Shown: in pieces, positions 1 through 64,000 of the stretch
Layout: the number at the start of each line of letters is the position of its first letter
How positions within the stretch are numbered: the stretch's first letter is position 1
Assembly: GCA_003164895.1 (NCBI GenBank)
Contig: PLUL01000006.1
Location: 1-64,000, forward strand
DNA from: Bacteroidota bacterium
GTDB taxonomy: Bacteria; Bacteroidota; Bacteroidia; Palsa-948
Length of the DNA stretch: 64,000 nt
Reading direction: 5' to 3'
Notes under the pieces: model-generated
Told to the model about the DNA's origin: nothing
Database searches by the model: none
The model's input: only the letters and a program-made list of their open reading frames with translations
Position numbers and translations under genes: made by a program

Positions 1-315
1 TGAATTATGAAAGAGGTCTAATAAACTTGTTTGTGCATCAAGTATTTTTCCTGAAACCATTTGTTCGATGGAAGCAGTATCGGTGATGAGAAAAAATATG
101 CTGCTTGTAAATGAAGTTGTTCCAAAAGAATATTTCACATCTGCCATCACAACAGACCACGCATATCCCGCAGCAGGTGCTGCAAGTTCAGGAATATCTA
201 TAGGAATGCTGTTGCCATTTCTTATTTGATTTGCAGAGATAATTATTCTGAAAGATGTGAATCCGCAGTTGCAAGAGCAAAAGAGGAAGTTGAGCATTTG
301 ACGAAGGGTTTTCAT
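1..315 (-). CDS. Hypothetical protein, 3' end outside the window
   Basis: An open frame of 105 codons runs from an ATG at 313-315 to the window edge without a stop. The readable part after about residue 28 (IIISANQIRNGNSIPIDIPE, then a Pro/Ala-Gly-rich turn and WSVVMADVKYSFG) looks like a small beta-rich domain. I do not recognise a named family. The first 25 residues are Cys- and Phe-rich and fit a signal peptide poorly, so the true start may be further inside. It lies downstream of the split gene at 394-1230 on the same strand, separated by a palindromic repeat. That it is a gene is fairly likely; its function is unknown. Confidence 0.5.
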   Translation of the reverse strand, partial: MKTLRQMLNFLFCSCNCGFTSFRIIISANQIRNGNSIPIDIPELAAPAAGYAWSVVMADVKYSFGTTSFTSSIFFLITDTASIEQMVSGKILDAQTSLLDLFHNS

Positions 316-330
316 TGGAATTGTTTTTTG

Positions 331-380
331 ACCTCATCCCCGTCCCTTCTCCTTAAGGAGAAGGGAGTGAGGGTTGAGGT
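331..380. repeat. Palindromic REP-like element
   Basis: A perfect 22-nt palindrome at 344-365 (CCCTTCTCC, TTAA at the centre, GGAGAAGGG) is flanked by ACCTCA on the left and TGAGG/GAGGT on the right, so the full 50 nt can fold into one hairpin. A degenerate copy of the left arm lies at 57323-57352. Elements of this look are scattered between genes in many Bacteroidota genomes. No open frame crosses it. Confidence 0.75.
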
Positions 381-393
381 GGACTATGGGGTT

Positions 394-1230
394 TTATATT
401 CTTATTGTTTGCATTTCGTTCCAGTCCCCTGCAAGTTCAGGATGTTTGCTGTTGAACCAGCGGCTCCACGCACATAACCACTTGTCGGAATTTGCGGTGC
501 CGAAATTAAATTGATGTGTTGCTCCGCTGTAGAACTCCTGCTTTGCGCCGTCATCCGGATTTTGAGGAACAGGTGCGGGAAGTGGAGCAGGAAGCGATGC
601 TGCGGCAGTGGAGGATACATTTGCAGTTCGTGCAGCATTTGCATTTATTGCAGCAGCGGTGCGTGCGGCAATTGTTTTTGGATTATCATCCATAATTATG
701 TATGCATATTGCACGCCATCTTAACCTGCTACAAGCGAAGCACGTTTGCTTACGTGGTCATTGCGCGAGGTAGCTTTCATGCTTCCTAAAAGTCCGCTTT
801 TCCATCCGGTGATGCACAGGTCGGCAATTTTAGTATGCGTCTTGCTTGGATGTGGGCGGTTAACATTCAGCACCAGATTAAAAATGTTTTCCTCATCCGC
901 AGATGCGTTGGGGCTGGCGGCAATAATACTTAACAGCGGATTTGCAAAGGCGCGGAAATCCTTAATGAACTGTTTTGCTTTTAGTTTCACTGGCTTTGTA
1001 CTTGTTGCAGGGTTGCTGTACTGAGCAAATAATCCGGTATTAACCGTATCCCAAAACAGTCGTTTGTTATGCCAGTCGCTGGCGTTGGTACTGCTTAGTC
1101 CCAAAAACTGCCAGTAGGGATTACCGCTTGTGGGCTCAATTGCCTGTAGTCTGTCATCACTCGTGGTGATGTAGGGATCGCATTTTTTGGGGCTTACTGC
1201 AATTCGAAGACCTTTCTTTGTGTTTGTCAT
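394..1230 (-). pseudogene. Bacteroidota hypothetical protein interrupted by an in-frame TAA
   Basis: Reading from the ATG at 1230, the frame gives 169 residues (MTNTKKGLRIAVSPKKCDPY...), meets TAA at 721-723, and continues in the same frame for another 109 codons to a stop at 394. The downstream part could restart at a GTG at 714. The two halves read as one protein of about 278 residues. The N-terminal half has SNPATSTKPVK and a conserved-looking NPLLSIIAASPNA segment. The C-terminal half has an Ala/Pro-rich linker and ends with SRWFNSKHPELAGDW, typical of small Bacteroidota proteins of unknown function. The likeliest explanation is a single-base nonsense mutation or a sequencing error. Programmed readthrough is possible but unsupported. 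The 21-bp array at 1349-1558 lies just upstream. Confidence 0.6.
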
Positions 1231-1348
1231 TTTGTTTTGTTTTTAGTGAATATGTAATTTTTAGTAAGTGAAATATTCTGAATGATAAGCGGGATAAAAA
1301 AACTCACCATTGTCACATACCATTTAAATGGGTGTAACAAGAAATCTG

Positions 1349-1558
1349 ATCATTGAAACGTACCCTTTCATCGTTTCAATAAAAGATATGATCATTGAAA
1401 TATTTTTACTGACGATTGCAATAAAATATTTAATGATTGAACTGTTTTCTTTCATCCATGAAATAAAAAATCGCACAATTGAAAGATGGATTCCAATCAT
1501 TGAAATGGCAGCACCCATTATTGAAATATTATTTCCAATCACCTCTTTTTTTTTCATC
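1349..1558. repeat. 21-bp phased tandem array 1
   Basis: Ten consecutive 21-bp units start at 1349, 1370, 1391, 1412, 1433, 1454, 1475, 1496, 1517 and 1538, with no register slip. The first 10 bp are semi-conserved (consensus ATCATTGAAA) and the next 11 bp are variable and AT-rich. The last unit is decayed. Because 21 is a multiple of three, both strands stay open and would encode seven-residue repeats; a minus-strand frame of 85 codons (ATG at 1581, stop at 1324) exists but has no recognisable domain. I read this as DNA structure or a multi-site operator rather than a gene. It sits upstream of the split gene at 1230 and downstream of the LytTR gene. Confidence 0.85.
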
Positions 1559-1673
1559 ACTATGTTTTTCTCTGTTTTCATCTTGTGTTCTTTTTGAGTT
1601 ATCAGTTTTCCTATTCTGTTCTGTTGCTGTTTCTGGCATAATAACTCAAGGAGGAAAACAGATGTTGCATGGG

Positions 1674-1730
1674 TTCTCACGGGCGAAGGTTTTTTCTCAC
1701 GAGCAGATGAAATTTCTCACTGGCGAGGGT
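1674..1730. repeat. Three 20-bp direct repeats beside the LytTR gene
   Basis: TTCTCAC recurs at 1674, 1694 and 1714, an exact 20-bp step. Each is followed by a related G-rich part (GGGCGAAGG, GAGCAGATG, TGGCGAGGG). The third copy runs into the stop codon of the LytTR gene. Its period differs by one base from the neighbouring 21-bp array. Confidence 0.6.
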
Positions 1731-2116
1731 CAGGCGGCGGAAGATGAAACGCCTTTATTTTTTTCGTCAACAAACTTTTTCACCCGCACATATCCTGCGG
1801 CATTGAGTTGAATGATTTCGTTGTTGCTCAGCTTTGCCTGATGCCATGCGTAACCAATAACTTCATCCAGCTTGATGAGGTAATAGCGGTGCACACGCAC
1901 AAAAAGCATAAGCGAGTCAAATTTTTTTTGAAAGATATTGAGGCGGTAGGAGTATTCTATTATTTCACCGTCCTTGAAATGAATGCAGCACTTTTTCCCG
2001 CAGGATTTTACATACAACACGTCTTCAGCCAGTCGGCTGATGGATAAACCCTTCTTTTTAAATGCAGCGCAAAGCACATGGAAGTTATTTTTATTTGCGC
2101 GTAGAGGTATTATCAT
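1730..2116 (-). CDS. Stand-alone LytTR DNA-binding protein
   Basis: A protein of 128 residues consisting almost only of a LytTR domain. A lead-in strand and a DVLYVKSCGKKCCIHFKDGEIIEYSYRL-type core are followed by the hallmark FVRVHRYYLIKLDEVIGY segment near residues 72-89. LytTR domains bind DNA with beta-strand loops and usually recognise two 9-bp direct repeats about 21 bp apart. No receiver or membrane domain precedes it, so signal input is not visible. ATG at 2116 is the first in-frame start. It is divergent from the secreted protein at 2408 and adjacent to two repeat arrays (20-bp and 21-bp). That neighbourhood makes a role in reading those arrays a reasonable but untested inference. 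Confidence 0.85.
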   Translation of the reverse strand: MIIPLRANKNNFHVLCAAFKKKGLSISRLAEDVLYVKSCGKKCCIHFKDGEIIEYSYRLNIFQKKFDSLMLFVRVHRYYLIKLDEVIGYAWHQAKLSNNEIIQLNAAGYVRVKKFVDEKNKGVSSSAA

Positions 2117-2351
2117 GATGGCGTTTTTTACTTGTAACGTAAATGCAGAAAAAATGTTTCCGTATTAAAATGGTTGTAAAATTTTTTAAGTAAAATGCCG
2201 TCCGAAAACTCTTTCCATTCAGGAAGTGAGGAAGGCGAAACTGACGAATGTTTGTTCTTAACAATCTTTTTTCGAATATTTATTCAAACACAGAAGAAAT
2301 AAATTGTTATCTAAATATTTTTTTAATGATATTTTATTGCAAAATTCAACC

Positions 2352-2380
2352 TTTGGATTACCCAATTATTGGTACATTTG
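2352..2380 (+). promoter_or_regulatory. Bacteroidota promoter (TTTG / TACATTTG)
   Basis: TTTG at 2352-2355 and TACATTTG at 2373-2380 are separated by 17 nt, matching the -33/-7 pattern of Bacteroidota housekeeping promoters. Transcription would start near 2387, which fixes the start of the next gene at the ATG at 2408 rather than an earlier TTG at 2369 inside the promoter. Confidence 0.65.
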
Positions 2381-2407
2381 CCTCTAATTAAAATTTTTAT
2401 TAGTACT

Positions 2408-2986
2408 ATGTTTTTACGATGGCTTATAATCGTTTTATTTTTTAGTTGTAACCAAAGCACCTTTTCTCAATCGGTGCGAGTAATGGTATATGGGGGAGGC
2501 AATATAAATTTTGTTTTTAATTCGATTGCTGAATTTCAATCTGGGGTTACGCTTACCAATTGGACTGTGATAGGAATCGGGGTGACAGAACCCGTAGCTG
2601 GTGGGCATACCGGATGGACACTTAGCGTAAGTGCGGAAGACGCTGATGGGGATGGATTTCTTACCGGTACTGTTCCGGCAAATAAAATACCTTTTGCTGA
2701 TCTTCAGGTAAGGGCAACTCCTTTGGATCTTTGTGTGCCTTGTAATTTTTTAGGTTCTCCATTTGTGAATTTGACCTCTTTCGCGGGAGGACCTACTGTC
2801 ATAGTAAACAGCACCAGCGATCCTGCTTGTCCCTGTCCGGTTCCAGGTAAAGTTACCAATCTTGTTCCTGCTTCGACCCGTATTTATGTTTCATACCGAT
2901 GCGGAGTTTCTCCACTGGGTGGGATGATGGGAAAACCTGCGGATTTTTATTCTGACAATCTTTGGTTTGATTTATCAATGTTTTGA
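2408..2986 (+). CDS. Secreted beta-rich protein, possible surface subunit
   Basis: A 192-residue protein that starts with a signal peptide (MFLRWLIIVLFFSCNQSTFSQS). The mature part is beta-rich and Gly/Thr/Val-rich. It contains GWTLSVSAEDADGDG, four cysteines in short pairs (LCVPC, PACPCP), and ends TRIYVSYRCG...SDNLWFDLSMF. The W-x-L strand and final aromatic strand recall pilin-like or WxL-like surface subunits, but I cannot assign a family. ATG at 2408 was chosen because the upstream promoter overlaps any earlier start. The gene lies 185 bp before the 1195-residue outer-membrane protein on the same strand, so it may be its client or partner. Confidence 0.6.
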   Translation: MFLRWLIIVLFFSCNQSTFSQSVRVMVYGGGNINFVFNSIAEFQSGVTLTNWTVIGIGVTEPVAGGHTGWTLSVSAEDADGDGFLTGTVPANKIPFADLQVRATPLDLCVPCNFLGSPFVNLTSFAGGPTVIVNSTSDPACPCPVPGKVTNLVPASTRIYVSYRCGVSPLGGMMGKPADFYSDNLWFDLSMF

Positions 2987-3171
2987 GTTTTATTTATGGA
3001 ATTGAAGATACTTAAATTTTAGGTTTAAGTTTTAGGATATAACTATTTTGAATTATTTAACTTTGGAAAGTTGATAAGTGAGTTATAAAACAACTAAATA
3101 TTTATTATTACTTCATACTTTAGTCAGAAATCACTAAACTTAATAGCACGGGAAAGAAGTATTTTATTTAT

Positions 3172-6100
3172 ATGAAAAAATTTTCGTTTTATATTATATG
3201 TGTTTTATTTTTAGTTTTTAATTTTCAAGTTGCAAATTCTTTCTCGCAAACAGTTCCTGATTCTGCTGTAAGTGAGTCAAATAAAAATTTAGTAGGTAAA
3301 GACAGTATTTTAAAGCCATTACCAACACTTGATACTTCTAGAAAAAATTCTACTGTTCAGTTATTATCTCCTCTTACATCGGATAGCGTTGAAAAGTTTT
3401 TTTCCGATACTGCTAAATCAGCTAAGAAGGCAATTCCCATTGTGGATACTTCTAAAACAACCCTTCATAAACCCTCAATACCTTCTGCTGTTGTGTCTTT
3501 AGAATTTGTTAAGGAAAAAACTGAACATAGCCCTGATTCAACTTATTTTAATATTTTAAAGGTAATTAATAAGAATGGTAGCCCTGTGCAAGGGGTTGTA
3601 AGAATTTCAGTTCCTTTGGGATGGAGATTAATTTCGAGCGAAGAAACTACGGTAAATATTGCTTCTGGAAGTACAGAATATATTCCTATTCGAGTTTCGA
3701 TGGATCGCAAAGCGATTGGTGGAACTTCATACATTATTAACGCCTCACTTGTATCCAGTCGTTCGCTTTATCACGATAAAAATCAGTTCTCAATCAGTAA
3801 GTCTTGTTATGTTACTATTCCTAAAAATAGTTCATGGAATTTTTATGCTTTGCAGCGCACCACATATTTTGACCGTTATTCTGAATATACACCTCTTAAA
3901 TTAAAATTAATTAATAGGGGAACTGGTATTGAAATAGTGAAGTTGCAATTTGAAATGGGGAGTTCACTTGAAATGTATGGTGCATTAGGGCATATACACT
4001 TTACCTCTATTGAATTAAGACCACATCATGACACCATTGTTTCTTTCCCTATAAAATATTTACCAATTAATCAACCTGAATTGTGGAATAGAGATTTCCA
4101 AAGATTAATAGTGCATATAACCGCTACGGTAGATAGTACTGTTAAAAAAACATCGGTGAATTTTAAATATCTTGAAAGTGCATTTCATAACGATTTAGAA
4201 GAAAAAATTACACCACTCAGCATTGAAGCTCAAATACAAAACATTCTTTCAGATGCCAGCCCAACTTTGCTCCTTGCCGGATATGGAACGGTACTATTTA
4301 AAAATAATGATGTGTTTGATTACGATATGAGATTTTATAATATTCCTTTTACTCAAAATGCAAACTCACAACCAATTGATTATTTATGGAGGCAAACCCA
4401 CATGCTTGCCGGATATACTTCAGGTAATTGGGCTGCGAAAATTGGTGATATCAACGCCTATAGTTCTGGTTTTTTTGGTATTATGGGTCGTGGTATAGGT
4501 GGGGAGTATAAACTAAACGCCACCAATACAATTGGAGGAGTATTTACTGCTGCTTTAGGGTCTCCCATATATAGCGGAACTGTATTTCATCAAATTAGAT
4601 TGCCGAAATCTATGCTATTAAGATCTGCTTTAAGTATAGTGAACGATAATTATAATAAACTAAATACTTACGGTGCATCAGCTCAACTGAATTGTCCACT
4701 ATTAAATGGACAATACATTACAGTATTAGTTGGTGCAGCAGCTACTCAGCACAATTACAATAACCAAACTTTTCTTGAACCAAATGGTACCCCAATAATA
4801 ACCAATGACCCGGGAGTAACTCGTTTGGGTTTTGCTTCAAGAATTGGATATTCCTTAAATCAAAAAAAAATATCTGCGTCTGTTAATGTGGATATGGCAA
4901 CTAGAAACTATTACCAATCCTATAGCGGTAAACTCAACATCACCGCCAGCGGGCAGTATATCCTAAATAAAAAATATTATTTACTTGGTACAGCTGTGTT
5001 TTTCATGCAAGATCCCCGTATCTATAATAGAGGAATTCTGAATCCTGAAAATAAGTTTTTGTCCGGTATGTATAGAGTAGAAGCAGCCGGAAAAATGACA
5101 AATAAGATAACACTTTTTGCCGGACCAATGGTGGAAACTTTTTCTTATTCTGCACTTAAGGTAAATCCACTTCACGGCGATACTTTTTATACTCATTTCA
5201 ATACTATTTCACCAAAACTATCTTTGCGATGCAATTACAAAAATAACCTTTCTGGTTTCATTACTCCTTATGTGCAGGTTGGCTATACATTTATTACTCG
5301 CGCTGAAGATTCTACAATTATTCCTCCTACACCTTTTGTTCCAAAGCCAGTCTTTTTTAATGCAAAAGCCGGTCTTAATATTATGCAAGGCAATTGGGGA
5401 TTAAATATATTTTACTACATGGGTCCATATAGTTTACCTACCCAGAGTGACTATTATTATTTTGGAACTTACACTAACTCGATGCGCATAATGCCATTTT
5501 TTCAAAAATATTATTTTAATAAAACCTTATTGCTTAGCTCATATGATTCCTATTTCTTCGATGCATCTAACAACAATCAGCAAATATCAATCAATTTACG
5601 TTTACAATTCTCATTAGGCCGCGACTGGAAATTTTTTATTGACAATAATCTTTATACATCAAGCAATATAAGTTCAGAGGGAGCGCAAACCTATGCGAGA
5701 ACTTATTTCATGAGTATTGGCATCAAAAAAACATTTGATATACCACAACCTTTAGTTAAATACTATACCCTGAAAATTGTTTGTTTTAAAGATATTAATG
5801 GCAATCACAGAAAAGATGAGAATGAACAAGGGATTTCAGATATTGTTATTACTATGGATAAGCAAGGAAGAATGGATACCATTAAACAAAAATATATTTT
5901 GGATCCGGGTCAGTTTGCTACTGCGGAAATGGTAACAGATAATTTCGGACAAGTAGTTTATTATCATATTCCCCAAGGAGAATTAAATATTAATATTTTT
6001 CCTTTGCAAAATCTGAGAGATGTTTTTATTCTTAATGGTCAGAAACAAACAATAACAATCACGCACGACACAACTTATTATATTCCTTTTGTCGAAAGTT

Positions 6101-6759
6101 TTAGAGTAAAAGGCAAGGTTATTTTAAATCGTGATGAATTTTCTCCCGTTGGTTCAGTTTCCCTTGCGAATATAAGGGTTACAGCAACAGATTCTCTGGG
6201 TAATAGTTTTCCTGCGCTTACCAACGCAGATGGCAGTTATATACTTTATGTTCCTGAGTCAGGAGATTACAGAGTAACAATCAATAATGTTTTGGGTGAT
6301 AAGTTTATTTTGCAGGATCCGGAATTTACGGTTAGCTTTGATGGATTAAAAGAGTTTGAAGTGGATTTTATTTTTAATGAGAAAAAACGCCAAATAAATA
6401 TTAATAATTTATCTACTCAACCTGCAAATACTTCAGGAGATTCACATCCTCTTTCGGCAAGTTCTGCAAATACCAAAGATACAACCTCATTAGTAAAATC
6501 TCCGCCATCGGAAGGTATGACTTATAGGATTCAAATTGCATCTAGTCCAACCAGATTATCTAAGGTTCAACGAGCAAAAATGTTTAAAGGAGTTGAGAAA
6601 GTGAAAGAATACATTGAAGGTGGAGTTTATAAATATACTGCAGGGGAATTTTCAACATTTGAATTTGAAAATGCTACAGATTATAAAGATAAACTTCGCG
6701 CAAAGGGATTCAAGGATGCTTTTGTAGTTTTCTTTAAGAAAAATAAGAGAGTCAAATAG
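3172..6759 (+). CDS. Large outer-membrane protein: Ig-like domains, beta-barrel, SdrD-like, regulatory and SPOR domains
   Basis: A protein of 1195 residues. A signal peptide (1-26) and a Ser/Thr/Lys linker (27-105) are followed by a NEW3/Ig-like domain (about 107-185) and a second Ig-like domain (190-335). Next comes a long aromatic beta-strand region (about 350-850) with GDINAYSSGFFGIMGRGIGG, typical of a large outer-membrane barrel. An SdrD-B-like module follows (about 868-950, FKDINGNHRKDENEQGISDI), then a carboxypeptidase-regulatory-like fold (about 976-1065) and a C-terminal SPOR-like domain (about 1116-1190, YRIQIASS... to DAFVVFF). SPOR domains bind denuded peptidoglycan. The order of chaperone-like Ig domains, barrel and small plug-like beta domains resembles fimbrial ushers, so export or assembly of the upstream protein is an attractive inference; I see no diagnostic usher motif. 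A TAACTTTG box lies at 3058-3065. Confidence 0.6.
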   Translation: MKKFSFYIICVLFLVFNFQVANSFSQTVPDSAVSESNKNLVGKDSILKPLPTLDTSRKNSTVQLLSPLTSDSVEKFFSDTAKSAKKAIPIVDTSKTTLHKPSIPSAVVSLEFVKEKTEHSPDSTYFNILKVINKNGSPVQGVVRISVPLGWRLISSEETTVNIASGSTEYIPIRVSMDRKAIGGTSYIINASLVSSRSLYHDKNQFSISKSCYVTIPKNSSWNFYALQRTTYFDRYSEYTPLKLKLINRGTGIEIVKLQFEMGSSLEMYGALGHIHFTSIELRPHHDTIVSFPIKYLPINQPELWNRDFQRLIVHITATVDSTVKKTSVNFKYLESAFHNDLEEKITPLSIEAQIQNILSDASPTLLLAGYGTVLFKNNDVFDYDMRFYNIPFTQNANSQPIDYLWRQTHMLAGYTSGNWAAKIGDINAYSSGFFGIMGRGIGGEYKLNATNTIGGVFTAALGSPIYSGTVFHQIRLPKSMLLRSALSIVNDNYNKLNTYGASAQLNCPLLNGQYITVLVGAAATQHNYNNQTFLEPNGTPIITNDPGVTRLGFASRIGYSLNQKKISASVNVDMATRNYYQSYSGKLNITASGQYILNKKYYLLGTAVFFMQDPRIYNRGILNPENKFLSGMYRVEAAGKMTNKITLFAGPMVETFSYSALKVNPLHGDTFYTHFNTISPKLSLRCNYKNNLSGFITPYVQVGYTFITRAEDSTIIPPTPFVPKPVFFNAKAGLNIMQGNWGLNIFYYMGPYSLPTQSDYYYFGTYTNSMRIMPFFQKYYFNKTLLLSSYDSYFFDASNNNQQISINLRLQFSLGRDWKFFIDNNLYTSSNISSEGAQTYARTYFMSIGIKKTFDIPQPLVKYYTLKIVCFKDINGNHRKDENEQGISDIVITMDKQGRMDTIKQKYILDPGQFATAEMVTDNFGQVVYYHIPQGELNINIFPLQNLRDVFILNGQKQTITITHDTTYYIPFVESFRVKGKVILNRDEFSPVGSVSLANIRVTATDSLGNSFPALTNADGSYILYVPESGDYRVTINNVLGDKFILQDPEFTVSFDGLKEFEVDFIFNEKKRQININNLSTQPANTSGDSHPLSASSANTKDTTSLVKSPPSEGMTYRIQIASSPTRLSKVQRAKMFKGVEKVKEYIEGGVYKYTAGEFSTFEFENATDYKDKLRAKGFKDAFVVFFKKNKRVK

Positions 6760-6856
6760 ATTTATATATTTTTTCTTGTTAAGGTTTTTATTCCCCATCA
6801 ACATTCCTTCGTTGAAAAGATAATAGTTTGGCTCAGTCATTGGCTTAGCACTTTTC

Positions 6857-6864
6857 TACATTTG
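6857..6864 (+). promoter_or_regulatory. -7 box TACATTTG
   Basis: TACATTTG lies 20 nt before the ATG at 6885. The nearest upstream TTTG (6827-6830) is 26 nt away, longer than usual, so only the -7 element is convincing. Confidence 0.45.
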
Positions 6865-6884
6865 TTTTCCTCTATAAGTTACGA

Positions 6885-9839
6885 ATGAAAACGAATTGCA
6901 GATATTTTCTATTTTCTATTTTCTATTTTCTATTTTCTGTATGTAATTTATTGTCTCAGCCAGTATTTTTCAAGCCATCAACCATTAGCCATCAACCATC
7001 TGCCATTTCATGGGTTGATTCTGTTTTCAATTCCTTAACGCCAGACCAACGCATCGGACAGTTGTTTATGGTTGCGGCATATTCAAATGAAAAAAAAGAT
7101 GAGACGCAAATAAAGAGATTGATTGATAGCTGCGGAATTGGAGGGTTAATTTTTTTTCAAGGTGGACCAAAACGCCAAACGCGACTCACGAATTATTACC
7201 AATCACTTTCAAAAGTAAAACTTCTCATAGCAATTGATGGCGAATGGGGATTGGATATGCGGCTCGACAGCACCGTTCGTTTTCCACGACAAATGACACT
7301 TGGCGCAATTCCATCTAATGCCGATTCATTAATATATCTTATGGGAAAAGAAATTGCTCGTGAGTGCAAACGCTTGGGCATTCATGTGAATTTTGCTCCT
7401 GTTGTTGACATTAATAATAATCCAAGAAATCCTGTCATCAGCAATCGTTCTTTCGGGGAAAATAAATTCAGCGTTGCAAGAAAATCTCTTTTGTATATGA
7501 AAGGATTGCAGGATGCAGGAGTTCTCGCCTGCGCAAAACATTTTCCCGGTCATGGCGATACTGACAGCGACTCACACAAAACACTTCCGGTGATTTCTCA
7601 GTCAAAAGAACGGATTGATTCGCTGGAACTTTTTCCATTCAAACAACTTTTTAATGCAGGTGTTGGAAGCGTGATGGTGGCGCATCTTTTTATTCCGGCA
7701 TTAGATACAACGACTAACCGAGCTTCCACTTTATCTCCGAAAATCGTAACGGATTTATTGAAAAACGAATTAATGTTTCAGGGACTTATTTTTACTGATG
7801 CGTTGAACATGAAAGGCGTTTCTAAATTTTACAAACCAGGAGAAGTGGATGCAAAAGCATTGGTTGCCGGAAATGATGTGTTGCTTTTTTCCGAAGATGT
7901 TCCAAAAGCGATTACTGAAATAAAAAATGCAATTTCAAGAGGAGAAATTACTCAAGATGAAATTGATGAGCGATGCAAGAAAATATTATTAACAAAACAA
8001 TGGGCAGGATTAAATAAATATTCCCCAATTGATACCACAAATTTGATTCGTGATTTAAATTCCTCTCGGAGTGAATATCTTAACATTCTTCTTGCTGAAA
8101 ATTCTGTAACGCTTCTGAAAAATAAAAACAGCCTTATTCCGCTTGTGAAATTAGATACATTGAAAATCGCATCTGTTTCAATCGGAGCAAACGGAAATAA
8201 TAAGTTTCAGGAGATGATGGGATATTATTCTCCTGTGAAAAATTTCATCCTCTCGAAAGAACCAAGACAACACGAATTGGATACACTTCTGAAAAAACTT
8301 TGTGATTACAATCTTGTTATCATCAGCGTAGCGAGCGCAATCAATGATCCCAAGAGAGAATTTGGAATTACCAAACAAACCGTAGAGTTTGTAAAAAAAG
8401 TAAATCATCATACAAAAACTATTCTTACAATTTTTGCAAATGCATATTCACTCCAAATGTTTGATGGGATTTTCGACAGCATTGATGCGATTGTGATGGG
8501 TTATGAAAATGACGATTACCTGATGAATCTTTCCGCTCAAATGATTTTTGGTGGAATATCTGCCAAAGGAAAATTACCTGTAACAGCTTCGCAAAAGTTT
8601 CCTCTATTCTCAGGAATTTCAACAGGAGAACCGATTCGGTTCAAATACACGGTGCCGGAAGATGTTGGGTTGGATTCTCGTCAACTGGATCGCATAGATT
8701 CCATAGTGAAAAAAGGAATTACGGATAAAGCTTTCCCCGGCTGCGAAATTTTGCTGGCGAAAGAAAAAAAAGTTTTTTTCTACAAATCTTTCGGTTATCA
8801 CACTTACGAGAATAAACGCCCGGTTAAGAAAGATGATATTTATGATTTGGCTTCGGTAACAAAAATTGGCGCAACCACTGCTTCGGTAATGAAATTGGTG
8901 GGAGAGAAAAAAATAAATGTGAATGATTCGTTATATCATTATTTGCCATGGCTCGATGGAACTAATAAAAGAAACATTGTCATTCGCGAAATGATGGCAC
9001 ATCAGGCGGGATTGAAAGATTGGATTCCTTTTTATTTGTATACGCTCAGTAAAGGTGAATACAAACCCGGGATTTTCAATAAAACAAAAACTGATGATTT
9101 CCCAATTCGTGTGGCAGAAAAATTATACATCAGTAAAAGTTATCCCGATACCATCTGGAAAAGAATAGTTGAATCTCCTGTGAGTGAAAAGCATAAATAT
9201 ATTTACAGTGATCTGGGTTTCCTGTTCATGCAAAAGATCGTAGAACAAACTTCGGGCACACCTCTCAATGATTACGCTTATCTGAATTTTTACAAACCGC
9301 TCGGACTTGCAACGATGAGTTATCGCCCGCGCGAACGATTTGAATTGAAACGGATTGTTCCCACAGAATACGATATTAAGTTTCGCAAACAGTTGGTGCA
9401 TGGTGATGTGCATGATCCGGCTTCTGCAATGCTTGGCGGAGTGGCAGGACATGCAGGTTTATTTTCAGATGCAAATGATTTGGCAGTGATGATGGAAATG
9501 TTTTTACAGAAAGGAGAATATGGCGGACAAAGATATTTGGATACTGCCGTGGTGAGTGAATTTACAAAGTGTCAATTTTGTAAGGACAACCGCAGAGGAC
9601 TTGGGTTTGATAAGCCCGAGGAAAATCCTTCGAAAGAAAGTCCGATTTGTGATTGCGTTTCTTATATGAGTTTCGGGCATCAGGGTTTTACCGGAACAAT
9701 TACATGGGCTGATCCTGAAAAACAATTGGTTTATGTTTTTCTCTCCAACCGCGTTTATCCCGATTCAGAGAATCAAAAGATTACCAAGATGGGAATACGC
9801 AGCGCAATTTTAAGAACGGTGTATGGTGCAATGAAGTGA
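6885..9839 (+). CDS. NagZ-type glycoside hydrolase family 3 fused to a beta-lactamase-like serine hydrolase
   Basis: A 984-residue secreted fusion. The signal peptide (1-24) is encoded by five copies of a 7-bp word. The GH3 N-terminal domain (about 44-390) carries the NagZ signature KHFPGHGDTDSDSHKTLP near residue 217 and the catalytic aspartate in FTDALNMKGV near 303; this family removes beta-N-acetylglucosamine from muropeptides. A GH3 C-terminal-like region follows (about 400-590). The last part (about 605-980) is a class C-type beta-lactamase/transpeptidase-like domain, with SVTK as the SxxK serine near 656, a YSD motif, and GHQGFTG as the third motif. This fusion recurs in Bacteroidota and suggests periplasmic peptidoglycan recycling or remodelling. 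The segment KPSTISHQPSAISW just after the signal peptide comes from a second repeat cassette. Confidence 0.93.
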   Translation: MKTNCRYFLFSIFYFLFSVCNLLSQPVFFKPSTISHQPSAISWVDSVFNSLTPDQRIGQLFMVAAYSNEKKDETQIKRLIDSCGIGGLIFFQGGPKRQTRLTNYYQSLSKVKLLIAIDGEWGLDMRLDSTVRFPRQMTLGAIPSNADSLIYLMGKEIARECKRLGIHVNFAPVVDINNNPRNPVISNRSFGENKFSVARKSLLYMKGLQDAGVLACAKHFPGHGDTDSDSHKTLPVISQSKERIDSLELFPFKQLFNAGVGSVMVAHLFIPALDTTTNRASTLSPKIVTDLLKNELMFQGLIFTDALNMKGVSKFYKPGEVDAKALVAGNDVLLFSEDVPKAITEIKNAISRGEITQDEIDERCKKILLTKQWAGLNKYSPIDTTNLIRDLNSSRSEYLNILLAENSVTLLKNKNSLIPLVKLDTLKIASVSIGANGNNKFQEMMGYYSPVKNFILSKEPRQHELDTLLKKLCDYNLVIISVASAINDPKREFGITKQTVEFVKKVNHHTKTILTIFANAYSLQMFDGIFDSIDAIVMGYENDDYLMNLSAQMIFGGISAKGKLPVTASQKFPLFSGISTGEPIRFKYTVPEDVGLDSRQLDRIDSIVKKGITDKAFPGCEILLAKEKKVFFYKSFGYHTYENKRPVKKDDIYDLASVTKIGATTASVMKLVGEKKINVNDSLYHYLPWLDGTNKRNIVIREMMAHQAGLKDWIPFYLYTLSKGEYKPGIFNKTKTDDFPIRVAEKLYISKSYPDTIWKRIVESPVSEKHKYIYSDLGFLFMQKIVEQTSGTPLNDYAYLNFYKPLGLATMSYRPRERFELKRIVPTEYDIKFRKQLVHGDVHDPASAMLGGVAGHAGLFSDANDLAVMMEMFLQKGEYGGQRYLDTAVVSEFTKCQFCKDNRRGLGFDKPEENPSKESPICDCVSYMSFGHQGFTGTITWADPEKQLVYVFLSNRVYPDSENQKITKMGIRSAILRTVYGAMK
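6903..6937 (+). repeat. Heptamer cassette: TATTTTC x5
   Basis: Five perfect copies of TATTTTC (35 bp) lie inside the signal-peptide codons of the NagZ fusion and encode alternating Phe/Tyr/Leu/Ser/Ile. Gain or loss of one copy would shift the reading frame. It belongs to the heptamer cassettes seen across the window. Confidence 0.9.
6974..7008 (+). repeat. Heptamer cassette: GCCATCA/ACCATTA x5
   Basis: Five 7-bp units (GCCATCA, ACCATTA, GCCATCA, ACCATCT, GCCATTT) lie inside the NagZ fusion frame just after the signal peptide. The reverse complement contains ATGGTTGATGGCT, which also occurs in the cassette in meaB at 16111-16145. Both are translated as K-P-S-T-I-x-x-Q-P-S-x-I-x-W. Confidence 0.9.
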
Positions 9840-9890
9840 TGTTCAATCCTTGCCCTTCAGAATGGTTTTAAATATAATTAACCTTGTTTT

Positions 9891-10310
9891 TTAATTTAAA
9901 AATCTTTCTCTCACATCTTCGGTTGGCACCATGCATTCTTTTCTTTTTTCCCACCATCGGTAACGATTTCGAGCAATGATGTCATAACAATAATTTCGGA
10001 TGAATGGAGGAATAACGATGAAGATATAAAAAGCAGAATAAATTCCTCCGATATATTTCATTATTCTTAACCCTGCAGAAGATTTTAAATATGTTTTGCC
10101 ATCGTAAATCAAAACAACTGTGTCTTCGCTGGAAGAGATTTTATACTCGTTCAATAATTTTTTTCCTGCCTCCGCTTGAATTGCTGCAAAGTGGAATAAT
10201 TTTTTTCTGTCATGGCAAATAATGAAATTCACCCATCGGTTACAGTAATTACATGTTCCGTCAAAAAGAAGAACCAAATTATGTTTGTGCTTTTGTTTCT
10301 GATTTACCAT
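9891..10310 (-). CDS. DCC-family thiol-disulfide oxidoreductase-like protein (DUF393)
   Basis: A protein of 139 residues with the family's opening motif LLFDGTCNYCNRWVNF (the D-x-x-C-x-x-C motif) near residues 13-28. It also has the conserved core with FAAIQAEAG, VVLIYDGKTYLKSSAGLRIMKYIGG, and a C-terminal RNRYRWWEKRKEC. The length is usual for this family (YuxK/DCC). These proteins are predicted redox proteins of thioredoxin-like fold; no substrate is known. ATG at 10310 gives the full domain. A candidate -7-like box (TACCTTTA, minus strand) lies at 10323-10330. The gene is divergent from the YdcF-like gene at 10406. Confidence 0.88.
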   Translation of the reverse strand: MVNQKQKHKHNLVLLFDGTCNYCNRWVNFIICHDRKKLFHFAAIQAEAGKKLLNEYKISSSEDTVVLIYDGKTYLKSSAGLRIMKYIGGIYSAFYIFIVIPPFIRNYCYDIIARNRYRWWEKRKECMVPTEDVRERFLN

Positions 10311-10377
10311 GTTGTTTTAGATAAAGGTATAAAAGGAAAACGATTTCTTAAATTAAAACTTAACTCCAAATGATTTG

Positions 10378-10385
10378 TAAATTTG
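10378..10385 (+). promoter_or_regulatory. -7 box TAAATTTG
   Basis: TAAATTTG lies 20 nt upstream of the ATG at 10406 in the short gap between divergent genes. No clear -33 TTTG is present at the right distance. Confidence 0.4.
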
Positions 10386-10405
10386 TGGGCAGATATTTTT
10401 AAGAT

Positions 10406-11173
10406 ATGTTTTTCTACCTGTCAAAAATTATTTCATTTCTTTTTATGCCTATCATTTGGGTTTTTATCTTGCTTTTGCTTGCGCTATTATTTAAAAATCC
10501 AAAAAGAAAAAGGCGAAGTTTGATAGGAGCAGTGGCGGTCTTTTATTTTTTTTCCAATGCTTTTATCATGGAAGAAGTAAACCGCGTATGGGAAATACCC
10601 GCAACTTCCTATAAAGATTTAAAAACGTATGATGCCGGAATTGTTCTCGGCGGAATGTTGGATTACGATATGAGCTTGGACAGAATCCAATTTTATCGCA
10701 GTGCCGACAGATTATTTCAAGCGGTGGAGTTGTACAAGACAGGTGTAATAAAAAAAATATTTTTTGTCGGAGGAAGCGGAAGCATTGAGTTTTCATATAT
10801 CCGCGAAGGATTGTTTGTTCGCAGATATTTACTGATGCTTGGAATTCCGGATAAAGATATTTGGATTGAAAATGAATCGCGCAATACCAGAGAAAATGCT
10901 GTGAATGCAAACGAGTTTCTTGAAAAGCATGAATACACCAATGGAAATTTTTTACTTATCACTTCTGGTAACCACATGCGCAGAGCAATGGGTTGTTTTA
11001 AAAAAGTCGGCTTGAAAGTTTCTCCTTACAGTGTTGACCGTAGAGCGAGTCCGACAAGAAGATATTCCATTGATCATTTATTAATCCCAGATACGGAAAC
11101 TCTTCTTTTCTGGGATGCACTCATTCACGAATGGATTGGAATGGTCGTTTATAAGGTTCAAGGATATGCTTAG
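10406..11173 (+). CDS. YdcF/DUF218 family membrane-anchored protein (ElyC/SanA-like)
   Basis: 255 residues. Two N-terminal membrane segments (about 5-30 and 38-58) separated by a basic KNPKRKRR loop lead into a DUF218 domain. This has AGIVLGGMLDYD near residue 77, KIFFVGGSGS, IWIENESRNTRENAVNANEF and LLITSGNHMRRAMGCFKKVGL. The SRNT-E-N and SG-x-H-M-R-R motifs are family signatures. E. coli relatives (ElyC, SanA) affect envelope integrity and lipid-carrier use. The role here is inferred to be in the envelope; the reaction is unknown. Confidence 0.88.
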   Translation: MFFYLSKIISFLFMPIIWVFILLLLALLFKNPKRKRRSLIGAVAVFYFFSNAFIMEEVNRVWEIPATSYKDLKTYDAGIVLGGMLDYDMSLDRIQFYRSADRLFQAVELYKTGVIKKIFFVGGSGSIEFSYIREGLFVRRYLLMLGIPDKDIWIENESRNTRENAVNANEFLEKHEYTNGNFLLITSGNHMRRAMGCFKKVGLKVSPYSVDRRASPTRRYSIDHLLIPDTETLLFWDALIHEWIGMVVYKVQGYA

Positions 11174-11187
11174 AAAATTGCGTTGTT

Positions 11188-12915
11188 CTATTTTGGAAAT
11201 TCCCTTCGCAGTTTTTTATTCTTCTTTGTTCCAAAAAGCTCCATGTAATTATAGAAGTCAATTTCTTTATAGGTCTGCGAGGAAATAGAAATTTTCTGAA
11301 TATAAGTTGTCGGTTTGAGATTTATTCTCACCAATTTGTCAAGTATGATTTCAGCAGGCATTTTAAAAGTGGAATCCACATTTTTCCACCGGTAATAAAA
11401 ATCGGTGCCGTCCCAGTAATATTCAAGCACCGGAGATTTTCTGTCGTACAGATATTGTTTGAAGAACCAATGGTAGTCGTCTCCCGTTTTTTCATTCACC
11501 ATATCAATAAAATCTTTTGAAGAAACTGTTTTGTATCTGTATTTTTCCTGAAAGGATTTCAGAATGTCAAAAAAGATTCTATCAGCACCTATTTGTGTGC
11601 GCAACGTGTGAAGCGTCCATGCGCCTTTCTGGTAACAATCGTTGTTGCGATAATCAAAGTAACGGTAACCGACTGGACCAACCACAGGATATTTGTTTGC
11701 AATTTGCGACCTGTAAAGCAGCGCCAAATATTTTAAACTAAATTCTTTTCCCTGCGTGTTTTCAAGATAAAGGGCTTCAGAATAAGTTGCAAATCCTTCC
11801 TGAAGCCACACATCGGCAAAATCAGAAGCAGTAACTCCATTTCCCCACCACTCGTGCGCGCTCTCGTGAAGAATGATGTAATCAAAAGACAATCCAAAAC
11901 TATTTTTGTAACCGTTTCCATAAGCAATTGCGCTCTGATGTTCCATTCCTTCGTAGGGAGATTCAATTAATTTGTAGCCGTCTTTATACCAGGGATATTC
12001 TCCAAAAGTTTTTTCGTAGAAGGCAAGAATATCTTTCGCCTGAGCTAAATGTGTTTTTGCTTTTTCATAATTCATCGGCAGTACATAATGATTTATCTGA
12101 AGAGTTTTTCCCGAAGGCATTTTGACAGAGTCAGCGAGAAGTTTAAATTTTCCTACATACAGAGTAACATCATATAAATTGATAGGGTAGGAGACGAACC
12201 ATTTGTAAGTTATCATGTTTGACGAAATGTTGGTTTCTCCATTTACTCCTGTTTGTGTGCCGATGAGATGACCGTTGCAAACCGCAACTAAGTCTTTTGC
12301 AACTGTTATGTTAATTGCTGCGCTGTCCGGCTCATCGTTATTTACATTCTTGCATGGCCACCACAAACTTGCGCCTTCCGATTCGCAGGCAACACCAATC
12401 CAAGGATTTTTTTCTTTGTCTTTACTCCAAACAAATCCGCCTTTCCAAGGTGGTTTTTTTGCAACAAGTGGTGAACCTTCGTAATTAATAAGAAGTTTAA
12501 ATTTTTCTCCTGATTTTATTTTACGCGGCATGGCAACAAAAACGGCTCCGTATTTTCTTGAATAAGAAATATTTTTTCCTTCAAAAGAAATTTTATTCAA
12601 TTTCAAATTTTCATACAAATCAATTTGCAAAGTATCGAAATCAGAAACTGCGGTTGCGTTCATCTGAACTGTTCCTTTCAGATATTTATTTTTTTCGTCA
12701 ACCGTTATATTGAGTTCGTAAAAAGTAGCATCGAAACAAGTTCTGTATTTTGTGTTTTCGTTGCCAAGAAGTTTTGTGGATTCCGAAAACTTCGGATACT
12801 CGCCAGCATGTTTTGGATTTTTAACTTTCAGCAGGTGATTGATTATAAGAGAACAAGAGCTAAAACCAAATGCAAGTGTTAGATAGCAAGCAGCAAGAAG
12901 AAGTTTTTTTTTCAT
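11188..12915 (-). CDS. M1 family metallopeptidase (aminopeptidase N-like), lipoprotein
   Basis: 575 residues from ATG at 12915. An earlier in-frame TTG at 12951 would place a repeat-derived peptide before the signal sequence and was rejected. MKKKLLLAACYLTLAFGFSSCS is a lipoprotein signal with cysteine at the cleavage site. The M1 N-terminal beta domain is followed by the zinc motif HESAHEWWG near residue 348, with the third ligand in LQEGFATYSE about 18 residues on. The substrate-binding loop appears as YEGMEHQSAIAYGNGY rather than GAMEN. The ERAP1-like C-terminal domain is absent, as in short bacterial M1 enzymes. Likely role: periplasmic or surface peptide degradation. The start codon is only 10 nt before the end of valS on the same strand. 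Confidence 0.93.
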   Translation of the reverse strand: MKKKLLLAACYLTLAFGFSSCSLIINHLLKVKNPKHAGEYPKFSESTKLLGNENTKYRTCFDATFYELNITVDEKNKYLKGTVQMNATAVSDFDTLQIDLYENLKLNKISFEGKNISYSRKYGAVFVAMPRKIKSGEKFKLLINYEGSPLVAKKPPWKGGFVWSKDKEKNPWIGVACESEGASLWWPCKNVNNDEPDSAAINITVAKDLVAVCNGHLIGTQTGVNGETNISSNMITYKWFVSYPINLYDVTLYVGKFKLLADSVKMPSGKTLQINHYVLPMNYEKAKTHLAQAKDILAFYEKTFGEYPWYKDGYKLIESPYEGMEHQSAIAYGNGYKNSFGLSFDYIILHESAHEWWGNGVTASDFADVWLQEGFATYSEALYLENTQGKEFSLKYLALLYRSQIANKYPVVGPVGYRYFDYRNNDCYQKGAWTLHTLRTQIGADRIFFDILKSFQEKYRYKTVSSKDFIDMVNEKTGDDYHWFFKQYLYDRKSPVLEYYWDGTDFYYRWKNVDSTFKMPAEIILDKLVRINLKPTTYIQKISISSQTYKEIDFYNYMELFGTKKNKKLRREFPK

Positions 12916-12942
12916 TCGTAATTCGCTAATTCGTAATTCGTA
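12914..12942. repeat. Heptamer cassette: ATTCGTA x4
   Basis: Units ATTCGTA, ATTCGCT, (one extra A), ATTCGTA and ATTCGTA span the join between valS and the M1 peptidase. On the minus strand the cassette encodes the last residues of valyl-tRNA synthetase (RITN) and supplies its TAG stop. Its far edge touches the ATG of the peptidase. A related word is found upstream of rpoB at 36625-36652. Confidence 0.8.
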
Positions 12943-15679
12943 GTGACGCAAGTTGTTCTTCTATCGCTTTGATTTTTGCTTCTGCATCGGCTTGTTTTTT
13001 CTTTTCTATCTCAAGAATTTCAGGTTTCGCATTTTGTACGAAACGTTCGTTTGCTAATTTTTTCTGTACGGATTGAAGAAAACCTTTGTTGTAGTCGAGT
13101 TCTTTGGTTAGTTTTTCTTTTTCTTCGGCGGCATTAATGTTTTTAGATAATGGAATGAAGAAATCAAATTGCTTAATTTTAATCATTCCTTGTGTATTAT
13201 CTTCAGAAGAATAAAAATCTTGAGATCTAAGAGTATATGAAATCGCATTATCAATTTTAGTATCTGTATACTTGAATGAATCAAGATTACACATTTTGAT
13301 TAGAATGTTGCCATTTATTTCTTTTTGGTCTTCTGGCAAGGTCTTGCAATAAAGTGTAAGTTTTTCTTTTGGAGAAATATTTTTTTCTTGACGAAGAGTC
13401 CTCACTTTAATAATAATTTCAAATATTGTTGAGAAATTATTAAGTGTTTGCTGATTATATTTTTCTGTTTTTGGCCACTCTGCCATCATAATGCAATCTT
13501 TCTCTTTCCTTTGTCCAATGATATGCCACAATTCTTCGGAGATGAAAGGCATAAAAGGATGAATGATTTTTAAAAGTTTCTCAAAGAAGTTTATTGTCGC
13601 ATCGTAAGTTGCTTTATCAATTAATTTTCCAAAATCACTATGAGGAGGTTTAATCATTTCTAAATACCAAGAACAGAAATCGTCCCAAACAAGTTTATAC
13701 GTTGCCATCAACGCTTCTGAAATTCTGTATTTAGCATACAAATCATTAATAATTTCTAATTGCTCATTGAATTTATTTTCAAACCAATTAATTACAGTTT
13801 TGTTTGATTTTTCTTTTTCTTCGATTGTATAAATATTATCAGTACTTAGTTCTTTAAATCCTTTAAGAGTTGTTAATACTGTCCAATCATTGATTAATCG
13901 AAACGCATTCCATATCTTATTCGAAAAATTTCTTCCCTGTTCGCAATAGCTTTCATCGAATGGGAGATCGTTTCCTGCTGGAGAACACAATAGCATTCCA
14001 ACACGAACTCCATCTGCTCCGTATTTTTCCATCAGTTCTATCGGGTCGGGAGAATTTCCAAGTGATTTGGACATTTTTCTTCCTTGCTTGTCGCGCACAA
14101 TTCCTGTTAGATAAACATTTGAAAAAGGTTTTTCTCCTTTGTATTCATATCCTGCAATAATCATCCTTGCTACCCAGAAAAATAAAATTTCAGGTGCAGT
14201 TACTAAATCATTTGTAGGATAATAATATTTTATGTCAGCATTGTTCGGGTCTTTGAATCCATCAAAAACAGAAATAGGCCAGAGCCATGATGAAAACCAA
14301 GTGTCTAAAACATCTTCATCTTGTCTGATAGTTTGGAGTTCGGAGTTCGGAGTTTGGAGTTTGAAAAGTTGTCTTGCTTCGTTTTCTGTTTTAGCAACAA
14401 CAACATTTCCTTTTTCATCATACCAGGCTGGAATCCGTTGTCCCCACCACAGCTGGCGGGAAATGCACCAGTCGTGCACGTTTTCCATCCAGTGCTTGTA
14501 GGTGTTGATGAACTTGTCGGGAATTAATTTTACATCTCCATTTACAACTGCATCCAGGGCAGGTTTGGAAATATCTTTCATCTTCACAAACCACTGTCGG
14601 GAAAGTTTTGGTTCGATCACAGCGTCGGTTCGTTCGCTATAGCCAACTTTGTTTTTAAGTTCTTCAACTTTCACCAGATTGCCCGATTCTTCCAGTGCCT
14701 TTACGATTTTTTTTCTGGCAATGAAACGGTCTTCCCCAACATAAAATTTTGCCGACTCGCTCATCGTTCCGTTCGGATTGATAACATCAATGATTTCGAG
14801 TTTATGTTTGTTTCCAAGTACATAGTCGTTTGCATCGTGGGCGGGAGTGATCTTCAATGCTCCTGTTCCGAATTCGCGGTCAACATATTCGTCAAAAATT
14901 ATTGGAACGCTTCTTTCTACCATAGGAACAATGGCGCGTTTTCCTTTTAAATGTTTGTAGCGCTCATCTTCCGGATGAACGCAGATAGCAGTATCGCCAA
15001 GAATTGTTTCCGGTCGGGTAGTGGCAATGGTTATCCATCCATCTTTGTTGCCTTCAATTTTATATCGAACATAAAAAAGCCGTGAATTTACTTCCTTGTA
15101 AATAACTTCCTCATCCGAAACGGCAGTCATTCCTGCTGGATCCCAGTTCACCATTCTATGTCCGCGATAGATGTATCCTTTTTTGTGCAGGTCAACGAAA
15201 ACTTCAATCACCGCTTCGCTCAACGAATCTTCCATCGTGAAACGAGTTCTGTCCCAATCGCAGGAGCATCCAAGTTTTTTTAATTGCTCAAGGATGATGC
15301 CTCCGTATTTTTCTTTCCATTCCCATGCGTATTTCAAAAACTCTTCGCGCAAGAGGTCAGATTTTTTAATTCCTTTTTCTTTCAGCATGGCAACCACTTT
15401 TGCTTCGGTAGCGATGCTGGCATGATCAGTTCCCGGAACCCAGCAGGCGTTTTTGCCGAGCATTCTTGCTCTGCGTATCAACACATCCTGAATCGTGTTG
15501 TTGAGCATGTGACCCATATGCAAAACACCGGTAACATTTGGAGGAGGAATTACAATTGTATAAGGCTCACGTTCATCCGGAACGGATTTGAAAAACTTTT
15601 TTCCCATCCAATAGGAATACCATTTGTCTTCTACATCGCGGGGATTGTATGTCTTTGGAATTTCGGTCACAGATTTCAT
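12926..15679 (-). CDS. valS: Valyl-tRNA synthetase
   Basis: A 917-residue class I aminoacyl-tRNA synthetase charging tRNA-Val. The nucleotide-binding HIGH-type motif is in PPPNVTGVLHMGHMLN near residues 46-61, and KMSKS is in GRKMSKSLGNSPDP near 533. The editing (CP1) domain lies between, with TTRPETILGDTA. RQDEDVLDTWFSSWLWP is the conserved active-site approach. The C-terminal coiled coil is present (KEKLTKELDYNKGFLQSVQKKLANERF). Just before RQDEDVLDTW the protein carries LQTPNSELQT, encoded by a heptamer cassette at 14330-14364 and absent from typical ValRS. The last residues and the stop codon come from another cassette. ATG at 15679 gives the usual N-terminus. Confidence 0.98.
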   Translation of the reverse strand: MKSVTEIPKTYNPRDVEDKWYSYWMGKKFFKSVPDEREPYTIVIPPPNVTGVLHMGHMLNNTIQDVLIRRARMLGKNACWVPGTDHASIATEAKVVAMLKEKGIKKSDLLREEFLKYAWEWKEKYGGIILEQLKKLGCSCDWDRTRFTMEDSLSEAVIEVFVDLHKKGYIYRGHRMVNWDPAGMTAVSDEEVIYKEVNSRLFYVRYKIEGNKDGWITIATTRPETILGDTAICVHPEDERYKHLKGKRAIVPMVERSVPIIFDEYVDREFGTGALKITPAHDANDYVLGNKHKLEIIDVINPNGTMSESAKFYVGEDRFIARKKIVKALEESGNLVKVEELKNKVGYSERTDAVIEPKLSRQWFVKMKDISKPALDAVVNGDVKLIPDKFINTYKHWMENVHDWCISRQLWWGQRIPAWYDEKGNVVVAKTENEARQLFKLQTPNSELQTIRQDEDVLDTWFSSWLWPISVFDGFKDPNNADIKYYYPTNDLVTAPEILFFWVARMIIAGYEYKGEKPFSNVYLTGIVRDKQGRKMSKSLGNSPDPIELMEKYGADGVRVGMLLCSPAGNDLPFDESYCEQGRNFSNKIWNAFRLINDWTVLTTLKGFKELSTDNIYTIEEKEKSNKTVINWFENKFNEQLEIINDLYAKYRISEALMATYKLVWDDFCSWYLEMIKPPHSDFGKLIDKATYDATINFFEKLLKIIHPFMPFISEELWHIIGQRKEKDCIMMAEWPKTEKYNQQTLNNFSTIFEIIIKVRTLRQEKNISPKEKLTLYCKTLPEDQKEINGNILIKMCNLDSFKYTDTKIDNAISYTLRSQDFYSSEDNTQGMIKIKQFDFFIPLSKNINAAEEKEKLTKELDYNKGFLQSVQKKLANERFVQNAKPEILEIEKKKQADAEAKIKAIEEQLASLRITN
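14330..14364. repeat. Heptamer cassette inside valS: AGTTTGG/AGTTCGG x5
   Basis: Five units (AGTTTGG, AGTTCGG, AGTTCGG, AGTTTGG, AGTTTGA) form exactly 35 bp inside the coding sequence of valS. They encode about 12 extra residues (including LQTPNSELQT) in the loop before the conserved RQDEDVLDTWFSS block. Confidence 0.92.
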
Positions 15680-15861
15680 AAATTAAATCGGATAAACAAG
15701 GGATAAAAGTATGGAAAAGATTCAGATCAGATGAAATACGGATGCCGTAATAGTAAAATATCTTTATTAAATAACTCTAATAAGTTCACATACTTTTCTA
15801 TTTTCATAATTTATTTTAAACTGTGTAAATGAGTTTTAATATGGCAGTAATTTTTTGATAT

Positions 15862-16782
15862 TTATTTTACAAATTTATAAAGATTAAAATCTTTCTTCTT
15901 CATTTCTTTTTCAATTTCAGCTTGTAATTTTTTCTTGTCTAAGTTTTTCATTCGGTAGTTCTGTATCAGCTTGTATGCTTTTTCAGTGAGCAGGAAAACT
16001 TTTTTGTCGTTGTGGGTTTTAATCAAATGCTCATCTATCTTTTCAATAATTTCTTCCGTACCTTTTTTGTTTGTCGCGCTGGCAAGAATTACGGGAGGAA
16101 TCCAGGTAATGGTTGATGGCTGATAATTGATGGTTGATGGTTTTTTACTTTGCACCAACTGCTCAATCGTTTTTGCAAAACCTTCAGCACCCGCGCTGTC
16201 GCTTTTATTCACTACAAAAATATCTCCTATCTCCATAATGCCCGATTTGATAGTTTGCACTTCATCCCCAAAACCCGGAGCAAGCACAAGAACGGTAGTA
16301 TCGGCAAGTCCCGCAACTTCTACTTCACTTTGCCCAACGCCAACGGTTTCAATAAAAATGTAATCAAAGTTGGAAGCGCGCATTACATCCGTAATTTCAA
16401 TCGTCTTTGCGGATAATCCTCCCAGCGAACCGCGCGTTGCTAATGAGCGGATAAAAATATTTTCATCGCTGAAATGTTCAGACATTCTCAACCTGTCGCC
16501 AAGCAGAGAGCCAAAATTGAAAGGAGAAGTCGGGTCAATAGCAATCACGCCAACTTTTTTATTTTTTTTGGATAGAGCAGCGAGCAAGGCATTGATGAGC
16601 GTGCTTTTTCCCGCGCCCGGAGGACCGGTGAAGCCAATCACAGGAACATGCTTGTTAAATTTTAGCGAGGATAAAATATCTTCGTATCCTGCAAGTTCAT
16701 TCTCAACGATGGTGATGCAGCGTGCAAGCGCCTTTTTGTCGCCAGAAGCAAGTTGTTTAAGAATTTCCAGTGTTTTGCTCAT
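15862..16782 (-). CDS. meaB: Methylmalonyl-CoA mutase-associated GTPase MeaB (ArgK family)
   Basis: 306 residues. It is a G3E-type GTPase that protects and gates cofactor loading of adenosylcobalamin-dependent mutases. The P-loop is GFTGPPGAGKST near residues 50-61, with VIAIDPTSPFNFGSLLGDRLRM and SLATRGSLGGLS as family blocks. FIETVGVGQSEVEVAGLADT carries the switch region, and NKSDSAGAEG is the N-K-x-D motif. The family dimerisation arm at the C-terminus is short. A loop near residue 215 (KPSTINYQPSTITW) is encoded by a repeat cassette. No mutase gene is in the window. Start at ATG 16782, with a -7 box (TACCTTTG) only 5 nt upstream. Confidence 0.95.
   Translation of the reverse strand: MSKTLEILKQLASGDKKALARCITIVENELAGYEDILSSLKFNKHVPVIGFTGPPGAGKSTLINALLAALSKKNKKVGVIAIDPTSPFNFGSLLGDRLRMSEHFSDENIFIRSLATRGSLGGLSAKTIEITDVMRASNFDYIFIETVGVGQSEVEVAGLADTTVLVLAPGFGDEVQTIKSGIMEIGDIFVVNKSDSAGAEGFAKTIEQLVQSKKPSTINYQPSTITWIPPVILASATNKKGTEEIIEKIDEHLIKTHNDKKVFLLTEKAYKLIQNYRMKNLDKKKLQAEIEKEMKKKDFNLYKFVK
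16111..16145. repeat. Heptamer cassette inside meaB: GGTTGAT x5
   Basis: Five units (GGTTGAT, GGCTGAT, AATTGAT, GGTTGAT, GGTTTTT) lie in frame within meaB. ATGGTTGATGGCT is shared exactly with the reverse complement of the cassette at 6974-7008, and ATTGATGGTTGATG is shared with the cassette at 59468-59502. Confidence 0.92.
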
Positions 16783-16787
16783 CGAAA

Positions 16788-16795
16788 CAAAGGTA
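16788..16795 (-). promoter_or_regulatory. -7 box TACCTTTG before meaB
   Basis: TACCTTTG on the minus strand ends 5 nt before the meaB start codon, so the mRNA would have almost no leader. Confidence 0.5.
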
Positions 16796-16810
16796 AAAAA
16801 TTAATAATCG

Positions 16811-16818
16811 TAACTTTG
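16811..16818 (+). promoter_or_regulatory. -7 box TAACTTTG before the glycosyltransferase
   Basis: TAACTTTG ends 4 nt before the ATG at 16823. With the opposite box at 16788-16795 it makes a compact divergent promoter in a 40-bp gap. Confidence 0.5.
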
Positions 16819-16822
16819 CGCC

Positions 16823-17593
16823 ATGATTCAGTTTTCAGTTGTCATAATCACATTCAACGAAGAAAAAAATATCGCACGATGTTTGGGTTCGGTTAAGGAT
16901 ATTGCCGATGATATTGTGGTAGTGGATTCCTTTTCTACTGACAAGACGGAGGAGATATGCAAAGCAAAAAGTGTGCGCTTTGTGCAGCATAAATTTGACG
17001 GACACATCGAGCAAAAAAACTGGGCGATCACACAGGCAAAATTTCCTTACATACTTTCTCTGGATGCAGATGAAGCACTTTCGGATGAATTGAAAAAATC
17101 AATTCTTGCTGTGAAAAATAACTGGACGAAAGACGGTTATTACATGAACCGTCTCACCAACTATTGCGGCAAATGGATACACTATTGCGGCTGGTATCCC
17201 GATAAAAAACTTCGCCTCTGGGATTCACGAAAAGGAAAGTGGGGAGGAGTGAATCCGCACGACAAATACGAAATATTTGATGGCGATAAAACTACCGGAT
17301 ATTTGAAAGGAGATATTTTGCATTACAGTTTTTATTCTGTAGAAGATCATCACAAGCAGGTGGAATATTTTACAACCATTTCAGCACGCGCGCTGCATCA
17401 GAAGAATAAATCAGCCGGACTATATAATCTCATTCTGAATCCTGCTGCTAAATTCATTAAAGATTATTTTTTCCATCTTGGTTTTCTCGATGGGTATTAT
17501 GGTTTTGTAATCTGTAGAGTATCGGCACATGCCACGTATCTGAAATACATGAAGCTGATGAAGCTTTCTAAAAATAAAAAACCAACTTCATGA
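16823..17593 (+). CDS. Family 2 glycosyltransferase (WaaE/KdtX-like)
   Basis: 256 residues with the GT-A fold start FSVVIITFNEEKNIARCLGSVKDIADDIVVVDSFSTDKT, the DxD-type motif LSLDADEALS near residues 80-90, and the acceptor-side block LRLWDSRKGKWGGVNPHDKYE. It closely resembles the LPS-core beta-glucosyltransferase group (WaaE/KdtX), which adds a sugar to the inner core or to a lipid-linked glycan. The donor sugar cannot be read from sequence. It overlaps the next glycosyltransferase by 4 nt (ATGA), so the two are probably co-translated. Confidence 0.92.
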   Translation: MIQFSVVIITFNEEKNIARCLGSVKDIADDIVVVDSFSTDKTEEICKAKSVRFVQHKFDGHIEQKNWAITQAKFPYILSLDADEALSDELKKSILAVKNNWTKDGYYMNRLTNYCGKWIHYCGWYPDKKLRLWDSRKGKWGGVNPHDKYEIFDGDKTTGYLKGDILHYSFYSVEDHHKQVEYFTTISARALHQKNKSAGLYNLILNPAAKFIKDYFFHLGFLDGYYGFVICRVSAHATYLKYMKLMKLSKNKKPTS

Positions 17594-18681
17594 AGGTGCT
17601 TCATGTTTCAACTCCTTTATCATGGCGCGGAGGCGAGCAGCAACTTGCTTACCTACTGGAAGAATTGCCAACTAATGATGTGAATCAAATGGTGGTTTGT
17701 CCTGTGGGTTCTGCGATGGAAGATTATTGTAAAAGGAAATCAGTTCAGTATCTTGTATTTAAGAAAGGATTTCTTTCGGATTTATTTCTTGCAAAAGAAA
17801 TAGCTAATATTTGTCGTGAAAAGAAAATTGATCTTGCCCACCTACACGACTCGCACGCGCATACAGCCGCAGTGTTGTCGTGTTTGTTCTATGGAAATAA
17901 AGCATCGTTGATTCTAAGCCGTAAAGTGGATTTTCCTATCGGCGGAAGTTTATTTTCGGTTTATAAGTACAACCATCCTTCCATAAAAAAGATCATTTGT
18001 GTTTCGGAAAAAATAAAAGTGATCATGGCTCCAGAGATTAGAAATAAGTCGCTACTCGCTATGGTTCATGATGGAATTGACCTTGCGCGATTTACATTTC
18101 AAAATACAAATATCCTTCGAAAGCAATATAATGTTCCTGCGGATGAACTGATCGTTGCGAATGTGGCTGCCATTGCGCCGCATAAAGATTATTTCACCTT
18201 TGTGGATACTGCCGAACTACTTTTAAGAAAAAATTTCAAAGCAAAGTTTTTTATCATTGGCGATGGACCCGAGAAAAAACAGATCGAGAAATATATTGCT
18301 GATAAAAATCTTCAGAAAAATATTATTCTGACAGATTTTAGAAATGACATTCCGAAGATTCTTCCTGAGATAGATGTTTTTCTTTTCACTTCAAAGACCG
18401 AAGGACTTGGATCTTCCATTCTCGATGCTTATGCTTGTCGTGTGCCTGTGGTTGCGACTGCTGCGGGTGGTGTTCCTGAAATTGTTATTAATGAAAAGAC
18501 AGGACTCCTTTCTCCTGTGAAAGATTTCAATCAACTGGCAGAAAATGTTTTACGAATATCTGCTGATTCTAATTTGCGAAAGTCATTAGTTGAAAATGCT
18601 GCATTCTTCGTTAAGGATTTTTCCAAAGAGAATACTGCAAAGAAAACTTTTGAAATCTATAAAGGAGTTTTATCCCGCTGA
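17590..18681 (+). CDS. Family 4 glycosyltransferase
   Basis: 363 residues. It has a GT-B fold with a Gly-rich N-terminal start (LHVSTPLSWRGGEQQLAYLLEEL), a central linker (KIICVSEKIK...VHDGIDLARF) and the C-terminal donor-binding half. The donor half contains FFIIGDGPEKKQIE, DVFLFTSKTEGLGSSILDAYACRVPVVAT and GGVPEIV, the E-x7-E signature of retaining GT4 enzymes. Likely adds a hexose during LPS or capsule assembly. It is coupled to the GT2 gene upstream and its 3' end overlaps the convergent O-antigen ligase gene by 25 nt. Confidence 0.92.
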   Translation: MKVLHVSTPLSWRGGEQQLAYLLEELPTNDVNQMVVCPVGSAMEDYCKRKSVQYLVFKKGFLSDLFLAKEIANICREKKIDLAHLHDSHAHTAAVLSCLFYGNKASLILSRKVDFPIGGSLFSVYKYNHPSIKKIICVSEKIKVIMAPEIRNKSLLAMVHDGIDLARFTFQNTNILRKQYNVPADELIVANVAAIAPHKDYFTFVDTAELLLRKNFKAKFFIIGDGPEKKQIEKYIADKNLQKNIILTDFRNDIPKILPEIDVFLFTSKTEGLGSSILDAYACRVPVVATAAGGVPEIVINEKTGLLSPVKDFNQLAENVLRISADSNLRKSLVENAAFFVKDFSKENTAKKTFEIYKGVLSR

Positions 18682-20243
18682 TCGTTTTCATCTCTGCAAA
18701 ACAATAAAAATGAATTGAAGAAAGCGAAGAAAGTTACACCTGCCTGAGTTTCAAGTGTGTCTTCGGTGAACATGGAAAGAAATGCAATAATGAAAAATGT
18801 CATGTATAAATAATTCCCGATTTTCTTTTCTGAAACAATCGGATAGAAAAGCGACATAAGAAACCACAATAAACCAATTATGCCGAATGCTGTTCCAATA
18901 GCAAGAAATTGGTTGTGAGAACGAAGCCGCCATTGTTTTGTAAGAGGTGAGTTCATTTTTTTGTATTGCGTATCAAACGCTTTTTCCACATCTCCCGTAC
19001 CAACACCGAATAATAAATTTTCCTTAATGATGCCGACTGCTGCTTTCCAAAACTCGGGACGTTGAGAAACAGAATGTCCGCTTGGATTCCCGCCTTTGAA
19101 GTATATATTTAATTCCCAAAATATTTTCTGAATCCTTGCCGTAGGATTGAATACACCCAAAAAATTAATACTCGCTGTTCCTTTTTCAATTGCCTGAATT
19201 TCTTTTTCTGAAAGCGAATTTAATCCTTCTGCATCTTTGTTTAATCCTTTTGAGGTAAGAAAGCGAATGAGTGTAAACTTTAATTCATTTCCTTTCAAGT
19301 CTTTTCCAAAGTAATCCAGTTTGCTTTTTTTATTCCATGCTTCTGCAAGTTCTTTCTCGCATACGTTTAACCAAACATAGTTCCCATTTTCAATATCCAT
19401 GTTTGTCGTATCCTGAAAATACGGATTGCCATTATTTGTTAGTAACGGTAGTTTTTTAATGTCTATTGCAGGATGATTATTTAATTTTTCGGAAATGGAA
19501 TAAAATGTTTTTATTGTAATCGCACCGCTCGTAATTAAAAGAGCAAGTAGTGAAAGTTTTAATGAAAGCTTTTTTGAAATAAATAGGAATCGAATAATTA
19601 AAAAAACAGAAACTATTGCTGTGCAAATCAGTCCGGTGGCAATTTCCAGCATGATCAAAAACGATATGAGCCAAACAATTAGTATTGGAATAACAATTTT
19701 TAAAGCAATATTATTTTTTGTTATAAAAAAATATCCTAGAATGAAGATGGTCATGCTGATGAGCAATCCGAAACGTATATGTGAAATGAAAATAGACGCA
19801 TCCGATGGCTGAAGAATTTGCTTGTGGGTAAAACCAAGCAAAGCAAAAAAGCAAATTATACTTGCAGTAATAACAGAAATAGTAAAAAGCGATAAAACCT
19901 TTTCAAATATTTCTTTTTTGAGTGGAGTGGAAGAGGCGAAAATAAGAGGTAACATCAGGAGCGGAATTTTTTTTCTTACATCTTCCATCCCATAAGAAAA
20001 ATTAGAAGTATAAATAAGCCCAATCAGGTGAAGAATAAAAACAGAACTAATTACAACAGCTGTTTTATTTTTTGCAAAGAGTTTCAGTTTAAGAGATAAA
20101 TGTCCTCCGAATAGCCAGGAAAAAAGCAAAATGAATTGCGCAATGCTCATCAATAAATTCGACCATGGCAGGGAAGCAGCAAGAAGAAATATTCCGAAGA
20201 GATAGGAATATGAAAAAAAATTCTTTTGCGGTGTATTGAGCAT
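18657..20243 (-). CDS. O-antigen ligase family membrane protein
   Basis: 528 residues with about ten to twelve hydrophobic helices. A large soluble loop (about residues 255-440) ends in SGHSVSQRPEFWKAAVGIIKENLLFGVGTGDVEKAF and WRLRSHNQFLAIGTAFGIIG, the Wzy_C/WaaL signature with the catalytic-type H-N-x-x-L motif. These enzymes polymerise or transfer glycans from undecaprenyl carriers onto lipid A core or proteins. The soluble loop is longer than in most WaaL proteins. Its end overlaps the glycosyltransferase gene by 25 nt in convergent orientation, consistent with one polysaccharide locus. Confidence 0.9.
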   Translation of the reverse strand: MLNTPQKNFFSYSYLFGIFLLAASLPWSNLLMSIAQFILLFSWLFGGHLSLKLKLFAKNKTAVVISSVFILHLIGLIYTSNFSYGMEDVRKKIPLLMLPLIFASSTPLKKEIFEKVLSLFTISVITASIICFFALLGFTHKQILQPSDASIFISHIRFGLLISMTIFILGYFFITKNNIALKIVIPILIVWLISFLIMLEIATGLICTAIVSVFLIIRFLFISKKLSLKLSLLALLITSGAITIKTFYSISEKLNNHPAIDIKKLPLLTNNGNPYFQDTTNMDIENGNYVWLNVCEKELAEAWNKKSKLDYFGKDLKGNELKFTLIRFLTSKGLNKDAEGLNSLSEKEIQAIEKGTASINFLGVFNPTARIQKIFWELNIYFKGGNPSGHSVSQRPEFWKAAVGIIKENLLFGVGTGDVEKAFDTQYKKMNSPLTKQWRLRSHNQFLAIGTAFGIIGLLWFLMSLFYPIVSEKKIGNYLYMTFFIIAFLSMFTEDTLETQAGVTFFAFFNSFLLFCRDENDQRDKTPL

Positions 20244-20303
20244 TGATTTATTTTGAGTCGTAATTTAAACGAGAAAGATGTCTAAATATTCTTTCTGCAA
20301 AAA

Positions 20304-20338
20304 AAAATCCCTTCCGACTATTAATGGGAAGGGATTTT
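20304..20338 (-). terminator. Intrinsic terminator after the S41 protease gene
   Basis: A 12-bp perfect stem (AAAATCCCTTCC at 20304-20315 pairing with 20327-20338) encloses an 11-nt loop. On the minus strand the stem is followed by a run of T residues, as required for factor-independent termination of the gene ending at 20359. The A/T flanks make it potentially bidirectional. Confidence 0.85.
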
Positions 20339-20358
20339 GTGATGAATAGCAAATAAAA

Positions 20359-22188
20359 TTATCCTCCTTTTTTCTTAGGAGCTTTATTATCTAAAGGTTT
20401 CTTAATGTCTTTTGAATCTTTTTTTGTGTCATCAGGAGCTACTACATCTTCGCCATCATCTTCGGGAGTATTTACTTTTGCTGTGGTTTCTCCTGGTTTG
20501 CCAATTAATTTATACTGACCTTTTCCTGAAAGAATAGAAGAGTAAAGTTGTTTGTCGTTCAATACTTTGATTGCTTCTTTCAGTTCAATATCATCTCTCA
20601 AAGCTGATTCAAGGCGACCGCGCTGATAATAATAGCGCGAAGCAATTTCTTCTTCAAGAATGTTTTTTATTTCTGCTTTGTATTTTGCAAGGTCTTCTTT
20701 TTTATTTGCTTCAATTTTTGATTTCAGATCATCGTAAGAAGTTTTAATGCTTTCAAAATATTTTTCAGTTTCAGCACTTTTTTTAAAATCATCCAGAGAT
20801 TTTTCGCTTTTCGTAGAATACTTGTAGTCTTTATCTGAAATATAATTTAGAAAATCTTTATACTCATCTTCCGTCATTGAAAAATCTTTTGAAGGAGCAA
20901 TGGAAGGATGAGAACTACGGAACTTGGTTGCGTAATCAAAGAAGTAACTTTTCTGAGCAAGAGTTCCTGTAATGAGCGCATACGTTCTTGGTTCAAGTTT
21001 TATATCGGGAAAAATTCCGCTACCGTCATATACGCTTCTTCCGTATTTGGTTTTGAATTCTCGTATGAGAGAATCAGGAATGTGCTCGGCTTTTCCTGAT
21101 TTATTTTTGTGATCGTAATCCAATTCCTGAATACATCTTCCGCTGGGAGTATAATATTTTGCGATGGTAACTTTCATTTGGGTTCCGTAAGAAAGCGGAA
21201 CCGTTTGCTGAACCAATCCTTTTCCAAAAGTGCGCTGACCAACCACAACGGCTCTGTCTAAATCCTGAAGAGAACCGGTAACAATTTCAGAAGCAGATGC
21301 AGAATTTTTATTTGCCAGAACAACTATCGGCATGGTGGTATCAATCGGCGCGTATTGTGCTTTGTGAACGCGGTTCATTTCTTTCACTTTCCCTTTTTGT
21401 TCAACAATAGTTTGGTCTTTGCTCACAAACGTATTCACAATGTCAACCGATTCTCTTAAAAGCCCGCCTCCGTTATCACGAACATCAAAAATTAACGCTC
21501 TGATTTTATATTTATCTTTTAAATCCTGAAAAGCTGCCTTCACTTCTTTTGCTGCATCTTCGGTGAAGCTGGAAAGTTTTATATAACCGATTCCATCCGC
21601 AACCACACCATGATAAGGAACATTTTTTATTTTGATTTCTTCGCGCGTAAGCGTTACTTCAAAAGGTTTTTTCTCGCTTTCGCGTTCAATGGTAACTTTT
21701 ACAGATGTGTTTGCCTGTCCTTTCAAAAGTTTGCTCACATCGGCAGTAGATTTTCCCTTAATGGATTTGCCGTCAATCTCTGTAATTTTATCTCCAGCCA
21801 TCAGTCCGGCTTTTTGTGCAGGGAATCCTTCGTAAGGTTCGCCAATCATCACGTATTCTCCTTTCTGGCGAATGAGTGAACCGATTCCTCCATATTGACC
21901 GGTTACCATCATTTTATAATCTTCAATGTCTGACTCGGCATAAAACTCTGTGTATGGATCAAGCGTGATAAGCATTTCATCAATTCCTTTCTTGATAAGT
22001 TCGCCTGGCTTAATGTCATCCACGTAATAGGTGTTCAATTCGCGAAGAAGCGTTGCAAAAATGTCGAGGTTCTTTGACAGTTCAAAATAATTGTCAACAA
22101 AACCGAAAGAAAAAATTGTAACCAGCGGAATGGTTCCGATAAGAATCCATTTCTTTGCGCGTTTTAAAAATGATTGTGAGATTTTCAT
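20359..22188 (-). CDS. S41 family C-terminal processing peptidase
   Basis: 609 residues from ATG at 22188; an upstream TTG start at 22209 is less likely. An N-terminal anchor helix (WILIGTIPLVTIFSFGF) precedes the CTP N-terminal helices, a PDZ domain (about 95-185: GSLIRQKGEYVMIGEPYEGFPAQKAGLMAGDKITEIDG) and the tail-specific protease core. The catalytic serine is in NKNSASASEIVTG and the lysine in GQRTFGKGLVQQ. The C-terminus is long and Lys-rich with a coiled region. CTPs cleave periplasmic proteins from the C-terminal side. A strong terminator follows. Confidence 0.95.
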   Translation of the reverse strand: MKISQSFLKRAKKWILIGTIPLVTIFSFGFVDNYFELSKNLDIFATLLRELNTYYVDDIKPGELIKKGIDEMLITLDPYTEFYAESDIEDYKMMVTGQYGGIGSLIRQKGEYVMIGEPYEGFPAQKAGLMAGDKITEIDGKSIKGKSTADVSKLLKGQANTSVKVTIERESEKKPFEVTLTREEIKIKNVPYHGVVADGIGYIKLSSFTEDAAKEVKAAFQDLKDKYKIRALIFDVRDNGGGLLRESVDIVNTFVSKDQTIVEQKGKVKEMNRVHKAQYAPIDTTMPIVVLANKNSASASEIVTGSLQDLDRAVVVGQRTFGKGLVQQTVPLSYGTQMKVTIAKYYTPSGRCIQELDYDHKNKSGKAEHIPDSLIREFKTKYGRSVYDGSGIFPDIKLEPRTYALITGTLAQKSYFFDYATKFRSSHPSIAPSKDFSMTEDEYKDFLNYISDKDYKYSTKSEKSLDDFKKSAETEKYFESIKTSYDDLKSKIEANKKEDLAKYKAEIKNILEEEIASRYYYQRGRLESALRDDIELKEAIKVLNDKQLYSSILSGKGQYKLIGKPGETTAKVNTPEDDGEDVVAPDDTKKDSKDIKKPLDNKAPKKKGG

Positions 22189-22218
22189 ATCTGTAATTTT
22201 GTATTTCAAATTAATTAT

Positions 22219-22440
22219 TTAAGGAACCGGATCGAATCCATGTCCTCCCCAAGGATGACAGGAACAAACTCTTTTCATGGTAAGCCAGCTTCCTTTCACC
22301 GCACCATGCTTTTGAATGGCTTCCATTCCGTAATGCGAACAAGTGGGTTGGTATCTGCATGAATTTCCAATAAAAGGAGACAATGTTACCTTGTAAAGTT
22401 TTATAAAGTTAATCAAAATTATGCCGACAAACTTATTCAC
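22219..22440 (-). CDS. yidD: Membrane protein insertion efficiency factor YidD
   Basis: 73 residues with the whole family signature: an amphipathic N-terminus ([17 protein letters not shown]), then [21 protein letters not shown] and the Cys-His end [17 protein letters not shown]. YidD assists YidC in membrane protein insertion. It follows rnpA by 9 bp on the same strand, the conserved rnpA-yidD order. rpmH and yidC are not in the window. Confidence 0.97.
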
Positions 22441-22449
22441 GATGTTAAA

Positions 22450-22842
22450 TTATGTTAACGATGAAAATTTTTCTTGCAACTTTTGTAAAGATACAATCAT
22501 TTTCTTTTCGATTTCTGTGTATGGCAGTTCTTCTTTTGCAATATAGATGAGCATGAGCGCAATAGATAGATTCTTTTTTTTCAGTATTTCATAAAGTGCG
22601 TGCTTGTTTTTTCTGTAAGATTCTCTTATCCTTCTTTTGATGATGTTTCTATCCACCGCTTTAGCAAACGATTTTTTAGGAACCGAAATTCCCAGTTGAA
22701 CAGGAATATCAGCATCCGGTTTAGTTTCTATCCAAATTACTTTAAAAGGAAAAACCGAAATGCTTTGCCCCTTTTCGAAGATGGATTCAAATAGTTTTTT
22801 GTTGGTGAGGCGTTCTGTTTTTTTGAAAGTATGGTGAAGCAT
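22450..22842 (-). CDS. rnpA: Ribonuclease P protein component
   Basis: 130 residues. It binds the RNase P RNA and helps 5' maturation of tRNAs. The motif block GISVPKKSFAKAVDRNIIKRRIRESYR (the RNR motif) is near residues 51-77, preceded by the KTERLTNKKLFESIFEKG start typical of the family. The -7 box at 22847-22854 is 4 nt from the ATG, so the message may be leaderless. Confidence 0.96.
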   Translation of the reverse strand: MLHHTFKKTERLTNKKLFESIFEKGQSISVFPFKVIWIETKPDADIPVQLGISVPKKSFAKAVDRNIIKRRIRESYRKNKHALYEILKKKNLSIALMLIYIAKEELPYTEIEKKMIVSLQKLQEKFSSLT

Positions 22843-22846
22843 GGCA

Positions 22847-22854
22847 CAAAAGTA
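22847..22854 (-). promoter_or_regulatory. -7 box TACTTTTG before rnpA
   Basis: TACTTTTG on the minus strand ends 4 nt before the rnpA start codon, which implies a very short or absent leader. Confidence 0.45.
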
Positions 22855-22888
22855 AAAAAGGTTTGCCCATCCAGTAGAATCTTATTTC

Positions 22889-22896
22889 TACATTTG
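22889..22896 (+). promoter_or_regulatory. -7 box TACATTTG before the peptide transporter
   Basis: TACATTTG lies 18 nt before the ATG at 22915. TTTG at 22862-22865 is 23 nt upstream, slightly further than usual. Confidence 0.45.
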
Positions 22897-22914
22897 TGAA
22901 CTTAACTAAAGTTC

Positions 22915-24408
22915 ATGCAGAACCAACTAACCTTAGATCAGATTCAGGATTTCAAAGGAAAATATCCCAAGCAGCTTTGGTATTTGTTTTTCTCCGAGAT
23001 GTGGGAGCGTTTTTGTTTTTACGGAATGCGCGGAATGCTGGTTATTTTTATGGTTGACAAAGTGGTTGGCTTGCATATGAAGGATGATGTTGCGAATCTT
23101 CAATATGGCGCCACGCAGGCATTTGTTTATGCCTTTACTTTTATAGGAGGATTGTTTGCCGACAAAATATTGGGATTGCGTAAATCACTTTTCTGGGGAG
23201 GAATATTAATGATCACTGGCAGCTGCATATTGGCGGCAAATCCTCATGATTATTTTTTTCTTGGAATTGGTTTTACCATTATCGGCACCGGATTTTTTAA
23301 ACCGAATATTTCTACCATGGTTGGTTCGCTTTATAAAAATGGAGATGCACGAACCGATGCGGGTTTTTCTTTATTTTATTCAGGAATTAATTTTGGCGCT
23401 TTGATTGGAGGTTATGCCTGCGTTACTATTGGGAAAACTTATTCATGGAATCTGGCTTTTGGTTTGGCTGCGATTGTAATGACAATAAGTTTGCTCACGT
23501 TTCTTTTCACACAACGATCGTTAGGACCAATCGGATTGACTCCTTTGGTTAAAGATGCAAAAGGTAAATCGAATAGCTGGTACGAGTATGCAGTTTACAT
23601 CGGTTCATTATGTGTTATCCCATTGGTGATGCTAATGGTTGCCAAAACAGAATACACCGATATTTTTATGTATATAATCGGACCATGTTCTTTACTCTAT
23701 TTGTTTTATGAGATGCGAAGTTTTTCATTGGCTGAGAATAAAAAACTTATTACCGCTTTGGTATTTATTATTTTCTCCATTTTCTTTTGGGCATTCTTTG
23801 AGCAGAGTGGGGGGTCGTTGAGTTTATTTGCTGCCAATAATCTTACTGATTCTGTCTGCGGAATCAAATTAGATCCAAACGGAGTGAACAATTCATCCAA
23901 CTCTTTTTTCGTAATCATTTTTGCTGCTTTAATCGGAATGGTTTGGTTGTGGATGAACAAAAGAAAGATTGAACCCAACACGCTTGTGAAATTTGGTTTA
24001 GGCTTTTTATTTCTGGCTGCAGGATTTTATATTTTTTATTACACTAAGTTTTTTGCCGATGCAAACGGAGTAACCTCATTGAACGTATTTACATTCGGTT
24101 GGTTCATCATCACTTTTGGTGAATTATGTTTGTCCCCAATAGGAATGTCGGTGATGACAAAACTTTCACCGCAAAAAACACAAGCGGTAATTATGGGAAT
24201 GTGGTTCTTGGCAAGCGCTTACGGACAATATTTTGCCGGAATATTAGGAGCAGGAATGTCCACCGCAAATGAAAACGCCACGTTAACAGAAAAACTAATT
24301 GCTTACACCGATGGCTACAAGCAGCTTGCAATTTATGCGTTGATTGCAGGTGTATTAATGATTGTGATTTCACCTTTTGTTCGGAAACTTATGCAGGAAG
24401 TAAAATAA
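22915..24408 (+). CDS. POT family proton-coupled oligopeptide transporter
   Basis: 497 residues with about 12-14 membrane helices. The signature start PKQLWYLFFSEMWERFCFYGMRGMLVIFM carries the E-x-x-E-R-F-x-Y-Y/F-G motif of proton-coupled peptide transporters. FSLFYSGINFGALIGG near residue 155 is the second family motif. It imports di- and tripeptides with protons. It starts a plus-strand run continuing through the MaoC-like gene 21 bp downstream. Nothing suggests truncation. Confidence 0.95.
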   Translation: MQNQLTLDQIQDFKGKYPKQLWYLFFSEMWERFCFYGMRGMLVIFMVDKVVGLHMKDDVANLQYGATQAFVYAFTFIGGLFADKILGLRKSLFWGGILMITGSCILAANPHDYFFLGIGFTIIGTGFFKPNISTMVGSLYKNGDARTDAGFSLFYSGINFGALIGGYACVTIGKTYSWNLAFGLAAIVMTISLLTFLFTQRSLGPIGLTPLVKDAKGKSNSWYEYAVYIGSLCVIPLVMLMVAKTEYTDIFMYIIGPCSLLYLFYEMRSFSLAENKKLITALVFIIFSIFFWAFFEQSGGSLSLFAANNLTDSVCGIKLDPNGVNNSSNSFFVIIFAALIGMVWLWMNKRKIEPNTLVKFGLGFLFLAAGFYIFYYTKFFADANGVTSLNVFTFGWFIITFGELCLSPIGMSVMTKLSPQKTQAVIMGMWFLASAYGQYFAGILGAGMSTANENATLTEKLIAYTDGYKQLAIYALIAGVLMIVISPFVRKLMQEVK

Positions 24409-24429
24409 ATCCTTGGTAAAATATTTTTT

Positions 24430-24864
24430 ATGAGTAAAATTGTTGTTGGGAAAAAGTTTGATTTCGGTGATATAATTCTCACTGAACAGGAAATTATTGA
24501 TTTCGCTAAAGAATTTGATCCGCTGCCATTTCATATTGACAGAGAATTAGCAGAGAAGACCATGTTCAAAGGAATTATCGCGAGCGGTCCGCATCTGTTG
24601 AATTACATTCACAAAAAAGAATGGGTTCCGCGTTTTGGTCATACAGTAATGTGCGGAACAGGTATTTCAAACTGGAAATTTGTCAAGCCGGTTTATCCTT
24701 TGCAAAAAATTCACGCTGAAGTAACTGTTCTTGCAATGAAAGAGGATGAAAAAATTGGCGGAACGGTAATCTCTTGGCTGATAGAATTTAAAAATGTGAA
24801 AGGCGAAATAGTACAATTCCTGCAAATGGAGGTTATGCACAACTCCTCCTTGTTTTCAAAATAA
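24430..24864 (+). CDS. MaoC-like hotdog-fold dehydratase
   Basis: 144 residues with the hydratase motif FAKEFDPLPFHIDRELAEKTMFKGIIASGPHL: the catalytic Asp and His of (R)-specific enoyl-CoA hydratases are in DPLPFHID. The single hotdog domain is complete. Likely acts on short or medium acyl-CoA thioesters; the exact substrate is not readable. Neighbours (peptide transporter, thioredoxin-like protein) do not define a pathway. Confidence 0.88.
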   Translation: MSKIVVGKKFDFGDIILTEQEIIDFAKEFDPLPFHIDRELAEKTMFKGIIASGPHLLNYIHKKEWVPRFGHTVMCGTGISNWKFVKPVYPLQKIHAEVTVLAMKEDEKIGGTVISWLIEFKNVKGEIVQFLQMEVMHNSSLFSK

Positions 24865-24887
24865 AATTTATTAACTTTACATTTGAA

Positions 24888-25499
24888 ATGAAGACAACAA
24901 AAATAATTATCGGACTTTTTTCTTTGAGTTTGCTTTTGAGCGGATTTATTTTCTTTCAAAGTCAAAATAATCCAGCAGCTGTGCCGCAAAATGAAGCTGG
25001 AGAAACAATTCATTGGCACACTTTTCAGGAAGCGGTGCAATTAAGCCAGAAGGAAAAGAAAAAAGTTTTTATTGACGTTTACACGAGTTGGTGCGGATGG
25101 TGCAAAGTGATGGAGAAAAACACGTTTACCAACCCTGTGATTATAAAATACGTGAACGAACATTTTTATGCCGTGAGATTAGATGCTGAAATGAAAGATA
25201 CCGTTAGGTTTAACAATTCCGTTTTCGTAAATCCAAGTCCGAATGTGCCGCGTTCTACTCACCAGTTGGCGTCATCGCTTTTGAGCAATAAACTTTCTTA
25301 TCCCACAACGGTTTATCTGGATGAGAATTTTAATTTACTTACTCAAGTTCCCGGTTATCTTCAACCCAATCAGCTTGAACCCATCGTAAAATATTTTGGA
25401 GAAGATGCATACAAAACCATTCAGTGGGATGATTATTCAAAAACATTTAAGGGCGAGATCACAGCTCCGCCTCCGGCAGTAACTCCCCCCGGACATTAA
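24888..25499 (+). CDS. Thioredoxin-fold lipid-free secreted or anchored protein (WCGWC motif)
   Basis: 203 residues. An N-terminal hydrophobic segment (IIIGLFSLSLLLSGFIFF) acts as signal or anchor. The thioredoxin-like domain has VFIDVYTSWCGWCKVMEKNTF near residues 60-80, with the redox pair C-G-W-C. SYPTTVYLDENFNLLTQVPGYL provides the cis-proline loop and the final strand. This form is common in periplasmic Bacteroidota thioredoxins that reduce protein disulfides or work in cytochrome maturation. TACATTTG ends only 2 nt before the ATG, so it is either a leaderless promoter or chance. Confidence 0.9.
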   Translation: MKTTKIIIGLFSLSLLLSGFIFFQSQNNPAAVPQNEAGETIHWHTFQEAVQLSQKEKKKVFIDVYTSWCGWCKVMEKNTFTNPVIIKYVNEHFYAVRLDAEMKDTVRFNNSVFVNPSPNVPRSTHQLASSLLSNKLSYPTTVYLDENFNLLTQVPGYLQPNQLEPIVKYFGEDAYKTIQWDDYSKTFKGEITAPPPAVTPPGH

Positions 25500-25535
25500 T
25501 AAATAGATTCTATTTGAGATAGAACGAAGTTTATC

Positions 25536-25949
25536 ATGAACAAAAAACCTTCAGCCGAATTTAATTTAAAAGCAAAAGTGTTGGATGTGCTGGCATTTCA
25601 TAAATACACTTTCAGCCAGCTTGCAGAATATCTTGGCACTACGGAAAAAGAATTGGATACTCAATTTGAAAATAATTCGCTTGAAGTGCGCACACTTGAA
25701 TTAATGTCGAAAGCGCTTCGTATTCCGCTTTACAGTTTTTTCAGAGAAGGAGATTATGATGTAAGTTTAGGAGAAGAACAATATTACAATATTGATATTT
25801 GGGGAAAAGATGGAATTAAGCTGCGCGCAAAACTGAACGATGCCGATACCTGCGATATATCCGATAAAGAACTTGAGAAATTAAAAATGGAAATTAAAGA
25901 ATTAGAAAAACTAATACACCAAATAGAAACCAAACGAAAAAAGAAATAA
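25536..25949 (+). CDS. Helix-turn-helix (XRE-like) protein with C-terminal coiled coil
   Basis: 137 residues. Residues about 10-65 (KVLDVLAFHKYTFSQLAEYLGTTEKELDTQFENNSLEVRTLELMSKALRIPLYSFF) match an XRE-like HTH. The C-terminus (about 105-137) is a Lys/Glu-rich coiled coil. The middle part (YYNIDIWGKDGIKLRAKLN) has no family I recognise. Likely a DNA-binding protein, perhaps dimeric through the coiled coil. It is followed 4 bp later by the metal-binding lipoprotein, suggesting one transcript. Confidence 0.7.
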   Translation: MNKKPSAEFNLKAKVLDVLAFHKYTFSQLAEYLGTTEKELDTQFENNSLEVRTLELMSKALRIPLYSFFREGDYDVSLGEEQYYNIDIWGKDGIKLRAKLNDADTCDISDKELEKLKMEIKELEKLIHQIETKRKKK

Positions 25950-25953
25950 CACT

Positions 25954-26229
25954 ATGAAAAAACATTTTTTATTATCCGTTGTTACCGGAGCCGTTGCACT
26001 ATCGCTCACAATTTTGGGATGTGGAAATGCAAAAGAAAAAAAACAAGATGACGGAGCGGTACCAAAAGATACCTCCAAAGGAGTTTCTGTAATGGTGACT
26101 GATACCTTGCATAAGCAGGAAGTATCGTTGGTTTATATATGCCCCTGCGGCGGCTGCCCCGAAGTGAGAGAGGCAAAAGCCGGCAATTGCCCTAAGTGCG
26201 GAATAGAATTAGTTAAGGAGAAAAAGTAA
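25954..26229 (+). CDS. Small lipoprotein with heavy-metal-binding (HMBD-like) domain
   Basis: 91 residues. A lipoprotein signal (LSLTILGCGN) is followed by a short linker and a C-terminal Cys cluster: YICPCGGCPEVREAKAGNCPKCGIELV. This matches the heavy-metal-binding domain found at the N-terminus of copper efflux proteins (normally CPMHPEV...GKCPKCGM-L), but with CPCGGCPEV replacing the Met-His part, so four to five cysteines could bind metal. It lies 4 bp behind the HTH gene. Function is inferred as periplasmic metal binding; no transporter gene is nearby. Confidence 0.75.
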   Translation: MKKHFLLSVVTGAVALSLTILGCGNAKEKKQDDGAVPKDTSKGVSVMVTDTLHKQEVSLVYICPCGGCPEVREAKAGNCPKCGIELVKEKK

Positions 26230-26403
26230 GGAGTGGCTTGTGATATTTTATTGAGCTCAAGGAAAATAGTTATTTGTTATTCCAAGATTCCACCGATTTT
26301 AGAAATCTGCCTACCGATCAAACAGGTCGAGAACATCTCGATACATCCTCAAAGCAAATCTACTCGATGTGACAGATTGCGTGAATCCTGAAGTCGTGCT
26401 CTC

Positions 26404-26985
26404 CTACATAATTCCTAACAACCTAAAGAGAATAAGAATCAAAGCTATCACCAGCAAAAGGTAAATAATGCTTCCTAAGCCAGTATTCAATAATAAGGAA
26501 AGAACAAACAGCACAATCAATATCACAACAATGAACCATAATAATGAGTGACGCCCTTCCTCTTGGCTAGAAATACTTTTGGCTACGGTGCGGATATTTT
26601 TTAGTTCGGTAATTGTGTTGGGAGTAATGGTTTTTTTCTCGCTGCTTACTGCAGATGGAGTAGTGGAGGCGGTAATAATTTTTGGAGTTTCTCTTTTAGC
26701 TTTTGGAGTAGCATCGGCACTTGTAGCAGGAGTCATTATAACAGGAGCAGGTTCTAAAACATTATTTTCAACTGTAGCTTGGGTAACAGGAGTTGTTTCA
26801 GCAACCGTGGTTTTTACTTTTTGAGAAGCAGTTTCTGTTTTATGTTTGGTAGTAGCCATGTCAATATAATAACCACTTCGGTAATGTCTTTTAGTAATAG
26901 AAAAAGTTGACAGGTTGGTGCTGCACGATGCAAACAACATAGCTGCTGCCGCAAAAAGGAATAAGGAATAAATAATCTTTTTCAT
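26404..26985 (-). CDS. Lipoprotein with Thr-rich linker and C-terminal membrane helices
   Basis: 193 residues. A lipoprotein signal (MLFASCSTNL) is followed by FSITKRHYRSGYYIDM, a motif seen near the N-terminus of several Bacteroidota lipoproteins. A Thr/Ala/Pro-rich disordered stretch (about 45-130) leads to two C-terminal hydrophobic helices (about 147-192: LLWFIVVILIVLFVLSLLL and IIYLLLVIALILILFRLLG). I do not recognise the function. The combination of lipid anchor and terminal helices is unusual and may indicate an inner-membrane-anchored envelope protein. Confidence 0.7.
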   Translation of the reverse strand: MKKIIYSLFLFAAAAMLFASCSTNLSTFSITKRHYRSGYYIDMATTKHKTETASQKVKTTVAETTPVTQATVENNVLEPAPVIMTPATSADATPKAKRETPKIITASTTPSAVSSEKKTITPNTITELKNIRTVAKSISSQEEGRHSLLWFIVVILIVLFVLSLLLNTGLGSIIYLLLVIALILILFRLLGIM

Positions 26986-27095
26986 AGTAGGGGTTTAGTG
27001 TTTTGTAAGTATAGTGTTTTTTAAAAACCAAGTTAAAGATTAACGCGGTCTTTTTATTAAGCAAATATGAACAGGTTTAGCAAAATCATTGTTGC

Positions 27096-27116
27096 GTAAC
27101 TTTAGAAATAAGTTAC
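27096..27116. other. Short perfect inverted repeat downstream of the repeat protein
   Basis: GTAACTT at 27096-27102 and AAGTTAC at 27110-27116 form a 7-bp stem with a 7-nt loop in the gap after the gene ending at 27154. There is no T-run, so a terminator role is weak. Confidence 0.3.
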
Positions 27117-27153
27117 ATCATTCACACATTATTGATTTGGAAATGGTAATGGC

Positions 27154-29886
27154 TTACTTTGTTTCGTTCTCAAACATTGTTTCGGTGATGGGATCTTTAT
27201 CTTTAAAGAAATAAACTCCGCCCCAGTTGTGCGTAACGCGGGTATAAACTCCGGCATAATCATCTTTAATAACCACACGGCGAAGAATTGTTTTGTTGCC
27301 ATCCACAGTTTCTTCTTCGGTAACACCGGCAGGATATTTTGCTCTAAGCTCATTCACATATTGTTTCTTTTGATCTTCAGCCGAAACAGCAGGAGCATCT
27401 TTTTGTTTTTTCGGTGTCTGAACAACCGTTTGATTGCTGTTAAGAATATCTGCAATCTGTTTCAATCTGTCCTTCGGATATTTTTCAGAAGGTTTATAAC
27501 TCAACGCTTCTTCGTAAGCTGGCTTGGCGGTGTGGTAATCTTTTTTTGAGAACGCAATATCGCCTCGTGATATAGCAGTGGAATATTTCAGCTGAATATC
27601 TTTATCCGCCTGCGCCTGACCTCTTGCTTTTTCTATCTGCGCAATTTCGGCAAGTTTATCTTTTGGATATTGTTCATTAGGTTTGTAGGTGAGCGCTTCG
27701 TTGTAAGCCACTTTTGCATTGGCAAAACTATTTTCTTTGAATGCGGCATCGCCTCTGGCAACCGCAGCGAGATAATCTTTATCCGCAACTTGTCCGGCAG
27801 ATTGTTTGTCGGCTTTGGTTTTCAGCAGTTTATCCATCTCTGCAATTTTATCTTTCGGAAATTGTTCCAAAGGTTTTATTCCAGATGCTTCCTGATAATC
27901 GCTTTTTGCAGTTGCATAATCTTTGGCGGCAACATCTTTAGCTGCACGGGCAAGCGCTTCGTTATATTTTTTATTCTGTTCCTGTGCCGATTGATTTTTC
28001 AGCAAAGTTTCTAACTCAGTAAGTTTTTGTTTCGGATATTGTTCGGCAGGTTTCAGCGTGGATGCTTCGGCATAAGAAGTTTTAGCTGTGGAATAATCTT
28101 TCGTAGTCATTGCATTATCTCCTTTGGCAATGGCAGCTTTATATTTTTCATCCGCTTCTTTTGCCGATTGAGCAGCAGCAGCTATTTTGTCAATCTCGGC
28201 AAGTTTTGTTTTGGGATATTGCTCCGCGGGTTTTATTCCAAGCGCATTGTTGTATTCCGATTTTGCGTTATCATAATCTTTGGCGGCAAAAAACTTATCG
28301 GCTTTTGCAACGGCATCTTTAAATTGCTGGTCTTTTTCTGCTGAAGATTTTTGAGAAGCAATATCGGCAAGCAGTTTATCAATCTCCGCGATTTTTGTTT
28401 TAGGATATTGCTCCGCAGGTTTTAACGCCGAAGCATCGGCATACGAACTTTTTGCAGACATGTAATTTTTCTTTCCGAATAATTCATCGGCTTTTGCAAT
28501 CATGTTTTTATATTTCTTGTCAAGTTCTTCGCTTTTTGACATATCGGCAAGAAACTTGTCTATCTCCGCGATTTTTGTTTTAGGATATTGCTCCGAAGAT
28601 TTTAACTCAGATGCTTGCTTGTAAGAACTTTTTGCACCTGCATAATCTTTTGTTCCGAAAGTAGCATCGGCTTTTGCAATCAGATCTTTGTATTGCTGGT
28701 CTTTCTTTTTGTCTGCATCAGCCGATGAAAGTAATTTATCAATTTCCGCAAGTTTTGTTTTGGGATACGATTCAGAAGATTTTAATCCCAATGCTTCAGT
28801 GTAATTTGATTTTGCATTGGTGTAATTTTTTGAACCAAATGCTGCATCTGCTTTTGCAATGGCAGCTTTGTATTTGTCGTCAATTTCTTTTTGCTTTCCT
28901 GCATCCGCCAAAAGATTATCAATCTCCGCAAGTTTTGTTTTAGGATATTGTTCTGAAGGTTTTATGCCGGATGCTTCATTATATCCGGCTTTTGCAGTGG
29001 TATAATCTTTCTTGCCAAATGCGCCGTCAGCTTTTGCGATAACAGCTTTATATTTATCGTCAATCTCTCTTTGTTTACCTGCATTGGCAAGCAGTTTATC
29101 AATCTCCGCAAGTTTTTGTTTAGGATAAGGTTCAGTGGGTTTCAAAACTGCAGCCTCGCTGTATCCACTTTTTGCATTCATGTAATCAGTATTGCTGAAT
29201 GATTTATCCGCTTTGTCAATTGCAGCTTTATATTTTTTATCAAGTTCCATTTGCTTTTGAGCTTCCTGTGCGGCATTCTTAGCTTTTTCCGCCATTTCTT
29301 TTTCTGCTTTCTTTTGCAAATCCTCAAGCTCAGAAAGTTTCGACTGAACGGCATCGGTATATTTCTGATCGTAATTAAAATTGGTTTCAGACGGAATGTA
29401 TTGATAAATGGCAATGGGTTGACTGAGGATTGCTTCCACGCGTTTTGAAATTTCGGGAGCAGAAGGCATTTCAAAAAGAGTTACATCCGGTTGAAACGGA
29501 TTGAAGTTGCCCGCATCAACTCTATCAGCAGGAACATTGGAAGTATTTATCTTAAATTTTTTTGTTACATATCCCGGTTTTGTGATGGCGATAATATATT
29601 CTCCGTTTGGAGGGAGTTCAAAACTGAATTTTCCATTTGATGTGGTAACTACTTGTTGAAGCTGCGTGCCGCCTTTATAAAGCGTAACGATGGAGCCGGT
29701 TAATTTTTCGCCTCCTGAAAATACTTTTCCGTCAACTGGCATTACCCAGCTTTGTGCGAAAGAAATCGTTTGAAAAAGAAAAAGAGAAATAATTACTAAG
29801 AAACGGAAAAGGGGAAGCGATATTTCCGTCAGACTATGGAAATATTCAATTTTAGAATTATTTTCAATGAGTAGAGGTCTTTTCAT
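27154..29886 (-). CDS. Secreted 910-residue protein: regulatory beta domain plus ten TPR-like repeats
   Basis: A hydrophobic signal (FLVIISLFLFQTISFAQS) is preceded by about 25 extra residues, so the true start may be an internal codon. A carboxypeptidase-regulatory-like domain follows (about 47-135: VDGKVFSGGEKLTGSIVTLYKGG to GYVTKKF). A Lys/Ala coiled coil (about 180-215) leads into ten repeats of about 60-70 residues with the core YxxAxxxYxxAxxLKPxExYPKxKLAEID. They resemble tetratricopeptide helices arranged as a long alpha-solenoid. The C-terminal domain (about 845-910) has KQYVNELRAKYPAGVTEETVDGN-like residues and THNWGGVYFFKDKDPIT. The family is seen in Bacteroidota but its role is unknown; a periplasmic scaffold is plausible. 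Confidence 0.8.
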   Translation of the reverse strand: MKRPLLIENNSKIEYFHSLTEISLPLFRFLVIISLFLFQTISFAQSWVMPVDGKVFSGGEKLTGSIVTLYKGGTQLQQVVTTSNGKFSFELPPNGEYIIAITKPGYVTKKFKINTSNVPADRVDAGNFNPFQPDVTLFEMPSAPEISKRVEAILSQPIAIYQYIPSETNFNYDQKYTDAVQSKLSELEDLQKKAEKEMAEKAKNAAQEAQKQMELDKKYKAAIDKADKSFSNTDYMNAKSGYSEAAVLKPTEPYPKQKLAEIDKLLANAGKQREIDDKYKAVIAKADGAFGKKDYTTAKAGYNEASGIKPSEQYPKTKLAEIDNLLADAGKQKEIDDKYKAAIAKADAAFGSKNYTNAKSNYTEALGLKSSESYPKTKLAEIDKLLSSADADKKKDQQYKDLIAKADATFGTKDYAGAKSSYKQASELKSSEQYPKTKIAEIDKFLADMSKSEELDKKYKNMIAKADELFGKKNYMSAKSSYADASALKPAEQYPKTKIAEIDKLLADIASQKSSAEKDQQFKDAVAKADKFFAAKDYDNAKSEYNNALGIKPAEQYPKTKLAEIDKIAAAAQSAKEADEKYKAAIAKGDNAMTTKDYSTAKTSYAEASTLKPAEQYPKQKLTELETLLKNQSAQEQNKKYNEALARAAKDVAAKDYATAKSDYQEASGIKPLEQFPKDKIAEMDKLLKTKADKQSAGQVADKDYLAAVARGDAAFKENSFANAKVAYNEALTYKPNEQYPKDKLAEIAQIEKARGQAQADKDIQLKYSTAISRGDIAFSKKDYHTAKPAYEEALSYKPSEKYPKDRLKQIADILNSNQTVVQTPKKQKDAPAVSAEDQKKQYVNELRAKYPAGVTEEETVDGNKTILRRVVIKDDYAGVYTRVTHNWGGVYFFKDKDPITETMFENETK
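27440..29250 (-). repeat. Ten tandem coding repeats of about 180-210 bp
   Basis: Ten consecutive repeat units encode the alpha-helical solenoid of the 910-residue protein. Recurring landmarks are YPKTKLAEIDKLL, ADAxFGxKxYxxAK and YKAAIAKAD. The units are well conserved at DNA level, so copy-number change by recombination is possible. Confidence 0.85.
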
Positions 29887-29958
29887 TCTTAAAGCTACAA
29901 ATGTCGTGAAAATTATTTCACCAATAAATTATTTTATTCACAGTAAATGATTTATATA

Positions 29959-29966
29959 TATATTTG
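29959..29966 (+). promoter_or_regulatory. -7 box TATATTTG before rpsU
   Basis: TATATTTG lies 26 nt upstream of the rpsU ATG, within a 106-bp gap between divergent genes. No exact -33 TTTG is present. Confidence 0.5.
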
Positions 29967-29992
29967 CGACCTTAATAACTAATCAAAAAAAA

Positions 29993-30184
29993 ATGTTAAT
30001 TGTACCAGTAAAAGAAGGTGAAGGCGTAGAAAAATCGCTGAAGAAACTTAAAAAGAAATTTGAAAAGACGGGAGTTCTTCGTGAACTTCGCAAACGTCAG
30101 GTTTTTACCAAGCCTTCAGTTGTAAGAAGAGAAACCGTTAAGCGCGCAAAATATAAGCAGCGTCTTATTGAGGCGGAAATTTAA
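29993..30184 (+). CDS. rpsU: 30S ribosomal protein S21
   Basis: 63 residues with the standard S21 form: MLIVPVKEGEGVEKSLKKLKKKFEKTGVLRELRKRQVFTKPSV and a basic RRETVKRAKYKQR tail. It binds the 3' end of 16S rRNA and helps initiation. It is followed by xer and hpf, a usual Bacteroidota order. Confidence 0.97.
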   Translation: MLIVPVKEGEGVEKSLKKLKKKFEKTGVLRELRKRQVFTKPSVVRRETVKRAKYKQRLIEAEI

Positions 30185-30280
30185 TTTTTGTCTCTCAATT
30201 ATTATTTCCTATTCATTTATAAGTTGGAAATAATTCTCATTCGTTTTCGTTGTCTCCATTAACGATTAAGAATTTCATTC

Positions 30281-31162
30281 ATGCACAAGGAGGCGTTCAT
30301 CAATTATCTTCGCTACGAAAAGCGCCTCTCACCTCACACCGTTACCGCTTATTCCAATGATCTCGATCAGTTCTTTATTTATCTGAAAAGCGTTTATTCG
30401 CTGGATAATATAAAGGAAGTAAATCATTCCGTAATCCGCTCATGGATAGTTTCGCTGATGGAAAATAAAATCATAGCACGTTCGGTAAACAGAAAAATAA
30501 GCGCGCTTAAATCATTTTATAAATATCTTCTGCGCGAAAAAATTCTGGATGTGAATCCGATGCACAAAATCCAATCGCCAAAAAATCCGAAGCGGCTTCC
30601 TGTATTTGTTGAAGAAAGTAAAATGAATTCTTTGATCGAAGATATTTCTTTTGAAAATGATTTTGAAGGACGGAGAAATTTCCTAATCATAGAAATGCTT
30701 TATTCAACCGGAATGAGGCGCATTGAATTGGTTAACCTGAAAGAATCCGACATTAATTATTATAATCACACAATAAAAGTTCTTGGTAAAAGAAATAAAG
30801 AAAGACTGATTCCGTTGACTCCTGAGCTAATCGTACTTATAAAGGAATACATTGACCAAAGAAATAAATCCATTCAGGTGAAAAATGATTTTTTATTTCT
30901 GACCGAAAAAGGTAACCAAATTTACCCAGGTGCCGTATACCGTGTTGTAAAGGATGCACTTAATAAGGTAACAACACTGGCAAAAAAAAGTCCGCACGTA
31001 TTAAGACATACATTTGCAACTCATCTTTTAAATAACGGAGCTAATCTGAACGCAATAAAAGAATTACTTGGACATGCAAATCTTGCCGCCACACAAATTT
31101 ATACTCACAACACCATTGGAAAACTAAAATCTGTATATTCGAAAGCACATCCTAAAGCATAA
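30281..31162 (+). CDS. Tyrosine recombinase XerC/XerD
   Basis: 293 residues. A SAM-like N-terminal domain (INYLRYEKRLSPHTVTAYSNDLDQFFIYL) is followed by the catalytic domain: the first Arg in STGMRRIELVNLKESDI, the Lys in VLGKRNKERLIPL, HVLRHTFATHLLNNGANL with H-x-x-R, GHANLAATQIYTH with the second His and the nucleophile Tyr. It resolves chromosome dimers at dif. The XerC or XerD identity cannot be set without phylogeny. The rpsU-xer-hpf context marks it as the housekeeping copy, not a phage integrase. Confidence 0.95.
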   Translation: MHKEAFINYLRYEKRLSPHTVTAYSNDLDQFFIYLKSVYSLDNIKEVNHSVIRSWIVSLMENKIIARSVNRKISALKSFYKYLLREKILDVNPMHKIQSPKNPKRLPVFVEESKMNSLIEDISFENDFEGRRNFLIIEMLYSTGMRRIELVNLKESDINYYNHTIKVLGKRNKERLIPLTPELIVLIKEYIDQRNKSIQVKNDFLFLTEKGNQIYPGAVYRVVKDALNKVTTLAKKSPHVLRHTFATHLLNNGANLNAIKELLGHANLAATQIYTHNTIGKLKSVYSKAHPKA

Positions 31163-31185
31163 TAATCAATACTAATCTTATATAT

Positions 31186-31521
31186 ATGAACATCCAAATT
31201 CAATCCATCCATTTTGATGCTGACAAAAAACTTACTACTCTTATCACCAAGAAAGTAGAAAAATTACATCACTTCTTTGACGGAATTATCGGAAGCGAAG
31301 TGTTTATGAAAATAGACAAAGCAACTACTGCTGAAAATAAAGTTGTCGAGATAAAACTGAATGTTCCCGGGAATGCGCTTTTTGTAAAACGCCAGTGTCA
31401 ATCTTTTGAAGAAGCTGCCGATGAATGCACCGATGCATTGCGCCAGCAATTAAAAAAGCACAAGGAAAAAACCCGAAGAAGTTTATCTCGCAAGAGAGAA
31501 ACGGTAAAGTTCATCGCGTAA
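31186..31521 (+). CDS. hpf: Ribosome hibernation promoting factor (RaiA/HPF family)
   Basis: 111 residues, the short HPF form. MNIQIQSIHFDADKKLTTLITKKVEKLHHFFDGIIGSEVFMKI to VKRQCQSFEEAADECTDALRQQLKKHKEK is the beta-alpha-beta fold that binds in the 30S decoding region. The C-terminal dimerisation domain of long HPF is missing. It lies upstream of the tRNA group. Confidence 0.93.
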   Translation: MNIQIQSIHFDADKKLTTLITKKVEKLHHFFDGIIGSEVFMKIDKATTAENKVVEIKLNVPGNALFVKRQCQSFEEAADECTDALRQQLKKHKEKTRRSLSRKRETVKFIA

Positions 31522-31576
31522 TTTTTTTTCTTCCGTAAAAATTTTCTCATCCTTGTTCAAGGAACGAAATGTTTTC

Positions 31577-31584
31577 TACTTTTG
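31577..31584 (+). promoter_or_regulatory. -7 box TACTTTTG before the tRNA group
   Basis: TACTTTTG lies 30 nt before tRNA-Thr. A CTTG at 31552-31555 is 21 nt upstream, giving a plausible -33/-7 pair for the four-tRNA transcript. Confidence 0.5.
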
Positions 31585-31614
31585 CAACTCGTTTTTTGAA
31601 CTTGATATTATTTT

Positions 31615-31687
<73 letters not shown>

Positions 31688-31769
31688 CTAAAAATGTTCT
31701 TTGTTTCATGATTCATGTTCCTTGTTGTTCTGCGTTAAATCTAAAAACTTAAACTTGGAACTTAGATTT

Positions 31770-31852
31770 GGGGAGATAGCCAAGTGGTCAAAGGCAACAG
31801 ACTGTAAATCTGTCTTCTTCGGAATTCCAAGGTTCAAATCCTTGTCTCCCCA
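31770..31852 (+). tRNA. tRNA-Tyr (GTA)
   Basis: 83 nt with a long variable arm (class II). The acceptor GGGGAGA pairs with TCTCCCC; anticodon GTA is in the loop CTGTAAA; the discriminator is A. Confidence 0.97.
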
Positions 31853-31869
31853 CAAAGGAAAAATGTTAT

Positions 31870-31942
31870 GCGGAAGTAGCTCAGTTGGTAGAGCGGCAGC
31901 CTTCCAAGCTGCAGGTCGCGGGTTCGAGCCTCGTCTTCCGCT
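31870..31942 (+). tRNA. tRNA-Gly (TCC)
   Basis: 73 nt. The acceptor GCGGAAG pairs with CTTCCGC; anticodon TCC sits between GCAGC and GCTGC stems; the discriminator is T. Confidence 0.97.
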
Positions 31943-31992
31943 CTTTGAAAGAGTTAAACGTTAAATTTATTATTAACCTTAACTTGAGTTAA

Positions 31993-32065
31993 GCCAATGT
32001 AGCTCAGTTGGTAGAGCACATCCTTGGTAGGGATGAGGTCACCGGTTCGATTCCGGTCATTGGCT
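31993..32065 (+). tRNA. tRNA-Thr (GGT)
   Basis: 73 nt. The acceptor GCCAATG pairs with CATTGGC; anticodon GGT lies between CATCC and GGATG; the discriminator is T. It is the last tRNA before tuf. Confidence 0.97.
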
Positions 32066-32200
32066 CTGAAAAAAATAATCTTCCCTCTTTAGAAGGTCGT
32101 CTCATAACGCTTCCACGTCCTAATGAGCTCTAAAGAAAAGATGGTTCACTTTATTGTAAAAAAATGTTAATAATTTTAGTGGTGGTGAGAAAATAATATA

Positions 32201-32208
32201 TATCTTCG
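32201..32208 (+). promoter_or_regulatory. -7-like box TATCTTCG upstream of tuf
   Basis: TATCTTCG, a one-base variant of TAnnTTTG, lies 65 nt before the tuf ATG in the 208-bp gap after the tRNAs. It would allow tuf to be transcribed apart from the tRNA transcript. Confidence 0.4.
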
Positions 32209-32273
32209 CACCCCTTAAATAAAAATTTTATTAATTCAGAATAAATCGTTTAATTTTTTAATCACTAATAACT

Positions 32274-33461
32274 ATGGCAAAAGAAAAATTTGATCGTTCC
32301 AAACCACACTTGAACATCGGAACTATCGGTCACGTTGACCACGGAAAAACAACTTTAACAGCTGCTATTACAACTGTACTCGCAGCGAAAGGGCTTGCGG
32401 TAATTAGAGACTTTGCTTCTATCGATAATGCTCCTGAAGAAAAAGAGCGTGGTATTACAATCAATACTTCGCACGTTGAATACTCAACCGAAAAACGTCA
32501 CTATGCGCACGTTGATTGTCCAGGTCACGCGGACTATGTGAAGAACATGGTTACAGGTGCTGCACAAATGGACGGAGCCATTTTAGTAGTTGCTGCAACA
32601 GACGGACCAATGCCACAAACTCGCGAACATATTCTTCTTGCTCGTCAGGTAGGTGTTCCTACGCTTGTTGTCTTCATGAATAAAGTTGACATGGTTGACG
32701 ATCCAGATCTTTTGGAACTTGTTGAAGATGAAATTCGCACGCTGCTTACTTTCTATGGATATGATGGAGCTAAAACTCCAATCATTCGCGGATCAGCACT
32801 TGGTGGACTGAACAACGATCCCAAATGGGTTCCTAAAATTATGGAACTGATGGATGCAGTTGATGCATTTATTCCAATTCCTGTTCGCGTTGTTGACAAA
32901 CCATTCTTAATGCCAGTGGAAGATATTTTTTCAATCACTGGTCGCGGAACAGTTGCAACGGGAAGAATTGAACAAGGTATTTGTAAAGTGGGAGAAGAAA
33001 TAGAAATCGTTGGAATGCGTGAAGAAAAAGTTAAAACTGTTATCACCGGAGTTGAAATGTTCCGTAAAGAACTCGACTCTGGACAAGCTGGCGACAACGC
33101 AGGTTTGTTGCTTCGTGGTGTTGACAAAAAAGATATTTGGAGAGGAATGGTTCTTGCTAAACCAGGATCAATTACTCCGCATACAATTTTCAAAGCCGAA
33201 GTTTACGTTCTGAAAAAAGAAGAAGGTGGTCGTCATACTCCTTTCCATAATAATTATCGTCCTCAGTTTTACATGCGTACAACTGATGTAACCGGCACTT
33301 GCACTCTTCCCGAAGGTAGAGAAATGGTAATGCCTGGTGATAACGTAACTATTCAAGTTGAATTGATTCAACCGGTTGCGATGGATAAAGGTCTTCGCTT
33401 CGCTATCCGTGAAGGCGGAAGAACAGTAGGCGCAGGACAGGTTATCGAAGTAATTAAATAA
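32274..33461 (+). CDS. tuf: Elongation factor Tu
   Basis: 395 residues. The GTPase domain has [10 protein letters not shown] (P-loop), [12 protein letters not shown] (switch I), DCPGHADY and NKVDMVDD. Domains 2 and 3 follow ([40 protein letters not shown]). It delivers aminoacyl-tRNA to the ribosome. It lies between tRNA-Thr(GGT) and tRNA-Trp, the typical Bacteroidota gene order. Confidence 0.99.
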
Positions 33462-33465
33462 AAGT

Positions 33466-33493
33466 TGGCGGCTGGAGGCTGCCAACTGAGCAT
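33466..33493. repeat. Heptamer-like cassette before tRNA-Trp
   Basis: Four 7-bp units (GTTGGCG, GCTGGAG, GCTGCCA, ACTGAGC) fill the gap between the tuf stop and tRNA-Trp. TTGGCGGCT and GGCTGCCAA can also pair as a small hairpin. Confidence 0.45.
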
Positions 33494-33566
33494 ACGGGCG
33501 TAGCTCAATTGGTAGAGCATCAGTCTCCAAAACTGAGGGCTGGGAGTTCGAGCCTCTCCGCCCGTG
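33494..33566 (+). tRNA. tRNA-Trp (CCA)
   Basis: 73 nt. The acceptor ACGGGCG pairs with CGCCCGT; anticodon CCA lies in the loop CTCCAAA; the discriminator is G. It is placed between tuf and secE as in many bacteria. Confidence 0.97.
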
Positions 33567-33587
33567 CATATAATAAGGAAGAAGATA

Positions 33588-33782
33588 ATGGGAAAGATTA
33601 GAGCATATATAAATGACACGTACAGTGAACTTGTATCAAAAGTTTCTTGGCCTACATTAAAGGAACTGAATGCAAGCGCGGTGATTGTGATGGTTTCAAC
33701 CTTAATGACTGCACTCGTTATATATGGAATGGATATGTCTTTCAAATTTATTATGGATATGATTTACGGATTTTTCGGATAA
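33588..33782 (+). CDS. secE: Preprotein translocase subunit SecE
   Basis: 64 residues from ATG at 33588. An earlier in-frame ATG at 33564 overlaps tRNA-Trp and is rejected. The short form has one amphipathic helix (INDTYSELVSKVSWPTLKEL, the conserved W-P block) and one membrane helix. It clamps SecY. nusG follows after 4 bp. Confidence 0.95.
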   Translation: MGKIRAYINDTYSELVSKVSWPTLKELNASAVIVMVSTLMTALVIYGMDMSFKFIMDMIYGFFG

Positions 33783-33786
33783 TAAA

Positions 33787-34410
33787 ATGGAAACAACAGG
33801 AAATAGCGAAATCAAAATTGAAGAAACTGCTGTGAAAGCAAAAGCTTCTACAACTTCTGTTAAACAGGAAGCTGATGCAAAAAGTTGGTTTGTAGTTCGT
33901 GCAATCAGCGGAAAAGAAAAAAAAATTAAGCAAAGCATCGAAGCGGAAATCAAGAGATTAAAGATGGGAAAATTTGTTTCTCAGGTTTTGATTCCGACAG
34001 AAAAAGTATTTCAGATTCGTGCGGGAAAAAAAGTCAGCAAGGAAAGAAATTTTTTCCCCGGATATATTTTAGTTGAAGCAGTTCTTTCGGGCGAAGTTCC
34101 ACACGTTATTCGTCACATACCTGGGGTTCTTGGTTTCCTTGGAACAAAAACAGGAGAACCAATTCCTCTTCGCTTGGCGGAAGTGAATCGTATTCTTGGA
34201 AAAGTGGATGAGCTTGCTGAAACTACTGAAAAAATAAGTGTTCCTTTTTATGTTGGAGATACAGTGAAAATTATTGACGGACCATTTAATACTTTCACTG
34301 GTTCAATTGAGGAAGTAAATGAAGAAAAGAAAAAACTGAAAGTAACTGTGAAAATTTTTGGGCGCAAAACTCCGCTTGAATTAAGTTACATGCAGGTAGA
34401 AAAACAATAA
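33787..34410 (+). CDS. nusG: Transcription termination/antitermination factor NusG
   Basis: 207 residues. A disordered N-terminal tail of about 30 residues (KIEETAVKAKASTTSVKQEA) precedes the NGN domain (SWFVVRAISGKEKKIKQSI... FFPGYILVEA... GVLGFLGTKTGEPIPL), and the KOW domain follows (YVGDTVKIIDGPFNTFTGSIEEVN). It binds RNA polymerase and links it with Rho and the ribosome. The tail is longer than in E. coli NusG. Confidence 0.97.
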   Translation: METTGNSEIKIEETAVKAKASTTSVKQEADAKSWFVVRAISGKEKKIKQSIEAEIKRLKMGKFVSQVLIPTEKVFQIRAGKKVSKERNFFPGYILVEAVLSGEVPHVIRHIPGVLGFLGTKTGEPIPLRLAEVNRILGKVDELAETTEKISVPFYVGDTVKIIDGPFNTFTGSIEEVNEEKKKLKVTVKIFGRKTPLELSYMQVEKQ

Positions 34411-34429
34411 TATTTTATCTCGTTAAAAA

Positions 34430-34873
34430 ATGGCAAAAGAAGTTGGTGCAATGGTAAAGTTGGTGATTAAAGCAGGTGCTGCTAATCCCGCTCCTCCGAT
34501 CGGACCTGCATTAGGTGCGAAGGGAGTGAACATCATGGAGTTTTGCAAGCAGTTTAATGCTAAGACAAAAGATTTAGGAAATAAACAAATTCCTGTTATC
34601 ATCACTGTTTACACCGACAAGTCTTTTGAGTTCATTACAAAAAAACCTCCTGTTGCTGCGCAATTAAAAGAAGCATTAAAAATTGAATCAGGTTCCGGTG
34701 AACCTAATCGTAAGAAAGTGGGTTCTGTAACTTGGGACCAAATTAAATTAATTGCTGAAGATAAAATGCCTGACTTGAATTGTTTTAAACTTGAATCAGC
34801 TATGAGTATGGTTGCAGGTCAGGCAAGAAGTATGGGAATAACAGTAGACGGGAAAAATCCTTTGAAAAAATAA
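34430..34873 (+). CDS. rplK: 50S ribosomal protein L11
   Basis: 147 residues: the conserved start [27 protein letters not shown] and the C-terminal rRNA-binding block ([13 protein letters not shown]). It forms the GTPase-associated centre with L10 and L7/L12. It is in the usual order after nusG. Confidence 0.98.
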
Positions 34874-34881
34874 TTCGCACA

Positions 34882-35571
34882 ATGGCAAAGTTGACTAAAA
34901 AAAGAAAAATTGCTTTAACAAAATTTGATGCAACCAAGGTGTATAACCTTCGTGATGCAGCTAAAATTCTTAAAGATGTAACAGCAACCAAGTTTGATAG
35001 CTCAGTAGATTTGAGCGTACGTCTTGGAATTGATATTGCAAAAGGACAAATTGTTCGCGGAACAGTAGCGATGCCACATGGCATTGGAAAATCTGTTCGT
35101 GTGCTTGTACTTTGCACTCCTGATAAAGAAGCTGAGGCAAAAGCTGCTGGTGCCGATTATGTTGGGTTAGATGAATATGTTGAAAAAATAAAAGGTGGAT
35201 GGACAGATATTGATGTGATTGTTTGTACTCCGTCTACTATGGGAAAAGTTGGAGCACTTGGAAAAGTTCTCGGACCTCGCGGATTGATGCCAAACCCAAA
35301 ATCAGGAACTGTAACAATGGAAGTTGGAAAAGCGGTAAAAGAAGTGAAAGCAGGTAAAATTGATTTCAAAGCTGACAAGCAAGGAATCGTTCACGCTTCT
35401 ATCGGAAAAGTTTCGTTCGATGCAGAAAAAATTGCAGATAACGCAAACGAATTGCTCCAAACCATTGCTAAATTAAAACCGGCTGCTTCCAAAGGAACAT
35501 ATATAAAGAGTATCGTAATGTCCAGTACTATGAGCCCTGGCGTTATGATTGACTCGAAAATAGTTGGTTAA
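34882..35571 (+). CDS. rplA: 50S ribosomal protein L1
   Basis: 229 residues with the L1 stalk protein blocks [43 protein letters not shown] and ASIGKVSFD. It binds 23S rRNA at the E-site stalk. The gene lies 8 bp after rplK. In other bacteria L1 represses its own operon by binding mRNA; I see no clear mimic site here. Confidence 0.98.
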
Positions 35572-35582
35572 ATATTTTTAAG

Positions 35583-36098
35583 ATGAACAAACAAGAAAAA
35601 AATAAGATGATTGATTCTCTCTCTCAGATGCTGAAGGAGAATGCGCATTTTTATCTGACAGATACTTCCGGTCTTACTGTAGAAAAAACAAGTAAGCTAA
35701 GACGCATGTGTTTTGAAAAAGATGTGAAGATGCTTGTTGTAAAGAACACGCTTCTCAGCAAGGCAATGGAAAAGACCAGTAACATTTACGACCCGTTTCA
35801 TGATACATTGAAGGGAACTACAGCCATTATGTTTTCTGCGGTTGCAAATACGCCAGGAAAAATAATGAAAGAGTTCAGAAAAGGAAGCGACAAACTTACT
35901 TTGAAATCCGCTTGGGTTGAAGAATCGGTTTATATCGGACACAACCAATTGGACACGCTTGCAAATATTAAGAGCAAGAATGAAATGATAGGAGAAATTA
36001 TTGGATTGTTACAATCACCTGCTAAAACAGTTATTGGAGCTTTAAAAAATAAAGCGGATAAATCAGGAGAAGCTGCAACTGAAACACCAGCGAACTAA
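35583..36098 (+). CDS. rplJ: 50S ribosomal protein L10
   Basis: 171 residues with FYLTDTSGLTVEKTSKLRRMCFEKDVKMLVVKNTLLSKAME and the GTTAIMFS block. It carries the L7/L12 dimers at its C-terminal helix. It lies 11 bp after rplA, so there is no room for the separate L10 leader seen in some species. Confidence 0.97.
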   Translation: MNKQEKNKMIDSLSQMLKENAHFYLTDTSGLTVEKTSKLRRMCFEKDVKMLVVKNTLLSKAMEKTSNIYDPFHDTLKGTTAIMFSAVANTPGKIMKEFRKGSDKLTLKSAWVEESVYIGHNQLDTLANIKSKNEMIGEIIGLLQSPAKTVIGALKNKADKSGEAATETPAN

Positions 36099-36152
36099 AA
36101 AAGAATCAAAACAAAAAAGTAAATAATAAATCAACTATAAAAATCACAAACG

Positions 36153-36515
36153 ATGGCAGACTTAAAGCAAATTGCAGAACAGTTAGTAAATTTAACTGTA
36201 AAAGATGTAAACGAATTGGCAAAAATACTCAAGGACGAATATGGTATTGAGCCAGCTGCCGCTGCTGCAGCACCAGTTGCTGCCGGAGCAGCCGCTGCTG
36301 AAAAATCTACTTTTGATGTTATTCTGAAAAGTGGTGGAGCTGCAAAACTTCAGGTTGTAAAATTGGTAAAAGAACTTACTGGTTTAGGACTTAAAGAAGC
36401 AAAAGATTTAGTGGATGCTGCACCAAAACCAATTAAAGAAGGTATCTCGAAAGAAGATGCTGAGTCGTTGAAAAAACAATTGACCGAAGCAGGAGCAGAA
36501 GTTGAAGTTAAATAA
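36153..36515 (+). CDS. rplL: 50S ribosomal protein L7/L12
   Basis: 120 residues. An N-terminal dimerisation helix, Ala/Pro-rich hinge ([19 protein letters not shown]) and C-terminal factor-binding domain ([44 protein letters not shown]). It recruits translation GTPases. A hairpin separates it from rpoB. Confidence 0.98.
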
Positions 36516-36535
36516 ATTGTCAGATAGTTTTCTGA

Positions 36536-36572
36536 AGACCTCTCAATCCTAATCGAAGGATTGGGTAGGTCT
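36536..36572 (+). terminator. Hairpin between rplL and rpoB (attenuator-like)
   Basis: AGACCT (36536-36541) and CAATCCT (36544-36550) pair with AGGATTG (36557-36563) and AGGTCT (36567-36572), with a small internal bulge and a 6-nt loop. Only a weak T-rich stretch follows, so partial termination or RNA processing that lowers rpoBC relative to rplL is more likely than a full stop. Confidence 0.6.
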
Positions 36573-36624
36573 ATTTGTGTTTATATTAACTTGAAATAGG
36601 ATTGGGAATTGGAAAAATAAAATT

Positions 36625-36652
36625 GTAAATCGTATTTCGTAAATCGTACATT
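36625..36652. repeat. Heptamer cassette upstream of rpoB: GTAAATC x4
   Basis: Units GTAAATC, GTATTTC, GTAAATC and GTACATT end 4 nt before the rpoB start codon. Its word is close to the valS-end cassette at 12914-12942. Confidence 0.75.
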
Positions 36653-36656
36653 TTTT

Positions 36657-39600
36657 ATGGCTGCACAAAAGAAAAATCAGCGAGTAAACTTCGCCAGTTC
36701 AAAACATCAGATCGATTATCCTGACTTTCTTGAAATCCAGGTGAAATCCTTTAAGGAATTCATGCAAGTGGATACTACTCCCGAGAACAGGAAGAACGAA
36801 GGATTGTTTAAAGTTTTCTCTGAAAACTTTCCAATCTCTGATGCGCGAAATAATTTCGTACTCGAGTTTCTTGATTATTATGTTGACCCAACAAGATATT
36901 CCATTGACGAGTGTCTTGAAAGAGGTTTGACTTATAATGTTCCCCTGAAAGCGCGCCTTCGTCTTTCATGCACAGACCCTGAACACGAAGATTTCAAAAC
37001 CGTAATTCAGGATGTCTATCTCGGCACCATTCCGTACATGACTCCAAAAGGAAGTTTCATTATCAATGGAGCAGAACGTGTTATTGTTTCTCAGTTACAC
37101 CGTTCACCTGGTGTGTTCTTCGGACAAAATCGACATCCGAATGGAAGCCGCCTCTACTCTGCCCGCGTAATTCCTTTCAAAGGAGCGTGGATTGAATTTG
37201 CAACAGACATTAATAATGTGATGTATGCATACATTGACAGAAAGAAAAAACTTCCTGTTACTACTATGCTTCGCGCAATTGGTTTTGAAAACGACAAACA
37301 AATTCTTGAGTTGTTCAATCTTGCTGATGAAATTACAGTTAATAAATCTTCTTTAAGTAAATCTATCGGTAGAAAATTAGCTGCCCGCGTTCTGAAAACA
37401 TGGGTTGAAGATTTTGTGGATGAGGATACCGGTGAAGTTGTTTCCATCGAGCGTAACGAAGTATTGATTGAACGCGAAACTATTATTGCTGAAGAACATA
37501 TTGAAACAATTCTGAACGCGAATGTGAAAACAATTATTCTTCACAAGGAAGATAAAGAGTTCAGTGATTACACAATTATTTATAACACGCTTCAAAAAGA
37601 CCCGACCAATTCTTCAAAAGAAGCGGTTGAATATATTTATCGCCTGCTTCGTAACGCAGAACCACCGGATGAAGAAACAGCAAAAGCTGTAATTGAAAAA
37701 CTCTTCTTCTCTGATAAGCGTTATGACCTGGGAGAAGTAGGACGTTTCCGTTTGAATAAAAAACTGAACCTTACTATTCCGGAAAATGTCCGCGTTCTTA
37801 CAAAAGAAGATATTGTTGCGATCATTAAATTCCTCATTCAGCTTATCAATTTAAAAGTGAATGTGGATGATATTGATCACTTGAGCAACAGACGTGTTAG
37901 AACAGTTGGAGAACAATTATCAACTCAGTTTGGCGTTGGTCTTGCGCGTATGGCACGTACCATTCGTGAGCGAATGAACGTTCGTGATAACGAAGTGTTT
38001 ACTCCAATTGATTTGATTAATGCGAAAACATTATCGTCTGTAATTAATTCATTCTTCGGAACAAATCCGTTGTCGCAGTTCATGGATCAGACCAATCCGC
38101 TTGCCGAGGTAACTCATAAGCGCAGATTATCTGCACTCGGACCAGGCGGTTTATCAAGAGAACGTGCGGGCTTTGAAGTTCGTGACGTTCACTATACTCA
38201 CTATGGTCGTCTTTGTACCATTGAAACACCGGAAGGACCGAACATCGGTTTGATTTCTTCACTTTGTGTTTATGCGAAAATTAATAAACTCGGATTCATT
38301 GAAACTCCTTATAGGGAAGTTAATGAAGGAAAAGTGGATCTGCATAAACCAGTTATTTATCTTACTGCGGAAGAAGAAGACGAAAAAGCTATTGCTCAGT
38401 CCATGATGAACCTCAACGAAAAAGGTATGATCACGGATGAAAAAGTGAAAACTCGTTTTGAAGGAAACTATCCGTTGGTTGATCCAGATAAAGTTCACCT
38501 GATGGATGTTGCTCCGAATCAAATTGCATCTATTGCCGCTTCACTCATTCCGTTTCTTGAACACGATGATGCGAACCGTGCACTGATGGGATCGAATATG
38601 ATGCGCCAGGCAGTTCCGCTTCTTCGACCTGAAGCTCCGATCATCGGAACAGGATTGGAAAGAGATGTTGCTATGGATTCGCGAACTATTCTTACTGCTG
38701 AACATGATGGAGTAGTGGAGTATGTTGATGCGAAAGAAGTGGTGGTTCGTTATGACCGTGATGCAGACGAGAAATTATTAAGCTTTGAAGACGATGTAAG
38801 AACCTATAACATCACCAAGTTCCGCAAGACAAATCAAAGCACATGCGTGAACCTCCGACCTGTTGTATCGAAAGGAGAAAAAGTAAAGAAAGGACAAATT
38901 CTGAGCGAAGGATACGGAACTCAGGATGGGGAATTAGCTCTTGGAAGAAATCTTACAGTAGCGTTCATGCCTTGGAAAGGATATAATTTTGAGGATGCGA
39001 TCGTGATTTCCGAAAGAATGGTTCGCGAAGATATTTTCACTTCTATTCACGTGGATGAATATTCTTTGGAAGTACGCGAAACAAAACGCGGAATGGAAGA
39101 ACTTACTTCTGATATTCCGAATGTTAGTGAAGAAGCGACAAAAAATCTTGACGAACAAGGAATTATCCGTGTTGGTTGCGAAGTAAAAGAAGGAGATATT
39201 CTTATTGGAAAAATTACTCCGAAAGGCGAAACCGACCCATCACCGGAAGAAAAACTTTTGCGAGCTATTTTCGGAGACAAAGCCGGAGATGTGAAAGATG
39301 CTTCTTTGAGAATGCCATCATCTACCTACGGAATTGTAATGGAAACAAAACTTTTCTCTCGTTTAATGAAAGATAAAAAAGCCAAAACCGATGAGAAAGA
39401 TGTTCTTGATAAAATTGACAAAGAGTTCAATCACAAGTTCGATGAACTAAAAACAAAACTTGTTGAAAAACTTATAAAACTTGTAAGCGGAAAATCTTCT
39501 CAGGGAGTTTTCAATTATCTGAAAGAAGAATTGGTTGATCGTGGAGCTAAATTCACTGAAAAAGCTCTCCATAAAATTGACGATTACACCGAAGTTAATC

Positions 39601-40472
39601 CATACAAATGGACTACAAGCAAAGAAGTGAACGATCAGATTTACGAAATACTTCACAACTATCGCGTGAAGTACAACGAAATTCTTGGCGATCACAAACG
39701 CAGGAAATTTGCTGTTCAAGTTGGAGATGAATTACCAGTTGGAATTATTCAGCTTGCGAAAGTTTATATCACCCAAAAGAGAAAGCTGAAAGTAGGAGAT
39801 AAAATGGCAGGACGCCACGGTAACAAAGGTATCGTTGCGAAAATTGTTCGCGATGAAGACATGCCGTTCCTTGAAGATGGAACTCCTGTTGACGTGGTTC
39901 TCAATCCGCTGGGCGTACCTTCGCGTATGAACCTCGGACAGATTTATGAAACCGTTCTTGGATGGGCTGGACAGAAACTCGGAACAAAATTTGCAACTCC
40001 TATTTTTGATGGAGCAACAAATGATGAGATCAATGCTTATACCGATCAGGCAGGACTCCCACGTTATGGAAAAACATATTTGCATGACGGAGAATCAGGA
40101 ATGAAATTTGACCAGCCTGCAACTGTTGGTGTGATTTATATTTTGAAACTTCACCACATGGTGGATGACAAAATGCACGCGCGTTCTATCGGACCTTACT
40201 CGCTCATTACTCAGCAGCCGCTCGGTGGTAAAGCGCAGTTTGGAGGTCAAAGATTTGGTGAGATGGAAGTTTGGGCGCTCGAAGCATTTGGAGCTGCGCA
40301 CATTCTTCAGGAAGTTCTTACTGTAAAATCGGATGACGTGGTAGGAAGAACAAAAACATACGAAGCAATTGTGAAGGGAGATAATTTGCCTCTTCCTGGA
40401 ATTCCTGAATCATTCAATGTATTGATGCACGAATTGAAAGGATTAGGTTTGAATATTTCTTTGCACGATTAA
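36657..40472 (+). CDS. rpoB: DNA-directed RNA polymerase subunit beta
   Basis: 1271 residues. All main blocks are visible: [20 protein letters not shown], the rifampicin region ([53 protein letters not shown]), [35 protein letters not shown] and the end [18 protein letters not shown]. With beta' it forms the catalytic core. The rifampicin cluster has the sensitive-type residues (Q-F-M-D-Q, H-K-R, S-A-L). Transcribed with rpoC, 34 bp downstream. Confidence 0.99.
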
Positions 40473-40506
40473 CGAAAAATAATTAACGAAAAAACGTTTC
40501 CAATAT

Positions 40507-43500
40507 ATGAAAAACGACTCAAGGCCTAAAAGCAACTTTACCAAGGTTACAATTTCGTTAGCTTCCCCCGAACAAATTCTGGAGTGGAGCCACGGTGAAG
40601 TAACAAAGCCGGAAACAATTAACTACCGCACTTACAAACCTGAACGCGATGGTTTGTTTTGCGAGCGAATTTTTGGTCCTGTGAAGGATTGGGAATGTCA
40701 TTGCGGAAAATACAAGCGCATTCGTTATAAAGGAATTGTTTGCGACCGTTGCGGTGTGGAAGTAACCGAGAAAAAAGTTCGCAGAGAAAGAATGGGGCAC
40801 ATCAATTTGGTGGTTCCTGTAATTCATATTTGGTATTTCCGTTCGCTTCCAAATAAAATTGGTGCGCTGCTTGGATTGCCTACCAAGAAATTGGAAATGA
40901 TAATTTATTACGAGCGTTATGTGGTAATTAATCCAGGTGTAAAAGCTGCTGATGGAGTAAAATATCTTGATTTCTTAAGTGAAGAAGAATACATCAAAGC
41001 ACTTGATTCGCTTCCAAAAGATAATCAGTTCCTTGACGACAAAGACCCGAATAAATTTGTTGCAAAGATGGGTGGCGAAGCAATTATTGATTTAATGAGC
41101 AGACTTAATTTGGATGATCTTTCTTTTAGCTTGCGTGCTACAGCAAACAACGAACTTTCTCAGCAAAAGAAAAATGAAGCACTGAAACGTTTGCAAACCG
41201 TTGAAGCATTCAGACAAGCAAACAAGCATGTTGAAAACCGCCCTGAGTGGACAGTAATTAAAATATTACCTGTTATTCCACCTGAACTTCGTCCGCTTGT
41301 GCCTTTGGATGGCGGTCGTTTTGCAACTTCGGATTTAAATGATTTGTACAGACGCGTTATCATTCGCAATAATCGCTTGAAACGTTTGATTGAAATAAAA
41401 GCACCTGAAGTTATTTTACGTAATGAAAAACGTATGCTTCAGGAATCTGTTGACTCGCTGTTTGATAATTCACGCAAAGCAAGCGCTGTTAAAACAGATG
41501 CTAATCGTCCGTTAAAATCTCTTTCAGATAGTTTGAAAGGAAAACAAGGACGTTTCCGCCAGAACTTACTTGGAAAACGTGTTGACTATTCAGGTCGTTC
41601 AGTTATCGTTGTTGGTCCTGAATTAAAACTCCACGAGTGTGGACTTCCAAAAGATATGGCTGCGGAATTGTTCAAGCCATTTATCATTAGAAAACTTTTA
41701 GAACGCGGTGTTGTTAAAACAGTGAAGTCAGCGAAAAAAATTGTTGACAGAAAAGAACCTATCGTTTGGGATATTTTGGAAAACACAATGAAAGGACATC
41801 CAGTTCTTCTCAATCGTGCTCCCACACTTCACAGATTAGGTATTCAGGCATTTCAGCCAAAACTTATCGAAGGAAAAGCAATTCAGTTGCATCCGCTGGT
41901 ATGTACTGCGTTCAATGCCGACTTTGACGGAGACCAGATGGCGGTTCACGTTCCACTAAGTCATGCTGCTGTTCTTGAAGCACAAATACTAATGCTTGCT
42001 TCTCATAATATTTTGAACCCTGCCAATGGAGCTCCGGTTGCGGTTCCTTCTCAGGACATGGTTCTTGGTTTATATTACATGACCAAAGCAAGAAAAAATT
42101 CAAAAGAGCATAAAGTAAAAGGCGAAGGAATTATTTTCTATTCAGCGGAAGAAGTTGTTATTGCTTACAGCGAAGGAAAAGTTGATTTGCACGCCATGAT
42201 TAAAGTGCGCATTGAAAATTTAAAAAATGAAAAAGGAGAATTGGTTAAAGGCATCATTGAAACCACAGTCGGAAGAGTGATGTTCAATCAAGTTGCTCCG
42301 AAAGAAGTAGGATATTTGAACGAAGTAATGACTAAAAAATCTCTCCGCGATATTATCGGAGATGTTTTGAAAGTTGCAGGAACAGCGAAAGCTGCTAAGT
42401 TTCTCGATGATATTAAAGAACTTGGATTCATGCACGCGTTCAAAGGAGGTTTGTCATTTAATTTGGATGATGTGATGGTTTCTGAAGATAAAAAGAAACT
42501 CATTGACGAAGCATACAAAGAGGTTGAAGATGTTGTAGAAAATTACAATCAAGGTTTCATCACAAATAATGAGCGTTACAATCAGGTTATTGATATTTGG
42601 ACTCACACAAATTCCAAGCTCACTAAAAAAGTAATGGACCGTTTGACTGCTGACAAGCAGGGATTCAATTCTATTTTCATGATGCTGGATTCCGGTGCGA
42701 GAGGTTCGAAAGAACAAATTCGTCAGCTGAGCGGAATGCGCGGACTGATGGCTCGTCCTCACAAATCAGGAATGGTTGGCGGAGAAATTATTGAGAATCC
42801 GGTTATCTCAAACTTCAGAGAAGGATTATCTATTCACGAATATTTTATTTCAACGCACGGAGCGCGTAAAGGTCTTGCCGATACAGCGCTGAAAACTGCT
42901 GATGCTGGATATTTAACAAGACGTTTGGTTGACGTTGCTCAGGACGTTATCATCACATATGAAGACTGCGGAACACTTCGCGGACTAATGGCTTCTGCTC
43001 TCAAAAAGAACGATGAAATTGTTGAGCCGTTGTATGACCGTATTCTCGGACGTGTTGCTTTGAACGATGTAGTTCATCCTCTCACAGGAGAATTAATTAT
43101 TTCTTCTGGAAAAGAAATCACAGAAGATTATGCAACCAAAATAGAAAACTCACCAATCGAAGCAGTTGAAATTCGTTCGGTACTTACCTGCGAATCAAAA
43201 CTTGGTGTGTGTGCAAAATGTTACGGCAGAAATCTTTCAACCGGTAGAATGGTTCAGAAAGGTGAAGCGGTTGGCGTTATCGCAGCACAATCCATTGGTG
43301 AGCCTGGAACGCAGTTAACACTTCGTACATTCCACGTGGGTGGTGTGGCAGGAGGTACAACTTCTTCTTCGCGCATTGAATCAAAATACGATGGTCTTGT
43401 GGAGATAGATGAATTGCGTACAGTTGAACGTAAAAATACTGATGGTAAAAAAGTAAAAGTGGTAGTTGGTCGTTCTGCTGAAATCAGAATTGTTGATGCA

Positions 43501-44808
43501 ACTACTAAAATTGCTCTTACTACAGGTTACATTCCTTACGGTTCGCAATTATATGTATCTGCAGGGGAGAAAGTGAAAAAAGGAACATTGCTCTGCGATT
43601 GGGATCCATATAATGCAGTTATCATTGCTGACTTTCAGGGAAAAATTGAGTTCGAAAACATCGAAGAAGGAATTACTTTCCGCGAAGAGTTTGACGAACA
43701 AACAGGTTTCCGTGAAAAAGTTATTACTGAAACAAAAGATAAAACAAAAAATCCAATCATCAAGATTGTTGACAAGAAGGGCGATCCGTTAAAATCATAT
43801 AACATTCCTGTAAGCGCGCACATGTCGGTGAATGCTGGCGATGGTGTTGAGACAGGACAAATTCTTGTTAAGATTCCACGTACTACAGGAAAATCTGGCG
43901 ACATCACAGGAGGTCTGCCGCGTGTAACGGAATTATTCGAAGCACGTAATCCAAGCAGCCCCGCAGCAGTTTCTGAGATTGACGGTATTGTAACTTTCGG
44001 AAAAATAAAACGTGGTAACCGCGAGGTTCAGGTGGAAGCGAAAACAGGCGAGATAAAAAAATATCTCGTTCGTTTGTCAAATCACATCCTCGTGCAGGAA
44101 AATGATTTCGTAAAAGCAGGCGAGCAGCTTACCGATGGAGCCATTGCTCCTGCTGATATCCTTGCCATCAAAGGACCAACTGCAGTACAAGAATATTTAG
44201 TAAACGAAGTTCAGGAAGTTTATCGTTTACAAGGTGTAAAAATAAATGACAAACATTTTGAAGTTATTGTGAAACAAATGATGCGCAAGGTGGAAATTGA
44301 CGATGCAGGCGATACTATCTTCCTGCCAAAGCAATTCACCAACCGTGCAGATTTCATGGATGAGAACGACAGTTTGTTCGGATGCAAAATGGTAACTGAA
44401 GGCGGAGATTCAACAACTATGAAAGCAGGCATGATAGTTAACGCACGTAAACTGCGCGATGAAAATGCTGCATTAAAACGCAAAGGTGAAAAACTTGTTC
44501 AGGCACGCGATGCAATTCTTGCAACCGCACGTCCTGTATTGCAAGGTATCACACGCGCTTCGCTGCAAACAAACAGTTTTATTTCGGCAGCATCGTTCCA
44601 GGAAACAACCAAGGTGCTCAGTACGGGCGCTTGCGAAGGAAGAATGGACGATCTATCAGGATTGAAAGAGAACGTTATTGTAGGGCATTTGATCCCTGCT
44701 GGAACAGGATTGCGCGAATACGAAAAAATAATTGTTGGCTCCAAAGAAGAATTTGATCGCCTCATGGCATCGAAAACTGAGAACACCGTAGAAGAACAGG
44801 AAGCATAA
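40507..44808 (+). CDS. rpoC: DNA-directed RNA polymerase subunit beta'
   Basis: 1433 residues. The N-terminal zinc site is [23 protein letters not shown], the active-site magnesium triad is [13 protein letters not shown] near residue 470, the bridge and trigger helices lie around [24 protein letters not shown], and a second zinc site is [16 protein letters not shown]. The length is normal for Bacteroidota. A double heptamer cassette follows the stop codon. Confidence 0.99.
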
Positions 44809-44810
44809 AA

Positions 44811-44880
44811 GTTACAGATTACAGGTTGCAGATTGTGGGTTGTCTTAACCTGTAATTTGTAACCTGTAACTTGCAATATT
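44811..44880. repeat. Two heptamer cassettes in inverted orientation after rpoC
   Basis: Ten 7-bp units run without a gap. Five of the GTTACAG/ATTACAG type (44811-44845) are followed by five of the TAACCTG/TAATTTG type (44846-44880), which is the reverse complement of the first word. The arms 44811-44834 and 44847-44870 match at 19 of 24 positions, and the differences are all A/G transitions. It can form a long hairpin in the RNA between rpoC and the DUF3467 gene. Confidence 0.85.
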
Positions 44881-44888
44881 GATTTTAC

Positions 44889-45218
44889 ATGGAAAACAAA
44901 AACAATCTTAAGCCGATCGAAAACCAACTCAACATCGAGTTGAGCGAAGAAGTGGCAGAAGGAATTTATTCCAATCTCGCCATCATCACTCATTCACATT
45001 CTGAATTTGCATTGGATTTTATAAAAGTGATGCCGGGAATTCCTAAGGCAAAAGTAAAAGCGCGCATCATTCTTACTCCGCAACATGCAAAGCGATTGAT
45101 GAAAGCGCTGAAAGATAATATCTCCAAATACGAAAGTGTTCACGGAGATATTAAAGATACCGAAGTTCCTCATGGTGCTTTGCCTCTTACTTTTGGCGGA
45201 CCTGCCGCACAGGCGTAA
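44889..45218 (+). CDS. DUF3467 family protein
   Basis: 109 residues: LNIELSEEVAEGIYSNLAIITHSHSEFALDFIKVMPGIPKAKVKARIILTPQHAKRLMKALKDNI is the DUF3467 core. The C-terminus is Pro/Ala-rich. Its fixed place after rpoC in many Bacteroidota suggests a link with transcription or translation, but no function is known. Confidence 0.92.
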   Translation: MENKNNLKPIENQLNIELSEEVAEGIYSNLAIITHSHSEFALDFIKVMPGIPKAKVKARIILTPQHAKRLMKALKDNISKYESVHGDIKDTEVPHGALPLTFGGPAAQA

Positions 45219-45380
45219 GAATTTTATTTTACCTACCCTTTCGTCATATTTTCAATTTCTTCATAGTCAATTCGGCACATTCACTTTCTATTGTGTGAAT
45301 ATATTCTGCCATTGTTGCCTGATTGTTATCATATGATAGGTTGGAGAAATTATTGACATTCGTACACTAAATAAAAAAAT

Positions 45381-48059
45381 ATGAACTTAGAAAAATTCAC
45401 TCTCAAATCTCAGGAAGCCATTCAGCAGGCACAGCAAATTGCTATGACCAATGAACATCAGGCGATTGAGAACGGACATATCCTGAAAGGAATTCTTTCT
45501 GTGGATGAATCCGTAACTCCTTTTTTACTGAAGAAGATGAATGTCAATGTCGTCATTTTCACAAAAGCGTTGGATAAAATTATTGAATCATATCCTAAAG
45601 TTTCCGGAGGCAATGGACAACAACATCTTTCCAATCCTGCAACGCAGGCGGTGAGCAAGGCGCAGACTTATATGAAAGAATTCAGCGATGAGTATGTGAG
45701 CATTGAACTGTTGCTGCTTGGAATTCTTTCAGCAAAGGATTCTGTTTCGCAAATGATGAAAGATAGTGGTATCACGGAAAAAGATTTGAAAGCTGCTATC
45801 AAAGAACTTCGCAAGGGAGAAAATGTTACTTCTCATTCGCAGGAAGAAACTTACAATGCGCTGAAAAAATTTGCCATCAATTTTAACGAGCAAGCGAAGA
45901 ACGGCAAACTTGATCCTGTAATTGGTCGTGATGAAGAGATTCGTAGAGTGTTACAAATCCTCACACGCAGAACAAAGAACAATCCCATTTTGGTTGGTGA
46001 ACCAGGAGTTGGTAAAACTGCCATTGCAGAAGGCATCGCTCACCGGATTGTGGATGGCGATGTGCCGGATAATTTGAAATCAAAACAATTGTTTTCGCTT
46101 GACATGGCAGCATTGATTGCCGGAGCAAAATACAAAGGCGAATTTGAAGAAAGATTAAAATCCGTAGTGAAAGAAGTAACTAGTTCCAACGGAGAAATAA
46201 TTTTGTTCATAGATGAAATTCACACGCTCATTGGAGCAGGCGGTGGTGAAGGCGCGATGGATGCAGCAAATATTTTAAAACCTGCTCTTGCCCGCGGAGA
46301 ATTGCGTGCCATTGGTGCAACCACGCTTGGTGAATTTCAGAAATATTTTGAAAAAGACAAGGCTCTGGAAAGACGTTTTCAGAAAGTGATGATAGATGAA
46401 CCAAGCACTGAAGATGCTATTTCCATGCTTCGCGGCATCAAGGAAAAATATGAAACGCATCACAAGGTTAGAATTAAAGATGAAGCGATCATTGCTTCAG
46501 TTGAATTATCTCAGAGATATATTACTGAACGTTTTCTTCCTGACAAAGCAATAGATTTAATTGACGAAGCTGCTTCCAAACTCAGAATGGAAATGAATTC
46601 TATGCCAGTTGAGTTGGATGAAGTCGAGAGAAAGATTCGTCAGTTAGAAATTGAACGTGAAGCAATCAAGCGTGAGAATGATAAATCAAAATTAGAAAAT
46701 CTTAATAAAGAAATTGCTGAGCTAAATGACAAACGCAGTAAACTGCGCGCCCAGTGGAAATCGGAAAAAGAAATTGTAGAAGGAATACAAAAAGAAAAAG
46801 AAAGCATTGAGCATCTGAAACTGGAAGCTACTCAGGCAGAACGCGAAGGCAACTACGGAAAAGTTGCTGAAATACGCTATGGAAAAGTGAAAGACGCCGA
46901 ACAAAAATTGGAAGAGTTCAAAACTAAACTTTCAAAAATGCAGTTGAGCGGAAGCAATATGCTCAAAGAAGAAGTAGATGCGGAAGATATTGCAGATGTG
47001 ATCTCGCGCTGGACGGGAATTCCAGTAAGCAAAATGCTTCAGAGCGATAAGGAAAAACTTTTACATCTGGAAGAAGAACTGCACAAGCGCATCATCGGGC
47101 AGGAAGAAGCGGTTACTGCCGTTGCAAATGCCATTCGCAGAAGCCGTGCGGGATTGCAAGATATGAAACGCCCGATCGGTTCATTCATTTTTCTAGGAAC
47201 AACAGGTGTAGGAAAAACAGAACTTGCAAAAGCTCTTGCCGATTATTTATTTAACAATGAAAACTCGATGACGCGAATTGACATGAGCGAATATCAGGAG
47301 CGCCATGCCGTTTCCCGTTTGGTGGGTGCGCCTCCGGGATATGTGGGTTATGAAGAAGGTGGTCAACTCACCGAAGCAGTTCGCAGAAAACCTTATTCAG
47401 TTGTACTGCTGGATGAAATCGAGAAAGCACATCCTGATGTGTTCAATATTCTTTTGCAGGTGCTGGATGACGGCAGGCTGACCGACAATAAAGGAAGGGT
47501 TGCGAGTTTCAAAAACACAATCATCATCATGACCTCCAACATCGGTTCGCATATCATTCAGGAGAACATGGAAAAGATGGACGAGTTTAACCGTAAGAAT
47601 ATTCTGGATGCGACAAAAATTGCAGTGATGGAGTTGTTGAGAAAAACTGTTCGTCCTGAATTCTTGAACCGAGTGGATGAAACCATCATGTTTAGTCCGT
47701 TGACGAAAAAAGATGTGCGCAAAATTGCAGAGTTGCAACTCGGCATGCTGGAGAAAAAATTAGCCGACTTAGGTATCCGTCTAACCGCTAGCGAATTCGC
47801 TTTGGATTGGCTTTCACAACAAGGTTACGATCCACAGTTTGGCGCACGACCTATTAAGCGCGTGATACAAAAAAATGTTCTGGATGAATTATCCAAACAA
47901 CTGCTGGCAGGAACGGTTGAGAAAAATTCAGAAATAGTGATGGATGTATTTGACGACCCCGATGAAAAGAACGGGGCAGGAAAAATTGTTTTCAGAAAAC
48001 CAATCAAGGAATCTGAGAAATCAAATGGAAGTGCGAAAAAGAAAAAGGAGAAAGTGTGA
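45381..48059 (+). CDS. clpB: ATP-dependent disaggregase ClpB
   Basis: 892 residues. The N-terminal repeat domain is followed by AAA module 1 ([25 protein letters not shown]), a middle coiled-coil domain (about 400-530, which separates ClpB from ClpA/ClpC), and AAA module 2 ([26 protein letters not shown]). With DnaK it dissolves protein aggregates after heat stress. The C-terminal end is Lys/Glu-rich and slightly extended. The 162-bp upstream gap contains no clear heat-shock promoter I can name. Confidence 0.98.
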
Positions 48060-48132
48060 TTTGTATTAATGTATTTTATGACAGAGTTAACATTGAAATT
48101 ATTATCTTTGAATAACAAAAGACAACAGCATC

Positions 48133-48192
48133 ATGACAAGAGAAAAAAGAATTGAATTAATCCCTACAGAAAAACTATGGAAAAAAATATAA
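48133..48192 (+). CDS. Possible 19-residue leader peptide
   Basis: ATG at 48133 opens a 19-codon frame (MTREKRIELIPTEKLWKKI) that ends at 48192, overlapping the start of the next gene by 16 nt. It may be a translated leader or chance. Confidence 0.25.
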   Translation: MTREKRIELIPTEKLWKKI

Positions 48193-48401
48193 GAACATCC
48201 AACATTGACATTGTTATTAAAGCCCAAGAAGGCGCAGTAGTTTTTGAAATCAAAGACCCCAAGCAACTAAACAGAGCTTTGCTTAACGACATTAAGCAGG
48301 ATTTTTTCTTTCTCCAAAAAGATTCCATTGTGATTTATCCTGAACAAAAAATTGTTGATACACAAGGAATATTTTTAGAAGATACTTCACGGCTTATCTA
48401 A
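48177..48401 (+). CDS. Small hypothetical protein
   Basis: 74 residues (MEKNIRTSNIDIVIKAQEGAVVFEIKDPKQLNRALLNDIKQDFFFLQKDSI...). It is soluble, without a signal peptide, and I know no family. It lies between clpB and the convergent radical SAM gene. Length, codon use and sequence character look like a real gene, but support is only moderate. Confidence 0.5.
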   Translation: MEKNIRTSNIDIVIKAQEGAVVFEIKDPKQLNRALLNDIKQDFFFLQKDSIVIYPEQKIVDTQGIFLEDTSRLI

Positions 48402-48442
48402 AAAGAGATTGCTTTGGTTGTTTCCTCTCTCGCAATTACGTA

Positions 48443-49534
48443 TTAATCAAACAACGATATCTGCCCTTTCGATTTTTCCTTTAGAAATATTTCCCGCCTT
48501 TGTTTGCCGAATGCTTCCGTATCAAATTCGAATTTATCTTTTCGTTTCATATACTTTTTTACAGACATCTTAAATAGACTACGGATGGATTCCGCAATAT
48601 TTCCTTCTCCTTTTGTTCTTGTTCCAAAGCGACTGTCGTTCACTTGTCCGCCATGGCAGGATTTAATATGATTCCAAACTTTATCCGCACGGTCAGGAAA
48701 ATTTTTATGAAGCCAATCTTTAAACACATCCGCAATCGCTCCATTCAGACGAACGATTGTCATACCTGCAACGGATGCTCCGTTTTCAGCAGCAGCTTTT
48801 ATCACCTCCGGAATTTCATGGCTGTTAAGTCCCGGAATTATTGGCGCATTCATAATCCCGACAGCAACTCCTGCATCCGCAAGATGTTTAACCACTTTGA
48901 AACGATTTTTATAAGTAACAGTTCTCGGTTCCATTTTTTGGCGAAGTTCTTCATTGAGAGAAGTAATCGTTACCATCACATGAACGAGATTTAGTTTCGC
49001 GAGTTCAGAAATAATATCAAGGTCGCGGAGGATAAGCGCATTCTTTGTGATGAGTGAAACCGGATGCTTGTATTTTAAACAAACCTCCAGAATTTTTCTT
49101 GTGATTTCTAATTTTCTCTCTATTGGCTGATAACAATCCGTATTTCCGGAAAGCATAATCGGAGACGGATCCCAATTCTTTTTCTGAAATGCTTTCTCTA
49201 AAAGTTCGGGCGCATTTTTCTTTACCAGAATTTTTCTTTCAAAGTCAAGCCCCGAACTGTAACCCCAGTATTCATGGGTGGTGCGCGCATAGCAATACAA
49301 ACAACCATGCTCGCAGCCCTGGTAAGGATTCATGGAATACATTCCCGGAATATCAGGACTCTTTACGATATTGACAATTGTCTTTGGAAATACTTCTATG
49401 TATTGGGTTTGTTCCTCTTGAAGCAGTGCCTCATCAATCAATTCAGGAAATTCCTGCACATAAGAATTTTTAATGAAACGATTGTGCGGATTCACCTGCG
49501 AACCACGACCATGAAAATATTTTTCTTCACTCAT
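48443..49534 (-). CDS. PA0069-family radical SAM protein
   Basis: 363 residues from ATG at 49534; a TTG at 49552 is less likely. NPYQGCEHGCLYCYAR carries the C-x3-C-x2-C iron-sulfur motif near residues 70-85. PIMLSGNTDCYQPIERKLEITRKILE and GMTIVRLNGAIADVFKDWL are family blocks. Related proteins are often called spore-photoproduct-lyase-like or PA0069; the reaction is not known. It stands alone on the minus strand just downstream of the amidase gene. Confidence 0.9.
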   Translation of the reverse strand: MSEEKYFHGRGSQVNPHNRFIKNSYVQEFPELIDEALLQEEQTQYIEVFPKTIVNIVKSPDIPGMYSMNPYQGCEHGCLYCYARTTHEYWGYSSGLDFERKILVKKNAPELLEKAFQKKNWDPSPIMLSGNTDCYQPIERKLEITRKILEVCLKYKHPVSLITKNALILRDLDIISELAKLNLVHVMVTITSLNEELRQKMEPRTVTYKNRFKVVKHLADAGVAVGIMNAPIIPGLNSHEIPEVIKAAAENGASVAGMTIVRLNGAIADVFKDWLHKNFPDRADKVWNHIKSCHGGQVNDSRFGTRTKGEGNIAESIRSLFKMSVKKYMKRKDKFEFDTEAFGKQRREIFLKEKSKGQISLFD

Positions 49535-49557
49535 TTTCTTCTTGTGAAACAAAATTT

Positions 49558-50856
49558 CTACTTCTTTTTTTCTTTCACGTAATTCATTATTCCTTGAAAA
49601 TATGCATCTGCCACCTCCTCTACTCGCTTGGAAGTTCTAATTCCATCAACTGTAATTTCTTTTTTGCTCAGTGCCTTGCATTCATTAATATTATCCTGAT
49701 AAAGTGATTCTCCGTAACACAAAGTTCCTTTCACTGTTCGGGTAAGAGTGAGATTGCGGCAAAAAACTCCGTTCACTCCAGTGGTGATGCAATTATCTCG
49801 CAGATAAATTGCACATGAATCCAGCGCAGTAGGAACTCCAAGCTTTTTAGACAAACTGTTTACAATATATTTTGAAAAATTAATTGAGTGCTCAATATCG
49901 TCAGTAAGAAGCAATCGCAAGAAATCAATTCGCGCTTCAGGCTTATCTAATTCGTCAGCCGCAAAGCCTCCACCAACAAACGCCATAACAAAATCCTTTT
50001 TTGTCGGCTTGTTCCAGTTTTGATTTGTCTCGTCTACATTATAATGAATGACCAATGTTAAATCTGGATGAAACTCATTTATTTTTCTTGCGCGTTCTTT
50101 CAATTCTTCTGAAACAAAAAATCTGCGGAAGATTTCTGTATCATTTGCTTTTTTTAGAAGGAAATTTCTTTCCTCAAAGGAAACATCGCCTCTCGCATAA
50201 GCCGAATCAAGCGACTTATGAAACAAACTATCCTTCCACTTTTTAAAATCAATTCCGAATGCTGATTGATTTGGTTTTTCGCGAGTAAGCATTACGGTTG
50301 CGCCTTCAGATTCCAATTTCTTTTTCAGAATGAGTGCAGTTTCAAGCGTAAGCTCACCTTCTATCAACTTAATATCTTCCTTAATTCCCTTCATTGTATT
50401 TTTTTTCATCTCCACCCATTTCTTTTCCATCTTGGCAGTTTCAAGGTCGCCTGCGATGTGTCCGGGGTCGAGGGCAATTTTTAAGTTTTTCAAACTATAT
50501 AATAATGATTTTTCTTCACCTATTTCATCAGGCGGATAACCAGGAAACCAATGGGTACACAAATATTTTGAATCATAAAATATTAAAAACCTTTTGAAAT
50601 AATTTATTTCAATCCATGGGATTTTAAATTCAAATTTTCTCCTCGAAGTGTCTGTAGCAGGAACATAAACTTCAATTCCATCTTTTGTAAAAGATAAAAC
50701 TTCTGAAGCTTTGTTTTCCTTATCCAAATACCTGTGCATTTTCTGAGTATAAACAGCAACCAAACTATCGGAATTAATCTGAGCTTTTAAGCTAATAGCC
50801 AATAGCCAATAGCTAAGAGCTAAAAGCAATTCGTATCTTCGTAAAATATTTTTCAT
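49558..50856 (-). CDS. N-acetylmuramoyl-L-alanine amidase (Amidase_3)
   Basis: 432 residues. The signal peptide (YELLLALSYWLLAISLKAQ) is encoded by a heptamer cassette. The Amidase_3 domain starts at LKIALDPGHIAGD near residue 130 (zinc His). The second ligand is in EGELTLETALILKKKL, the third in LTLVIHYNVDE, and the catalytic Glu in LCYGESLYQDN. It cleaves the amide bond between MurNAc and L-Ala. The N-terminal 125 residues are unassigned. Its ATG is only 5 bp from the divergent arfB start. Confidence 0.88.
   Translation of the reverse strand: MKNILRRYELLLALSYWLLAISLKAQINSDSLVAVYTQKMHRYLDKENKASEVLSFTKDGIEVYVPATDTSRRKFEFKIPWIEINYFKRFLIFYDSKYLCTHWFPGYPPDEIGEEKSLLYSLKNLKIALDPGHIAGDLETAKMEKKWVEMKKNTMKGIKEDIKLIEGELTLETALILKKKLESEGATVMLTREKPNQSAFGIDFKKWKDSLFHKSLDSAYARGDVSFEERNFLLKKANDTEIFRRFFVSEELKERARKINEFHPDLTLVIHYNVDETNQNWNKPTKKDFVMAFVGGGFAADELDKPEARIDFLRLLLTDDIEHSINFSKYIVNSLSKKLGVPTALDSCAIYLRDNCITTGVNGVFCRNLTLTRTVKGTLCYGESLYQDNINECKALSKKEITVDGIRTSKRVEEVADAYFQGIMNYVKEKKK
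50791..50825. repeat. Heptamer cassette in the amidase signal peptide: GCTAATA x5
   Basis: Five units (GCTAATA, GCCAATA, GCCAATA, GCTAAGA, GCTAAAA) make 35 bp within the codons of the amidase signal peptide on the minus strand, and lie 36 bp upstream of arfB on the plus strand. Confidence 0.92.
50834..50841 (+). promoter_or_regulatory. -7-like box TATCTTCG before arfB
   Basis: TATCTTCG lies 20 nt before the arfB ATG and inside the amidase coding sequence on the other strand. The same octamer occurs before tuf. Confidence 0.4.
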
Positions 50857-50861
50857 TTCTA

Positions 50862-51260
50862 ATGTTACCTAAACTTGATTCGGAACTGTTTTTCACCGCA
50901 TCGCGCAGCAGCGGAAGCGGAGGACAAAATGTAAATAAAGTTTCTACAAAGGTAGAACTACATTTTGATGTAATGAATTCCAAGTTATTAACCGACGGGC
51001 AGAAGCAACTTATTTTTTCTAAACTCAAAAATCACATCAACAAAGATGGAATTCTGAAAGTTACCGTTCAGGAAACACGTTCCCAGTTTGAAAACAAAGA
51101 AATCGCTCTTAAAAAATTCAAAAATCTCCTTGCTACCTCTTTTCGGAAAATTAAAAAGAGGATCCGCACCAAAGCGTCAAAAGGTTCAAAAGAAAAACGC
51201 CTCAGCAGAAAAAAAAATCGTTCAGAAATAAAAAAAGGAAGAACTCAAAAGTGGGTTTAA
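50862..51260 (+). CDS. arfB: Alternative ribosome-rescue factor ArfB (peptidyl-tRNA hydrolase)
   Basis: 132 residues. The GGQ motif is in LFFTASRSSGSGGQNVNKVSTKVELHFDV near residues 20-22. The C-terminal tail is very basic (KKRIRTKASKGSKEKRLSRKKNRSEIKKGRTQKWV) and should enter the empty mRNA channel. It hydrolyses peptidyl-tRNA on stalled ribosomes. Its stop and that of the convergent pseudouridine synthase share one TTAA. Confidence 0.93.
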   Translation: MLPKLDSELFFTASRSSGSGGQNVNKVSTKVELHFDVMNSKLLTDGQKQLIFSKLKNHINKDGILKVTVQETRSQFENKEIALKKFKNLLATSFRKIKKRIRTKASKGSKEKRLSRKKNRSEIKKGRTQKWV

Positions 51261-51940
51261 TGAGGAGGAATGTTTTTTACGAAATAATTCCACAACACTT
51301 CATCAGGCGGATTTGCTTCAATTATAACAGGTACTTTACTCACCGGGTGAATAAACTCCGCTTTCCGTGCATGTAAATGAATGGACGCATCCTCGTTTCC
51401 TCTTTTGAAACCATACTTAAAATCTCCCTTTATCGGGCATCCGATAGTTGAAAGCTGCACACGAATCTGGTGATGCCTTCCTGTGTGAGGATTAATTTCC
51501 AACAAATGATAGTTATCGGAACTAAAAAGAACTTTGTAATCCAATTCGGCTTTGAGCGCATCATCGGTTTCTTTTTCATAAGCACGCGACATATTTTTCT
51601 GCTCATTCTTTTTCAGGTAGTGGGTTAAATGTCCGCTCTCCGGATTTGGTTTGTTTTTCACAACCGCCCAATAAGTTTTTTTCACTTCCTTATCGCGAAA
51701 CATCTCGTTCAATCGCGAAAGTGCTTTACTTGTCTTGGCAAAAATCACAACTCCGCTTACCGGTCTGTCAATGCGATGCGCAACACCGAGATACACTTCT
51801 CCCGGTTTATTATATTTTTCTTTGATGTACTGCTTGACCTTTTCGCTGAGAGGAGTATCGCCTGTTTTATCGCCCTGAACTATCTCGGAAGGTTTTTTAT
51901 TTATCGCGATTAAATGATTATCCTCGTAAAGAACTTCCAT
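51257..51940 (-). CDS. RluA-family pseudouridine synthase
   Basis: 227 residues. The catalytic motif is HRIDRPVSGVVIFAKTSKALSRL near residues 56-78, with the Asp in R-x-D. PHTGRHHQIRVQLSTIGCPI and LHARKAEF follow. There is no S4 domain, so it is a short single-domain enzyme. The rRNA or tRNA target is not readable. It is last in the seven-gene operon. Confidence 0.93.
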   Translation of the reverse strand: MEVLYEDNHLIAINKKPSEIVQGDKTGDTPLSEKVKQYIKEKYNKPGEVYLGVAHRIDRPVSGVVIFAKTSKALSRLNEMFRDKEVKKTYWAVVKNKPNPESGHLTHYLKKNEQKNMSRAYEKETDDALKAELDYKVLFSSDNYHLLEINPHTGRHHQIRVQLSTIGCPIKGDFKYGFKRGNEDASIHLHARKAEFIHPVSKVPVIIEANPPDEVLWNYFVKNIPPH

Positions 51941-51954
51941 GATAAATCTTCAAA

Positions 51955-52764
51955 TCAATATTGTTCTTTCGCATTCGGAAAATCCTTCGACTTCACATCC
52001 TTGATATAATTCTGCACAGCGCCTTTGATGTCATCGTAAAGATTCAAATACCTTCGGAGAAAACGCGGATTGAATTCATTATTTAACCCGAGCATATCAT
52101 GTAGAACCAAAACTTGTCCGTCAACACCACCACCGGCACCAATACCAATCACAGGAATGAGAATCTTTTTTGCAACTTTATCGGCAAGCTCAGCGGGAAT
52201 TTTTTCAAGAACAATTGCAAAGCATCCTGTTTTCTCCAGCAATTCTGCATCGCTTAAAATTCTTTCCGCTTCAACTTTTTCTCGTGCACGAACTTCATAA
52301 GTTCCGAATTTATAAATGGATTGCGGAGTTAATCCTAAATGTCCCATCACTGGAATTCCGGCTGATAAAATCCGTTCTACAGATTCTTTTATTTCTTTAC
52401 CACCCTCTAATTTAACTGCATGCGCTCCTGATTCTTTCATAATTCTTATAGCCGAATTAAGCGCCTCTTTAGAATTTCCCTGATAAGAACCAAAAGGTAA
52501 GTCAACAACAATCAAAGCACGATTTACTGCACGGACAACAGATGATGCGTGATAGATCATCTGATCAAGTGTAATCGGAAGAGTGGTTTCGTGCCCTGCC
52601 ATTACATTGGATGCAGAATCTCCCACTAACAAAACATCAATTCCGGCATGATCAAGAATTTTTGCTGTGGTATAATCGTACGCGGTGAGCATGGAGATTT
52701 TTTCTCCCTTCTGCTTCATCTGCAAAAGCACATGCGTGGTGATTTTTTTTATTTCCTTTTTCAT
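51955..52764 (-). CDS. panB: 3-methyl-2-oxobutanoate hydroxymethyltransferase
   Basis: 269 residues. It makes ketopantoate from 2-oxoisovalerate and methylene-tetrahydrofolate (first step to pantothenate/CoA). Blocks: [71 protein letters not shown] and [21 protein letters not shown], with metal-binding Asp residues in place. It sits 28 bp after the last FKBP gene. Confidence 0.98.
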
Positions 52765-52792
52765 TTGCCGGAAGATTATTTTATCAGAACAA

Positions 52793-53605
52793 TTATTTCA
52801 CATCCATCAACTCTACATCAAAAATTAAAGTTGCTTTTGCCGGAATAATAGGAGGTCTGCCGGCTTCTCCATAAGCAAGCTGATACGGAATGATGAGGCG
52901 CATTTTATCTCCCACATGCATCAATGCAATTCCTTCGTCCCATCCTTTGATTACTTGCCCTGAACCAAGACCAAATTCAATTGGTTGTCCGCGTTGAACC
53001 GATGAGTCAAATAATTTCCATGTGCCATCTCCCAGATATCCTGAATAATGAACAGAAACTTTTTTTCCGCTTTCAGCTTTTGCTCCGGTTCCTTTTTTAA
53101 TTACAATATATTTTAATCCGTCAGCAGTAGAATCTTTTTTTAATCCTTTCACATCCCAAGGTTTTGGAGCTTCTTTCACATCCATCAGTTCCACTTCAAA
53201 AATAAGAGTAGCGTTGGCAGGGATTTTCCCCTGTGCGCGTTCGCCATATCCTAAAGTGGAAGGAATTGTGAGAACCGCTATATCACCAACGTGAAGCAGA
53301 GCAATTCCTTCGTCCCAACCTTTAATTACTTGTCCTGCACCGAGTGAAAAACTAAATGGTTGACCACGGTCGCGTGAACTATCGAATTTTGTTTTTGCAC
53401 TGTCAGGTAATGTTCCCACATAGTGAACGGAAACTTGGTCTCCTGCTTTTGCCTGTACACCGATTCCTTTCTTGGTGATTTTATATTTCAGTCCGGAAGC
53501 AGTTGTATATTCTTTATTCAACTCAATGGTTTCTTTCTTACCTTTTTGAGCGAACACTGTTCCTGTAAAAAGAATTACAGCGATAAATAAAATTGTTTTT
53601 TTCAT
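52793..53605 (-). CDS. Secreted FKBP-type peptidyl-prolyl isomerase with two domains
   Basis: 270 residues. A cleavable signal ([20 protein letters not shown]) without a lipoprotein cysteine is followed by two complete FKBP domains (about 30-140 and 155-268). Both keep VSVHYx[16 protein letters not shown] and the hydrophobic pocket residues (GYGERA, AYGEAG). It is expected to isomerise X-Pro bonds in periplasmic proteins. It overlaps the gene before it by 4 nt (ATGA). Confidence 0.94.
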
Positions 53606-54537
53606 AGATGATTTATTTTTTTTGATTTAATTTCTAAAAGTTGAATATCAAATTTCATCGGCATATATGGAGGAATGAAATATTTACCTGTCTGCTGATT
53701 AATATAACCTACGGAATCATAAGCCAGTGATGAAGGAATAATAATGGTTGCTACTTCGCCTTTTTTCATCAGTTTAAGAGCTTCATCCCATCCTAGAATT
53801 ACTTGTTTTGCTCCGATAGCAAATTTAAACGGCTGATTGCGTTTTACAGAAGAATCAAAAACAGTTCCGTTAAGAAAACTGCCGGTGTAATGCACCACAA
53901 CCGTGTCTCCATCTTTCGGACTTGCACCTTTTCCTTTTTCAGTTTCAATCAAATACAATCCCGTTGCTGATGGTTTTGCTTCAATATGATTATCATGAAT
54001 GTAGCGGCTTAGTTCCTGAGGACCTTTTTCTTTTCTACTTTGAATATAAGCTTGTCGTCTATCATTATCTTCTTTTTGAACTTGCGCCATAGTTTTTATC
54101 TGCATAAGTTTTATGCCGAAAGCCATAAAATCATTTTTCTTGAGTCGTTTTGTAGAATCTCTTTGAGGAAAATATTTATTAATTGAATCGGTGCTAAGCA
54201 GAAAAGTAGCGCTGTCACCAATAGTCATCAAACGAATTCCTTCTTCAATCCCGCCTTTGAAAGTCGGCTCGCGCAGTAATTGGTCAATTCCATCATTACC
54301 CAAAAGATTGGTGCTTTCCAAAACGGAATCACCCAGCTTCTTTGCCAATTTCACTTTTACAATTTCACCGTACTTTGGATGAATGGTATCTTTTCCTTTG
54401 ATGTGAAATTTATATTGCAAACCCGAAGCAGTTTTTTCGTAATCAGAATATTTAGAATGTGAACAAGAGGAAAACCACAAAGCAACAGCAGGCAGTAAAC
54501 CACCGATCATTAATTTAAGTTTCAAGTTTGATCGCAT
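53602..54537 (-). CDS. FKBP-type isomerase, lipoprotein, degenerate first domain
   Basis: 311 residues. The signal [11 protein letters not shown] carries a lipobox cysteine. The first FKBP-like domain (about 35-140) lacks key residues ([18 protein letters not shown]). The second (about 190-303) is complete: [41 protein letters not shown]. The first domain may act as a chaperone or dimer part. Spacing and overlap place it in the same operon. Confidence 0.9.
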
Positions 54538-54563
54538 ATTTATTTATTTATTATGAATACTTT

Positions 54564-55457
54564 CTATTGCACTTTCAAAAGCTCCACTTCATAAATCACC
54601 GTTGTGAACGGCGGAATAATTCCGGTGGACGAACCACTGCTTCCAAAAGCTAGGTGCGAAGGTATAATAAATTTGGCTTTTTCACCTTCGTGCATTCTTC
54701 GCACTCCGATTTCCAATCCTTTGATTAATTGTTCTTCGGCACCAATAACATATTCGAATGGCTGTGTTTCATAATTGGAATCAAAACTTCTGCCGTTAAG
54801 AAAATATCCTCGATAATTTAAAAGAGCAACTCTGCCGGAATCGGGAGAATAACCTTTTCCTTTTCGAATCTGAAAATAGTACATTCCATTGGCGATGGCA
54901 GACGCGGTGATATTGCTGTCGGCAAGAAATTTTTCCAGAATCTTTTTTTCATCAAATTCTCCTTGTTCTAATTTTTTTTGTTCGTCGAGCATTTCTTGTT
55001 CGTGTTCTTCTTTGGTTTGAATTTTCAAAACTCGTGTTTCAACTTTCACTATGCTTGCGATGTTCATTCCTTTTGGAATTTTATCGTGATTCTTTTTAGT
55101 GAATAAAGTATAGGCATCGGTAATAAAAGTCGCGCTGTCGCCTTGCGAGAGCAACTGAAAACCTTCGTAATAATCTTTTTCAAATTGTGGAGCTGGAAGA
55201 ATAAAAGTTACAGAACCATCCAATCCAATCTTTCGTGTGTCGAACAAAACAGAATCCTTATCGGATTTAATGGTGATCTGTGCCGTAATATAATCATCGG
55301 GTTTTGCTTTTCGTTTCCCTTCGCCAATATCCTGAAGTTTGTAATAGAGCCCATTCTTGGTTGGAGTGAAGCCGGGGAACTTGGAATTGCCGCAGGAAGT
55401 AAACACAATGTACAATGTACATAGGATAAATAATTTCCAAATACCTGATACTTTCAT
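54564..55457 (-). CDS. FKBP-type isomerase, lipoprotein, degenerate first domain
   Basis: 297 residues. A lipobox at FTSCGN. The first domain (about 35-150) is strongly changed. The second has VALLNYRGYFLNGRSFDSNYETQPFEYVIGAEEQLIKGLEIGVRRMHEGEKAKFIIPSHLAFGSSG, with E in place of the usual D in G-W-D-E, so catalysis may be reduced. It starts with ATG overlapping the previous stop by 4 nt. Confidence 0.88.
   Translation of the reverse strand: MKVSGIWKLFILCTLYIVFTSCGNSKFPGFTPTKNGLYYKLQDIGEGKRKAKPDDYITAQITIKSDKDSVLFDTRKIGLDGSVTFILPAPQFEKDYYEGFQLLSQGDSATFITDAYTLFTKKNHDKIPKGMNIASIVKVETRVLKIQTKEEHEQEMLDEQKKLEQGEFDEKKILEKFLADSNITASAIANGMYYFQIRKGKGYSPDSGRVALLNYRGYFLNGRSFDSNYETQPFEYVIGAEEQLIKGLEIGVRRMHEGEKAKFIIPSHLAFGSSGSSTGIIPPFTTVIYEVELLKVQ
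55404..55424. repeat. Short heptamer run in an FKBP signal peptide
   Basis: CACAATG, TACAATG and TACATAG repeat in 7-bp steps inside the signal-peptide codons (CTLYIVFTS) of the FKBP gene at 54564. Only three units, so weaker than the others. Confidence 0.5.
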
Positions 55458-56005
55458 CTTACTTCTAATAATTCTAAATCTACTACGATGGATGACAGTG
55501 GCGGAATCTTTTCGTCATCTCCGTGCATGCCATGCGCCATGTACGATGGTAGAATGAATTTTGCTTTATCTCCAATGTGCATGAGCAGAACTGCTTCGTG
55601 CAATCCGCTTTCGATGTCCTCGCCTTCCACTTTAAATTCTTTTGCTCCATCTTTGTCGGAAGAATAACATTCCGTTCCGTCAAGCAAAGATACTTTGTAA
55701 TTCACTTTTACAAAATCGCCCGACTGCGGCTGCTTTCCCTTTCCTTTTGCGAGAAACAGGTAGCGCAATCCTGTTCCTGTTTTTTGCATTTGCCAATCGT
55801 GATGAATAATGTATTGATTTATTTCATCCGATTCTTTTTCCACTTCATACTTATTTACTTTTTCAAGCGACTGCTTGAATTGATTTGGATCCGCTTTCTG
55901 TTTGGGAGCAACTTCATTTCCGCAGGAGGAATAAAGAAAAGACAATAAGCAAAAAGCTATTGGCAAATTAAAAACTGATGAATGGGAATTTAATTTCACG
56001 TTCAC
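55454..56005 (-). CDS. GldI-like FKBP lipoprotein
   Basis: 183 residues. It starts with GTG at 56005, overlapping the nrnA stop by 4 nt (GTGA). The signal PIAFCLLSFLYSSCGN has a lipobox. There is one FKBP domain (about 75-182): VKVNYKVSLLDGTECYSS, ESGLHEAVLLMHIGDKAKFILPSYMAHGMHGDDEKIPPLSSI. The single-domain lipoprotein directly after a DHH phosphoesterase is the layout of gldI, a lipoprotein needed for gliding and T9SS in Flavobacteria. T9SS cargo proteins at 57483 and 59385 support that link; I would not give the symbol without phylogeny. Confidence 0.8.
   Translation of the reverse strand: MNVKLNSHSSVFNLPIAFCLLSFLYSSCGNEVAPKQKADPNQFKQSLEKVNKYEVEKESDEINQYIIHHDWQMQKTGTGLRYLFLAKGKGKQPQSGDFVKVNYKVSLLDGTECYSSDKDGAKEFKVEGEDIESGLHEAVLLMHIGDKAKFILPSYMAHGMHGDDEKIPPLSSIVVDLELLEVR
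55941..55968. repeat. Weak heptamer run in the GldI-like signal peptide
   Basis: GACAATA, AGCAAAA, AGCTATT and GGCAAAT step by 7 bp in the signal-peptide codons of the gene at 55454. Similarity between units is low. Confidence 0.35.
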
Positions 56006-57012
56006 TTCAAAAGCTGGTCTTTGTATTCAGGAAGAAGATTTACAAAATCAGTAACCACTTCATCAAGTGTTTTGTGGGCTTCGCCACCGGCAGCGTTCAG
56101 ATGTCCACCACCGCTGAAATGTTTGCGGGCGAATTTATTCACATCGTAATTTCCTTTGGAGCGGAAAGATATTTTTATTTCTTCTTTCATTTGAAGGAAC
56201 AGCGCGGAGAAACGAATTCCTTCTACCGAAAGCGGATAATTTACCAACCCTTCGGTATCGCCTTTTTGAAAACCAAACTTTTTGAGCTCGGTGGCAGAAA
56301 GAGAAATGAAAGCAGCATTGAATTCTTTCAGCAAGGTCATTTTTTGAAGAGCATAGCCAAGCAGTCGCACACGATTTTCGGAATTGGTATCGAAAATGTT
56401 GGTGTAAGCCAATGTGTTTTGCGCTCCCGCTTCGATGAGTTGCGCAGTAACGTGATGCGTGTGTGCCGAAGTGGTGCCGATGCGGAAGTTAAGCGTATCC
56501 GTCATGATGCCGGCATAAAGACAGTTGGCAGATTTTTTATTGATGAGTTTTTTATCGCCCAGCAATTCAATGAAATCAAAAACAAGCTGCGAAGTAGAGC
56601 AAGCACGTTTATCACTCAGCATATAATCGGCAAACTTTTCGGGCTGAAGATGATGGTCAATTAATATTTTGGTCGCTTTGGCTTTCTTCACACATACACC
56701 CACTTCTTCAATTCTTCGGAGTGCGTTAAAGTCAAGACAAAAAATAACATCGGCTTTTTTAATGATCTTCTCCGCTTTTTCGGGATGCTCGGAAAACTCG
56801 ATCACCTTGTCATCGCCCGGAAGCCATTGCAAAAAAGTGGGGTAACCGTTTGGCGTAATAACTTTTACACGATGCTTTTTGCGGATGAGATAATTATACA
56901 ATCCCAGCGAAGAACCCATTGCATCACCATCGGGGTTTTTATGGGTGACAATAACAATGCTTTTGCGCGTGGAGAGCAGTTCCTGAACTTCTATGATTTC
57001 TTGATGAGTCAT
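56002..57012 (-). CDS. DHH/DHHA1 phosphoesterase, NrnA-like (nanoRNase / pAp phosphatase)
   Basis: 336 residues. The DHH motifs are IVIVTHKNPDGDAMGSSLGL near residues 17-36, DVIFCLDFNALRRI, ILIDHHLQPEKF (DHH near 118), and the GGGHLNAAGG of DHHA1 near 308. It degrades short oligoribonucleotides and 3'-phosphoadenosine 5'-phosphate. It heads the minus-strand operon with 4-nt overlaps down to the fourth FKBP gene. The promoter box TATATTTG is at 57044-57051. Confidence 0.93.
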   Translation of the reverse strand: MTHQEIIEVQELLSTRKSIVIVTHKNPDGDAMGSSLGLYNYLIRKKHRVKVITPNGYPTFLQWLPGDDKVIEFSEHPEKAEKIIKKADVIFCLDFNALRRIEEVGVCVKKAKATKILIDHHLQPEKFADYMLSDKRACSTSQLVFDFIELLGDKKLINKKSANCLYAGIMTDTLNFRIGTTSAHTHHVTAQLIEAGAQNTLAYTNIFDTNSENRVRLLGYALQKMTLLKEFNAAFISLSATELKKFGFQKGDTEGLVNYPLSVEGIRFSALFLQMKEEIKISFRSKGNYDVNKFARKHFSGGGHLNAAGGEAHKTLDEVVTDFVNLLPEYKDQLLK

Positions 57013-57043
57013 ACTAAATGAGTGTACATTTTCTTAGAGGCGG

Positions 57044-57051
57044 CAAATATA
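57044..57051 (-). promoter_or_regulatory. -7 box TATATTTG before the nrnA-FKBP-panB operon
   Basis: TATATTTG on the minus strand lies 31 nt before the nrnA ATG and is the only good box in the gap. Confidence 0.5.
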
Positions 57052-57092
57052 AGAATGATGGGTTAAGAGTAAATAAAATTTATGGGTTTGTG

Positions 57093-57266
57093 TTAAGATA
57101 TTGCTGATTTATGAGCGCTATTTTCCGCAAATGCAATGATATGACCATCTATGTCAGAAACATAACAAACAGTATCGCCCCAGTCTCTTGGTAAAATGGG
57201 ACTAATTTCTTTTGCGGTAGCAAGTATCAAGAATAAAGACAAAATATATTTAATACGATTTTTCAT
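57093..57266 (-). pseudogene. VOC-family (glyoxalase) C-terminal remnant behind a signal-like N-terminus
   Basis: A 57-residue frame begins MKNRIKYILSLFLILATAKE and continues into ISPILPRDWGDTVCYVSDIDGHIIAFAENS. The second part is the last strand pair of a VOC domain (G-D-T-V-C-Y-V-x-D-x-D-G-H). The rest of the VOC domain is missing and the hydrophobic start does not belong to that family, so this looks like a deletion remnant joined to another sequence. It is too short to be active. Confidence 0.6.
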
Positions 57267-57322
57267 TTTCTATTCTGCTGCACGGCTAAAGTAGTGATTG
57301 TCTGTTTGCCTTTGTCCTCATA

Positions 57323-57352
57323 CCTCAACCCTGTACTTCTCTTCTCCTTAAG
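57323..57352. repeat. Degenerate copy of the palindromic element
   Basis: CCTCAACCCT followed after 8 nt by CTTCTCCTTAAG matches one arm of the element at 331-380. The second arm is missing. It lies in the 216-bp gap between the VOC remnant and the T9SS gene, which otherwise holds nothing I can identify. Confidence 0.55.
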
Positions 57353-57482
57353 ACAACCGAGCGTAAAGCGAAGGTTGGAAGCGGAGTTCGGGGAGCGTAA
57401 CATCGCCAATACGCGAAACAAAAATTATCAGCGGAAGGATCAGCCAGTTATAATAGTCAAAAGGTGTGCTCACAAATTATTT

Positions 57483-59030
57483 TCAATGGCTCAAAATTAT
57501 CTTTTTTGTGGCAACTCCTTGCTCATTTTTTATTTTCATAAAGTAAACTCCATCCGGTGTTGCGCTCAAATCAATTTGTTGATTTTGAGATTTGATGATT
57601 TGCCGATTAATACGTTCTCCGAGAACATTATATATTTCCATTTGCGCATTTTCAAATTTACTCATCTGAACATTAAAAACTCCTTTGGTTGGATTGGGAT
57701 AAATATTTATTAAATCGTTTGATATAATTTCATTTACCGCAGTAGCAGGAGAGCAAGTGCTGTCAATAGGCATAAAATTAATAAGTCCGTAATTTATATT
57801 ATCATAACCATCATAAATTACTGCTCTTGTAGAAGCAGAATCGGGAGTACACCAGAAATTATGAGTTGCGTTGATATTGCCGTTTGATGTATATTTTATG
57901 TCATAAGTAGTGTTATTGCATATCCTGTTACAAGTAATAGTACTGTTTTTATTATTTAAAGTAATTCCCAAAGTATTATTCTCAATTATATTTTTTGTAA
58001 TTGTAAACGCTCCTAAATTATCAACAATACCAATGCTTCCATATCTAATTGTGTTTCCACTTATAATAGCAAAGCCATTTAAGTTGAAACTTTCATCTTG
58101 AATATTGTCTCCAGTATTATGTTCAATAATGTTTCCAAGGATTACTGAAACAGCTGTTTGAATACCTTCTCCATTGTACCTTATATAGCAGTTAACGACA
58201 GAATCACCATTTGCAGATATTCCAAGTACACTATTTGAATCAATTGTACAATTTTTTATTCTGTTTTCACTACTACTTTTAATTCCTGTTTGATTGTATT
58301 TAAAAGAACAATTATTTGCTGCGGTATAGGTAGGAATCAGTCCTGTTTGATTGGAGTTAAAAATGCAATTATTAATTTGGCTATGATTACCGCCAGATTG
58401 TAACCCTGTTCCATTATTTGAAAAATAACAATTATTGATGGTTGCAGAAACCAACTCAGTTAATATCATACCATAGTTTAAATTGTTTTTGAAATTACAG
58501 GAATCTATAAAAGCAATGCCAGTGTACGACCATGTCATCCCTTCATAGCCAATAAAATATACTCCCCAGTTATTAAAATTGAAATTACAATTTTTGATAA
58601 TTAATGAATCAGAAATAGATGAGTACAAAGTAGGAGATAAGTTAATTCCATAATTCGCATATTGAAAAGTACAATAGTTAAATTTTGAAGACATGTTTTC
58701 TCCGTTCAAGTATATTGAATTCCAAATTCCCACAGTTGGAGAAGGTGAGTTACTTGTAAACGAAATAGAATCAGTAAGTGTCCCAATCGCAATCAACCCT
58801 GATTGCCTCAACTCAATTCGCATCCCATTATTAAACTTCACCGTTACTCCCGGCTGTATGGTAAGTGTTACGCCAGGAAAAACAACCACGGTATCAGTAA
58901 CTATATAAGGGCTATTTGCTTGTGTCCAAGAGGTGTTGCTATAAATACCACCGCTTACGTTGGTTTGGGCTTGGGCGCAATTGATGATAATGGTAATACC
59001 CGTGATGATAAGAATGTAAAATTTTTTCAT
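57483..59030 (-). CDS. T9SS cargo protein with right-handed beta-helix
   Basis: 515 residues. A signal peptide (MKKFYILIITGITIIINCAQAQ) precedes many Asn-rich repeats (INNCYFSNNGTGLQSG, IKNCNFNFNNWGVYF, IISGNTIRYGSIGI) of a parallel beta-helix like pectate lyase or NosD (about 60-420). The type A sorting domain at the end is IYPNPTKGVFNVQMSKFENAQMEIYNVLGE...GVYFMKIKNEQGVATKKIILSH. It should be secreted and anchored to the cell surface. Ligand or substrate is unknown. The 21-bp array 2 begins about 45 bp upstream of its start. Confidence 0.9.
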   Translation of the reverse strand: MKKFYILIITGITIIINCAQAQTNVSGGIYSNTSWTQANSPYIVTDTVVVFPGVTLTIQPGVTVKFNNGMRIELRQSGLIAIGTLTDSISFTSNSPSPTVGIWNSIYLNGENMSSKFNYCTFQYANYGINLSPTLYSSISDSLIIKNCNFNFNNWGVYFIGYEGMTWSYTGIAFIDSCNFKNNLNYGMILTELVSATINNCYFSNNGTGLQSGGNHSQINNCIFNSNQTGLIPTYTAANNCSFKYNQTGIKSSSENRIKNCTIDSNSVLGISANGDSVVNCYIRYNGEGIQTAVSVILGNIIEHNTGDNIQDESFNLNGFAIISGNTIRYGSIGIVDNLGAFTITKNIIENNTLGITLNNKNSTITCNRICNNTTYDIKYTSNGNINATHNFWCTPDSASTRAVIYDGYDNINYGLINFMPIDSTCSPATAVNEIISNDLINIYPNPTKGVFNVQMSKFENAQMEIYNVLGERINRQIIKSQNQQIDLSATPDGVYFMKIKNEQGVATKKIILSH

Positions 59031-59073
59031 TTTTTCAAGTTATTAGCAAATTTTGCTTGTTTTTGTATGTTTC

Positions 59074-59325
59074 GTAATTGCAATATGTATTATCATAATT
59101 ACAATATGCCATATCCCAATTACAATATGTATTATTCTAATTCAAATATTTGTTATTGTAATTACAATAGTTGTTTTCTTGATTAAAATAACTGTTTTCC
59201 CAATTAGGATTCCTGTTATTGTAATTACGATTCCTGTTTTCCTAATTATGATTCCTGTTATTGTAATTACAATTCCTGTTTTCCTAATTGGAATTCCTGT
59301 TATCCCAATTATGATTCCTGTTTTT
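59074..59325. repeat. 21-bp phased tandem array 2
   Basis: Twelve units with AATT at 59076, 59097, 59118, 59139, 59160, (GATT at 59181), 59202, 59223, 59244, 59265, 59286 and 59307, an exact 21-bp step. In the last six units TCCTG also recurs every 21 bp from 59211 to 59316. Spacers alternate (GTTATTGTAATTAC and GTTTTCCTAATTA types), giving a 42-bp higher order. The minus strand contains stop codons in several units, so it is not a gene in the direction of its neighbours. It fills the 354-bp gap between two T9SS genes. Confidence 0.9.
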
Positions 59326-59384
59326 TGAGTTAAAATTCATGATTTTGTTATTGCTAAATCAGTTCCTTTTAATTATAAATGACT

Positions 59385-62201
59385 TTATTTAACTATAACT
59401 ATCTTTCTTGTTTCTAATGCTTTATCCGATTTTATAACGCAGTAATAAATCCCATTTGGAACATCAAGATTGATGATTGATGATTGACTATTGATGGTTG
59501 ATGAATAAGCTTTTTCTCCACGCACATTATAAATTGATAATTGATAATTATCAATTGTCAATTGCACATTATTCATTTGTATTAAAAACTTGCCATTGCT
59601 TGGATTTGGATAAACATCAAACGTTAAACTTGCATTTTGTACATTAAGCACAGCAGCAACATCACCCTTGCTGGTAATGTTGGTTGTATAAATTCCGTGC
59701 GAGTGAGTTGCCACCGCTACTAAACCATCTGTTGTTCTGAAATCTATCATATCGCAAATTGCATTTCCAATGGTTGCTGCTCCCTGTTGCGCCCAAAGGG
59801 TAGATGCGTCCACGAGGGTATCGGTTGCATACATGCCTGTGCTTGTCGCGGCAAGAAACACAGTGCCGTTAACAACAGGCATAATGCTCACCCATCGCAC
59901 CGAAGGACCATTGCCCGCTCCGGTTAGGTTAGAATTCTGTTCAAGATTGCCTGCAACTAGTTTCCATGTGGGAGCAATTGAATCAGCATTGGTGGTATAA
60001 AAAATACTATACACATTGTAGTTGGAAAATGCCACTATCACTTTTCTTGAATCGGTTGGGTCAATGGCAATGCAAGAAACATTTGCTCCGTTTGGAAATG
60101 CTGCGCCTGTAATGTCAACCGCTGTAGGTGTTCCGGTATTTGCATTGTCAACGCGATAAACATTTTTACTGCTTGTTCCGTAATACAACCTATTGGCAGG
60201 ATTAGTAGAAACAGCAAGCGCGGTAATGGTTGCTCCTGCGGTTGGAACAGTATCGGGGAACATGGTCCAGCCAGTGCTGATGGAATCCCATCCACCAGGA
60301 AGCGATGGATTTTGAAGAGGAATACTATTCAAGTTGTCATTTCTCCAGAGGTTTTTTCCTCCGGCAAGATACATGATGTTGTTATTATTCGGGTCAAGAA
60401 TGTATGGATTTACGAACTGGTAACCTTTTCCTCCAATGGGATCAATCCTTCTGCGGGCGAGTACGTTTCCTGCGGCATCAAGCTGCATCTTTTGCATCTT
60501 TCCGTTCTGAATGGAAAAATAATAATTCAACTTGTTGTTTGCAACGGCACAATAAGAGCCATCTCCAAAAAACACAGGCGACCAAATTTTTTGCGGATTA
60601 TTTGAATTCACAAACCAACTGTTGTTATCCTGCAACCCTCCAATAATGGTACTGTCGTTTGCGCTGGTGCTTGCATGATCAAGCGCCACAGTGTAAAACA
60701 TAGAAGTGAGGTATCCGTTGTTCATCGGAGTCCATGCCACAGTGTCTGCCATAAAGTTTGCGGATTTATAAACTCCACCATCGTTGGAACTGTACAAAAT
60801 ATTATTAGCCATATCAAAAACAATTTCGTGCTGATCAGGATGATGATTCAGATATTTGGCTGTGTTAGGAGGAACGCTTCCTTGTTTGTATCCGCCAATT
60901 AATTTTGTGTTGTTCGGTGAAAAAAATCCATCATTGGAACGGTAAAGATTTGTTCCTCCGAGAAAAACTACTGCGGTGTCATTCGGTTTAAATTTTACCA
61001 GCATGTCATAACCACCCTGCACATTTTGTTTGTCATTGACTCCGCCTGTGGTAGGAAGATTGGCTGACAAGTCATACCACTTTGGAGTAGTGGCGTTGTA
61101 ATGATATTTCCACAAGCTGTTCCATTCCACCTGCCCGAGAAAGTTTGTATCAGGAGTTCCAAATCCCGTAGTAGTTCCCGCCCAAAAATAAACCTGATTT
61201 TGATCCGAGGGAGAAATTCCGATTTTTATTCTTCCAAAGGTAGTTGGAAAGTTGGTGGGAGTAATGTTTGTCCAATTAATTCCGTCAGGTGAACGCCAGA
61301 TTCCTTTTTCCGAAGCACCGCCATCGCTGCTAAATGTTGCATATACAACTCCTGAATCAGATACTGCTACATCTGTGAAATAAGAATAAGGAGCTGTAAG
61401 CCCTGTACCTTTTGTTATTGTCCACGATGTTCCGCCATTAATGCTTTTGTAAATAGCGTTGTAAACGGCAGCATACACTACACCATTTGCAGTTGTGTCA
61501 GAAGGATTTATTGCAGTGTTCCAGATGAGGTCCCATATACTATTAAAAGTTTGCGGAGCATTTGCCGCAGTTGCCGGAAGTGAATTCCATGTTTGCCCTC
61601 CATCGGTAGATTTGTACATTCCGTTGCCAAGATAATATGCTCCCGATGCACCGGCAGATTGTCCGTATCCTTCTCCTGTGCCAACGTACCACGTGTTAGT
61701 TTTTCCGACTCTCGTATCCTGAGCAATGCACGAAATACTTTGATGCGCAATTCCCCATGTTTGAGTCCATGATGTCCCTCCGTTTGTAGATGTCCACATT
61801 CCTCCCGAAGTGGAACCGGCAAGCAATTTATTTGAGTTAGCTGCATCAATAGCAAAGGCGCGAGTTCTGCCTCCAACATTCCACGGACCGCGTGATTGCC
61901 AGTTAAGATTATTTGCAGAATCTAAATGGAATCCTTTTGCAAACGGAGAAATAAATCCCGGCAGGGTAGAGGCATACTCCAATTCTTTTTGCCGTATATT
62001 ATCCGGAATTCTTCCTGTTTCAGGATCGCGCAAGCGGTGAAGTTCATATTGAGCAAAATCCGCAGCATCTTCCGTTTCGCGAGCGGAAGAGTTTACATCT
62101 TTCGAAATACTTTTAGCAGGAGAGGATGAAAAATCTGAAATGTAGAATACAATTCCCGCAGAGAAAAGAAAAGCAGGAACAAATGAGTAAAATTGTTTCA
62201 T
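59385..62201 (-). CDS. T9SS cargo protein with beta-propeller (BNR/VPS10-like)
   Basis: 938 residues. A signal segment (FVPAFLFSAGIVFYISDF) is followed by a long propeller region with Asp-box-like repeats (GGMWTSTNGGTSWTQTW, GMYKSTDGGQTWNSLP, AIYKSINGGTSWTI, GIWRSPDGINWTNI, about 100-850). The type A sorting domain is FDVYPNPSNGKFLIQM...GIYYCVIKSDKALETRKIVIVK. Inside it are two heptamer cassettes. The family occurs widely in T9SS bacteria; function is unknown, perhaps surface binding or glycan recognition. Confidence 0.9.
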   Translation of the reverse strand: MKQFYSFVPAFLFSAGIVFYISDFSSSPAKSISKDVNSSARETEDAADFAQYELHRLRDPETGRIPDNIRQKELEYASTLPGFISPFAKGFHLDSANNLNWQSRGPWNVGGRTRAFAIDAANSNKLLAGSTSGGMWTSTNGGTSWTQTWGIAHQSISCIAQDTRVGKTNTWYVGTGEGYGQSAGASGAYYLGNGMYKSTDGGQTWNSLPATAANAPQTFNSIWDLIWNTAINPSDTTANGVVYAAVYNAIYKSINGGTSWTITKGTGLTAPYSYFTDVAVSDSGVVYATFSSDGGASEKGIWRSPDGINWTNITPTNFPTTFGRIKIGISPSDQNQVYFWAGTTTGFGTPDTNFLGQVEWNSLWKYHYNATTPKWYDLSANLPTTGGVNDKQNVQGGYDMLVKFKPNDTAVVFLGGTNLYRSNDGFFSPNNTKLIGGYKQGSVPPNTAKYLNHHPDQHEIVFDMANNILYSSNDGGVYKSANFMADTVAWTPMNNGYLTSMFYTVALDHASTSANDSTIIGGLQDNNSWFVNSNNPQKIWSPVFFGDGSYCAVANNKLNYYFSIQNGKMQKMQLDAAGNVLARRRIDPIGGKGYQFVNPYILDPNNNNIMYLAGGKNLWRNDNLNSIPLQNPSLPGGWDSISTGWTMFPDTVPTAGATITALAVSTNPANRLYYGTSSKNVYRVDNANTGTPTAVDITGAAFPNGANVSCIAIDPTDSRKVIVAFSNYNVYSIFYTTNADSIAPTWKLVAGNLEQNSNLTGAGNGPSVRWVSIMPVVNGTVFLAATSTGMYATDTLVDASTLWAQQGAATIGNAICDMIDFRTTDGLVAVATHSHGIYTTNITSKGDVAAVLNVQNASLTFDVYPNPSNGKFLIQMNNVQLTIDNYQLSIYNVRGEKAYSSTINSQSSIINLDVPNGIYYCVIKSDKALETRKIVIVK
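59468..59502. repeat. Heptamer cassette in T9SS sorting domain: GATTGAT x5
   Basis: GATTGAT, GATTGAT, GATTGAC, TATTGAT and GGTTGAT make 35 bp in frame and encode SSTINSQSSIIN. ATTGATGGTTGATG is shared with the meaB cassette. Confidence 0.9.
59532..59566. repeat. Heptamer cassette in T9SS sorting domain: AATTGAT x5
   Basis: AATTGAT, AATTGAT, AATTATC, AATTGTC and AATTGCA make 35 bp and encode VQLTIDNYQLSI, which stretches the sorting domain between its N-P-S-N-G block and IYNVRGE. Confidence 0.9.
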
Positions 62202-62252
62202 GATGAATGAAATTAGTATTTGATAAATGTAAGAATTTTGTTTGATATTATC

Positions 62253-63398
62253 TTAGGCTTCGACTTTACTCCTTTGCTTTTTCACAACAGAAGACTTTTT
62301 CTCTGCCATCAACTTCACAAAATCATCAAACAAATAACGGGAGTCGTGAGGTCCGGCGGATGCTTCGGGATGGTATTGCACGCAAAACACGGGTTTGTGT
62401 TTCATTCTTAATCCTTCAACGGTGCCATCATTCAGATTGATGTGAGAAATCTGGATGTTCTTATTTTTCTTCGCATCTTTTTCATCCACAGCAAATCCGT
62501 GATTCTGAGAAGTGATCTCATCTCCGCCAGTAAGAATATTTTGCACGGGATGATTAATTCCTCTGTGCCCGTTAAACATTTTGTAAGTTTTTATTCCATT
62601 GGTCTGTGCAATGATCTGATGACCCAGACAAATTCCAAAAACAGGAAGATCACTCTCAATTAATTCACTCACTGTTTCAACTACTTGAGGCATTGCAGCA
62701 GGATCACCGGGTCCATTGGAAATAAAAATTCCATCGGGTTTCCATTTCAGCATTTCAGATGCTTTGGTTCCCATCGGAAAAACCTGCACGTAGCAATCTC
62801 TTTCGTTTAAACAGCGAAGAATATTTTTCTTAATTCCAAGATCAAGTGCGGCAACCTTATATTTTGAAGAAGAATTTCCGGTGAAGTAAACTTTTTTTGT
62901 AGAAACTTTAGAAGAAAGTTCCAGTCCTTCCATTGAAGGAACTTTATCAAGAATCGCTTTCAGCTTTTTTATATCGGTGATTTCAGAAGAAATAATTGCG
63001 TTCATTGCGCCTTTACTGCGAATGTAACGAACAACCGCTCGTGTGTCAACATCGGAAATAGCAACTACATTTTGCGCTTCAAAATAATCCTGAATAGATT
63101 CAGAAGCATCTTTGCGTGAATAAGTGATGTTGAAATTTTTGCAGACAAGTCCGCTTATCTTAATGCTGTCAGATTCAATTTCAGTTTTTGAGATTCCGTA
63201 ATTACCAATGTGAACGTGAGTAGTTACCAGCAATTGCCCGAAGTAGGAGGGATCTGTAAAAGTTTCCTGATAGCCGGTCATGCCCGTATTGAAGCAAAGC
63301 TCTCCGGTAGCGGTGCCGATTTTTCCTGCGGCTTTTCCGTGAAAAATTTTTCCGTCTTGCAAAAGAAGAATGGCAGGTTTTTTCTTGACGTATTTCAT
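62253..63398 (-). CDS. carA: Carbamoyl-phosphate synthase small subunit
   Basis: 381 residues. The N-terminal CPSase small-chain domain (DGKIFHGKAAGKIGTATGELCFNTGMTGYQETFTDPSY) is followed by a class I glutamine amidotransferase: the Cys nucleophile in PVFGICLGHQIIAQTNG near residue 258, and the His-Glu pair in FCVQYHPEASAGPHDS. It provides ammonia for carbamoyl phosphate in pyrimidine and arginine synthesis. carB is not in the window. The promoter box lies 5 nt before the ATG. Confidence 0.98.
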   Translation of the reverse strand: MKYVKKKPAILLLQDGKIFHGKAAGKIGTATGELCFNTGMTGYQETFTDPSYFGQLLVTTHVHIGNYGISKTEIESDSIKISGLVCKNFNITYSRKDASESIQDYFEAQNVVAISDVDTRAVVRYIRSKGAMNAIISSEITDIKKLKAILDKVPSMEGLELSSKVSTKKVYFTGNSSSKYKVAALDLGIKKNILRCLNERDCYVQVFPMGTKASEMLKWKPDGIFISNGPGDPAAMPQVVETVSELIESDLPVFGICLGHQIIAQTNGIKTYKMFNGHRGINHPVQNILTGGDEITSQNHGFAVDEKDAKKNKNIQISHINLNDGTVEGLRMKHKPVFCVQYHPEASAGPHDSRYLFDDFVKLMAEKKSSVVKKQRSKVEA

Positions 63399-63403
63399 TG
63401 CTG

Positions 63404-63411
63404 CAAATTTA
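63404..63411 (-). promoter_or_regulatory. -7 box TAAATTTG before carA
   Basis: TAAATTTG on the minus strand ends 5 nt before the carA start codon. This is the same very short spacing as rnpA, meaB and the glycosyltransferase at 16823. Confidence 0.5.
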
Positions 63412-63506
63412 CTTCATCCTTCTTTCATAGAAAAAGAAATTATTAACATTTCTTCCCAATAGAAAATTTTAAGGAAATACACGAATGTTGGAAGCGAAAA
63501 AAAATG

Positions 63507-64000
63507 TCAAAATTTCATTCTCATTTCCACCGTAACTTCTGATTTTGTGTTTCCGTCAATTTCATTAAGTGTGCCTGCGCTGATAACATTTTGATTGGTA
63601 TAATACGTTTGAGAATATTTGAGCCAGAGCTGCATGTTTATGGTAAGGTTCAGGCTCATCATCAACGAAACCGAGCTTCCTTTATAATAGCAGGAGGGAA
63701 TTGAGTAAGCACCGGGCACATCTTGCTCCATAGCGTAAATGCGTGAGTTGTAACTTTGTGTGTCGAACAATGTATAACGAAATGTAAAAGAGTATGATTT
63801 ATAACGCGCACTTTTATAAATCACGTCCTGATAAACCATGTACCCGTTTTCTTTTGGAGCAGAAGAATTATCCAGAACAATTAATTCAATCCGGTTGCGC
63901 AGCGTGAGTTGAGGTAGAACTTTATAGCTCACGTGCCATCTGTAATTGGTTTGCGTGTAAGGAATAATAAAATCAATTGTAACAGGAACACTGCTGTTTG
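63507..64000 (-). CDS. C-terminal part of an outer-membrane beta-barrel protein (5' end outside the window)
   Basis: An open frame enters from the window edge and ends at 63507 (164 codons visible). It reads VTIDFIIPYTQTNYRWHVSYK, then VLPQLTLRNRIELIVLD, QDVIYKSARYKSYSFTFRYTLFDTQSYNSRIYAMEQDVPGAYSIPSCYYKG, and ends SEVTVEMRMKF with a terminal Phe. Alternating strands and the final Phe are typical of an outer-membrane barrel. The ESRIYAxExD-like block resembles the barrel that follows helix-hairpin-helix domains in a Bacteroidota family, but that part is outside the window. Confidence 0.8.
   Translation of the reverse strand, partial: NSSVPVTIDFIIPYTQTNYRWHVSYKVLPQLTLRNRIELIVLDNSSAPKENGYMVYQDVIYKSARYKSYSFTFRYTLFDTQSYNSRIYAMEQDVPGAYSIPSCYYKGSSVSLMMSLNLTINMQLWLKYSQTYYTNQNVISAGTLNEIDGNTKSEVTVEMRMKF

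Follow-up and report, generated by a model that had tools for sequence, protein, structure and literature searches.

The window, by which we mean the whole stretch of 64,000 nucleotides analysed here, carries a phased array of 21-bp units next to a gene for a stand-alone LytTR protein. This array belongs to a large and apparently undescribed genome-wide class of repeats, with a unit of exactly two helix turns, that lie just before certain Bacteroidota genes, above all those of two families that we call gene A and gene B. What persists from one array to the next is the period, the location upstream of a gene and, in most cases, dyad symmetry within the unit; the letters of the unit vary from array to array and are replaced more quickly than the genes on either side. 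We found no description of such arrays in the literature that was searched, which was largely that outside subscription journals.

The array in the window and its neighbours

The sequence-only reading of this DNA had placed ten 21-bp units with an ATTGA core at 1349-2116, between a LytTR gene and a split gene. The array is real and in fixed register, with units starting at 1349, 1370, 1391, 1412, 1433, 1454, 1475, 1496 and 1517, and the tenth unit, at 1538, is partial. ATTGA is exact in six of the nine full units and the remaining three are near misses; the conserved segment is an unbroken run of approximately ten bases (+ strand, ATNATTGAAA), and the other 11 are nearly free. The interval 1349-2116 spans both the array and the LytTR gene, and the array alone is shorter (Table 1). 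Its position between the two genes was borne out, and the split gene proved to be a single frame that one in-frame stop codon interrupts.

The window array is beyond chance. Identity within 1346-1560 is 0.495 at lag 21 and 0.561 at lag 42, a signal above that of all 1000 dinucleotide shuffles: at lag 21 the best of these reached 0.423, and over lags 10 to 60 their best value was 0.458. When the 64 kb were ranked by lag-21 signal this array came second, after a further array of the same class that is better preserved and has no LytTR neighbour (Table 1). The window also holds an imperfect tandem repeat of period 180 and 3.2 copies at 28562-29135, probably formed by protein-coding repeats.

Table 1. 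Positions of the arrays and genes discussed in the text. Positions refer to the window unless a locus is named.
Feature	Position	Strand	Remarks
21-bp phased array	1349..1545	.	Nine full units and an incomplete tenth; core on + strand ATNATTGAAA; some 11 bases of each unit variable
Stand-alone LytTR DNA-binding protein, 128 aa	1730..2116	-	PF04397 above cut-off; stop codon 185 bp from array
Gene A, encoding an uncharacterised basic protein of about 260 aa	394..1230	-	Start codon 119 bp from array; in-frame TAA at 721-723
Open frame crossing the array, on the strand of LytTR and gene A	1324..1680	-	ATG-led part MKTEKNIV...; judged other than a conserved feature
Second 21/42-bp array, same class, core AATTA	59072..59350	.	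42 bp 5' of gene 57483-59030 (-)
Gene B, FN3-like end	L157:6734-7366		Arrays beside most of 8 loci, other families included

The product of 1730-2116 matches PF04397 at 30.9 bits (cut-off 22.6) and has no receiver domain. A profile of its relatives matches 3d6w (E 2.5e-7) and AgrA, and a low-confidence structure model (pLDDT 56) has the AgrA LytTR domain 3bs1 among its matches, with a probability of 0.91 but an E-value of 0.14. Scans of genome and viral collections with this LytTR subfamily returned a same-genus relative alone, or nothing. Relatives of gene A, which encode basic proteins with a median pI of 9.4, gave no significant match in Pfam, NCBIfam or the PDB, and no DNA-binding domain was found by those sequence searches. 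In these relatives the frame is open across the region of the stop codon seen in the window. Because of this one in-frame TAA the window copy of gene A is probably a pseudogene, and the module as a whole may therefore be decaying.

Arrays upstream of genes across Bacteroidia

Scanned by lag over 1.22 Mb, the own genome of the window yielded 16 lag-21 arrays, 17 lag-42 arrays and six at lag 18, and none at lags 19, 20, 22 or 23; the thresholds for arrays, here and elsewhere (identity of 0.47-0.55 over 84-126 bp), were chosen during the analysis. Of the 16 lag-21 arrays a few fall within protein repeats, and most lie between genes, usually 40-175 bp before a start codon, as measured by hand. Several arrays in this genome have neither gene A nor gene B alongside, and arrays with neither gene A nor LytTR exist. 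One array of this genome (L169, L030; G000:C26:47204-47550) is unusual, since most arrays are 5' of a gene and it sits between the ends of convergent genes. Its neighbours are a small gene whose end is FN3-like and another small gene which, judged by eye, resembles HTH genes and has no significant Pfam match.

A class-wide search found gene A in 19 of 395 genomes, which, like the other genomes compared, are largely drafts in which repeats may be mis-assembled. Among the 46 gene-A loci with enough sequence, 42 have an array (lag 21 or lag 42) in the 600 bp 5' of gene A and three have one in the 600 bp on its 3' side; at two of the four misses (L114 and L129) the array lies inside a frame that was called too long. 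The best lag was 21 or 42 at 41 of the 46 loci. At these loci (L104-L151) lag 42 gave more identity than lag 21 in 28 of the 46 arrays (28 vs 13), a higher-order repeat of two units. The median distance from the end of the array to the gene A ORF start is 72 bp.

On its upstream side the array at gene-A loci is bordered by a LytTR gene, an XRE-like or a LuxR-like HTH gene (HTH types assigned by eye), or no regulator, and more than half of the modules have no recognisable regulator gene there. In several families regulator, array and gene A follow one another in this order along a single strand. At stand-alone LytTR loci, too, the usual order is LytTR, array and a same-strand gene, the last being gene A in the window and at L056, L086 and L099, and a gene with an FN3-like C-terminus at L053, L054 and L081. 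PHROGs matched gene B relatives with minor tail proteins at the level of the FN3 domain only, and this assignment was rejected.

The link proposed in the sequence-only reading would have been refuted if arrays in relatives had shown no association with LytTR genes; they do show one. A motif-free lag test on seven genomes of the order detected a 21-bp array within 1.5 kb of eight of 12 same-genus stand-alone LytTR loci and of none of 20 full-length LytTR response regulators (Fisher p=4.7e-5); loci found through gene A were kept out of this estimate. The eight are the window, L053, L054, L056, L057, L081, L085 and L086, the calls at L057 and L085 being the weakest. One full-length locus (L075) scored highly only through homopolymer or 7-mer runs and was counted as having no array. 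Two of the other stand-alone loci carry different repeats, a 41-bp array at L055 and a short 42-bp repeat at L080. At L055/L088, in the same-genus genome G004, the LytTR protein is of the same subfamily, and repeats of 41 bp (18+23) take the place of the 21-bp units. In the class-wide set, for which window lengths differed slightly from those of the same-order stage, none of 24 further full-length LytTR loci reached 0.55 at lag 21. Stand-alone LytTR genes with an array occur in other families as well (L099, L100, L137 and L138), and the class-wide loci L252, L253 and L254 have a stand-alone LytTR gene and no array.

The association does not extend to the argument from spacing. Repeats approximately 21 bp apart do lie beside a LytTR gene, as at LytTR operators, but the same period accompanies XRE or LuxR-type HTH genes, occurs without a regulator, and recurs in approximately 16 arrays per 1.2 Mb. 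Since the period is genome-wide and common to arrays that have no LytTR gene, it is by itself no evidence for LytTR binding. LytTR is often the neighbour of an array, but it is one among several partners.

The general LytTR consensus is WMMGTTNRK. It is not enriched over 13 LytTR-linked arrays (mean z -0.09), and the window array matches it at 5.15 of 8 positions, against 5.08 for the null. The exceptions are L100, L085 and L138, of which L100 is the clearest (mean match 6.0 of 8). Pairs of ATTGAA were uninformative as a search pattern and were abandoned.

Unit symmetry and the level at which the arrays act

Closely related modules can have different units. Between L108 and L109 the gene A proteins are 89% identical and the LytTR proteins, compared by eye, almost the same. 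Their units are clearly different, CTGTC-N4-GACAG in L108 and GCC-N4-GGC in L109, with a unit profile similarity of 0.42 where the background is 0.36 +/- 0.05. When the two are aligned on the dyad, a partial core TTCYGYC-N4-GRCnGAA common to both can be made out by eye. The units of L106 and L124, where gene A is 80% identical, also differ. Between gene A proteins of approximately 60% identity the units are hardly recognisable, and overall the correlation between unit similarity and gene A identity is positive but weak (Spearman 0.15).

The dyad within the unit is a general feature. It gave a Stouffer z of 10.3 over 43 arrays, with permuted unit columns as the null, and of 5.7 over a second set of 18 further arrays, mostly from other places; these combined values treat arrays as independent, and related arrays are not fully so. 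The window array by itself has no significant dyad (z 0.2). The motif common to all arrays is a sense-strand TT (IC 3.75, against a null of 3.27 +/- 0.08), which is above the null but weak, and insufficient to name a binder.

Many arrays contain inverted repeats around a 4-nt centre and the distance between array and gene A is short, which might point to RNA, with the array forming a leader with a short hairpin every 21 nt that controls gene A translation or titrates an RNA-binding protein. We consider this improbable. Predicted folding did not differ between the strands (p=0.18), the sense strand having the lower energy in 16 of 43 arrays, 69 G.T pairs were observed where 69.2 are expected, and there is little covariation (1021 vs 982). 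It is more improbable still that the array codes for a small heptad-repeat protein between regulator and gene A, 21 bp being seven codons. Many arrays do have an open sense frame, some of them beginning MKT... upstream of the repeats. However, such a frame was found in 26 of 43 arrays (17 having none at the measured limits), a usable ATG in 16, and variation is equal at the three codon positions (0.35, 0.32 and 0.36), with no third-position bias; the array at L127 has stops in all frames and that at L055 has a period of 41 bp. Since strand folding, G.U pairs, open frames and codon variation fit neither RNA nor peptide, action at the level of double-stranded DNA is favoured.

Possible protein docking on phased arrays and its alternatives

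The reading that we prefer, to which we would give a probability of approximately 45%, is that these are docking arrays on double-stranded DNA in which every two turns accommodate one small protein, always on the same face of the helix. Each 21-bp unit, usually with dyad arms of approximately 5 bp and a centre of approximately 4 bp, would bind one small DNA-binding protein or dimer. The bound proteins would be aligned on one helix face and would load cooperatively, possibly in a filament-like manner, and the loaded array would switch the downstream gene, such as gene A. The likeliest binder would be the product of the small DNA-binding gene upstream, which is LytTR here and an XRE or LuxR-type HTH gene elsewhere. 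Known LytTR sites consist of two repeats of 9-11 nt that are 11-13 nt apart and have no common consensus (PMC4847170), which is compatible with 21 bp; because the window LytTR gene is adjacent, and because known LytTR sites combine such spacing with the lack of a shared consensus, its product is the likeliest candidate. Where no regulator lies upstream, as in more than half of the modules, the binder would therefore have to act in trans or be a gene product of the module, possibly gene A itself. The absence of a strand difference and of a G.T excess is as expected of duplex DNA and speaks for docking. Against it, an array of 8-20 sites exceeds the need of a switch, units differ between L108 and L109 despite near-identical LytTR proteins, LytTR-linked arrays have no excess of the LytTR consensus, over half of the modules are without a regulator, and the window module itself lacks a significant dyad and has a stop codon in gene A.

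It is unlikely, though worth weighing, that the gene A or gene B product coats its own array, for self-recognition, autoregulation or as a centromere-like nucleoprotein, with LytTR or HTH proteins as optional accessories. Gene A is the constant partner (42 of 46 loci) while regulators come and go, its products are basic, and unit similarity does climb, if weakly, with gene A identity. However, sequence searches against Pfam, NCBIfam and the PDB gave these products no DNA-binding domain, the units are hardly recognisable once gene A identity has fallen to approximately 60%, and several arrays in the own genome have neither gene beside them. Arrays with neither gene A nor LytTR would suit satellites kept by slippage or gene conversion, their 21-bp period favoured by copying or DNA curvature, with no dedicated protein reader. 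So would the replacement of units faster than of flanking genes, and the frequent excess of lag 42 over lag 21 that is typical of higher-order repeats. We regard this as rather unlikely, since slippage alone does not explain the strict 5' location (42 vs 3), the dyad within the unit or the same period across families.

The docking reading can be compared with several known systems. The arrays resemble LytTR operators of the AgrA, VirR, YpdB and PlnC/D type in their two-turn spacing, in the small all-beta DNA-binding domain encoded next door and in lying 5' of a presumed target. They differ in having 8-20 sites rather than two, in units that are usually dyad-symmetric, in showing no enrichment of the LytTR consensus and in a period that also occurs with other regulators or none; moreover the domain here is stand-alone, without a receiver. 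BldC of Streptomyces binds cooperatively to direct repeats of variable number (PMC5859096), and like it a putative small single-domain protein could coat a variable number of helix-phased direct repeats here. In contrast, BldC is MerR-like, its repeats are approximately 9 bp long, and no homologue was found here. Plasmid iterons and partition centromeres are likewise tandem direct repeats at a spacing of approximately two turns, and the gene for a small protein that binds them lies alongside, a role that is putative here. However, LytTR, HTH or uncharacterised genes, and no Rep or Par gene, lie beside the arrays, there are many differing arrays per genome, and one gene A protein had no plasmid or phage match; a plasmid iteron or centromere system is not supported. 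REP/BIME palindromic repeats are also intergenic, dyad-symmetric and present in many copies per genome, but the arrays described here each have their own unit sequence and a fixed head-to-tail period of 21 bp, and no associated transposase was seen.

The arrays present a DNA feature with conserved spacing and symmetry whose sequence is not conserved, and they give two large uncharacterised Bacteroidota protein families a shared cis element that is open to test. We suggest, tentatively, that conserved period, dyad and position in the absence of conserved sequence mark private docking platforms, read through module-specific co-evolution or DNA geometry. Such platforms might be widespread and as yet undescribed, and be linked with uncharacterised small proteins whose families diversify fast and with small DNA-binding proteins that can replace one another. 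If a protein does load on the arrays, they would serve as a model for the way in which site arrays co-evolve with binding specificity, and would supply natural, matched protein/array pairs with many sites. At one further locus (L087, 4327-6434) two FN3-like gene B copies, 64% identical to each other, follow a single LytTR-array module.
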